Part shown: in pieces, positions 1 to 32,087 of the stretch
Layout: each line of letters begins with the position of its first letter
Numbering within the stretch: the first letter of the stretch is position 1
DNA from: Nocardiopsis chromatogenes YIM 90109
GTDB lineage: Bacteria > Actinomycetota > Actinomycetes > Streptosporangiales > Streptosporangiaceae
Assembly (NCBI RefSeq): GCF_000341185.1
Contig: NZ_ANBH01000271.1
Coordinates: 1 to 32,087, forward strand
Reading direction: 5' to 3'
DNA length: 32,087 nt
Program-made: the position numbers and the translations under genes
The notes under the pieces: generated by a model
Seen by the model: only the letters and a program-made list of their open reading frames with translations
Databases searched by the model: none
Told to the model about the DNA's origin: nothing

Positions 1-800
1 TTCGCCGCCGACGTGAGCACCGTGGGCACCCCCGCCTCGGTGGCGATGCGCGCCGACTCCAGCTTGGTCACCATCCCGCCGGTGCCGACCCCGCGCCCGC
101 CGGTGCCGCCGACGTCCACCCCGGCCAGGTCGCCCGCGCCGGACACCTTCGGGATGCGCCGGGTCCCCGGCTTGGACGGGTTCCCGTCGTAGAGCGCGTC
201 CACGTCGGAGAGCAGCAGCAGCCCCTCGGCCCGCAGCAGGTGCGCGACCAGGGCGGCCAGGCGGTCGTTGTCGCCGAACCGGATCTCGTGCGTGGCGACG
301 GTGTCGTTCTCGTTGACGATGGGCACGCCGCCCATGTCGAGCAGCCGCCGCAGGGTGCGCTGGGCGTTGCGGTACTGCACCCGCCGCATCAGGTCCTCCA
401 CGGTGAGGAGCACCTGCGCGGCGGTCAGGCCGTGGCGCGCGAACGCGCCCGTGTAGTGGGCCACCAACAGCCCCTGGCCGACGCTGGCCGCGGCCTGCTG
501 GGTGGCCAGGTCGCGGGGGCGGGCGGCCAGCCCGAGCGGCCCCATGCCCGCGGCGACCGCACCGGAGGAGACGAGCACCAGCTCGGTCCCGGCGGCGCGG
601 CGGCGCGCCAGCACGTCGGTGAGTTCGGCGATGCGGTCGGTGTCGATGTGCCCGTCGGGGGTGGTCAGCGACGAGGAGCCGACCTTGACCACCACGCGCC
701 GCGCCGCGCGCAGTTCACCCCGGGCGCCTCCCCGGGCCCCGCCCGCGGCGGTCCCGGAGGCGCTGTTCGCCTTCTGCCCTGCTGTGCCTTCCTGGTGCAC
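1..800 (-). CDS. proB: Glutamate 5-kinase, 3' end outside window
   Basis: ProB phosphorylates L-glutamate with ATP, the first step of proline synthesis, in the cytoplasm. The reading frame shows the amino-acid kinase opening [12 protein letters not shown], and near the window edge the [15 protein letters not shown] segment followed by a [12 protein letters not shown]-type motif, all characteristic of the family. About 266 codons are visible; the family is usually about 370 residues, so the C-terminal part, normally a PUA domain, lies outside the window. The start is uncertain. A GTG at 800 with GGGAAG upstream gives about 34 residues before the kinase core, longer than usual, and no better in-frame start is seen. 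It lies 68 bp downstream of obgE on the same strand, the usual actinobacterial order, and is probably co-transcribed with it. Confidence 0.93.
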
Positions 801-868
801 GGCGGACGACTTCCCATCTGTGTCGATCGTCGAAGCGGCCGGGCGGCTGCCACCTCGCCCGCGCGGCG

Positions 869-2239
869 TCAGCCCAGCCGGGAGTCGGTGCCGCGCGGGC
901 CGATCGGCGCCTCGTCGCCGTCGACGCCCGGTGCCCAGTCGAAGACCACGGAGTCCTCCTCGGTGCCGATGTAGACCTCGGCCCCGGCGGTGGCGCCCGC
1001 CTTGGCGAGGGCCTCCTCGATGCCGAGCCGGTCGAGGCGCTCGCCGAGGTAGCCGACGGCCTCCTCGTTGGAGAAGTCGGTCTGGCGGACCCACCGCTCG
1101 GGCTTGGTGCCGCGCACCCGGAAGGTGTTCTCGCCCAGGGCCACGACCTCGAACGAGGAGTCTTTGAGCTCGCGGGGGCGCAGGACCACCCGGGTGGGCT
1201 CGGGCTCGGGCCGGTCGGCGCGGGCGCGGGCGACCTCCTCGCCCATGGCGAAGGCCAGCTCGCGCAGGCCCTCGCGGCTGGCGGCGGAGACCTCCAGCAC
1301 CCTCAGGCCGCGCTCCTCCAGCATGGGGCGCACGATCTCGGCGAGGTCGCGGGCATCCGGCACGTCGATCTTGTTCAGGACGACCAGCCGGGGCCGGTCG
1401 GACAGGTCGACCTCCATCAGCTCGCCGTAGGCGGCCAGCTCGTCCTCCAGGGCGTCGAGGTCGGCGGCCGGGTCGCGGTCGGGGTCGTAGGTGGCGGTCA
1501 TGCAGTCCAGGACGTGCACGAGGGTGGAGCACCGCTCGATGTGCCGCAGGAAGTTCATGCCCAGGCCGCGCCCCTGGCTGGCCCCGGGGATGAGGCCGGG
1601 CACGTCGGCCACGACATACTGCACCTCGCCCGAGTCGACGACGCCGAGGTTGGGGATCAGCGTGGTGAACGGGTAGTCGGCGATCTTGGGCTTGGCCGCC
1701 GAAAGGGCCGCGATGAGGGAGGACTTGCCCGCGCTGGGGAAGCCGACCAGGCCGACGTCGGCGATGGTCTTGATCTCCAGGCGCACGTCGACGGCGAGGC
1801 CCTCCTCGCCCTTGAGGGCGAAGCCGGGGGCCTTGCGCTTGGGCGAGGCCAGCGCGGCGTTGCCGAGGCCGCCCGCGCCGCCGTCGGCCAGGACCAGGCG
1901 GGTCCCGGCGCCGACGAGGTCGGCGATGACCTCGCCGTCCGCCCCTGTGACGACGGTGCCGTCCGGAACGGGGAGCACGAGGTCGTCGCCGTTGGCGCCG
2001 TTGCGATTGCCGCCCTTGCCGGGTGTGCCGTTCCCCGCTCTGCGGTGGGGGCGGCGCTGGTATTCGAGGAGGGTGGCGATCTGCGGATCGACCTCCAGGA
2101 CGACGTCCCCGCCGCGCCCGCCGTTGCCGCCGTCGGGGCCGCCGAGGGGCTTGAACTTCTCCCGGTGGATGGAGGCACAGCCGTGCCCGCCGTCACCGGC
2201 CTTGACGTGCAAGGCGGCTTCGTCGACGAAATCGGGCAT
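869..2239 (-). CDS. obgE: Obg family GTPase
   Basis: Essential ribosome-associated GTPase involved in 50S assembly and stress responses. The 456-residue protein opens [20 protein letters not shown], the glycine-rich Obg fold. It then carries the G domain with GFPSAGKSS (P-loop), DVPGLI (G3) and NKID (G4), followed by an OCT-type C-terminal domain (about residues 340-430) typical of Gram-positive Obg. The ATG at 2239 was chosen because it begins the conserved Obg N-terminus. The open frame runs upstream to 2803, but that part translates CRISPR repeats and is not protein. It sits downstream of rpmA as in most actinobacteria, but 638 bp away instead of nearly adjacent, because a CRISPR array occupies the gap. 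Confidence 0.97.
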
Positions 2240-2354
2240 GTGCCTGGTACTCCCCATGTCGCGCCGGCGCGCACTCCGGCGCGCGGATTGAAGCTTCGTG
2301 GCCCCTCGACCCGCCCGTCCGATCCGGGCGAGGAGGAAAGATCCACCGCTCAAC

Positions 2355-2360
2355 ACTCTA
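2355..2360 (-). promoter_or_regulatory. Possible obgE -10 box (TAGAGT)
   Basis: On the minus strand TAGAGT fits the actinobacterial -10 pattern TANNNT and lies about 115 bp before the obgE ATG, between the CRISPR array and the gene. No clear -35 is visible. If real, it gives obgE a promoter of its own, independent of CRISPR transcription. Confidence 0.3.
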
Positions 2361-2460
2361 GACGGTCGGACCAAACGACGGCGAAGCCATTGGGGCAGGA
2401 GAGACCGATCACACCGTGGAGGAGGGGCGGGAGGACGGGCGGTGGCCGCTGGCCGGTCCT

Positions 2461-2733
2461 CCAGCGCTCCCCGCACGTGCGGGGAGCACGGGTTCCTCGA
2501 CGTGTTCGACACCGAGATCCGGGGTCCATCCCCGCGCGTGCGGGGAGCACCGAGTGGACGATCCCTGGCCCGACCTGAAGGCGGGTCCATCCCCGCGCGT
2601 GCGGGGAGCACTCCAAGCTCGGAAAGGCGCGAGTGCCGCGCGGAGGTCCATCCCCGCGCGTGCGGGGAGCACAAGTTGTACCCGATGTCCGACCAGCCGT
2701 TGCCGGGTCCATCCCCGCGCGTGCGGGGAGCAC
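2461..2733 (-). CRISPR. CRISPR array 1, type I-E-like, 5 repeats and 4 spacers
   Basis: Four near-identical repeats end at 2550, 2611, 2672 and 2733, exactly 61 bp apart, and a degenerate fifth ends at 2489. In crRNA orientation the repeat begins GTGCTCCCCGC and ends GCGGGGATGGACC, with a CCCCGC/GCGGGG hairpin. It is 28 bp, or 29 if the nearly constant final C is counted, giving 32-33 bp spacers; this is the geometry of type I-E. The degenerate repeat is at the left, marking the old end. The leader side is at the right, next to a motif shared with array 2, so the array is read leftwards, in the direction of rpmA and obgE. No cas gene is near. Confidence 0.97.
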
Positions 2734-2800
2734 TCTCGTTGACCTGGGGTGTTCCCCGGCCAAGGCGGCCTCTCATGCCACTTCGCACGTCCCCATCATC
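2734..2800 (-). promoter_or_regulatory. Leader side of CRISPR array 1
   Basis: Positions 2735-2749 read CCCCAGGTCAACGAG on the minus strand, identical to the 15 bases beside the first repeat of array 2, and are probably the Cas1-Cas2 anchoring part of a leader. Beyond it I see no similarity to the other leader, no AT-rich tract and no clear promoter, and the rpmA terminator follows about 60 bp away. The leader therefore looks shortened. Confidence 0.65.
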
Positions 2801-2806
2801 CACGAA

Positions 2807-2843
2807 AGGCGGGTCGGAAGGGTTCCCCCCTCCTGACCCGCCT
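2807..2843 (-). terminator. Hairpin terminator after rpmA
   Basis: A perfect 9-bp inverted repeat (AGGCGGGTC / GACCCGCCT) is followed on the minus strand by TTTCG. It lies 35 bp after the rpmA stop and before the CRISPR leader, so it should separate rplU-rpmA transcription from the array and obgE. Confidence 0.65.
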
Positions 2844-2877
2844 CTACGCGGATTGCCTCGTCTCGCGGCGCGCCTGA

Positions 2878-3138
2878 TTACTCGGCGCCGGCCGGGACGA
2901 TGCTGACGGCCTTGCGGCCGCGCCGGTTGCCGAACTCGACCTTGCCCTCGACCAGCGCGAACAGGGTGTCGTCGCCACCGCGGCCGACATTGTCGCCGGG
3001 GTGGAACTTCGTCCCACGCTGGCGGATCAGGATCTCGCCGGCCTTGACGGCCTGGCCGCCGAAGCGCTTGACACCGAGCCGCTTAGCGTTGGAGTCACGC
3101 CCGTTACGGCTGGACGATGCGCCCTTCTTGTGTGCCAT
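2878..3138 (-). CDS. rpmA: 50S ribosomal protein L27
   Basis: L27 is a 50S subunit protein whose N-terminus reaches the peptidyl-transferase centre. The 86-residue sequence [16 protein letters not shown] through [23 protein letters not shown] is the standard bacterial form and length. It begins directly with AHKKGASS and lacks the cleavable N-terminal extension found in Firmicutes. It starts 14 bp after rplU and is co-transcribed with it. Downstream, a hairpin terminator and a CRISPR array separate it from obgE, which normally follows closely. Confidence 0.98.
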
Positions 3139-3152
3139 CGGGGAGCCCTCCT

Positions 3153-3461
3153 CTACTTGGCGATGCCGGTGACGCGGACCCGGGTGTACTTCTGGCGGTG
3201 ACCCAGGCGCTTCTTGTAACCGGTCTTGTTCTTGTATTTGATCATGTTGATCTTCGGGCCCTTGGTCTCGCCGAGGACCTCGGCGGTGACCTTGTAGGCG
3301 CTCAGCTCGCTGGAGTCGCTGACGACCTTGCCGTCGTCGACGATCAGCAGCGGCTCCCAGGACACCGTCGAACCGGTCTCCTCGGAGACCCTGTCGATGT
3401 TCAAGACGTCATCGACAGACACCTTCTCCTGTCGGCCGCCCGCTCGCACGATCGCGTACAC
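3153..3461 (-). CDS. rplU: 50S ribosomal protein L21
   Basis: L21 binds 23S rRNA in the large subunit. The 102-residue protein starts [20 protein letters not shown] and ends with the basic [22 protein letters not shown] tail typical of L21. The GTG at 3461 was chosen because it gives the family N-terminus and is preceded by GGAAGAGAG at good spacing; the longer open frame upstream encodes nothing recognisable. It is the first gene of rplU-rpmA, 247 bp after rne, with a terminator hairpin between. Its leader holds an isolated stem-loop resembling the CRISPR repeat (3485-3512). Confidence 0.98.
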
Positions 3462-3484
3462 CGGGGAACTCTCTTCCTGCTCGT

Positions 3485-3512
3485 GGACAATCCCCGCCGA
3501 GGCGGGGAGTGA
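3485..3512 (-). repeat. Isolated CRISPR-repeat-like hairpin in the rplU leader
   Basis: On the minus strand this 28-base stretch has CTCCCCGC, a four-base loop region, then GCGGGGAT and TGTCC. Aligned without gaps to the array 1 repeat it matches at 19 of 28 positions. The stem bases agree, and the differences fall in the loop and the ends. It lies 24 bp before the rplU start, on the strand from which the arrays are read. It may be a chance GC hairpin or an L21 regulatory structure. Confidence 0.45.
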
Positions 3513-3669
3513 AATGCGCTGCTGTTGACCGCAGCCCCATACCCACCGGGCTCCCGCTAGGGGGCGTGGGAATCGAAGTCGGGTCTCGGGCGCGCGAACG
3601 ATAGGGGCGCGCCGACGCACCGACCTTCAGGTTACCACCGCCCGGTCAGGGCCCGGCACGCCCGGGTCG

Positions 3670-3701
3670 GGGCCGGACCGCAGCGCACCGCGGTCCGGCC
3701 C
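3670..3701 (-). terminator. Hairpin terminator after rne
   Basis: A perfect 12-bp inverted repeat (GGGCCGGACCGC / GCGGTCCGGCCC) with an 8-base loop lies immediately downstream of the RNase E/G stop. There is no T-run, as is common in actinobacteria. It separates rne from rplU. Confidence 0.7.
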
Positions 3702-3708
3702 GCGCCCG

Positions 3709-6700
3709 TCAGGCCTCGACGACCGCCGACTCCGAGGGCGTGCCGCCGGTCTTGGAGCGCCGGGTGCGGCGGCGGCGCGGGCGCTCGGCCCCGCCGTCGG
3801 CCTCTCCGGCGTCGGCGGAGTCCGCGGAGGCCGCGGCGCCGTCGGACGCGCCCGCCTCCTGCTCCGCCGCCGCGGCGCCCGGGGGCTCCGCGGAAACCTT
3901 CTGGGCCGCGTCCGCGGCCGGTGCGGCGTCCTCGGCGGGCTCGGCCGCCTCCTCCGCCGCCTTCTTGGTCCGGCGCGTGGACGAGGCGGACTTCGCCGTC
4001 TTCGACCCGGCCTCGGCGGTGCTCTTCGCGGCCGCCTTGGTGCCGGTCTTGGACGTGCTCTTGGCGGTCTTCGCCTTGGCCGCCGTCGACGCCTTGGCGG
4101 TGGACCGCGTGGAGGCACGCTTGGCCTTCTTTGGCGCCTCCTGCGCCTCCTCCACCGCCTCGCCCTCGGCGGCGGACTCCCGGGCGCCCTCTGCGGGCGC
4201 CTCGGCGACCGGCTCGGCCTCCTGCACGGCCGCCTCGGCGACCGGCTCAGGGGCCGCCTCGGCGGCGGGCTCCTCGGCCGCGGCCTGCTTGGCGGACCTG
4301 CGCCTGGACGAGCGCTTCTTGGGCGCCTCCTTGGCCTCCGGCTCGGCCGCCTCGGCCTTCTCGGCGGCCTTGTCGTCCTTGGCGGCGGCCTGCTCGCCGT
4401 CGGCCCCGTCGGCCTTCTCCGACTTCTCGGCCGCCTGGTCGGCGCCCTTGTCGGAGCCGTTCTTGCCCTTCTTCTTCCGGCCGCCGCCTCCGGAGCCGCC
4501 GCCCTTGCCCTCGACGGGCTCGCTGGACAGCACCAGGCCGCGGCCGTTGCAGTGCTCACAGGAGTGCGAGAACGCCTCCAGCAGCCCCTGCCCGACGCGC
4601 TTGCGGGTCATCTGGACCAGGCCCAGCGAGGTGACCTCGGCCACCTGGTGCTTGGTGCGGTCCCGGGACAGGCACTCCAGCAGCCGCCGCAGCACCAGGT
4701 CGCGGTTGCTCTCCAGCACCATGTCGATGAAGTCGATCACGATGATGCCGCCGATGTCGCGCAGCCGGAGCTGGCGCACGATCTCCTCGGCCGCCTCGAG
4801 GTTGTTCTTGGTGACCGTCTCCTCCAGGTTGCCGCCCTGGCCGGTGAACTTGCCGGTGTTCACGTCGACGACGGTCATCGCCTCGGTGCGGTCGATGATC
4901 AGCGAGCCGCCGCTGGGCAGCCACACCTTGCGCTCCAGCGCCTTGGTGATCTGCTCGTCGATCCGGTAGGCCTCGAAGACGTCGCGCTCGCCGTCCCAGC
5001 GGGTCAGCCGCTCGGCCAGGTGCGGGGCCACGTAGTCCACGTAGTCGCGGACCGTGTCCCAGGCCTCGCCGCCGGAGACGACCAGGCTGGAGAAGTCCTC
5101 GTTGAAGACGTCCCGGACCACCTTGACCGTGAGGTCCGGCTCGCTGTTGAGCAGCGAGGGCGCCGAGGCCGACTTCGACTTGCGCTTGATCGACTCCCAC
5201 TGGGAGGCCAGGCGGGAGATGTCCCGCTCCAGCTCCTCCTCGCTGGCGCCCTCGGCGGCGGTGCGCACGATCACGCCGGCGTCGGAGGGCATCACCTTCT
5301 TGAGGATCTGCTTGAGCCGCGCCCGCTCCTTGTCGGGGAGCTTGCGGCTGATGCCGGTCATGTTGCCGTGCGGCACGTACACCAGGTAGCGGCCGGGCAG
5401 GCTGATCTGGCTGGTCAGCCGCGCCCCCTTGTGCCCCATCGGGTCCTTGGTGACCTGCACCAGGACCGACTGGCCGGACTTGAGGGCCGACTCGATCCGC
5501 CGGGGCTGGCCCTCCATGCCGGAGGCGTCCCAGTTGACCTCGCCCGCGTACAGCACCGCGTTGCGGCCCTTGCCGATGTCGACGAAGGCGGCCTCCATCG
5601 ACGGCAGCACGTTCTGCACCCGGCCCAGGTACACGTTGCCGACGTAGGAGCGGTGGGTGGCGCGGTCCACGTAGTGCTCGACGAGGACGTCGTCCTCCAG
5701 CACCGCGATCTGGGTGCGGTCCTCGATGCGGCGCACGATCAGGTCGCGCTTGACCGACTCGCGGCGGGCCAGGAACTCCGACTCGGTGATGATCGGGGCG
5801 CGGCGGCGGCCCTGCTCGCGGCCCTCGCGGCGGCGCTGCTTCTTGGCCTCCAGGCGGGTGGAGCCGCGGACCGCCTGGACCTCGCTCTCGGCGCTGGCGG
5901 CCGCGCGCGGCTCACGCACCCGCACCACGGTGTTGGGCGGGTCGTCCTTGGACGGCGACTCCTCGCCGCCGCCGTCCCCGGAGCCCCGGCGGCGGCGACG
6001 GCGGCGGCGACGGGTGCCCGCGCCCTCGTCGGCCTCGTCCTGCCGGGCGGCGGCCTTCCCGCCGTCGGCGGCCTCGGCCTCGGCGGCGGGCTCCTCGCCC
6101 TCACCGCCCTCGTCCTGCTCGTCGCCCGAGCGCGACCGGCCGCGCCCTCGGCCGCCCCGGCGGCGGCGACGGCGGGTGGGGCGCTCGTCGGAGGCCTCCG
6201 CCGACTCGTCGGTGTCGTCGGTGTCGTCGGTGTCCCCGGTGCCGGCCTCGGCGGCCTCCTCCTCGGCCTCCTCCGCGGTGTCCTCGGCGGGCGCGTGTGT
6301 GCCGTTGGACGCGGCCGCGGGGGCGCCCGCGGGCGGGGCGATCGGCGGCTGGAACAGCACCATGGGCGGCTGGAAGGGCGCGGTGGCCGACGCCTCGGCG
6401 GCCGACGCCTCGACGGCGGGCTCCTCGACGGCGGGCTCCTCGGCGGCCGCGGCCTGGGCGGGCTCGGGCTCCGGCTCAGCCGCCGCCTTCCTGCGGCCCG
6501 TGGTCCTCTTGGCGGCCGCCTTCCTGGCGCCCGCCTTCCTCTCCTCGGCCTGCTCGGCCCGCCCGTCGGCCTTCGCCTCATCGGCGGCACCGGCGTCGGC
6601 GGTCTCGGCGGTCTCGGCCTTGGCGGTGCGCCGCGTCCGCGTGCGGGCGCGCGGCTTGTCCACCGGCTCCTCGGGCGCCGCTGCGGCGGCGCCCTCGGCC

Positions 6701-7062
6701 TGCCCGTACTCCTCGGCCTCGTCGGCGGCGCCCGCCTCAGCGGCCTCGGCCGCGGCGACGGTGCGCCGGGCGGGGACGGCGGGGGCGGGCGGCTCCTCAG
6801 GTGTGATCACCCGGCGCGCCGCGCCCGCGGCCTTGGGGGCGGAGACGACCACCTGGTGGGCGTCGTCGTCCACCTGCCCGGCCGGCCGCGTGAGCGGCGC
6901 GGCGGGGGCCGCCTGCGGGGCGTCGGGCTCCGGCGGCGGGCCTGCGGCCCGCACCCCCCTGCGCCCGGCCGGTGCGCTCACCTTGACCTCGGCGTCGGTC
7001 CCTGCTGCTTCAGTTGTTCCCGCGGTGCCTTCGGCACCGCCGTTGGGCTCGTTTTCGAGCAT
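3709..7062 (-). CDS. rne: Ribonuclease E/G, long actinobacterial form
   Basis: Endoribonuclease for mRNA decay and rRNA processing, 1117 residues. The catalytic core, about residues 420-850, shows the S1-type segment (YVGNVYLGRVQNVLPSMEAAF). It also has the DNase I-like acidic motifs VVDVNTGKFTG (near 730) and IIVIDFIDM (near 775), and the zinc-link motif HSCEHCNGRG (near 836). Long Ala/Glu/Arg-rich, probably disordered, arms flank it: about 400 residues before and 260 after, with arginine clusters (RRRRRRGGRGRGR) that could bind RNA. This two-armed layout is typical of actinobacterial RNase E/G. The ATG at 7062 is preceded by GGGAGA. It lies between TIGR03936 and rplU, its usual place, and its leader carries strong inverted repeats. 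Confidence 0.96.
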   Translation of the reverse strand: MLENEPNGGAEGTAGTTEAAGTDAEVKVSAPAGRRGVRAAGPPPEPDAPQAAPAAPLTRPAGQVDDDAHQVVVSAPKAAGAARRVITPEEPPAPAVPARRTVAAAEAAEAGAADEAEEYGQAEGAAAAAPEEPVDKPRARTRTRRTAKAETAETADAGAADEAKADGRAEQAEERKAGARKAAAKRTTGRRKAAAEPEPEPAQAAAAEEPAVEEPAVEASAAEASATAPFQPPMVLFQPPIAPPAGAPAAASNGTHAPAEDTAEEAEEEAAEAGTGDTDDTDDTDESAEASDERPTRRRRRRGGRGRGRSRSGDEQDEGGEGEEPAAEAEAADGGKAAARQDEADEGAGTRRRRRRRRRGSGDGGGEESPSKDDPPNTVVRVREPRAAASAESEVQAVRGSTRLEAKKQRRREGREQGRRRAPIITESEFLARRESVKRDLIVRRIEDRTQIAVLEDDVLVEHYVDRATHRSYVGNVYLGRVQNVLPSMEAAFVDIGKGRNAVLYAGEVNWDASGMEGQPRRIESALKSGQSVLVQVTKDPMGHKGARLTSQISLPGRYLVYVPHGNMTGISRKLPDKERARLKQILKKVMPSDAGVIVRTAAEGASEEELERDISRLASQWESIKRKSKSASAPSLLNSEPDLTVKVVRDVFNEDFSSLVVSGGEAWDTVRDYVDYVAPHLAERLTRWDGERDVFEAYRIDEQITKALERKVWLPSGGSLIIDRTEAMTVVDVNTGKFTGQGGNLEETVTKNNLEAAEEIVRQLRLRDIGGIIVIDFIDMVLESNRDLVLRRLLECLSRDRTKHQVAEVTSLGLVQMTRKRVGQGLLEAFSHSCEHCNGRGLVLSSEPVEGKGGGSGGGGRKKKGKNGSDKGADQAAEKSEKADGADGEQAAAKDDKAAEKAEAAEPEAKEAPKKRSSRRRSAKQAAAEEPAAEAAPEPVAEAAVQEAEPVAEAPAEGARESAAEGEAVEEAQEAPKKAKRASTRSTAKASTAAKAKTAKSTSKTGTKAAAKSTAEAGSKTAKSASSTRRTKKAAEEAAEPAEDAAPAADAAQKVSAEPPGAAAAEQEAGASDGAAASADSADAGEADGGAERPRRRRTRRSKTGGTPSESAVVEA

Positions 7063-7081
7063 CCGGGCGGTCTCCCGTCAG

Positions 7082-7132
7082 AGCTCTCGGGCGCGGCTCC
7101 GGCTCGGTGCCCGGCCGCGGCTCGCGAGAGCT
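7082..7132 (-). promoter_or_regulatory. Stem-loop in the RNase E/G 5' leader
   Basis: A perfect 8-bp repeat (AGCTCTCG / CGAGAGCT) brackets a GC-rich inner part that can also pair, 20 bp before the rne start. A second imperfect hairpin (CCCGGCGG/CCGCCGCCGGG) lies at about 7149-7174. RNase E of E. coli controls its own mRNA through a leader structure; a similar role here is inference only. Confidence 0.35.
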
Positions 7133-7182
7133 GTCGTCGCTGTGTCGGCGCCCGGCGGCCTCCCGCCGCCGGGGCAAAGTCG

Positions 7183-8007
7183 TCATGTCGGGCCCGCGAT
7201 CCCCGACGGGGGCGGCGTCAGCCGCTCCCCTTCCGCGGGTCCGGGGGCCGCGCCCCGTCGATCCGTCGCGAACGGGTCGGCGATCCCTCCGGACCCCTCG
7301 TCCAGCGGCCCCTGCGCCAGCCGGGTCATCATCGGCGATGACGGCGGCGCCAGGCCGGCCGCGTGACGGAGGCCGGTCACCACGTCGTCCGGCCGAACGG
7401 CAGGTGCGGTGTGCCGGACGACCATCCGAAGTATGGCATATGTCGCGTTGTGTTCCCTTGCGGCGCGCGCGTCCGACTCCAGCCGGACGACGGCCGCGCG
7501 GACGTCGAAGCGGCGGCGGCCCTTCTTGGTGAGCCGCTCGACCTCGACGCTGTCGGCCGCCATGAAGGCGGCCACCGCACTCTCGGCGTCGTCGGGGGCG
7601 ACGCCGGGCAGCTCCACCCGCCACCGTGAGGCCTGCAACCGGTCGGCCAAGCCTCCCGGCCCCGCCTGGACGGCCTCCACGACGTCCAACCCGTCGGGCA
7701 GGGCGGCGTCGAGGCCGGCGCGCACCCGCGCCGGCGGTACGGACTCGGCGAGCACCATCTCGAAGTACTCCGCCTCACTGGCCACCCCGGTGGGAGCGGC
7801 CCCCGTGTAGGAGAGCTTCGGATGGGGTGTGAACCCCGCCGAGTAGGCGACGGGAACGCCCGCCTTGCGGATCGCCCTCTCCAGAGCGCGCGCGATGTCG
7901 CGATGGCTGGCGAAGCGCATCCGGCCGCGCTTGGCGTAGCGCACGCGCAGCCGCGGTGCGGGGCGGTCGTCGGCGGGCGAAGCGGTGCCCTCAGGTGCGG
8001 GGGGCAG
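7183..8007 (-). CDS. TIGR03936/DUF2344 radical SAM-linked protein
   Basis: Member of the family found beside TIGR03960 radical SAM proteins; its function is not established, and an RNA- or protein-modification partner role is only a suggestion. Family marks are LRVRYAKRGRMRFASHRD near the start and AYSAGFTPHPKLSYTGAAPTG about 30 residues later. The C-terminal 60 residues are low-complexity. The start is uncertain. A strong AAAGGAG at 8013-8019 stands 5 bases before a CTG at 8007, so I place the start there. The open frame reaches an ATG at 8088 without a ribosome site, and the next in-frame GTG lies inside the conserved region. It is followed by rne, the usual order. Confidence 0.88.
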   Translation of the reverse strand: MPPAPEGTASPADDRPAPRLRVRYAKRGRMRFASHRDIARALERAIRKAGVPVAYSAGFTPHPKLSYTGAAPTGVASEAEYFEMVLAESVPPARVRAGLDAALPDGLDVVEAVQAGPGGLADRLQASRWRVELPGVAPDDAESAVAAFMAADSVEVERLTKKGRRRFDVRAAVVRLESDARAAREHNATYAILRMVVRHTAPAVRPDDVVTGLRHAAGLAPPSSPMMTRLAQGPLDEGSGGIADPFATDRRGAAPGPAEGERLTPPPSGIAGPT

Positions 8008-8390
8008 CGGAACTCCTTTCCTCGTCGACCCCCCTGGCGGGGTGCCGATACCAACACGACACACCCACCTGGGGAATTCACGTCCCATTCAGCCTACGGC
8101 CCGCGGGGGGCGGAGCGCGCCACCGCCCCGGGGGCGAGCGCCCATCACCCGACGAAACGGGGCCTGCCGGCCGCCGGCGCCGCGCTCAGGGCACACCCGT
8201 GCTGTTCCCAGGGCGACACCGGTTGAAAAGCGGACACGCCACCCCGTGATCCCTGCGGACCCCGGGCCCCGGCCGCCCCACTACCCGGAGAACACCGCGA
8301 TGACCTGCGAAAATCCCCTCTAACAAAGATTCTTCGAGATTTTTCGCCGACCATGCAAACCATCCGGGCGCCCCGTCCGTCCTACTGGAC
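8008..8390 (-). other. Non-coding stretch with a possible promoter and long leader
   Basis: No convincing gene is seen. An AT-rich patch at about 8303-8360, conspicuous in this GC-rich DNA, could be a promoter for the TIGR03936 gene, giving a leader of about 280 bases with several GC hairpins. A closer start, for example near 8050, is equally possible. No known riboswitch was recognised. Confidence 0.3.
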
Positions 8391-8425
8391 GTATGGCCCG
8401 GTGCGAGCGGGGCACCGGGCCATAC
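8391..8425 (-). terminator. Hairpin terminator after the radical SAM gene
   Basis: A perfect 14-bp inverted repeat (GTATGGCCCGGTGC / GCACCGGGCCATAC) with a 7-base loop lies 20 bp after the TIGR03960 stop. It ends the operon that begins at mreB and separates the TIGR03960 gene from its partner TIGR03936. Confidence 0.8.
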
Positions 8426-8444
8426 TCCTTCGCCTCCGCGTCGT

Positions 8445-10394
8445 CTAGACCACGCTCAGCGGCAACAGCTTGGAGCGGTCCGCGGGGGCGGCGCCGATCT
8501 GGATCCCGGTGCCCATGCTGGGGCACACCCCGCAGTCGTAGCAGGGGTTCCAGCGGCAGTCGTCGACCTCCACCGACTCCTCGCCGTGCTGGGCGTCCTG
8601 CCAGTCCTGCCACAGCCACGACCGGTCCAGCCCGGCGTCCAGGTGGTCCCAGGGCAGCACCTCGTCCTCGGCGCGCTCGCGCACCGTGAACCAGTCCGCG
8701 TCGACCGGCTGTCCGGCCAGGGCCTCCTCGGCACAGCGTATCCACCGCTCATAGGAGAAGCGCTCGCTCCACCCGTCGAACCGGCCGCCGTCGCGCCACA
8801 CCCGCTCGATGACCGCGCCCACCCGGCGGTCGCCGCGGGAGAGCAGGCCCTCGATGATGGAGGGGCTGCCCTCGTGGTAGCGCAGCCCGACCGCCTTGCC
8901 GTAGCGCTTGTCCGCGCGCAGCGCGTCGCGGAGCTTGCGCAGCCGCGCGTCCACGGTCTCGGCCGGGGTCTGGCCCGCCCACTGGAACGGCGTCTGCGGC
9001 TTGGGCACGAACCCGCCGATGGACACGGTGCACCGGATGTCCTTGCGCCCGGTGACCTCACGACCGGTGCGGACGACCTCCTTGGCCAGGTCGGCGATGG
9101 CCAGGACGTCCTCGTCCTCCTCGGTGGGCAGGCCGCACATGAAGTACAGCTTGACCTGGCGCCACCCGGCCTCGTAGGCGGCGGTGACGGTGCGGATCAG
9201 GTCCTGCTCGGTGACCATCTTGTTGATCACCCGGCGCATCCGCTCGCTGCCGCCCTCGGGGGCGAACGTCAGGCCCGAGCGGCGCCCGTTGCGGGTCAGC
9301 TCGTTGGCCAGGTCGATGTTGAAGGCGTCCACCCGGGTGGAGGGCAGCGACAGGCCGGTGTTGGTGCCCTCGTAGGCGTCGGCCAGCCCCTTGGCGATGC
9401 CGCCGATCTCGGTGTGGTCGGCGCTGGACAGCGAGAGCAGCCCCACCTCCTGGAAGCCGGTGTTGCGCACCCCCTCGTCGACCATGGACTGCACGGTCTC
9501 CTTGCTGCGCTCGCGCACCGGGCGGGTGATCATGCCCGCCTGGCAGAACCGGCAGCCGCGGGTGCAGCCGCGGAAGATCTCCACGCTGTAGCGTTCGTGC
9601 ACCGACTCGGCCACGGGCACGATCGGCGCCTTCGGGTAGGGCCAGGAGTCCAGGTCCATCACGGTGTGCTTCTGCACCTGCCAGGGCACCCCGGGCCGGT
9701 TGGGCCGGTAGCCGCCGATGCGCCCGTCGGGCAGGTACTCCACGTCGTAGAAGCGCGGCACGTACACCCCGCCCCCGGCCGCGAGCCGCTCCAGCAGCCC
9801 GTCGCGGCCGCCCGGGCGGCCCTCGCGCTTCCACTCCCGCACGACCTCGGTGATCGCCAGGGCGACCTCCTCGCCGTCGCCCAGCACCGCGGCGTCCAGG
9901 AAGTCGGCGACCGGCTCGGGGTTGAACGCGGCGTGCCCGCCGCCCAGCACCACCGGGTGGTCACCGGTGCGGTCGGCCGCGTGCAGCGGGATGCCCGCCA
10001 GGTCCAGGGCGGTGAGCAGGTTGGTGTAGCCCATCTCGCTGGCGAAGCTGACGCCCAGCACGTCGAAGCCGCCCACCGGGCGGTGCGCGTCCACGGTGAA
10101 CTGGGGGATGCCGTGCTCGCGCATGAGCGCCTCGAGGTCGGGCCAGACCGCGTAGGTGCGCTCGGCGAGCACGCCCTCGCGCTCGTTGAGGACCTCGTAG
10201 AGGATCTGCACGCCCTGGTTGGGCACGCCCACCTCGTAGGCGTCCGGGTACATCAGGGCCCAGCGGACCTCGGCGCCCTGCCAGTCCTTGGCGACGGAGT
10301 TGAGTTCGCCGCCGACGTACTGGATCGGCTTCTGCACACGCGGCAGAAGCGCTTCCAGCTGCGGAAGGACGCTCTCACCGGCATTGAAGGACAT
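8445..10394 (-). CDS. TIGR03960 family B12-binding/radical SAM protein
   Basis: A 649-residue protein with an N-terminal cobalamin-binding-like region (ALMYPDAYEVGVPNQGVQILYEVLN; VLGGGHAAFNPEPVADFLD) and a central radical SAM domain. The domain has the iron-sulfur motif CTRGCRFC (CxxxCxxC). Further Cys residues near the C-terminus (CRWNPCYDCGVCPSMG) suggest an extra cluster. The family is conserved between the rod-shape genes and rne in actinobacteria; its substrate is unknown, and RNA modification is a guess. The ATG at 10394 follows GGAGG at good spacing. It begins 57 bp after rodA and is probably the last gene of the mre operon, given the strong terminator behind it. Confidence 0.95.
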   Translation of the reverse strand: MSFNAGESVLPQLEALLPRVQKPIQYVGGELNSVAKDWQGAEVRWALMYPDAYEVGVPNQGVQILYEVLNEREGVLAERTYAVWPDLEALMREHGIPQFTVDAHRPVGGFDVLGVSFASEMGYTNLLTALDLAGIPLHAADRTGDHPVVLGGGHAAFNPEPVADFLDAAVLGDGEEVALAITEVVREWKREGRPGGRDGLLERLAAGGGVYVPRFYDVEYLPDGRIGGYRPNRPGVPWQVQKHTVMDLDSWPYPKAPIVPVAESVHERYSVEIFRGCTRGCRFCQAGMITRPVRERSKETVQSMVDEGVRNTGFQEVGLLSLSSADHTEIGGIAKGLADAYEGTNTGLSLPSTRVDAFNIDLANELTRNGRRSGLTFAPEGGSERMRRVINKMVTEQDLIRTVTAAYEAGWRQVKLYFMCGLPTEEDEDVLAIADLAKEVVRTGREVTGRKDIRCTVSIGGFVPKPQTPFQWAGQTPAETVDARLRKLRDALRADKRYGKAVGLRYHEGSPSIIEGLLSRGDRRVGAVIERVWRDGGRFDGWSERFSYERWIRCAEEALAGQPVDADWFTVRERAEDEVLPWDHLDAGLDRSWLWQDWQDAQHGEESVEVDDCRWNPCYDCGVCPSMGTGIQIGAAPADRSKLLPLSVV

Positions 10395-10451
10395 GGGACT
10401 GTCGCCTCCGGGTCGGGTTCTGCGGCACGTGCCCTACCAGGGTATGCCGTG

Positions 10452-11642
10452 TCACTCGAAGCCCCGGTCGCGCGCGTGCACCCCGAGGACCAGGCCCACC
10501 GCGCACATGTTGGCGATCGTGGCGCTGCCGCCGTAGGAGACGAACGGCAGCGGGATGCCGGTGATCGGCGTGACGCCGATGGTCATGCCGATGTTGATGA
10601 ACCCCTGGAAGGCGAACCAGGCGGCCACCCCCACGCACACCAGCCGGGCGTAGGGCTGCTCGCACCCGGCGGCGATGCGCAGGATCCGCATCAGCACCAG
10701 CGCCAGCAGCGCGATGACGGCGATGCCGCCGACGAACCCCAGCTCCTCCCCGGCGACGGTGAAGATGAAGTCGGTGTGCTGCTCGGGGACGAACCGTCCG
10801 GCGGTCTGCTCGCCCCGGAACAGGCCGGTGCCGCTGATACCGCCCGAACCGACGGCGATCATCGCCTGGTTGGCGTTGTAGCCGGTGCCGCGCGCGTCGA
10901 CGGAGGGGTCCAGGAAGCTGGTGAAGCGCGCCAGCTGGTAGGCCTTGAGCAGGCCGAACCACCACACCGCGGCGACCGCCGCCACCCCGCAGGCCAGCAT
11001 CCCGGCGATCCACCGCAGCGGCGCCCCGGACAGGGTGAGCATGGCCAGGTAGGTGACGCCCACCACCATGCCGGTCCCCAGGTCGGGCTGGAGCATGACC
11101 AGGGCCAGCGGGACCGCCATGGCCCCCAGGCTGAACAGCACGTCGCGGCTGGTGGGCGCGGTCTCCCCGTCGCGGGGCTCGCCCAGCACCATGGCGACCA
11201 TCAGCACCAAGCCCACCTTGGCGAACTCGGAGGGCTGGAGCTGGACCGGGCCGAGCGCGACCCACGACCGGGAGCCGTTGACCACCTCGCCCAGCGGGGA
11301 GAGCACCAGCGCCAGCAGTACCGAGGAGGCCGTGAACACGACCGGGGCGTAGGCGCGGGGCTTGCGGTAGTCGACGAAGGCGACGGCCGACCCGGCCACC
11401 AGCGCCACCCCCACGTGCATCAGGTGACGCTCGACGTAGGCCAGCGGGCTCTCCGGGTGTCCGGGCTCGTAGGTGGCGGCGGCCAGCAGCAGCGTGCCGA
11501 TCGCGGTCAGCGCCAGGACGCCGCCCGCCAGGGTCCAGTCGAGGCGGCGCGGGCGGTTCCCGGCCACGGTGTGGAACGCCCGCGAGGCGGCGCCGCGGCG
11601 CAGGGGCTCGGGTGCCGAGCGCGTGGTGGACACGGCCCTCAC
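10452..11642 (-). CDS. rodA: Rod-shape SEDS glycosyltransferase RodA
   Basis: Peptidoglycan polymerase of the SEDS family, which works with the class B PBP encoded just upstream. The 396-residue membrane protein has about ten hydrophobic segments and the family marks VALGPVQLQPSEFAKVG, LQPDLGTG (the catalytic Asp region) and ITGIPLPFVSYGGSA. It starts with a GTG at 11642 that overlaps the mrdA stop as GTGA, so the two are translationally coupled. Neighbours mreB, mreC, mreD and mrdA indicate RodA rather than FtsW. In filamentous actinomycetes this cluster mostly serves spore-wall or side-wall synthesis. Confidence 0.97.
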   Translation of the reverse strand: MRAVSTTRSAPEPLRRGAASRAFHTVAGNRPRRLDWTLAGGVLALTAIGTLLLAAATYEPGHPESPLAYVERHLMHVGVALVAGSAVAFVDYRKPRAYAPVVFTASSVLLALVLSPLGEVVNGSRSWVALGPVQLQPSEFAKVGLVLMVAMVLGEPRDGETAPTSRDVLFSLGAMAVPLALVMLQPDLGTGMVVGVTYLAMLTLSGAPLRWIAGMLACGVAAVAAVWWFGLLKAYQLARFTSFLDPSVDARGTGYNANQAMIAVGSGGISGTGLFRGEQTAGRFVPEQHTDFIFTVAGEELGFVGGIAVIALLALVLMRILRIAAGCEQPYARLVCVGVAAWFAFQGFINIGMTIGVTPITGIPLPFVSYGGSATIANMCAVGLVLGVHARDRGFE

Positions 11643-13846
11643 TCCCCCGCCGCCAGGCCGATGGTGCCGTCGGGGCGCACGTCGGGCAGCTCCTCCAGGG
11701 GCTCGCCGCCGGGCAGGTCCGGGTCGCCGCCCTTGACGCTCTTGTCCTCGCCGCCCTCGGCCTTCCCGTCCTCGCCGTCCTCGCCCTCACGGGTGAAGCC
11801 GTAGATGCCCTCGTAGATCTCCCGGACGATGGGGGCGGCGGTCTCGCCGCCGGTGCCGCCCTTGGGCACGACCACCACCACGGCCAGCCGCGGATCGTCG
11901 GCCGGGGCGTAGGAGGCGAACCAGGCGGTGGAGTCGCTGTTGAGCGCCGACCCCGAACCGGTCTTCCCGGCGATGGAGACCTCGTTCTGCGGGAACCCGC
12001 CGAAGGCGCCGCGCGCGGTGCCCTCCTTGGGCACCTGGGTGACGGCCTTCTGGATGTAGGTCAGGACCTCCGGGGGCACGTCCAGCTTCCCGGCCTCCTC
12101 CGGCTCGATCCGCTCGACCGTCTCGCCGTCGGCGGAGACCAGGGCCTTGCCCACGCGCGGCTCCCACAGGGTGCCGCCGTTGGCCACGGCCGCGTAGGCG
12201 CGCACCAGCTGCAGCGGCGTCACCAGCACGTCGCCCTGCCCGATGGAGAAGTTGACCGCGTCGCCGGCGCGCCACCGGTAGCCGTCGGTGCAGTTCTCCT
12301 TGGCGACCCTCTGCAGGTACGAGGCCCGTCCCGGGTCCTCCTCGGCGACGCCGGGGTAGCCCTCCTTGGCGCGCTTGCAGCTGTCCTCCTTGGTGGCCTC
12401 CCACAGCTCCCGCTTCCACTCGCGGGTGGGGATGCGCCCGGCGGCCTCGTGCGGCAGGTCGACGCCGGTGGGCTGGCCGAACCCGAAGTCCTCGGCGGTG
12501 CGGGCGAACACGTCGTCGGGCTTCTTCTTGCGCTCGTCCCGGCGCCACTCGTCGTAGGCCATCTGGTAGAAGACCGTGTTGCAGGAGACCACGATGGCGC
12601 GGTGCAGGCTGAGCGCTCCGTGCGCGGACCCCTCGTAGTTCTCGAACGAGCGGTTGCCCACCGAGATGGAGGAGGGGCAGGAGTAGGTGCCGCGCAGCGG
12701 CTTGCCGCCCTTCACCCCCGCCGCCAGCGAGGACACCTTGAAGGTCGAGGCGGGCGGGTACTGCCCCTGCATCACCCGCGAGGTCAGCGGCGACCCCGCC
12801 TTCTCGCTCAGCAGCTCCTCGAACGTCCCCTGGTCGATCCCGCCCTGCCAGACCGACGGGTCGTAGGAGGGAAGGCTGGCCGAGGCCACGATGCCGCCGG
12901 TGCGCACGTCCATCACCACGCCCGCGGCGGTGGAGGCGGGGTGGCCGGCTCCGCGCGCCCGCTCGATGCCGCGCCGCAGGGCCTCCTCCACGGTCTTCTG
13001 CACCCGCTGGTCGATGGTGGAGACCAGGTGCATGCCGGGCTCGGGGCGCTGCTCGTCGACGACCCCGGTCACCTCGCCGCGGTTGTTGACGGCCAGGGTG
13101 CGCACCCCGGCGGTGCCGCGCAGCTCGGCGTCGTAGGTGGCCTCCAGGCCGTCCCGGCCCACCTGGTCCACGCCGCTGTACTGCTTGCGCAGCTCCTCGC
13201 GGGCCTCCAGCTCCTCCTGGGTGACCGGCTGGAGGTAGCCCAGGGCCTGGGAGGCCAGCTCGCCGTTGGGGTAGTCGCGCACCGCCAGGTGCTGGGCGGA
13301 GACGGCCGGGAAGTCCTCGCTGCGCTCCATGATCTGCAGCGCCGCCCTGGGGTCCACGTCGTCGGCGAGGGTGACCGGCTGGTACGGCGAGCCGGGCCAG
13401 CAGGGGCGGCTCACCTCCGGGCCGCACAGCCGGGTGCGCTGCTTGATCGTGTCGGCGGGCTCGTCCACCACCTCGGCCACCCGCTCCAGGACCTCGGCCC
13501 CCTGGTCGGGCATCGCCTGCAGGGCGTGCCAGTCGGCCGAGACCACCAGGGCGGTGCGGTTGCGCACCAGCGGCCGCCCCGCCTGGTCCAGGATCAGGCC
13601 CCGGGTGGCGGGCACCACCAGGTCCTGGGTGTGGGTGGCCTCCGCCAGCCGCGCGAAGTGCTCGCCCATGGGCACCTGCAGGTACCACAGCCGCACGCCG
13701 AGGGCCGCGAACAGCGCCAGCACCAGCACCTGGGCCAGCACCAGGCCGCGCCGCCCGGGCGCCGTGCGGGGGGTGGGCCCGCCCCCCGGCGCGGCGCCGC
13801 CGGCGCGCCGCCGGGTGCGCCTCTGCCGCCTCCTCATCCACGCCAT
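11639..13846 (-). CDS. mrdA: Penicillin-binding protein 2
   Basis: Class B transpeptidase that cross-links peptidoglycan together with RodA, 735 residues. A basic N-terminus precedes one membrane anchor (about 34-55). Then come the pedestal/dimerisation region and the transpeptidase domain with the SxxK motif STFK at 367-370, SCN at 421-423 and KTG at 628-630. The order and spacing are right for an active enzyme. The C-terminal 60 residues are acidic and low-complexity. Two starts are possible. The ATG at 13846 has GGGAGGG 8 bases upstream; the ATG at 13837 would give a 4-base ATGA overlap with the mreD stop. The gene lies in the mre operon and overlaps rodA. Confidence 0.97.
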   Translation of the reverse strand: MAWMRRRQRRTRRRAGGAAPGGGPTPRTAPGRRGLVLAQVLVLALFAALGVRLWYLQVPMGEHFARLAEATHTQDLVVPATRGLILDQAGRPLVRNRTALVVSADWHALQAMPDQGAEVLERVAEVVDEPADTIKQRTRLCGPEVSRPCWPGSPYQPVTLADDVDPRAALQIMERSEDFPAVSAQHLAVRDYPNGELASQALGYLQPVTQEELEAREELRKQYSGVDQVGRDGLEATYDAELRGTAGVRTLAVNNRGEVTGVVDEQRPEPGMHLVSTIDQRVQKTVEEALRRGIERARGAGHPASTAAGVVMDVRTGGIVASASLPSYDPSVWQGGIDQGTFEELLSEKAGSPLTSRVMQGQYPPASTFKVSSLAAGVKGGKPLRGTYSCPSSISVGNRSFENYEGSAHGALSLHRAIVVSCNTVFYQMAYDEWRRDERKKKPDDVFARTAEDFGFGQPTGVDLPHEAAGRIPTREWKRELWEATKEDSCKRAKEGYPGVAEEDPGRASYLQRVAKENCTDGYRWRAGDAVNFSIGQGDVLVTPLQLVRAYAAVANGGTLWEPRVGKALVSADGETVERIEPEEAGKLDVPPEVLTYIQKAVTQVPKEGTARGAFGGFPQNEVSIAGKTGSGSALNSDSTAWFASYAPADDPRLAVVVVVPKGGTGGETAAPIVREIYEGIYGFTREGEDGEDGKAEGGEDKSVKGGDPDLPGGEPLEELPDVRPDGTIGLAAGE

Positions 13847-14397
13847 CCGCGCGTCCCTCCCCCGCTGAACGCGGGCAGGTCGGGGTAGCCGCCCTCGGAG
13901 TAGGCGTCCGGGGCCACCGCCCGCATGATCCGCCCCACCGGGGCCAGTACCAGGGGACTGACCAGCATCGTCTCCGCGGCCGAGAGCGGCACCGCCAGGG
14001 CGGCGGCCGCCAGGCCGACCCGCGGGTCGCCCAGGCCCGCCCCCAGGAGGGCGAACCCGGCGGCGGTGCCCAGGGCGGCCGCGGCGGCCGTCCCGTAGGC
14101 GCGGGCGCGGCCGCGGCCCTCGACCCGCCCGTAGCGCGCGACCAGGTAGCCCGCCAGGCAGTACAGCAGTGCGTACCGCCCGGCCTCGTGGTCGGCGGGC
14201 GGCAGCAGGTCCACCGCGAGCCCGGCGCAGAACCCGGTGACGGCCGCCCCGGCGGGGCCGCTGCGCAGCGCGGTGGCCACGACCGCCAGGACGACCAGGT
14301 CGGGGCCCACGCCCCAGGGCAGCGGGAGCCGGTTGACCAGCGCGGCCTGCGCCAGCACCGCCGCGGCCACCAGCAGCGCGGTCACCGCCCCCTTCAT
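13834..14397 (-). CDS. mreD: Rod shape-determining protein MreD
   Basis: Integral membrane component of the elongasome. The 187-residue protein is hydrophobic with about five predicted membrane segments and begins MKGAVTALLVAAAVLAQAAL. The motif LPWGVGPDLVVLAVVATAL with following GFCAGLAVDLLPPADHEAG matches actinobacterial MreD. Its ATG overlaps the mreC stop by 4 bases (14394-14397), and its end overlaps the mrdA start, so all are translated in sequence from one message. Confidence 0.95.
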   Translation of the reverse strand: MKGAVTALLVAAAVLAQAALVNRLPLPWGVGPDLVVLAVVATALRSGPAGAAVTGFCAGLAVDLLPPADHEAGRYALLYCLAGYLVARYGRVEGRGRARAYGTAAAAALGTAAGFALLGAGLGDPRVGLAAAALAVPLSAAETMLVSPLVLAPVGRIMRAVAPDAYSEGGYPDLPAFSGGGTRGWRG

Positions 14398-15329
14398 CGG
14401 TCCCCCTGCTGCCGGTCGGAGCGCTCGGGCGGCCGGGCGGCGTCGCCGTCCGGCTTGTCGGGCAGCACCGAGTCGCGCGGGTCCTCCTCCGGGCCGCCGA
14501 CGACGACCCCCACCACGTCCAGGGAGCCCAGGTCGGCCGCGGGCCGGATCTCGGCGGTGCGGGTGAGCGCCCCGGGGGTGTCGCGCACCCGGGTCACGGT
14601 GCCCAGCGGCACGCCGGGCACGAAGGGGGCGTCGTTGTGCGAGCCCATGGTCACCACCCGGTCGCCCTCCTCCAGGGGGGCGTCGGCCTGCATCAGCTCC
14701 AGGACGGCGGGGGCGCGGCCGTCCAGGGCGCGGGACTCGCCGTGCACCGCGCCGATCTCCCGCGACCCCTCCATGCGCGCCCCCACCGAGGAGGCGCCGT
14801 CGGTGAACAGCAGGACCGTGGAGGTGGAGCGGGAGGCCCGGATGACGCGGCCGACCAGGCCGGAGCCGTCGACCACGGTCATGTCGCGGGCGACCCCGTC
14901 GCGGGTGCCGGCGTCCAGAGTGACCGTCTCGGCGTAGCCGCCCGAGCCCATCCGGGTCACCGCCTGCGCGGGGACGATCTCGTAGCCGCCCAGGCCGGAC
15001 AGGTGCAGCAGGTCGTCGAGGCGCTCGGAGCGGACCCCGTCCTGTTCGGCGGCGGCCAGCTCGGCGCTCAGGCGCCGGTTGCGCTCCTCCAGCTCCTCGA
15101 TGCGCGCGCGGGCGCCCGGTGCGGCGGCGAGCGTGCGGTAGCCGTCGGCGACCGGCCGGGCCGCGGTCGACACCGCCCCGGCGACCGGGCCGAAGGCCGC
15201 GCCGGCCGCGGCGCGGGCGGTGCCGGTGACCGGGTCCGTGCCCGGTCGGCCGTCGAGCACCATCAGCGCGATGGCGGCCGCCACCAGCAGGACCAGGACC
15301 AGGCGCGGGCGTGGGCCGTCGCGCCGCAT
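14394..15329 (-). CDS. mreC: Cell shape-determining protein MreC
   Basis: Elongasome protein that links MreB to PBP2 and RodA across the membrane. The 311-residue protein has a short cytoplasmic start, one membrane helix (LVLVLLVAAAIALMVL, about 10-26) and a coiled coil (IEELEERNRRLSAELAAAEQ, about 75-95). The beta-rich external domain follows with AQAVTRMGSGGYAETVTLDAG and DGSGLVGRVIRAS, the conserved MreC core. The last 40 residues are Asp/Arg/Pro-rich. It starts one base after mreB ends and overlaps mreD. Confidence 0.96.
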   Translation of the reverse strand: MRRDGPRPRLVLVLLVAAAIALMVLDGRPGTDPVTGTARAAAGAAFGPVAGAVSTAARPVADGYRTLAAAPGARARIEELEERNRRLSAELAAAEQDGVRSERLDDLLHLSGLGGYEIVPAQAVTRMGSGGYAETVTLDAGTRDGVARDMTVVDGSGLVGRVIRASRSTSTVLLFTDGASSVGARMEGSREIGAVHGESRALDGRAPAVLELMQADAPLEEGDRVVTMGSHNDAPFVPGVPLGTVTRVRDTPGALTRTAEIRPAADLGSLDVVGVVVGGPEEDPRDSVLPDKPDGDAARPPERSDRQQGDR

Positions 15330-15330
15330 C

Positions 15331-16365
15331 TCAGCGCCGCCGTTCGGGGACGAGGACCTGGTTCAGGCGCTCGTAGTTCTCCACGCACGTGCCCGAGCCG
15401 ATGGCGACCGAGTCGAGCGCGTTCTCGGCCAGGTGGATGGGCATGCCGGTCTCGTGGCGCAGCCGGTCGTCCAGGCCGCGCAGCAGGGCGCCGCCGCCGG
15501 TGACGGCGATGCCGCGGTCCATGATGTCGCCGGACAGCTCCGGCGGGCACTTGTCCAGGGTGGTGCGCACCGCGTCGATGATGGCGGTGACCGGCTCCTC
15601 GATGGCCTGGCGCACGTCGGCGGCGGAGAGCACCACCGTCTTGGGCAGGCCGCTGACCAGGTCGCGCCCGCGCACCTCGGCGTGCAGCTCCTCGGCGCCG
15701 GTCGGGTAGGCCGAGCCGATGGCGAACTTGAGCTCCTCGGCGGTGCGCTCCCCGATCATCAGGGAGAACTCCTTCTTGACCGAGGTCATCACCGCCTGGT
15801 CCAGCTCGTCGCCGCCGACGCGGATGGACTGGGAGGTGACGATGCCGCCCATGGAGATGACGGCGACCTCGGTGGTGCCGCCGCCGATGTCGACGACCAT
15901 GTTGCCGGTGGGCTCGTGCACCGGGAGCCCGGCGCCGATCGCGGCGGCCATGGGCTCTTCGACGATGTGCACCCGGCGGGCGCCGGCCTGGTAGCCGGCC
16001 TCTTTGACCGCGCGGTGCTCCACCGAGGTGATGCCGCTGGGGACGGCGACGACGACGCGGGGCTTGGCGAAGTGGCGGCGGCGGTGGATCTTCTGGATGA
16101 AGTAGCGCAGCATGCGCTCGGTGATCTCGAAGTCGGCGATGACGCCGTCCTTGAGGGGGCGGACCGCGGTGATATCGGACGGGGTGCGACCGATCATCTG
16201 CTTCGCCTCGACGCCCACCGCCACGATCTTGCCGGTCGAGGTGTTGAGGGCCACGACGGACGGCTCGTTGAGCACGATGCCCCTGCCGCGCACGTAGACC
16301 AGTGTGTTGGCGGTACCGAGATCGACCGCCATGTCGCGGCCGAGAAAGGCGAGATTAGTGGTCAT
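15331..16365 (-). CDS. mreB: Rod shape-determining actin homologue MreB
   Basis: Actin-like ATPase that forms membrane-bound filaments guiding wall synthesis. At 344 residues it has the usual length. The phosphate-1 motif [20 protein letters not shown] is near residue 16, phosphate-2 [13 protein letters not shown] lies near 165, and the adenosine-binding [13 protein letters not shown] region is near the C-terminus. It is the first gene of mreB-mreC-mreD-mrdA-rodA-TIGR03960, after a 200-bp gap from ndk. A possible promoter with a flanking inverted repeat lies about 90 bp upstream. Confidence 0.98.
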
Positions 16366-16455
16366 GAATCGTCCTCAGCGGCACCGAATCGGCGCGTCGC
16401 GCACGGGGCGGGCAATAGGGTCTCGTTCCAGCACGGATGTGGATCCAGCACCCGT

Positions 16456-16485
16456 ATCGTAACGCTGGGGAGTTGCTCCGTTACG
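16456..16485 (-). promoter_or_regulatory. Possible mreB promoter with inverted repeat
   Basis: On the minus strand TACGAT (16461-16456) fits a -10 box. It overlaps one arm of a perfect 7-bp repeat, CGTAACG (16458-16464) and CGTTACG (16479-16485), separated by 14 bases. The overlap suggests an operator, but no regulator is known and the -35 is unclear. Confidence 0.35.
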
Positions 16486-16531
16486 CAAACACACCGAATC
16501 GTTGCACCGCTGAGGACTCGGGCGGACGAGG

Positions 16532-16552
16532 CGTCGGCCGGGGCGGCCGACG
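16532..16552 (-). terminator. Hairpin terminator after ndk
   Basis: An 8-bp perfect repeat (CGTCGGCC / GGCCGACG) with a 5-base loop lies 17 bp beyond the ndk stop. There is no T-run. It separates ndk from mreB. Confidence 0.55.
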
Positions 16553-16568
16553 GGGACCGGTCCGGCGG

Positions 16569-16979
16569 TCAGGCCTGCAGGTCGGGGAAGAAGAGCTTGA
16601 TCTCCCGCTCGGCCGAGTAGGTCGAGTCCGAGCCGTGCACGATGTTGGCCTGGACCTCCAGGGCGAAGTCGCCGCGGATGGTGCCGGGCGCGGCCGAGAC
16701 CGGGTCGGTGGCCCCGGCCAGGGCACGGAAGGCCTCGACGGCGCGCTCGCCCTCGACGACCATGGCGACCAGCGGGCCGCCGGTGATGAACTCGACGAGC
16801 GAGGGGAAGAACGGGCGCTCGGCGTGCTCCTCGTAGTGCGTCTTGGCGGTCTCCTCGTCGAGCGTGCGCAGGTCCATGGCGACGATCCGCAGGCCGCGGC
16901 GCTCGATGCGGGAGATGACCTCGCCGATGATGCTCCGCCGGACGCCGTCGGGCTTGATCAGGACAAGGGTGCGCTCCAC
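16569..16979 (-). CDS. ndk: Nucleoside diphosphate kinase
   Basis: Transfers the terminal phosphate between nucleoside triphosphates and diphosphates to balance nucleotide pools. The 136-residue protein has the usual length, begins [14 protein letters not shown] and carries the active-site NIVHGSDS motif with its catalytic histidine. The GTG at 16979 follows GAGGAG at good spacing. In the common actinobacterial order folC-DUF4233-ndk-mreB it directly follows DUF4233; here a 9-kb accessory region separates them. Confidence 0.98.
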
Positions 16980-17097
16980 GTGGTTCTCCTCAGGGGTGTC
17001 GGGTAGGCGTCATGCGGGGCGGCCGGCGGTTTCGGTCCGCACCTGCGGCGGGCGGTCGGCCCGCTCCTGGGGTGCGCCGTCGGCCCCGGTGGGCGCA

Positions 17098-17103
17098 ACT
17101 TTA
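17098..17103 (-). promoter_or_regulatory. Possible ndk -10 box (TAAAGT)
   Basis: The only AT-rich hexamer in the region before ndk; TAAAGT fits TANNNT and stands about 120 bp before the start. No convincing -35 is seen. Confidence 0.25.
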
Positions 17104-17168
17104 CCCGCGCGGCGGCGGTCGCGAGGCCGGTTCGGGGCAGCCCCTAATGCCGCGGAACCGGCGGGCGC

Positions 17169-17531
17169 TCAGCCCTCGAAGCGGCTGCGGGAGTCCTCGA
17201 TGTGGGCGAGGTGGGCGCGGGTCCAGTCGCAGAACAGGTCGACGGCCTCCCGCAGGGCGCGGCCGGGCCCGGTGAGGGCGTAGTCGACCCGCGGCGGGAC
17301 AGTGGGGTGCACGGTCCGCTCGGCCAGGCCGTTGCGCTCCAGCATGCGCAGGTTCTGCGTCAGCATTTTGTGACTGATGCCCTCGACCTCGGCGCGCAGC
17401 TCGCTGAAGCGCAGGGTGCGCTCCCCCAGGGCCTCGATGATCAGCAGCGCCCACTTGTTGGCGACGTCGGAGAAGATCTCCCGCGCCAGGGAGTCCGCCC
17501 GGCGCAGGTCCGCGTCCGCTTCGTTCTTCAT
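17169..17531 (-). CDS. HxlR-family winged-helix regulator
   Basis: A 120-residue DNA-binding protein of the HxlR/MarR-like group. Typical segments are DVANKWALLIIEALGERTLRFSELRAEVEGISHKMLTQNLRMLERNGLAERTVHPTVPPRVDYALT, in which the winged helix and wing are plain. Many relatives carry an N-terminal cysteine (CP motif before the KW segment) that senses oxidants or aldehydes. Here that position is SDVA, and the only cysteine is near the C-terminus, so a simple cysteine switch is unlikely. It is divergent from the RidA-like gene, with 152 bp between them, and probably controls that gene and itself. Confidence 0.93.
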   Translation of the reverse strand: MKNEADADLRRADSLAREIFSDVANKWALLIIEALGERTLRFSELRAEVEGISHKMLTQNLRMLERNGLAERTVHPTVPPRVDYALTGPGRALREAVDLFCDWTRAHLAHIEDSRSRFEG

Positions 17532-17555
17532 GCCCGTTCCACCCCTGCCCTGCTC

Positions 17556-17635
17556 GGTTACCGCCGGGTTCCCCCGTTACGGAAAAGTGCGTTCTTCCAC
17601 GTCGGCGCTCACTCTCCTACGGTTCCCGAGTAACC
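17556..17635. promoter_or_regulatory. GTTAC-type half-sites between hxlR and ridA-like gene
   Basis: The divergent region holds GGTTACC at 17556-17562, CGTTACGG at 17575-17582 and GAGTAACC at 17628-17635. The first and third form an inverted pair, and GGTT-N7-AACC at 17621-17635 is a local palindrome. These are candidate HxlR binding sites. TACGGT at 17618 may be the -10 box of the ridA-like gene, with no matching -35. Confidence 0.35.
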
Positions 17636-17683
17636 ACAAGAGAGCGCGGGCCGACCGGCGCCGCGCACGAGGAGAGGACCGGC

Positions 17684-18091
17684 ATGGCCGTCACCCTGAT
17701 GCACCCCGAAGGGCTCCCCAAGATCGACCTGTACGGGCAGGTGTCGGTCGCGACCGGGTCGCGGCTGGTGTCCGTGGCCGGGCAGGTGTCCTGGGACGCC
17801 GAGCAGAACACGGTCGGCGCGGGGGACCTCGCCGCCCAGATCGAGCAGTGCTACCGCAACGTCGCCACCGGCCTGGAGGCGGCAGGGGCGACCTTCGACG
17901 ACGTGGCGCGGCTGACCGTGTACGTCGTGGACTGGACGCCGGACCTGATGCCCGTGTTCCTGGAGGGCATGGAGCGGGTGGCCAAGGCGCTGGGCAAGGC
18001 GCCGACACCTCCGATCGCGGTGATCGGCGTCGCCGCGCTGGACATCCCCGACCATTTGGTGGAGATCGAGGCGACGGCCCTCGTCGACTGA
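17684..18091 (+). CDS. RidA/YjgF-family protein
   Basis: A 135-residue protein of the Rid superfamily, small trimeric proteins; RidA itself deaminates reactive enamines and imines. Family features are GRLVSVAGQVSWDAE-type text near residue 30, QIEQCYRNVATGLEAAGATFDDVARLTVYVVDW in the middle and LVEIEATALV at the end. The family arginine that usually follows a Pro-Ala in the last third (PAR) is not present: the sequence reads APTPPIAVIGVAAL. It is therefore more likely a Rid-like subgroup without imine deaminase activity. The start has GAGGAGAGG upstream. It is divergent from hxlR. Confidence 0.92.
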   Translation: MAVTLMHPEGLPKIDLYGQVSVATGSRLVSVAGQVSWDAEQNTVGAGDLAAQIEQCYRNVATGLEAAGATFDDVARLTVYVVDWTPDLMPVFLEGMERVAKALGKAPTPPIAVIGVAALDIPDHLVEIEATALVD

Positions 18092-18105
18092 GGCGGCCCC
18101 ACGGA

Positions 18106-18174
18106 CGGCCGACCGGCGACAGCGTCCTCCGGGGCTTGGAGGGGGGAGCCTACGGGGCGGGCACCGGTCGGCCG
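18106..18174. terminator. Terminator between convergent genes
   Basis: An 11-bp perfect repeat (CGGCCGACCGG / CCGGTCGGCCG) encloses 47 bases with a further CCTCC/GGAGG pair. It lies between the stops of the ridA-like gene and the kinase, which face each other, and could serve both. Confidence 0.55.
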
Positions 18175-18175
18175 C

Positions 18176-20062
18176 TCAGTCGGAATCCGTCTTCGGGACG
18201 AGGCAGGCGACTCTGTCCGTGGAGACCGAGACGGTATGCTGCTCCTGGATCCACTCGGGCACGTCATCGCAGACATGGCGCCTGACCCCGGAGGCCTCCT
18301 GGTAGTAGGGGAACCCGCTGGCGGTCCCCGTACGCACCTCGGCCGCAGTGTACGCGGCCGCGGCAGAGAAACAGGGGATCTCCACCGGATCACCGTCGCC
18401 GATGTAGGTGATGCAGTCCCCCGCCACGATCTCCGCGGTGCCGTCGTTGGCCCACCGGCTGGCCCATTGGGCGAACTCGTAGTGGTTGGTGTACAGGAGA
18501 GCGACGACGGCGACCGCGACCGCGGCGGCGATCCACCCTCCGAAGGACTCCGACCCGCTCTGTGCCGCCTCGTCCCCGGTCGTGCCCCCTCCCGTCGTCC
18601 CCTCGGGGCTCGCCGCCTCGCCGGAGCCCTGCGCGCCGGACGGCCGAGCGGGCCGGGAGACCGGTGACCCCCACTTCCCCTGTGCGTGCTTCTGCGGGTG
18701 GGGGAAGACGAAGGCGCCGGGCGAGGGCCCGTGCCGAGATGAGGCGATGCCGTTGCGGTTCGAGGAGAAGTAGACGGTTTGGCCGGGCCTGACTTCGAAC
18801 GTGACCGTGCCTCCGCGGCTCAGGCTGATGAGCCCGGCGTGCACGGCGGCGAAGCCGACCGAGGAGTCGTCGGTATAGACCTCGTCTCCGCGGACTTCGC
18901 CGCGAACGGTGCCTTCGGCCGGCGGCAGGGTGACGGTGAAGCGCTCGAAGTCGCGGCCCCGGAAGTTCATGGCGGTGAACCCCCACCCCACTTTGGTCTT
19001 GCCGAGGGAGACCGGGGCCGGAGCCGCGCGGTTCGCCGGACGCGCGGAGGACGGCGCCTTCCCGGCCCCGGCTTTCGGTTCGGCCTTCCGCCCCTCCCCC
19101 ACCTGCTCCGCCGCTCGTCCCGCCTGCGCCGCCCCCGGCGACAAGGCATCGGCCCCCTCGGGGCCGACGAGGGTCAGGACCTTCGTCCTCTCCCGGGTGA
19201 TGACCTCGGTGACCGCGTCGGGCACCCAGTGCGCACCGGGCGGTGCCTCCTCCGCCTCCGCCTGTGATGCGAGGTCATCCAGCACATCGTCCGTGGAGGG
19301 TCTTCGCCCCGGCTCTTTTTCGAGGCAGGACTTCACCAGCTTGGCCAGGCGCCCCGAGACCCCGGACAGGTCGGGCGCCTCGTGCACGATCCGGTAGGCC
19401 ACCGCATGCGGCGCCCCCGTCCCGAAGGGGCCGGCGCCTGTGGCGGCGAAGAAGAGCACGCACCCCAGGGAGAACACGTCGCTCGGCGGGCCGATCTCCT
19501 CGCCCCGCGCCTGCTCGGGAGACATGAACGCCGGGGTTCCCAGCACGGTCCGGCTCTGCGTGAAGCTGGTCGCGTCCATGGCCCGCGCGATGCCGAAGTC
19601 GATCAGCCGGGGCCCGTCCTCGGCCAGGATGACGTTGCCGGGCTTGAGGTCCCGGTGCACCAGCTCCTTGGCGTGGACAGCGGCCAGCCCCTCCGCGAGA
19701 CCCGCCCCCAGGGCGGCGACCGCCCCCACCGGGAACGGGCCGTGCCCGTCCACGGCCCACTGCAGGGACGGCCCCGCGATGTAGGCCGTGGCGAGCCACG
19801 GCGGCGTACCACCGGTATCGGCGTCGACGACCTGGGCGGTGTAGTGGCCGCCGACGCGGCGGGCGGCGTCGACCTCCAGGGTGAACCGGCGCAGGAACCC
19901 GTTGTCCCCGGCGAGCTCGTCGCGCACGACCTTGACGGCGACGGGACGGCCGCCCTTGGAGCTGCCGAGGAACACCTGCCCCATTCCCCCTGCGCCCAGG
20001 CGCGCCTTGAGCCGGTAGGGACCCACGGAACGTGGGTCACCGCTGCGCAGGGGTGCGAGCAC
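18176..20062 (-). CDS. Transmembrane Ser/Thr protein kinase (PknB-like)
   Basis: A 628-residue signalling kinase. The kinase domain (about 13-265) is complete: glycine loop GAGGMGQVFLG near 23-33, ATP-binding lysine K44 in VAVKVV, HRDLKPGN with D138, DFG with D155, and GTPAFMSPEQ in the activation segment. A Pro/Ala linker leads to a domain at about 350-460 that I do not recognise. It looks beta-rich (VGWGFTAMNFRGRDFERF; VTFEVRPGQTVYFSSNRNG) and should be cytoplasmic. One membrane helix (about 510-524) is followed by an outer domain of about 100 residues with four cysteines (550, 564, 598, 620), which may form two disulfides and sense an outside signal. The GTG at 20062 was chosen because LAPLRSGDPRSVGPYRL is the typical actinobacterial kinase N-terminus and GGGAGG precedes it; the open frame reaches 20170. 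Confidence 0.94.
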   Translation of the reverse strand: MLAPLRSGDPRSVGPYRLKARLGAGGMGQVFLGSSKGGRPVAVKVVRDELAGDNGFLRRFTLEVDAARRVGGHYTAQVVDADTGGTPPWLATAYIAGPSLQWAVDGHGPFPVGAVAALGAGLAEGLAAVHAKELVHRDLKPGNVILAEDGPRLIDFGIARAMDATSFTQSRTVLGTPAFMSPEQARGEEIGPPSDVFSLGCVLFFAATGAGPFGTGAPHAVAYRIVHEAPDLSGVSGRLAKLVKSCLEKEPGRRPSTDDVLDDLASQAEAEEAPPGAHWVPDAVTEVITRERTKVLTLVGPEGADALSPGAAQAGRAAEQVGEGRKAEPKAGAGKAPSSARPANRAAPAPVSLGKTKVGWGFTAMNFRGRDFERFTVTLPPAEGTVRGEVRGDEVYTDDSSVGFAAVHAGLISLSRGGTVTFEVRPGQTVYFSSNRNGIASSRHGPSPGAFVFPHPQKHAQGKWGSPVSRPARPSGAQGSGEAASPEGTTGGGTTGDEAAQSGSESFGGWIAAAVAVAVVALLYTNHYEFAQWASRWANDGTAEIVAGDCITYIGDGDPVEIPCFSAAAAYTAAEVRTGTASGFPYYQEASGVRRHVCDDVPEWIQEQHTVSVSTDRVACLVPKTDSD

Positions 20063-20206
20063 GGGACCTCCCGGCGTCGGGGCCCGGCGAGGCCCGGGTC
20101 CCAGCATGATGCCAGGCACGCACGACCGGCGAACAGACCTGGACCCCCTGCCGCACAGGGGTTCCGGCACCGGACAGCACCCGGACCGACGGCCCCCGCC
20201 TCGCGG

Positions 20207-21391
20207 TCACACGGCGGCGAGCGCCCGCTCGATGTCGGCCCACAGGTCGTCGGGGTCCTCGATGCCCACCGCGATCCGCACCGTCCCCTCGGTGATGCCC
20301 GCGGCCTCCAGCTCGGCGGCGGTGAGGCGGTGGTGGGAGGTGGAGGCGGGCGCCATCGCCAGCGTCTTCACGTCGCCCAGGGACGGGGCCAGGCTCGCCA
20401 CCTCCAGCGCCTCGGTGAAGGCGGCGCCCGCCGCCCGGCCGCCGTGCAGGTCGAAGGAGAGCACGCCGCCGCCCGAGGCGAGCAGCCGGGAGGCCAGGGC
20501 GTGGTCCGGGTGGTCGGGCAGGTCGGGGTGGGCGACCGAGCGCACAGCCGGGTGCTCGGCCAGGCGGCGGGCGATGGTGGCCGCGTTGGCGCCGTGCCGG
20601 GGCATGCGCAGCGCCAGCGTCCGCAGGCCGCGCAGGGTGAGCCAGGCGTTGAAGGGAGAGGCGCAGGCGCCCAGTTCGACGCCGTGCTCCCACACCCGCC
20701 GGTGCAGGCCGCGGTCGGCGAAGACGGCGGCGCCGCCGATCGCGTCCCCGTGCCCGCTCAGGTACTTGCTGGTGGAGTGGAGGGAGATGTCGGCGCCGTG
20801 GTCGAGCGGGCGGAACAGCAGCGGTGTGGCGAAGGTGTTGTCGACGGCCGTGGGCACCCCGGCCTCGCGGGCGGCCGCGGCCAGCGCGGGCACGTCGCTC
20901 ACGCGGGTGGTGGGGTTGGCGATGGTCTCCAGGTACAGCAGCCGGGTGTTCGGCCGCAGGAGGGCCCGCACCTCCTCGGGGTCGTCGCCGGACACCCGGT
21001 CGACCTGCACGCCCCAGCGCTTCTCCAGGTCGGTGAACAGGGCGTGGGTGCCGCCGTAGAGAGCGCGCTGGGCGATGACGTGGTCCCCGCCGCCCACGAG
21101 GGCGGTGACCACGGCGTTGACCGCACCCATGCCGGAGGCGTAGGCGGTGGCGGCGGCCCCGTGTTCGAGGTCGGCGAGGGCGTGTTCCAGGGAGCTGACG
21201 GTGGGGTTGGAGTAGCGGCCGTACAGGGGGGCGGCGCCGGGGCCGTCGAAGGCCCCCGCCAGCGCCTCGGCCGTCGCGAAGGAGAACAGGTGGTCGAGGT
21301 GGAGCGGGGTGCCCAGCGGGCTGCTGCCCTCGGGCTCGGACACCGGGGTGTGCACGCTGCGGGTCGCGTCGTCGAGTGCGGTGCGTTCCAT
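20207..21391 (-). CDS. Cys/Met metabolism PLP-dependent enzyme
   Basis: A 394-residue fold-type I PLP enzyme of the cystathionine gamma-synthase / gamma-lyase / methionine gamma-lyase family. Marks are YGRYSNPTVSSLEHALADLEHG, ASGMGAVNAV (PLP phosphate loop), LYLETIANPT, AVDNTFATPLLFRPLDHGAD and the lysine motif HSTSKYLSGHGDAIGG. The exact substrate cannot be told from sequence. The ATG at 21391 begins the conserved region; an earlier in-frame start at 21433 would run into the intergenic palindrome. It is divergent from a MocR regulator, so its expression is probably governed by a PLP- or amino-acid-sensing factor. Confidence 0.94.
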   Translation of the reverse strand: MERTALDDATRSVHTPVSEPEGSSPLGTPLHLDHLFSFATAEALAGAFDGPGAAPLYGRYSNPTVSSLEHALADLEHGAAATAYASGMGAVNAVVTALVGGGDHVIAQRALYGGTHALFTDLEKRWGVQVDRVSGDDPEEVRALLRPNTRLLYLETIANPTTRVSDVPALAAAAREAGVPTAVDNTFATPLLFRPLDHGADISLHSTSKYLSGHGDAIGGAAVFADRGLHRRVWEHGVELGACASPFNAWLTLRGLRTLALRMPRHGANAATIARRLAEHPAVRSVAHPDLPDHPDHALASRLLASGGGVLSFDLHGGRAAGAAFTEALEVASLAPSLGDVKTLAMAPASTSHHRLTAAELEAAGITEGTVRIAVGIEDPDDLWADIERALAAV

Positions 21392-21408
21392 GACCCCATG
21401 CCACCGGG

Positions 21409-21435
21409 GATTGGTCCTCGGGTACAGGGCCAATC
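21409..21435. promoter_or_regulatory. Palindromic operator between PLP enzyme and mocR
   Basis: GATTGGTCC (21409-21417) and GGGCCAATC (21427-21435) are inverted copies with one mismatch and a 9-base spacer. They lie between the divergent start codons. A further ATGGTCC copy overlaps the mocR start (21444-21450). MocR factors usually bind such sites in their divergent intergenic region; binding here is inferred. Confidence 0.6.
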
Positions 21436-21443
21436 AGGGCAGA

Positions 21444-22907
21444 ATGGTCCGCATGGGAACGGACAAGGTGGACGCGCGGACCCTGGCGTCACTGCTGGGG
21501 CGCTGGTCGGCGGGGCGGGGGCCGCTGTACCTGCTGCTGGCCGGGCGGATGCGGCGGCTGATCGAGGAAGGGACGCTGCGCGCCGGGGCGGTCCTGCCGC
21601 CCGACCGGGTACTGGCCTCGGCGCTGGCGGTGGGGCGCACCACGGTGGTCGCGGCCTACGAGGAGCTGCGCGGCGAGGGGCGGATCGAGCGGCGCCAGGG
21701 CAGCGGCACCCGGGTGGCCGAGGCGGTGCCGCTACCCCCGGCGGTGGGCGGCGGGCCGGAGAACCCGATGTTCCTGCACCTGATCGAGCCGCAGGACGGG
21801 ACGGTGGTGCTGAGCTGCGCCGCCCCGGAGGAGCCGCCGCCGGAGGTCGCCCGCGCCTACGGGGAGGTGTCCCTGCCCTCGGCGGTCGACCTGGGCTACC
21901 ACCCGGCGGGGCTGGCGCGGCTCCGGGAGGCGGTGGCCGCGAAGTACACGGCGCAGGGGGTGCCGACCGCGCCTGAGCAGGTGCTCGTGACCACCGGGGC
22001 GCAGCAGGCGCTGTCGCTGCTGGTGGAGCACCTGGTGGCGCCGGGCGACGGGGCGCTGGTGGAGGCACCGACGTACGCGGGGGCGCTGGACGTGCTGCGG
22101 GCGTCGGGGGCCGCCCTGATGGCGGTACCGACGGGGTCCGAAGGGCTGGACGTGGCGCGGGCGGTGCGGCTGATGGCCGAGCGGCGCCCGGTGCTGGCCT
22201 ACACGGTTCCCAACCACCACAACCCGACCGGGTCGGTGCTGCCGCCGCTGGCGGCGCGGCGGCTGGTGCGGGCGGCGGCGCAGCACGGGGTGGTGCTGGT
22301 GGACGACGCGGTCGCCGCCGACCTGTCGCTGGACGGCGCACCGGCGCCGCCGCCGCTGGCGGCCTACGGGGAGGCGGTGACGGTGGGGTCGCTGAGCAAG
22401 GTGGCCTGGGGCGGGCTGCGCGTGGGGTGGCTGCGGGCCCGCGAGGAGCTGGTGGCGCGGCTGGCCCGGCTGAAGTCGATGCGGGACCTGGGCGGCGAGG
22501 TGGGGTCCCAGCTCGTGGCGGCGCGACTGCTGGAGGACTACGAGCAGGTGCGCGGACGCCGCACGCGGGCCCTGCGGGAGGGGCACGACCTGTTGCGCGC
22601 GGAACTGGGGCGGCTGCTGCCGGAATGGGAGTGCCCTCCGGTGGCCGGGGGCCAGACGGTGTGGGTGCGCCTGCCGCGCGGGGACGCGGCGTCGTTCGCG
22701 CAGGTGGCGATCAGGCACGGGGTGGCGGTGCTGCCGGGCCCGGCCATCGACGCCTCGGGCGGGAGCCGCGACCGGCTGCGTCTGCCGTTCTCCCCCGCCC
22801 CGGACCGCCTGACGGAGGGCCTGCGGAGGCTGGCGGAGGCGTGGAACGCCTACACGGCCCCGAAGGGGACCCCGAGGGCGGTGTCCCTGGGTGCGGTCGT
22901 GGTGTGA
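21444..22907 (+). CDS. MocR-family transcriptional regulator (GntR HTH + aminotransferase-like)
   Basis: A 487-residue fusion of an N-terminal winged helix (LYLLLAGRMRRLIEEGTLRAGAVLPPDRVLASALAVGRTTVVAAYEEL, about 20-80) and a C-terminal fold-type I aminotransferase-like domain. The PLP region keeps its key residues: PNHHNPTG, VDDAVAADLS and the lysine motif GSLSKVAWGGLRVGW, so it likely binds PLP and acts as a sensor. The start is ambiguous: ATG at 21444 or ATG at 21453. Neither has a strong ribosome site, and a leaderless message is possible. It is divergent from the Cys/Met PLP enzyme, its likely target. Confidence 0.93.
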   Translation: MVRMGTDKVDARTLASLLGRWSAGRGPLYLLLAGRMRRLIEEGTLRAGAVLPPDRVLASALAVGRTTVVAAYEELRGEGRIERRQGSGTRVAEAVPLPPAVGGGPENPMFLHLIEPQDGTVVLSCAAPEEPPPEVARAYGEVSLPSAVDLGYHPAGLARLREAVAAKYTAQGVPTAPEQVLVTTGAQQALSLLVEHLVAPGDGALVEAPTYAGALDVLRASGAALMAVPTGSEGLDVARAVRLMAERRPVLAYTVPNHHNPTGSVLPPLAARRLVRAAAQHGVVLVDDAVAADLSLDGAPAPPPLAAYGEAVTVGSLSKVAWGGLRVGWLRAREELVARLARLKSMRDLGGEVGSQLVAARLLEDYEQVRGRRTRALREGHDLLRAELGRLLPEWECPPVAGGQTVWVRLPRGDAASFAQVAIRHGVAVLPGPAIDASGGSRDRLRLPFSPAPDRLTEGLRRLAEAWNAYTAPKGTPRAVSLGAVVV

Positions 22908-23039
22908 GGAGGCCACGCCTTCTGAGGACGGCGGACCCAGGGTTATACAGGCGGGCAGCGCACTGCCGATGCAGAACAAGGCACATCGGACGCACCAGGG
23001 AATCTTGCCGAGACACACCACTATGACCCCAATAGAGCC

Positions 23040-23055
23040 TACAATTCATGCATGA
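23040..23055 (+). promoter_or_regulatory. Leaderless promoter and palindrome of the vapBC-like pair
   Basis: TACAAT (23040-23045) is an almost ideal -10 box ending 6 bases before the ATG at 23052, so the message probably starts at or next to the start codon. TCATGCATGA (23046-23055) is a perfect 10-bp palindrome over the start and may be the site bound by the antitoxin. The -35 is unclear. Confidence 0.5.
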
Positions 23056-23306
23056 CAAGGATCACTGTTGATGTCAATGACGAGTGGCTCGATGCAGCCC
23101 GCGAAGAGCTGGGAACCGGGACGAAGGTAGCGACGATCAACGCCGCACTGGAGATCTTCGCCGAGCGAAGAAGGGCCCGAGAGGCCCTCGAAGCCTTCGA
23201 CGAGGTGGAGATGGACTTCGAGGGTTCGTCTGCTTCCTTCGGATACGGGGGTGGACGCGACCTCTCCCGGCTCGACGAGGAAGCCAGGACGAGGAAGGCC
23301 GTGTGA
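23052..23306 (+). CDS. vapB: VapB-type antitoxin
   Basis: An 84-residue protein with the ribbon-helix-helix start of VapB antitoxins (MTRITVDVNDEWLDAAREELGTGTKVATINAALEIFAERRRA), which binds operator DNA. The following acidic, flexible tail (EVEMDFEGSSASFGYGGGRD) would wrap the toxin. The stop overlaps the toxin start by one base (TGATG). The start follows directly behind a -10 box, pointing to a leaderless transcript and self-repression. Confidence 0.9.
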   Translation: MTRITVDVNDEWLDAAREELGTGTKVATINAALEIFAERRRAREALEAFDEVEMDFEGSSASFGYGGGRDLSRLDEEARTRKAV

Positions 23307-23725
23307 TGGCGGGAGCCGTCTATCTCGCCGACACCTCGGTCTACGTCCACCGCGCACGCCATGCCGAGGTCAAGAGGCGCTTCGACTCCCTGATGCTCGA
23401 CGGACGACTGGCGGCCTGCCAGATGGTCGCGCTGGAATACCTCAACAATGCTCCGGATCCCAAGGCCTACGAGACGCTCTGGCGTGCGCTTCACGCCCAA
23501 CGCTGGATGGACGTCACCCCCACCGCCATGGATCGTGCCTTGGAGGTCCACCGACGACTGGCGGAGAAGAGCCGTCATCGTCACTTCCGCCTTCCTGACC
23601 TGATCATCGCCGCGACGGCCGAGGAGAACGGGGCGGTCGTCCTCCACTACGACGCGGACTACGACCGGATTGCGGAGGTCACCGGTCAACCTGTCGAGTG
23701 GGTCGTCGCCCGGGGAAGCCTCTGA
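23306..23725 (+). CDS. vapC: PIN-domain toxin, VapC-like
   Basis: A 139-residue PIN nuclease, expected to cleave tRNA or other RNA when freed from its antitoxin. Acidic residues of the active site are seen in LADTSVYVH (first Asp), MVALEYLNN (Glu) and LPDLIIAATAEENGAVVLHYDADYDRIAE (two further Asp). It starts inside the antitoxin stop codon (TGATG), so it is coupled to it. The length is normal and no defect is seen. It lies in the accessory insertion, next to a decayed gene and a CRISPR array. Confidence 0.92.
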   Translation: MAGAVYLADTSVYVHRARHAEVKRRFDSLMLDGRLAACQMVALEYLNNAPDPKAYETLWRALHAQRWMDVTPTAMDRALEVHRRLAEKSRHRHFRLPDLIIAATAEENGAVVLHYDADYDRIAEVTGQPVEWVVARGSL

Positions 23726-23845
23726 CGGCCCCTGCTAGGGTGTTCCCTTCGCACGACGAGCACACAGGGCCCGACAACCAGTGCCACCAGGCTACGAGGC
23801 CCGAAACCTGAGAAGCCACGGGGCACGGGCGCGCTCGCCGATTCC

Positions 23846-24732
23846 CGTGACGGGATATCGGTCCTTACCGCCGAGTTCGAGCGGTTCGACGGGGACGGCG
23901 AGGCGCCGATGACCGCGGAGGAGTTCCAGACCAGCGTCGAGAAGGTGCTCGGAGTCGACCTGCTGACGGGCGAGGCGCGGCGGCTGTCGCGTTCACCTTC
24001 CAGGCGCGGCAGGCCGAGAGCTACCGGGACGGGCGGGTCCTGCTGGCCGAGGACGCGGCGCACCTGTTCCCGGCGACGGGGATCGCACTGAACGCCGGGA
24101 TGCTGGACGCGGTGAACCTGGGGTGGAAGCCGACCGCGGCCGTCCAGGGGTGGGCGCCGGAAGGGCTGCTGGACACCTATGGAGGGGAGCGCCACGCGGC
24201 CGCCGAGCGGACCTTGCTGCACACGCGGGCCCAGGTGGCGCTCCGGCGAGGGCTCAACCCGGTGGCGGACGCGTCGCGGGAGCTGTTCCAGGAACTGGTG
24301 GCCGATGAGTCGGCGAAGCGCCGGATGGCGGCCCTACTGGCGGGGGCCGATGTCCGCCATCCGGACCCGGCACCGGGAGCCCACCCGCTGACCGGGACGT
24401 TCGTGGAGGACCTGGCCGTGGAGACGGAGGTGGGGACGACCAGCGTCGCCGAACTCATGCGGGAGGGGCGGCCGCTGTTGCTGGTCCCGTCCGACCGCCC
24501 GGAACTGCGGGAGGCCGCCGAGGGGTGGAAGGACCGCGTGGAGGTGTGCGGGGAAACGACGGACGGCCGTCCTGCCGACGCGCTCTTGATCCGCCCGGAC
24601 TGCCACATCGCCTGGGCGGCGGGTGTCGATGAGCCCGCAGAGACCTCGGTGCCCGGACTGCGCAGGTCACTGGAGGCATGGTTCGGGCCCGGCCCGGAGG
24701 CGGCGGCCCCGACGACGACCGGGCGCGTTTAG
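23846..24732 (+). pseudogene. Remnant FAD-dependent monooxygenase
   Basis: The region resembles the middle and C-terminal part of aromatic-ring or antibiotic flavin monooxygenases. One frame gives DGISVLTAEFERFDGDGEAPMTAEEFQTSVEKVLGVDL; near 23980-23995 the match moves to another frame, VAFTFQARQAESYRDGRVLLAEDAAHLFPATGIALNAGMLDAVNLGWK, where RVLLAEDAAH is the second FAD motif. It then runs through HAAAERTLLHTRAQVAL to a thioredoxin-like end at 24732. The N-terminal FAD (GxGxxG) domain is absent, and 23726-23845 holds no trace of it. A frameshift plus a missing first third make it a pseudogene; a sequencing error could explain the shift but not the missing start. A 211-codon frame from 24100 could still be translated. 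Confidence 0.82.
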
Positions 24733-24798
24733 CGAGGAGGGTCACCGCGAGAAGGTCTGTTGGTCACCACGCCTACGCAGGCACGGCGACCAACAGCC

Positions 24799-25252
24799 CA
24801 AGGAGCCCCCGCGCGTGCGGGGAGCAGAGGTGCTCGGCGGCCTTGCCGGGCGGGCGGGGGTCCATCCCCGCGCGTGCGGGGAGCAGTCCAACACCGAGAA
24901 GGCCGGGCACGGCGAGACGGGTCCATCCCCGCGCGTGCGGGGAGCAGTGGCCGCGGGCCTCGGCGGGCATCAGGTGTTGGGGTCCATCCCCGCGCGTGCG
25001 GGGAGCAGCCGCCATGGAGGCTCCGGACCGTTCGGCGACCGGGTCCATCCCCGCGCGTGCGGGGAGCAGTCGTCGTAGGCGTCGCGGTACAAGGCATGGT
25101 CGGGTCCATCCCCGCGCGTGCGGGGAGCAGCCGCCCCGGGCCTGCTGCCGGTGAACTACCGGGGGTCCATCCCCGCGCGTGCGGGGAGCAGACCGACGAA
25201 CCCCGCGACCCGAAGGGCGCGGGGGGTCCATCCCCGCGCGTGCGGGGAGCAG
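24799..25252 (-). CRISPR. CRISPR array 2, type I-E-like, 8 repeats and 7 spacers
   Basis: Seven intact repeats end at 24886, 24947, 25008, 25069, 25130, 25191 and 25252, exactly 61 bp apart. A degenerate eighth ends at 24827, with a 31-bp spacer after it. In crRNA orientation the repeat opens CTGCTCCCCGC; array 1 opens GTGCTCCCCGC, and otherwise the 28 bases are identical. The leader lies at the right and the array is read leftwards, away from its plus-strand neighbours. Degeneration at the left confirms the old end. No cas gene lies within the window. Confidence 0.97.
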
Positions 25253-25304
25253 CTCGTTGACCTGGGGCGACTTGCCGAGCAATCTCTTGTTTTGAACAAC
25301 TTTA
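25253..25304 (-). promoter_or_regulatory. Leader of CRISPR array 2
   Basis: The first 15 bases beside the repeat (25253-25267) equal those of array 1. Next is an AT-rich stretch with TTGTT-TTG-AACAA (25287-25299). On the minus strand TAAAGT (25304-25299) fits a -10 box and would start the message about 40 bases before the first repeat. The remaining 144 bp to the next gene show nothing else I can name. Confidence 0.6.
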
Positions 25305-25448
25305 GCCTCCCTCGATTGCTGATCGCCGGAACACCTGCTCCCTCCCTCCGTCCATCGTCCTTGAAAGTTGGTGGCCTCACCACACCACAACCGTCGGGAC
25401 CGGCTGTACCGTGGGGCAACTCCGGTCCCGATGCGCGGGGAGGCGAAC

Positions 25449-26009
25449 GTGGGATATCCACGGCCACAGGGGCGGCCGGCCTGGGCGCTGTCGCCGACGA
25501 ACGGCCCGCCCGACCAGGAGGCGGACGCCCCGACACCCAATCCGGTTCTCATCGCGCGCATCCTGCTGTGGTGCCAAGGGGCGGTCAGTGCCGTCGCGGT
25601 GCTTCTGGGCGTGGCGGGGCTGGCCCTGGTACTCATCTTCTACGTTGACTCCCCTCTCGGGGGGAGCGCGCCACCGGCGGACTTCTACGATGCCCTCGCC
25701 GCCATCGGGGTCGCGATCCTGATCCTCGTGGTGGGCGTCGCCGCCTTGGCGATCGGGACGGTCGCCTTCGGCGTCATGGTGCCGTCCCTCATCCTCGCCG
25801 CCCGCTTCGGTCGTCGTACCAACGGAGTGCGGGTCGGCACACTCGTTCTCGAAGGGATCGTGTGCGGGCTCTCCCTCTTCGCTTCGGTGTCGGCGGCCAT
25901 CGACCGCGCAACCGTCCCGGCCTTGGCCCTCCTGCCCCTGGCCGCCCTCAGCGGTGCGGTGTTCGGCCTGCTCCTCACCCCCCAGGCCAAGGACCACTTC
26001 CGGCTTTAG
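25449..26009 (+). CDS. Small membrane protein of unknown function
   Basis: A 186-residue protein I do not recognise. A Pro-rich cytoplasmic-looking start of about 35 residues (GYPRPQGRPAWALSPTNGPPDQE) precedes four hydrophobic stretches that can span the membrane. They are near residues 36-65, 80-115, 133-152 and 157-178 (for example AVSAVAVLLGVAGLALVLIFYV). No catalytic motif is seen. The GTG at 25449 follows GGGGAGG with 5 bases between, a better start than the earlier in-frame codons. Pro-Gly-Tyr-rich starts are common in actinomycete membrane proteins. Its neighbours give no clue to its role. Confidence 0.82.
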   Translation: MGYPRPQGRPAWALSPTNGPPDQEADAPTPNPVLIARILLWCQGAVSAVAVLLGVAGLALVLIFYVDSPLGGSAPPADFYDALAAIGVAILILVVGVAALAIGTVAFGVMVPSLILAARFGRRTNGVRVGTLVLEGIVCGLSLFASVSAAIDRATVPALALLPLAALSGAVFGLLLTPQAKDHFRL

Positions 26010-26136
26010 CCCCAGGTCATCCCGGCCGACCTGCAAGGGTCTTCGCGCGGCGGGTCTTCAGGCCGCCCACCAGGCACATCACGCAGGACACCGCGAGTAC
26101 GGCGGCCGCGACGACCAGCACCGGTGGCACGGACAC

Positions 26137-26172
26137 CTCGGGGGCGGCACCGCGAACGGCGCCGCCCCCGAG
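26137..26172. terminator. Hairpin terminator between convergent genes
   Basis: A perfect 12-bp repeat (CTCGGGGGCGGC / GCCGCCCCCGAG) with a 12-base loop lies between the membrane protein stop (26009) and the DUF4233 stop (26204), which face each other. It is well placed to end the folC-DUF4233 message. The other 125 bp of the gap show no convincing gene. Confidence 0.7.
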
Positions 26173-26203
26173 ACCGCATCTCCATCGGGGCACTCGGCGG
26201 GGC

Positions 26204-26593
26204 TCAGCCCGCCTCGGCGGCCCCTGCCGCTCCGGGGGTCCCGTCGGCCCGCGCGACCGCGGCCTGAGCGTCCATCTCGGCCTTCATTGCGTCGGTCCTC
26301 CTGCCCAGCATGACCCCGGCCACCCACAGGCCCGCGAAGATGATGCCCAGCACCCACAGGCCCGGCACCAGGAACCCGCTCGCCAGCAGGGTCGCCTGGA
26401 GGACCCAGCCCGCCCAGTGCGCCCACGCGTGCTTGCGCTGCAGGGCCGCCAGCACCAGCGCCGCCAGGGCCTGGCCGCCCCACACGGCACCGGCCACCGC
26501 CGGGGAGAACCCGCTGAGCTGGATGGCGACCGGCACGGCCAGCCCGATCACGATCACCTCGAAGGCGAGCACCACCGCGCAGATGGTCCGCAT
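26204..26593 (-). CDS. DUF4233 membrane protein
   Basis: A 129-residue membrane protein that regularly follows folC in actinobacteria; its function is unknown. About four hydrophobic segments occupy residues 1-95, beginning MRTICAVVLAFEVIVIGLAVPVAI and including WAGWVLQATLLASGFLVPGLWVLGIIFAGLWVAGV. A short Ala/Gly-rich tail follows. Its start overlaps the folC stop by one base (TGATG), so the two are coupled. ndk, its usual next gene, has been moved 9 kb away by the accessory region. Confidence 0.93.
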   Translation of the reverse strand: MRTICAVVLAFEVIVIGLAVPVAIQLSGFSPAVAGAVWGGQALAALVLAALQRKHAWAHWAGWVLQATLLASGFLVPGLWVLGIIFAGLWVAGVMLGRRTDAMKAEMDAQAAVARADGTPGAAGAAEAG

Positions 26594-27942
26594 CAGTCCC
26601 CCTTCAGCAGGTGGCTGGCGTCGCCCGCCGTCACCACCGAACCGGTGATCAGCACACCCGTCCCGGAGAACTCGCCGGTGTCCTCGGCCAGGGCCACCGC
26701 CTGGTCGATCGCGTCGTCCAGCCGCGGCGCCACGTGCACCCGGTCGCTGCCGAAGATCCCCTCGGCGATGTCGCCCAGGTCCTCGGCCGTCAGCGAGCGC
26801 GGCGAGGAGTTGCGGGTCACCACGACCTCGGTGAGCAGCGGCTCCAGCGGTTCGAGGATGCCCTCGACGTCCTTGTCGCCCATCACCGCGAGCACGCCGA
26901 CCAGGCGGGTGAAGTCGAACGACTCCTCCACGGCGGCGACCGTCGCCGCCATCCCGGCCGGGTTGTGCGCGGCGTCGACGATGACCGTCGGCCCGCGCCG
27001 CACCACCTCCATGCGGCCCGGCGACTCCACTCCCCCGAGCGCCTGCACGATCAGCTCCGGGTCCAGCTCGTCGTCGCCCTCGGCCGGGGCGGCGAAGGCC
27101 TCCACGGCGGCGATGGCCACGGCGGCGTTGCTCGCCTGGTGCTCCCCGTACAGCGGGAGGAAGACGTTCTCGTAGCCGCCGCGCAGGCCCTTGACGGTGA
27201 CCAGCTGCCCGCCCATGGCGACCTCGCGGTGGGTGACGCCGAACTCCAGCCCCTCACGGGCCACGGTGGCGCCCACCTCGGCCGCGCGGCGCATGAGCAC
27301 CTCGGCGGCGGGGAGCTGCTGCTGGGCGAGGACGGCGATGGCGCCCGGCTTGATGATGCCCGACTTCTCCTCGGCGATGCCCTCGACGGTGTCGGGGAGG
27401 AAGTCGGTGTGGTCGATGCCGATCGGGGTGACGACGGCGACGTCGCCGTCGGCGACGTTGGTCGCGTCCCAGGTGCCGCCGAGGCCGACCTCGACCACGG
27501 CGACGTCCACCGGGGCGTCGGCGAAGACGGCGAAGGCCATGACCGTCATGACCTCGAAGAAGGACAGCGGGACGTCGGAGCCCTCGTCGACCATGCGGAT
27601 GTAGGGGGCGACGTCCTCGAAGGCGGCGATGAACGCCTCCTCGGAGACGGGCTCCCCGTCCAGCACGATCCGCTCGCGGGCGGTGCGCAGGTGCGGGCTG
27701 GTGTAGCGGCCCACGCGCAGGTGGCGTTCGCGCAGGAGGGCGTCGATCATCCGGGCCGTGGACGTCTTGCCGTTGGTCCCGGTCAGGTGGATGACCCGGT
27801 AGCTGCGCTGCGGGTCGCCGAGGAGGTCGAGGACCTCCCGCACGCGCTCGGTGGTGGGGTCGATGTCGGTCTCGACGCGCCTGCCCATGATCTCGGCGAT
27901 GATCGCGGTGTAGCGCTCGTGGACGCTCTGCTTGCTGCTCAT
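26593..27942 (-). CDS. folC: Folylpolyglutamate synthase / dihydrofolate synthase
   Basis: Adds glutamate to folates and may also make dihydrofolate, keeping folates in the cell. The 449-residue Mur-ligase-type protein has the P-loop VIHLTGTNGKTSTARM, then YTSPHLRTARERI, EVGLGGTWDATN, IGIDHTDFLPDTVEGIAEEKSGIIK and VIVDAAHNPAGM, the complete set of folC motifs. The ATG at 27942 (SSKQSVHERYTAI) fits the family; the open frame continues to 28062 without similarity. No ribosome site is obvious. valS usually lies upstream but is replaced here by an operon on the opposite strand. Confidence 0.97.
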   Translation of the reverse strand: MSSKQSVHERYTAIIAEIMGRRVETDIDPTTERVREVLDLLGDPQRSYRVIHLTGTNGKTSTARMIDALLRERHLRVGRYTSPHLRTARERIVLDGEPVSEEAFIAAFEDVAPYIRMVDEGSDVPLSFFEVMTVMAFAVFADAPVDVAVVEVGLGGTWDATNVADGDVAVVTPIGIDHTDFLPDTVEGIAEEKSGIIKPGAIAVLAQQQLPAAEVLMRRAAEVGATVAREGLEFGVTHREVAMGGQLVTVKGLRGGYENVFLPLYGEHQASNAAVAIAAVEAFAAPAEGDDELDPELIVQALGGVESPGRMEVVRRGPTVIVDAAHNPAGMAATVAAVEESFDFTRLVGVLAVMGDKDVEGILEPLEPLLTEVVVTRNSSPRSLTAEDLGDIAEGIFGSDRVHVAPRLDDAIDQAVALAEDTGEFSGTGVLITGSVVTAGDASHLLKGD

Positions 27943-28106
27943 GGCGCGGTGACTGGGGTCGGGATGCTCACAGGCCCAGCGTAGAAGACGGTGGGCCGTG
28001 GCCCGATTCACCCCGCAGGCAGTGCCCGGATGTCGATGCCCGCCCCACGACCGAGTGATCACCCAGCGCCAAGGTGAACCATCCCCCCGCCACGATCAGT
28101 AGTCAT

Positions 28107-28123
28107 TGTGCTAGATTCGCACA
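28107..28123 (+). promoter_or_regulatory. Operator over the -10 box of the HTH-protease/PIN operon
   Basis: TGTGC-N7-GCACA is a perfect 5-bp inverted repeat; its centre is TAGATT (28112-28117), a good -10 box 7 bases before the ATG at 28125. The message is probably leaderless, and a protein on this site would block it. The HTH protein encoded next is the obvious candidate. Confidence 0.5.
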
Positions 28124-28124
28124 C

Positions 28125-29222
28125 ATGGACATCGGGGCGCGCGTGGCCGAAGCCAGATCGCAGCGTGGAGTGACACAGGCGCAGCTCGCCGCGGCCACCG
28201 GAATGGACCGGACCGCTTTGGCCAAGGTCGAATCGGGGGCCCGCCGCGTGGCTGCGGTCGAGCTTGTCGCGATCGCCCACGAGCTGGGACACCGCGTGGA
28301 ATGGTTCGTGGAGGAGCCCTCACCGTCGCTGGCCTCCTATCGGGGGGCCCAACCAGGGGTGGCCGTCCAGGCCATCGACGACGAGCTCGACTCGTTGGTA
28401 CGTGATGCCGAATTCGTCACCGCGCACTGCCCCGAACTGGTCATGGGCCAACCGGACCCGCTGCCGTATCCGGGCACGGCCGAGGAGGCCGAGGAGGCGG
28501 CGGCCACTGCACGCCGCCTCCTGGGTTTGGAGGCCGGGTGCCCCGCGCACGACTTCGCCCGCTTGGCCGCCACCGCAGGGCTCCTGGTCTTCTCGGTGGA
28601 CCTCGGCGAGGGCGCGGACGCCGGCACGGTGCTGCTCAAGCGCGGGGGAGTCGCACTGATCAACGGGCGGCGACGGGTCGGACGGCGACGCCTCGCCGCT
28701 GCTCACGAGCTGGGGCACTACCTCGTCGCCGACGAGTTCTCCCTTGACTGGCGGGTCGCCGCGACCGAGACCGAGGGGATCGAGTCCCGTCTGGACCGGT
28801 TCGCACGCGCCTTCCTCCTGCCCGGTGAAAGCCTTCGGGCGTGCTGGCGGGAATGGCTGGCCGACGCGGACGAGACATGGCGCGACGCAGCGGTGCGCGC
28901 CGCGAGCCACTTCGGTGTGGACATGTCGACCCTGGCACGGAGACTGGTCGAGGTCGGGCTGGTGGACCGGAGCCGGGCCGACGATGTCCGCCGTGTTCAG
29001 ACCAAGCAGGCCGACATCGTCGAGAAGAACCTCGTTGTCAGGGACGACCTGGCCCCGGTGGCCGTTCCCCGCCCCTATGCCCGGGCGGTCTTGAAGCTCT
29101 TCCGCCGCGAGGTGATCACCGCCGACCGCGCCCTCGGCCTGCTCCGGGGCACGTTCGATCAGGCTTCGCTTCCCGATCTGCCCCCTGCCCCAGAGGCAGA
29201 GCTATGGGACGTGACATCGTGA
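28125..29222 (+). CDS. HTH-domain / ImmA-IrrE-type metallopeptidase
   Basis: A 365-residue two-part protein. Residues 1-60 form a Cro/C1-type helix-turn-helix (VAEARSQRGVTQAQLAAATGMDRTALAKVESGARRVAAVELVAIA). About 130-240 hold a COG2856 (ImmA/IrrE) zinc-peptidase region with HELGH at 194-198 and the family's later segment SRLDRFARAFLLPGESL, so the zinc site looks complete. The last 120 residues have no clear domain. ImmA-type proteases cleave repressors or antitoxins. The ATG at 28125 stands just behind a -10 box within a palindrome. It overlaps the PIN gene by 4 bases, and the pair is probably a toxin-antitoxin or defence unit. Confidence 0.92.
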   Translation: MDIGARVAEARSQRGVTQAQLAAATGMDRTALAKVESGARRVAAVELVAIAHELGHRVEWFVEEPSPSLASYRGAQPGVAVQAIDDELDSLVRDAEFVTAHCPELVMGQPDPLPYPGTAEEAEEAAATARRLLGLEAGCPAHDFARLAATAGLLVFSVDLGEGADAGTVLLKRGGVALINGRRRVGRRRLAAAHELGHYLVADEFSLDWRVAATETEGIESRLDRFARAFLLPGESLRACWREWLADADETWRDAAVRAASHFGVDMSTLARRLVEVGLVDRSRADDVRRVQTKQADIVEKNLVVRDDLAPVAVPRPYARAVLKLFRREVITADRALGLLRGTFDQASLPDLPPAPEAELWDVTS

Positions 29223-29773
29223 GCGCCCTCGAAACCGCCTACGTCCTGGATACAGGGCCGCTCAGCAATTTCGCGCAGGCACAGTGGCTGGGGGTTCTCA
29301 AGAGCGTTCTCAAGGACCACCGGGTGCTGATCCCCGATGTGGTCGCCCATGAGTTGCGCAATGGATGCGACCGACACCATTACCTGCGTTCCGTCCTCGA
29401 TGCCGCATGGATCGAGCAGGTCACCCTCTCCAGCCCCGAGGAACTGGCCGCCTTCGTCCACTATGAGCGCTTGCTCGTCGGGCCGGACCAGCGCAATCTC
29501 GGTGAGTGTGGGGTATTGGCCTTGGCTGAGACACTGCCATCGGCGGTGGCCGTCCTCGACGACCGGGTCGCGGTGGAGGCTGCCCGGGGCCGGTCGGTCA
29601 CCGTGCGCCGCACCCTCGGTCTCCTGTGCGAAGCGATCCGGGCCGGACTCCTCACCGTGCCTTTGGTCTCGGCTCTGGCCGACGACCTGATCCAGAACGA
29701 CTACCGCCTCCCTTTCCCGCACGGAGGCTTCGCGCAATGGTGCGAGCGGGAAGGGCTGTTCGACACACCATGA
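29219..29773 (+). CDS. PIN-domain nuclease, DUF3368-like
   Basis: A 184-residue protein with a PIN fold. YVLDTGPLSNFAQ carries the first acidic residue (D11), IPDVVAHELRNG the next, and NLGECGVLALAE with AVLDDRVAVEAARGRSVTVRRTLGLLCEAIRAGL matches the C-terminal signature of the DUF3368/COG2405 group, whose members are predicted ribonuclease toxins. I chose the GTG at 29219 because it overlaps the upstream stop as GTGA; an ATG at 29204 is also in frame. It is the second gene of the operon and likely the effector controlled by the HTH-protease protein. Confidence 0.88.
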   Translation: MSALETAYVLDTGPLSNFAQAQWLGVLKSVLKDHRVLIPDVVAHELRNGCDRHHYLRSVLDAAWIEQVTLSSPEELAAFVHYERLLVGPDQRNLGECGVLALAETLPSAVAVLDDRVAVEAARGRSVTVRRTLGLLCEAIRAGLLTVPLVSALADDLIQNDYRLPFPHGGFAQWCEREGLFDTP

Positions 29774-29791
29774 AACAGCGCGAAGCGACGC

Positions 29792-29822
29792 AGGGCCGCC
29801 GCCCCAGTGGGACGGCGGCCCT
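29792..29822. terminator. Terminator between convergent genes
   Basis: AGGGCCGCCG and CGGCGGCCCT pair perfectly over 10 bp, with further CCC/GGG pairing inside. It lies 18 bp after the PIN stop and 40 bp beyond the stop of the facing secreted-protein gene, and could serve both. Confidence 0.7.
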
Positions 29823-29861
29823 CGTTCTCAGCCTCGCTCTACGAGGTCAGCGCCTCAGAAC

Positions 29862-31268
29862 TCAGTACTGCGGCTGGTTCTGCGGGTTGAACTCGTCGAA
29901 CTCGACGTCCTCCGCCCTCTTCAGGCGCTTGTCGTCGACCTTGAGCACGTCGAAGCCCCGGCTGATGTCCGAGGAGTAGATGTAGCCGTTGTAGTAGTAC
30001 GTCGACCAGGTGTTCGTGTTCACCTCGACGTCCTCGTCCACCCGGTTGTCGGCGTCGAAGAAACCGATCTCCTTGGGCTTCTTGAGGTTGTTGAAGTCGA
30101 TGATGGACACGCCGCCCTGGTACCAGGACTGCACGAAGTAGTTCTTGCCCTTCACCGGGATGAGCGAGCCGTTGTGCGCCACGCAGTTCTGCTCGTCGCC
30201 CTGGTGCCGGTCGATCTTGTAGTAGCTGCGGAACTTCAGGTGGGCCCGGGTCGGCTTGTCGCCCTTGCCCTCCTTGACCTTCAGCTTGAAGATGGCGTCC
30301 GCGCCGCGCTCGCCGCCGATCTCGGCGGTGCAGGTGGGAGCGCCGCCACCGCCCAGCTCGTCGGTGAAGATGACGCCGTCGCCCTTGTTCGTGAAGGTCG
30401 CCGAGTGCCAGAACGCGAAGTTCTCATCGCGCACCGTCTCGATCACCTCGGGCTGCAGCGGGTCGCTGATGTCGAAGATCACGCCGTCGCCCATGCAGGC
30501 ACCGGCCGCGATGTCCTTCTCGGACCACACGGTGATGTCGTGGCAGCCCTGGGTCGGCAGCAGCAGGTTGTCCTGGTCGTGGTTGCCGCCGTCGGGGAAG
30601 ACGACGGGCTCACTGGCCAGGTTGGCGTCCTCCGGCGCGTCCTTGGGGACCTCGATGACCGAGAGCTGGTCGTGCGGCGGCTGGCAGTTCGGGTACCGCT
30701 CCGACGGCGAATAGGACGACACGTAGATGTAGTCCGTCTCCTCGCCCTGGACCAGCGAGTTGGTGTGCGACCCGCACGCCGTCGGCACCGCCGCGACGTA
30801 CTGCGGGTTCTCCTTGTCGGAGATGTCGAAGACCCGGATGCCCTCGAAGGCGTCGGCGTCGGCCGGGCTGCTCTGGGCGGCGCCGCAGTCCGCGCTCTCG
30901 CGCGGGTAGTCCACCGAGTAGTAGAGCAGGTCCCCGCTGACCGACACGTCGCCCTGCCCACCCGGGCAGAGCACCGTGCTGACGACCTCGGGCTCCTCCG
31001 GCTCGGAGATGTCGTAGACGACGAACCCGTTGTAGTTGCCGCCGATGGCGTAGTCGCCGGTGAAGGCCAGGTCCGAGTTGGTGCTCTCCAGCCCTTCGGG
31101 CTTGGGCAGGTGCGCCACGTGCTCGACGTTGTCACTGGAGACCGAGTCGGCCGGCGGGGTGTCCGCCGCGGCCGGCGGCGCGACGGCCAGGCTCAGCGCC
31201 AGGCCCGCCGCGCCCGCGACGGCGGCGCCGATGCGCCCGAACCGTCTGCGCTTGGGGGATAGCGACAT
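29862..31268 (-). CDS. Secreted LVIVD-repeat-type beta-propeller protein
   Basis: A 468-residue protein with a signal peptide: a basic start (MSLSPKRRRFG), a hydrophobic stretch (AGAAGLALSLAVAPP) and a likely cut after Ala-Ala-Ala near 35. The body has repeats in which a strand ends with a VYDIS, VFDIS or IFDIS motif followed by a Pro-rich turn (EPEEPEVV; DPLQPEVIE), typical of LVIVD/beta-propeller proteins. It also has paired cysteines and text such as FAFWHSATFTNKGDGVIFTDELGGG. The function is unknown; surface or outer-wall binding is a guess. The ATG at 31268 follows GAGGAG. It is the second of two tandem homologues on the same strand. Confidence 0.9.
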   Translation of the reverse strand: MSLSPKRRRFGRIGAAVAGAAGLALSLAVAPPAAADTPPADSVSSDNVEHVAHLPKPEGLESTNSDLAFTGDYAIGGNYNGFVVYDISEPEEPEVVSTVLCPGGQGDVSVSGDLLYYSVDYPRESADCGAAQSSPADADAFEGIRVFDISDKENPQYVAAVPTACGSHTNSLVQGEETDYIYVSSYSPSERYPNCQPPHDQLSVIEVPKDAPEDANLASEPVVFPDGGNHDQDNLLLPTQGCHDITVWSEKDIAAGACMGDGVIFDISDPLQPEVIETVRDENFAFWHSATFTNKGDGVIFTDELGGGGAPTCTAEIGGERGADAIFKLKVKEGKGDKPTRAHLKFRSYYKIDRHQGDEQNCVAHNGSLIPVKGKNYFVQSWYQGGVSIIDFNNLKKPKEIGFFDADNRVDEDVEVNTNTWSTYYYNGYIYSSDISRGFDVLKVDDKRLKRAEDVEFDEFNPQNQPQY

Positions 31269-31345
31269 GCAGAACTCCTCGTTCCGTGGGAGGGAGCGGG
31301 GCCGTCCGGGCACGTGCGGGCCCGGGTCACGGCCCCGCCGGTACG

Positions 31346-31374
31346 CCGCCCGCCCCGGTTCGCGGGGCGGGCGG
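31346..31374 (-). terminator. Hairpin between the two secreted-protein genes
   Basis: An 11-bp perfect repeat (CCGCCCGCCCC / GGGGCGGGCGG) with a small loop lies after the upstream homologue's stop (31414), before the next start. Each copy may therefore be transcribed on its own or with partial read-through. Confidence 0.65.
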
Positions 31375-31413
31375 ACGGTAGGGGTGGGGATGGGGGGGCG
31401 GGCGGACCCGGGC

Positions 31414-32087
31414 TCAGTAGCGCGGCTGGTTCTGCGGGTTCAGCTCGTCGAACCGCACCTTCTCGGCGCGCTTGAGCCGCTTGTCGGTCACCTTCAGGAC
31501 GTCGAAGCCCCGCTGGATCTCCGAGGAGTAGATGTGGCCGTTGTAGTAGTACGCCGACCACGACCCGCTCAGGCCCTCGGTGAAGGGGCCCCGGTCGAAG
31601 TAGGCGATCTCCTTCGGGTTCTCCAGGTCGTTGAAGTCGATGACCGACACCCCGCCCTGGTACCAGGCCTGGACGAAGTAGTTCTTGCCCTTCACCGGGA
31701 TCAGCGAGCCGTTGTGCGCCACACAGTTCTCGGTGTCCTCCTGGTGGCGGTCGATCTTGAAGTAGCTCTCGAAGGTCAGGGCGGCCCTCGCGGGCTTCTT
31801 CCCCTTGGCCGGCTTGGCCTTCAGCGAGAAGATCGCGTCCGCGCCGCGCTCCGGGCCGGTCTCGGCGTTGCAGGTGGCCCCGGCGCCGCCGCCCAGCTCG
31901 TCGGTGAAGATGACGCCGTCGCCCTTGTTGGTGAAGGTCGCCGAGTGCCAGAACGCGAAGTTGTCGTCCCGCACGGTCTCGATGACCTCGGGGGCGACCG
32001 GGTCGCTGATGTCCATGATCACGCCGTCGCCCATGCACGCACCGGCCGCGATGTCCTTCTCGGCGTAGACGGTGATGTCGTGGCAGC
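31414..32087 (-). CDS. Second LVIVD-repeat-type secreted protein, 5' end outside window
   Basis: Only the C-terminal 224 codons are visible. They match the neighbouring gene closely throughout, with shared blocks FAFWHSATFTNKGDGVIFTD, NCVAHNGSLIPVKGKNYFVQ and FDVLKVxDKRLKRAE, and the same ending, NPQNQP-R/Q-Y. The pair is therefore a tandem duplication that has since diverged. The frame continues to the window edge (CHDITVYAEKDIAAGACMGDGVIMDIS), and the signal peptide should lie beyond it. No other function can be inferred. Confidence 0.9.
   Translation of the reverse strand, partial: CHDITVYAEKDIAAGACMGDGVIMDISDPVAPEVIETVRDDNFAFWHSATFTNKGDGVIFTDELGGGAGATCNAETGPERGADAIFSLKAKPAKGKKPARAALTFESYFKIDRHQEDTENCVAHNGSLIPVKGKNYFVQAWYQGGVSVIDFNDLENPKEIAYFDRGPFTEGLSGSWSAYYYNGHIYSSEIQRGFDVLKVTDKRLKRAEKVRFDELNPQNQPRY

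Follow-up and report, generated by a model that had tools for sequence, protein, structure and literature searches.

The question raised by this locus is whether a CRISPR array lying between two housekeeping genes, rpmA and obgE, takes part in the expression of the essential GTPase gene next to it or is only tolerated there. The preliminary description had allowed for both: a link between obgE and immune transcription, or insertion of the array into a gap that tolerates it, which left obgE to its own promoter. In the analysis of the window, i.e. the whole stretch of 32,087 nucleotides of Nocardiopsis chromatogenes YIM 90109 DNA, the array was best explained as a type I-E satellite array that is inherited vertically and tolerated in its gap, obgE being transcribed from its own promoter (probability approximately 0.83).

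The neighbourhood includes mreB, mreC and genes for a penicillin-binding protein and RNase E/G, together with rplU, rpmA, obgE and the amino-acid kinase gene proB. The gene names given previously were right, as Pfam identified ribosomal protein L21 in rplU (3153–3464, minus strand), ribosomal protein L27 in rpmA (2878–3138, minus strand) and Obg in obgE (869–2239, minus strand; 456 aa), and the gene beyond obgE, in the proB position, encodes an amino-acid kinase. The start of obgE, an ATG at 2239, was set by homologues, which begin MPDFVDEA; a 644-aa open frame runs through the array into obgE, and the row in which the GC3 gene caller fused both was left out.

The gap between rpmA and obgE (2240–2877) has the 638 bp originally reported, and its minus strand contains five 28-nt type I-E repeats and four 33-nt spacers (2462–2733), the repeats following each other at steps of exactly 61 nt. 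Four of the repeat copies are identical and the fifth, on the obgE side, is degenerate; four perfect copies at a fixed spacing rule out chance. The crRNA-sense repeat, GTGCTCCCCGCACGCGCGGGGATGGACC, is a palindrome of the CCCCGC-N4-GCGGGG class, and repeats and spacers are of type I-E length (about 28–29 nt and 32–33 nt, respectively). In the order of the minus strand the array consists of repeat 1 (2706–2733), spacer 1 (2673–2705), repeat 2 (2645–2672), spacer 2 (2612–2644), repeat 3 (2584–2611), spacer 3 (2551–2583), repeat 4 (2523–2550), spacer 4 (2490–2522) and the degenerate terminal repeat (2462–2489), which has a near-perfect hairpin. The leader (2734–2785, minus strand, end approximate) abuts repeat 1 with its core CCCAGGTCAACGAGA on the rpmA side, and with the degenerate repeat at the opposite end the array is oriented like obgE, as had been proposed. 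Also the placement of leader and array between a terminator-like hairpin at the rpmA end (2807–2843, minus strand) and the obgE start codon agreed with the earlier reading. This hairpin is highly stable (z -7.6), has a weak T tail and is kept in the sister species.

The leader motif is real, since the same approximately 50 nt stand before other arrays in the genome. They are alignable between the arrays and end in CAGGTCANNNAG; farther from the first repeat than these 50 nt or so there is no homology. A carrier element shared by the flanks was rejected as an explanation, because the homology does not go beyond the leader, and on the downstream side of the arrays short pieces of repeat are all that match. 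Pattern searches of the genome (6.9 Mb, 415 contigs) found at least 16 I-E arrays, all short, provided with a leader and closely related in their repeats; dispersed arrays were recorded on contigs C58, C82, C105, C122, C157, C265, C266, C31, C76, C114 and C21 (loci L032–L043). The cas operon cognate to the rpmA–obgE array is the single complete I-E operon of the genome (cas3-cas8e-cas11e-cas7e-cas5e-cas6e-cas1e-cas2e), which has an array beside it and is situated on contig C58, unlinked to the array studied here. The leader of the rpmA–obgE array retains the junction core, is among the more divergent ones and has the highest GC content of the set (67%). Its -10-like region is poor, and with such a GC-rich leader the expression is perhaps weak.

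The leader–repeat junction motif was present in 65 of the 121 sampled genomes of the family, several of them with about 13–20 copies; where a genome has one match only, with two mismatches, chance will account for some of these cases. A reversed control pattern was nearly silent in the same 121 genomes. Dispersed short arrays are thus common in the family. A second type I-E array with a leader of the same family and at least seven repeats is present in the window (24859–25252, minus strand). The orthologous site has two repeats in the sister species G001 and only degenerate ones in the sister species G002, which indicates that array size changes fast.

The junction was compared across relatives. 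Array length and spacers are variable in the sister species G001, G002 and G005, and the leader of each is orthologous to that of N. chromatogenes (G000): there are 10 repeats in G001, about 14 in G002, where the distal half has decayed, and at least one in G005, after which the contig ends. The break in G005 (end of L092, start of L093) is within the rpmA–obgE gap soon after this repeat, and the following sequence is not array-like; it may be an insertion that interrupted the array. The array is absent in the sister pair G003 and G004, which have a gap of 118 bp, and its repeat cluster was likewise absent from approximately 80 further actinobacterial rpmA–obgE junctions, most of them shorter than 200 bp. 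In the gap of one member of the family, G027 (L052), a single repeat-like palindrome, GCTCCCCGCGCGAGCGGGAGC, is located between rpmA and its terminator, and this could be either chance or a relic. The obgE tree places G000, G001, G002 and G005 together (support 0.998), separate from G003 and G004. A single gain of the array, in the ancestor of the four carriers, would be the simplest account of this distribution. No spacers common to G000, G001 and G002 were detected, the best alignments being at the level of shuffled sequences. Conservation among the carriers extends to the rpmA hairpin, the core of the leader and the block proximal to obgE, and as judged from these comparisons the spacers have turned over while the array site has stayed.

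Searches of phage and plasmid records, and of viral contigs for exact spacer cores, provided no convincing source for the four spacers, and no exact viral match was found for any of them; spacers 2 and 3 had no target in the search and spacer 4 nothing convincing. Spacer 1, the leader-proximal and newest one, encodes an Amidase_2-type motif and matches the endolysin gene of Streptomyces phages, among them Amela, at 29 of 33 positions (E 0.04) with the flank CTC, the best match for any of the four. The same spacer is 2–4 mismatches away from an Amidase_2 gene on chromosomes of the genus, also on that of the genome itself, where the gene (L205; contig C223, 17527–17919) is a near self-target with four mismatches, all outside the presumed seed, and the flank GAC. 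A phage endolysin would be a plausible source of spacer 1. The first base is C in 58 of the 76 spacers of the genome, which would fit a 29th (last) repeat base derived from the PAM, and the phage match of another spacer of the genome is preceded by AA, giving AAC. Two arrays on contig C31 (L036) have a divergent leader and repeat and spacers mostly starting with G instead of C; they may have a different PAM preference. A link to obgE or to the window encoded in the spacers was rejected, as also here the best alignments were near the shuffled level.

The region directly 5' of obgE is occupied by a conserved block (CGGTGTGATCGGTCTC ... CGACCGTCTAGAGT; 2240–2417, minus strand, approximately 180 nt), which was found in array-bearing species only. 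It is 82–83% identical overall in the four carriers, and CGGTGTGATCGGTCTC, CGACCGTCTAGAGT and the box TAGAGT (2355–2360, minus strand), -10-like and part of the presumed promoter of obgE, are invariant in all four. The block had no match in G003 or G004 and only one in each carrier genome, and its origin as a copy of another locus was therefore rejected. The box is without a good -35, and a sigma-70 scan found nothing; literal TAGAGT was absent from the other actinobacterial junctions, where different -10-like boxes are possible. A structured RNA in the 5' region of obgE was rejected because Rfam gave no match, the fold z was -1.0 and covariation was almost absent. In 2200–3200 the scanner detected no terminator with a T tail, hence none between the array and obgE, so that the sequence as such would permit read-through. 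Independence of obgE is nevertheless favoured by the promoter-like block, which is conserved, by the variability of the array and by the relatives that lack it. Most likely obgE has its own promoter within 2240–2417, downstream of the array, and read-through from the array into obgE is unlikely. Of the two original readings, the tolerant gap with a separate obgE promoter is thus supported by the absence of the array in relatives, its variability in G001, G002 and G005 and the TAGAGT block kept in the four carriers, while no evidence was found for the link between obgE and immunity.

A relic kept by drift, which no longer adapts or makes crRNA, could explain the short, GC-rich leader with its weak -10-like region, as well as the distal decay of the equivalent array in G002 and its possible interruption in G005. 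However, the four identical repeats in G000, conservation of the leader core across four species and complete renewal of the spacers after the species separated point to adaptation having acted in the lineage since then, and also the cas operon is complete; a relic is improbable. That the array regulates obgE, with pre-crRNA reading through and a Cas6e cut at the terminal repeat fixing where the obgE mRNA begins or how much of it is present, is quite improbable. Such a role would agree with the co-orientation of the two, the 222 nt from the array end to the start codon with no T-tailed terminator between, the intact hairpin of the terminal repeat and the restriction of the TAGAGT block to array-carrying species. 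Yet an array with anything between 5 and about 14 repeats, total spacer turnover and, in G002, a distal half that has decayed is unlike a conserved regulatory part, a separate conserved promoter-like block stands directly 5' of obgE, close relatives and other actinobacteria have obgE without the array, and conserved RNA structure in the 5' region did not exceed chance.

It is conceivable, but very improbable, that the array on its arrival cut obgE off from the upstream context it ancestrally had, with the gain of a new promoter block that is now conserved, and that pre-crRNA read-through and Cas6e cleavage tune the obgE mRNA; if this were true, the state of infection would touch an essential GTPase. 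Least credible is a de novo array produced by off-target integration by Cas1–Cas2 (neo-CRISPR). Integration outside arrays has been reported for overexpressed Cas1–Cas2 (Nivala et al. 2018, as cited in PMC11788318), and the unusual chromosomal place resembles the loci in that account. A locus formed de novo would carry local sequence as its leader, whereas here the leader is homologous to those of other arrays: it aligns with them, although more weakly than most, and the junction motif CAGGTCANNNAG is identical. This differs from the neo-CRISPR loci as far as they are described there, and makes descent from another array more likely.

According to the satellite reading, a leader-plus-repeat unit would have arrived in the rpmA–obgE gap in the common ancestor of the four sister species and been inherited vertically since then, with spacers gained and lost. 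Following established type I-E biology, the array would be transcribed, Cas6e would cleave the transcript at every repeat hairpin and the Cascade encoded on contig C58 would take up the crRNAs. We infer that obgE runs from its own promoter in the 2240–2417 block, insulated from the array, which would be a passenger beside an essential gene.

Multiple arrays and arrays distant from cas have been described before (PMC12814883, PMC4762764). The type I-E system of Streptomyces avermitilis (PMC4762764) has the same eight kinds of cas genes, a CCCCGCNNNNGCGGGG-type palindrome and a leader beside the first repeat, but its two arrays are beside the operon, whereas here many short arrays are scattered far from cas and one of them lies within a housekeeping cluster. 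Cas-distant arrays that share one Cas locus (PMC12814883) are similar in that there are several per locus and the distant ones are usually shorter; here also the repeats and leaders are related. Unlike in those systems, one genome contains at least 16 arrays with slightly different repeats, and a defined site is common to sister species. The rpmA–obgE array is thus genuine, yet as a satellite array it is ordinary and of a known kind; its site is unusual and is now phylogenetically placed.

The array is likely to be a heritable satellite with no part in the regulation of obgE, and one gap of an essential gene cluster accommodates a CRISPR array that grows and shrinks. Genomes of the family have up to about 20 short I-E arrays with leaders scattered over them, and the family is therefore well suited to the questions of how leader–repeat units disperse and how one Cas1–Cas2 shares spacers among many arrays.

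Follow-up and report, generated by a model that had tools for sequence, protein, structure and literature searches.

Type I-E CRISPR repeat-like hairpins in core-gene leaders of the Nocardiopsaceae, seen from the rplU locus of Nocardiopsis chromatogenes

The rplU leader of Nocardiopsis chromatogenes YIM 90109 contains a hairpin that looks like a type I-E CRISPR repeat and lies close to a CRISPR array. Is it a stray repeat, an ordinary hairpin of a GC-rich genome, or a leader element whose repeat-like form matters for the gene behind it? The window, by which we mean the whole stretch of 32,087 nucleotides analysed here, holds the following features:

3485–3512, minus strand: CRISPR I-E-repeat-like hairpin of the rplU leader, mRNA sense TCACTCCCCGCCTCGGCGGGGATTGTCC, with stem arms at 3502–3507 and 3492–3497 and the tail ATTGTCC
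3473–3478, minus strand: putative Shine-Dalgarno sequence AGGAAG of rplU, assigned by position
3153–3461, minus strand: rplU, ribosomal protein L21, GTG start at 3461 (TIGR00061, 75.9 bits)
3462–3634, minus strand: leader of rplU; it includes a conserved -10-like TAACCT at 3629–3634 (putative promoter)
2878–3138, minus strand: rpmA, ribosomal protein L27, identified by its sequence rather than by a family search
2462–2733, minus strand (crRNA sense): CRISPR array 1, I-E type, five repeats, with the leader-proximal CCCCAGGTCAACGAGA at the high-coordinate end
24800–25252, minus strand: CRISPR array 2, of the same repeat family and orientation as array 1

The rplU hairpin and its likeness to I-E repeats

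The hairpin lies 24 nt upstream of the rplU start and runs in crRNA sense; the encoded L21 protein is 98% identical to that of N. endophytica. The original prediction had described a 28-base stretch on the array strand, about 750 bp from array 1, that matches the repeat at 19 of 28 positions. Coordinates, strand relation and count are all correct, and the distance is 752 nt, with hairpin and array 1 both in crRNA/mRNA sense on the minus strand. Comparison of the crRNA-sense array repeat, GTGCTCCCCGCACGCGCGGGGATGGACC, with the mRNA-sense hairpin bears out that the stem is kept (CCCCGC/GCGGGG, identical in both) and that the mismatches lie in the loop and the outer flanks. Since repeat and hairpin both run along the minus strand, the mRNA would present the hairpin in the sense that Cas6e would see.

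Like an I-E repeat, the element has a GC-rich 6-bp stem, a short loop and a repeat-type 3′ handle. The 5′ flank GTGYT is replaced by CACT or other bases in rplU and is present in most of the rplY genomes described below. At 3485 the element is a single copy without regular repeat-spacer spacing or a CRISPR leader, the arrays being elsewhere in the window. A sigma-70 promoter and terminator scan of the rplU leader gave no sigma-70 match, and Rfam returned no curated leader family at gathering score and no r-protein leader at a low threshold. Fold z-scores of the whole leader are unremarkable.

The GC content of the window is 73%, and 19/28 identity alone is at chance level: three non-array sites score as high against the repeat (15233, 20/28; 27663 and 28182, 19/28 each), so that the count by itself proves nothing. 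What is unusual is the perfect CCCCGC-N4-GCGGGG stem, the sole non-array case in the window, together with the repeat-like 3′ tail ATTGTCC. The window and 60 related loci (61 sequences) hold 1743 GC-rich perfect 6-bp hairpins, 38 of which are followed 3′ by a 7-nt tail that agrees with ATGGTCC or ATGGACC in at least six positions. These comprise 29 array-type repeats and nine rplU-leader elements, and no tail-bearing hairpin falls outside these two classes among the 1743. The pattern TCCCCGC-N4-GCGGGGATNNNCC has only two matches in genome G122, one in the rplU leader and the other in a leftover repeat at the place of array 1, and its reversed control has none in 12 genomes.

Covariance model R2, built from 14 genuine I-E repeats only, gave 13 matches with E<0.01 on 67 rplU loci (328 kb), and all 13 lie in rplU leaders in the sense orientation. 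Model R1 was made from rplU elements of type A (see below): of 15 distinct sequences, four that align badly were excluded, and one retained sequence (G060) is shifted by one column. On 45 loci outside the model (232 kb), R1 gave 23 matches with E<0.01; every one falls in an rplU leader of Nocardiopsis sensu stricto (g46), and 22 are in sense. Unlike the 19/28 identity, the tests of tail and flank (hairpin tail count, R2 and the rplY flanks) exceed chance, and plain chance is rejected as an explanation. Judged from sequence, the resemblance of stem plus 3′ tail to I-E repeats is not accidental.

Leader elements across the Nocardiopsaceae

The hairpin had been called solitary in the original prediction. 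This holds for the window, where it is the only perfect non-array CCCCGC-N4-GCGGGG stem; it does not hold for the relatives, which have similar elements in their rplU, rplY and other core-gene leaders.

A gap-pattern search of 341 family genomes matched 45, made up of 19 with rplU leaders of type A, 21 of type 0 and five unrelated chance matches. Type A leaders, found in seven genera, have the hairpin between GCGCATT and CGAGCAGGAAG; type 0 leaders have 10–11 nt without a hairpin (nine genomes outside g46 and 12 within it). The g7 element (G011, G205) is the I-E array repeat core at 24/24 bases, and the third stem pair, C-G elsewhere, is U-A in g21. The rplU+rpmA+obg tree, from whose final version 17 of 71 rows, all thinned Nocardiopsis, were omitted, places type A in one 20-row clade with a single nested type 0 row (support 94/94), and the data are compatible with type A as an exclusive clade (p-AU 0.388). 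The type A hairpin was probably gained once within this seven-genus clade.

Nocardiopsis sensu stricto is placed elsewhere in the tree, apart from the type A clade. Many of its rplU leaders (type B) have a different insertion of about 90 nt with one or two repeat-like hairpins. Since R1, made from type A only, detects the g46 rplU leaders, type B appears to be the same kind of thing, and it was probably gained separately. Examples of type B are L046, L050, L055 and L081; in L046 the two repeat-like hairpins stand at a distance of about 66 nt, and another conserved hairpin lies in the interval. Leader stems have diverged from the array repeats of the same genome (G262), and in some lineages the base that follows the stem is altered, the A being lost in g30 rplU and g46 rplY. 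The window and most type A leaders retain the stem, the cleavage-side A and the handle-like tail.

A hairpin stands directly before the Shine-Dalgarno sequence of rplY in 30/30 Nocardiopsaceae genomes from 16 genera, typically as GTGTT-CCCCG-loop-CGGGG-AYGATCC-CGAGGAG. On 39 rplY loci, R2 gave 24 matches with E<0.01; 21 are the Shine-Dalgarno-proximal hairpin in sense and three lie elsewhere in the loci, so that the proximal element is found at this threshold in 21/30 genomes. Against the I-E repeat of Bifidobacterium animalis (excerpts of PMC4762764), the rplY element matches at least 18 of the 23 non-loop positions in 26/30 genomes and all 23 in three, whereas only two of 138 other hairpins of the same form in the rplY loci reach 18 or 19 of 23. 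Searches of 60 rplY leaders from other genera and families gave no R2 match (best E 0.46) and nothing convincing with R1 (best E 0.11). In a near outgroup (G067), we recognized a similar rplY-leader hairpin by eye. Three rplY leaders (L216, L213, L204) have tandem repeat-like hairpins without a spacer, with a 31-nt period in L216.

Other genes carry such elements as well. We searched ten genomes with R1 and, among the matches listed, many of them array repeats, read chosen solitary ones. For the complete genome G025, whose gene set was ascertained by this same model, 13 of the matches listed score at least 25.6 bits, and eight of these lie in the leaders of seven genes, on the same strand as the gene. 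Their hairpins are nearly identical. Besides rplU, the genes encode L25/Ctc (rplY), a dihydrolipoyl dehydrogenase (lpdA-type), trigger factor (tig-type), an RNA polymerase sigma factor (rpoD-type, also in G014/G129), an aminopeptidase-like ORF named by sequence only and an ORF without a family match. The rest of the 13 are an array-like pair, one array remnant, a match within an ORF and another that follows an ORF. The rplU hairpin is one of a family of such elements in core-gene leaders of the Nocardiopsaceae, which comprises rplY in all 30 genomes read, rplU in two lineages, and lpdA-, tig- and rpoD-type genes in one genome or more.

The leader hairpin of a principal-type sigma factor occurs in two genera (L153, L109). 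The dihydrolipoyl dehydrogenase leader of G025 (L151, about 842–950) contains a pair of repeat-like hairpins with identical loops at a distance of 81 nt; the second is built like an entire 28-nt I-E repeat.

Origin of array 1 and constraint on the stem

The original prediction had also proposed that the hairpin was an off-target integration site from which array 1 arose. The repeats of array 1 equal those of array 2 save one end base, and the leader-proximal CCCCAGGTCAACGAG (15–16 nt) is common to both arrays. The loop of the hairpin differs from the repeat loop of array 1. N. endophytica and N. suaedae also have an array downstream of rpmA, N. halophila has one repeat there, and the remaining type A loci that were read at this place (L038, L039, L040, L041, L043, L044), all of which have the hairpin, showed no array. 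The hairpin is thus more widely distributed than array 1 and, by this distribution, older. With standard repeats, its own leader end and hairpin-bearing genera that have no array there, the birth of array 1 from the hairpin is rejected.

The position of the array directly 3′ of rpmA is common to the window and its nearest relatives (L035, L036, L037). Only the proximal 15–16 nt of the array 1 leader are shared with array 2, so that read-through from rplU-rpmA is conceivable. A second kind of I-E repeat, with the tail CTGTTCC, lies near another full Cas6e gene (G000 C58, G001 C3; L107, L149, L147).

The scatter of lone canonical repeats over these genomes, with array 1 only 752 nt away, would fit a selectively neutral remnant, left by an ectopic CRISPR repeat or by integration of a spacer at an off-target site, that gave rise to array 1. 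This is nonetheless very unlikely: the stem is preserved through compensatory and wobble changes across seven genera, the motif recurs in sense in several leaders, the leader end of array 1 is its own and its repeats are standard, and the six hairpin-bearing loci named above have no array at its place.

The changes within the stems bear on the molecule that is under selection. In rplY, with the stem arms set by hand, 143 stem cells are Watson-Crick, 13 are G-U and none is A-C. The rplU stem of 15 type A rows is paired in 97.8% of cells and shows one compensatory change from C-G to U-A. Covariation in rplU is thin, a single double-change pair whose count is reached by 121 of 500 shuffles. All elements that R2 detects in rplU and rplY leaders run in crRNA sense, as do the leader elements of G025. 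Wobble pairs without A-C, the pairing of the stem and the sense orientation speak for selection on RNA, and the comparison favours RNA-level constraint on the leader elements. Perfect inverted repeats with a 4-bp spacer upstream of growth genes could also be DNA operators, that is, palindromic transcription-factor sites in the leader region. We consider this highly improbable, because a DNA site would show no such bias as the 13 G-T against 0 A-C departures in the rplY stems, the loop length is variable, and the rplY element occupies a fixed place before the Shine-Dalgarno sequence.

Candidate readers and known systems

The real, sense-oriented resemblance to I-E repeats makes the rplU message a possible target of Cas6e, as originally predicted from the sequence. 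The Cas6e family PF08798 matches 50/51 Nocardiopsaceae genomes and 30/31 in a second, overlapping set. Presence of the protein can thus not be correlated with the element. Cas6e is found in 18/19 type A genomes and in 11/11 tested type 0 rplU genomes outside g46. Dependence on Cas6e presence is rejected as an explanation, since 30/31 genomes have the protein with or without the hairpin.

The exception is G403 (also G123), which has no Cas6e match, a degenerate rplU hairpin and an intact rplY hairpin. Short or weak Cas6e-like matches only are seen in 11/51 genomes, eight of which have type B leaders, one of these eight being degenerate, and among the type B elements those most like CRISPR repeats (L050, L046) belong to genomes without full Cas6e. 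Conservation of the hairpin where no I-E system exists, which the original prediction had named as evidence against it, is found in part: G403 keeps its two hairpins, and eight Nocardiopsis genomes with only short or weak Cas6e-like matches keep type B leaders.

These observations also weigh on the idea that the hairpin is a substrate of active Cas6e, whose cut 3′ of the stem would trim the rplU and rplY mRNAs and couple their expression to the I-E system. That the window and most type A leaders retain all three features (stem, cleavage-side A, handle-like tail) agrees with it, as does the presence of Cas6e in 18/19 type A genomes. We nevertheless regard it as unlikely, for Cas6e has been lost without loss of the element (G403, and Nocardiopsis with only the short Cas6e-like protein), and the A after the stem is missing in g30 rplU and g46 rplY. 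Persistence of the element without intact Cas6e argues against obligatory cleavage.

Most of the weak Cas6e matches are a solitary protein of about 190 residues. It is encoded in 34/40 g46 genomes and one g65 genome, and not in the rest of the 341; examples are L105 (3361–3930; G139/G247), L104 and L106. The short protein aligns with Cas6e over its full length and keeps the glycine-rich C-terminal loop. A histidine of the N-terminal helix, which we take to be the catalytic position of Cas6e/Cse3, is absent: MH in two full Cas6e proteins aligns with MG in three short ones. The protein scores 19.3 bits with NCBIfam casE, below the cut-off of 45.2, and exceeds the PF08798 cut-off of 25 bits. Its best solved relative is the Cse3 chain 5u07, and two further entries matched. 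These similarities make it a candidate RNA-binding reader of the elements. Coupling of the protein to the rplU leader type is rejected, as it is present in 11/12 type 0 g46 genomes; six g46 genomes lack it, and type 0 accounts for one of these but not for the other five.

The main rival does without CRISPR altogether. Here a GC-rich hairpin before the Shine-Dalgarno sequence would steer translation or mRNA stability of growth genes. The means could be r-protein autoregulation, another RNA-binding protein or mere protection of the 5′ end, and the resemblance to I-E repeats would be convergence at high GC. Its standing comes from E. coli rplY, which is autoregulated via a hairpin before the ribosome-binding site (excerpts of PMC10931766), so that an ordinary r-protein or other regulator stays the chief competitor. 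Retention in genomes without intact Cas6e and the drift of stem and loop from the repeats of the same genome's arrays would suit it too. Against it, the same excerpts describe E. coli rplU-rpmA as lacking feedback regulation and rplY autoregulation as limited to short-bL25 species. Moreover, both flanks match I-E repeats as well (in rplY, 5′ GTGTT and 3′ ATGATCC), the tail occurs in no other hairpin among the 61 sequences, and there is no Rfam family match. We consider this explanation possible but somewhat unlikely. In its simplest form, the ordinary L21 leader hairpin that the original prediction gave as the alternative, it falls short, since sister lineages have no hairpin and the same motif stands before other genes.

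Comparison with known systems sharpens what the elements are. Actinomycete I-E systems have been studied as active systems (excerpts of PMC4762764). Leader elements and the I-E repeats of actinomycetes share the stem CCCCGC/GCGGGG, a short loop and the tail ATGGTCC or ATGATCC, and rplY also has the 5′ GTGTT; in contrast to such repeats, the elements are single or unspaced, have neither a 61-nt period nor a CRISPR leader, lie before a Shine-Dalgarno sequence and have drifting loops. Racr RNA anti-CRISPRs and solitary repeat units, as excerpts of PMC10651486 describe them, are likewise lone repeat-like hairpins outside arrays that could in principle bind Cas6. Racrs are small RNAs of viruses and plasmids, whereas the leader elements, that of rplU included, are chromosomal, stand before core genes and are vertically inherited. 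CreA of CreTA (excerpts of PMC9458426) has degenerate non-array repeats under selection, and type B rplU leaders also have two repeat-like units with a gap. The leader elements differ in lying outside the cas operon, and the stretch between the type B units folds a hairpin of its own; instead of degenerate repeats plus a guide beside a toxin RNA gene at a cas locus, type A has one unit, and its locus is rplU-rpmA-obg. The E. coli rplY leader (excerpts of PMC10931766) likewise belongs to an r-protein gene and has its hairpin ahead of the ribosome-binding site, but the Nocardiopsaceae hairpin is common to unrelated genes, matches CRISPR repeats and has no Rfam match.

The elements resemble I-E repeats, run in sense, are conserved as stems and are restricted to this group, and the best supported reading is that of a CRISPR-repeat-form mRNA-leader element common to several core genes. 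Stated in full, with the rplU hairpin as a conserved element before the Shine-Dalgarno sequence that combines the stem and tail of an I-E repeat, belongs to a core-gene family and has Cas6e-type proteins as leading candidate readers, this reading stands at about an even chance in our estimate. The elements would have derived from, or converged on, I-E repeats and, as sites where a protein binds or the RNA is processed, would adjust the translation or decay of these mRNAs. A protein reader seems plausible, most plausibly of Cas6e type, its identity being a guess: I-E Cas6e would serve in most genera, and the short solitary Cas6e-like protein without the catalytic histidine in Nocardiopsis sensu stricto. 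Upkeep of the element does not need cleavage. Counter to a Cas6e-type reader, the short protein accompanies type 0 leaders too.

A broader proposal, which we offer tentatively and think rather unlikely to hold as a whole, is a post-transcriptional core-gene regulon of the Nocardiopsaceae (rplU, rplY and the tig-, rpoD- and lpdA-type genes) built on exapted I-E repeats and Cas6e-type readers, in which a dead, domesticated Cas6e regulator of Nocardiopsis sensu stricto would tie growth-gene expression to CRISPR defence.

Single repeats away from CRISPR arrays were known from phages and from CreTA modules, and for leader elements of the present kind the open-licence literature gave only related ideas, namely the solitary repeat units of phages (excerpts of PMC10651486) and the ectopic repeats of CreTA (excerpts of PMC9458426). 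Here they are sense, conserved elements right before the Shine-Dalgarno sequence of chromosomal core genes, family-wide. If they are unrelated to Cas proteins, they still represent a leader motif common to several growth genes and absent from Rfam. If Cas6e-type proteins bind them, CRISPR RNA recognition would have been recruited into ordinary gene control.
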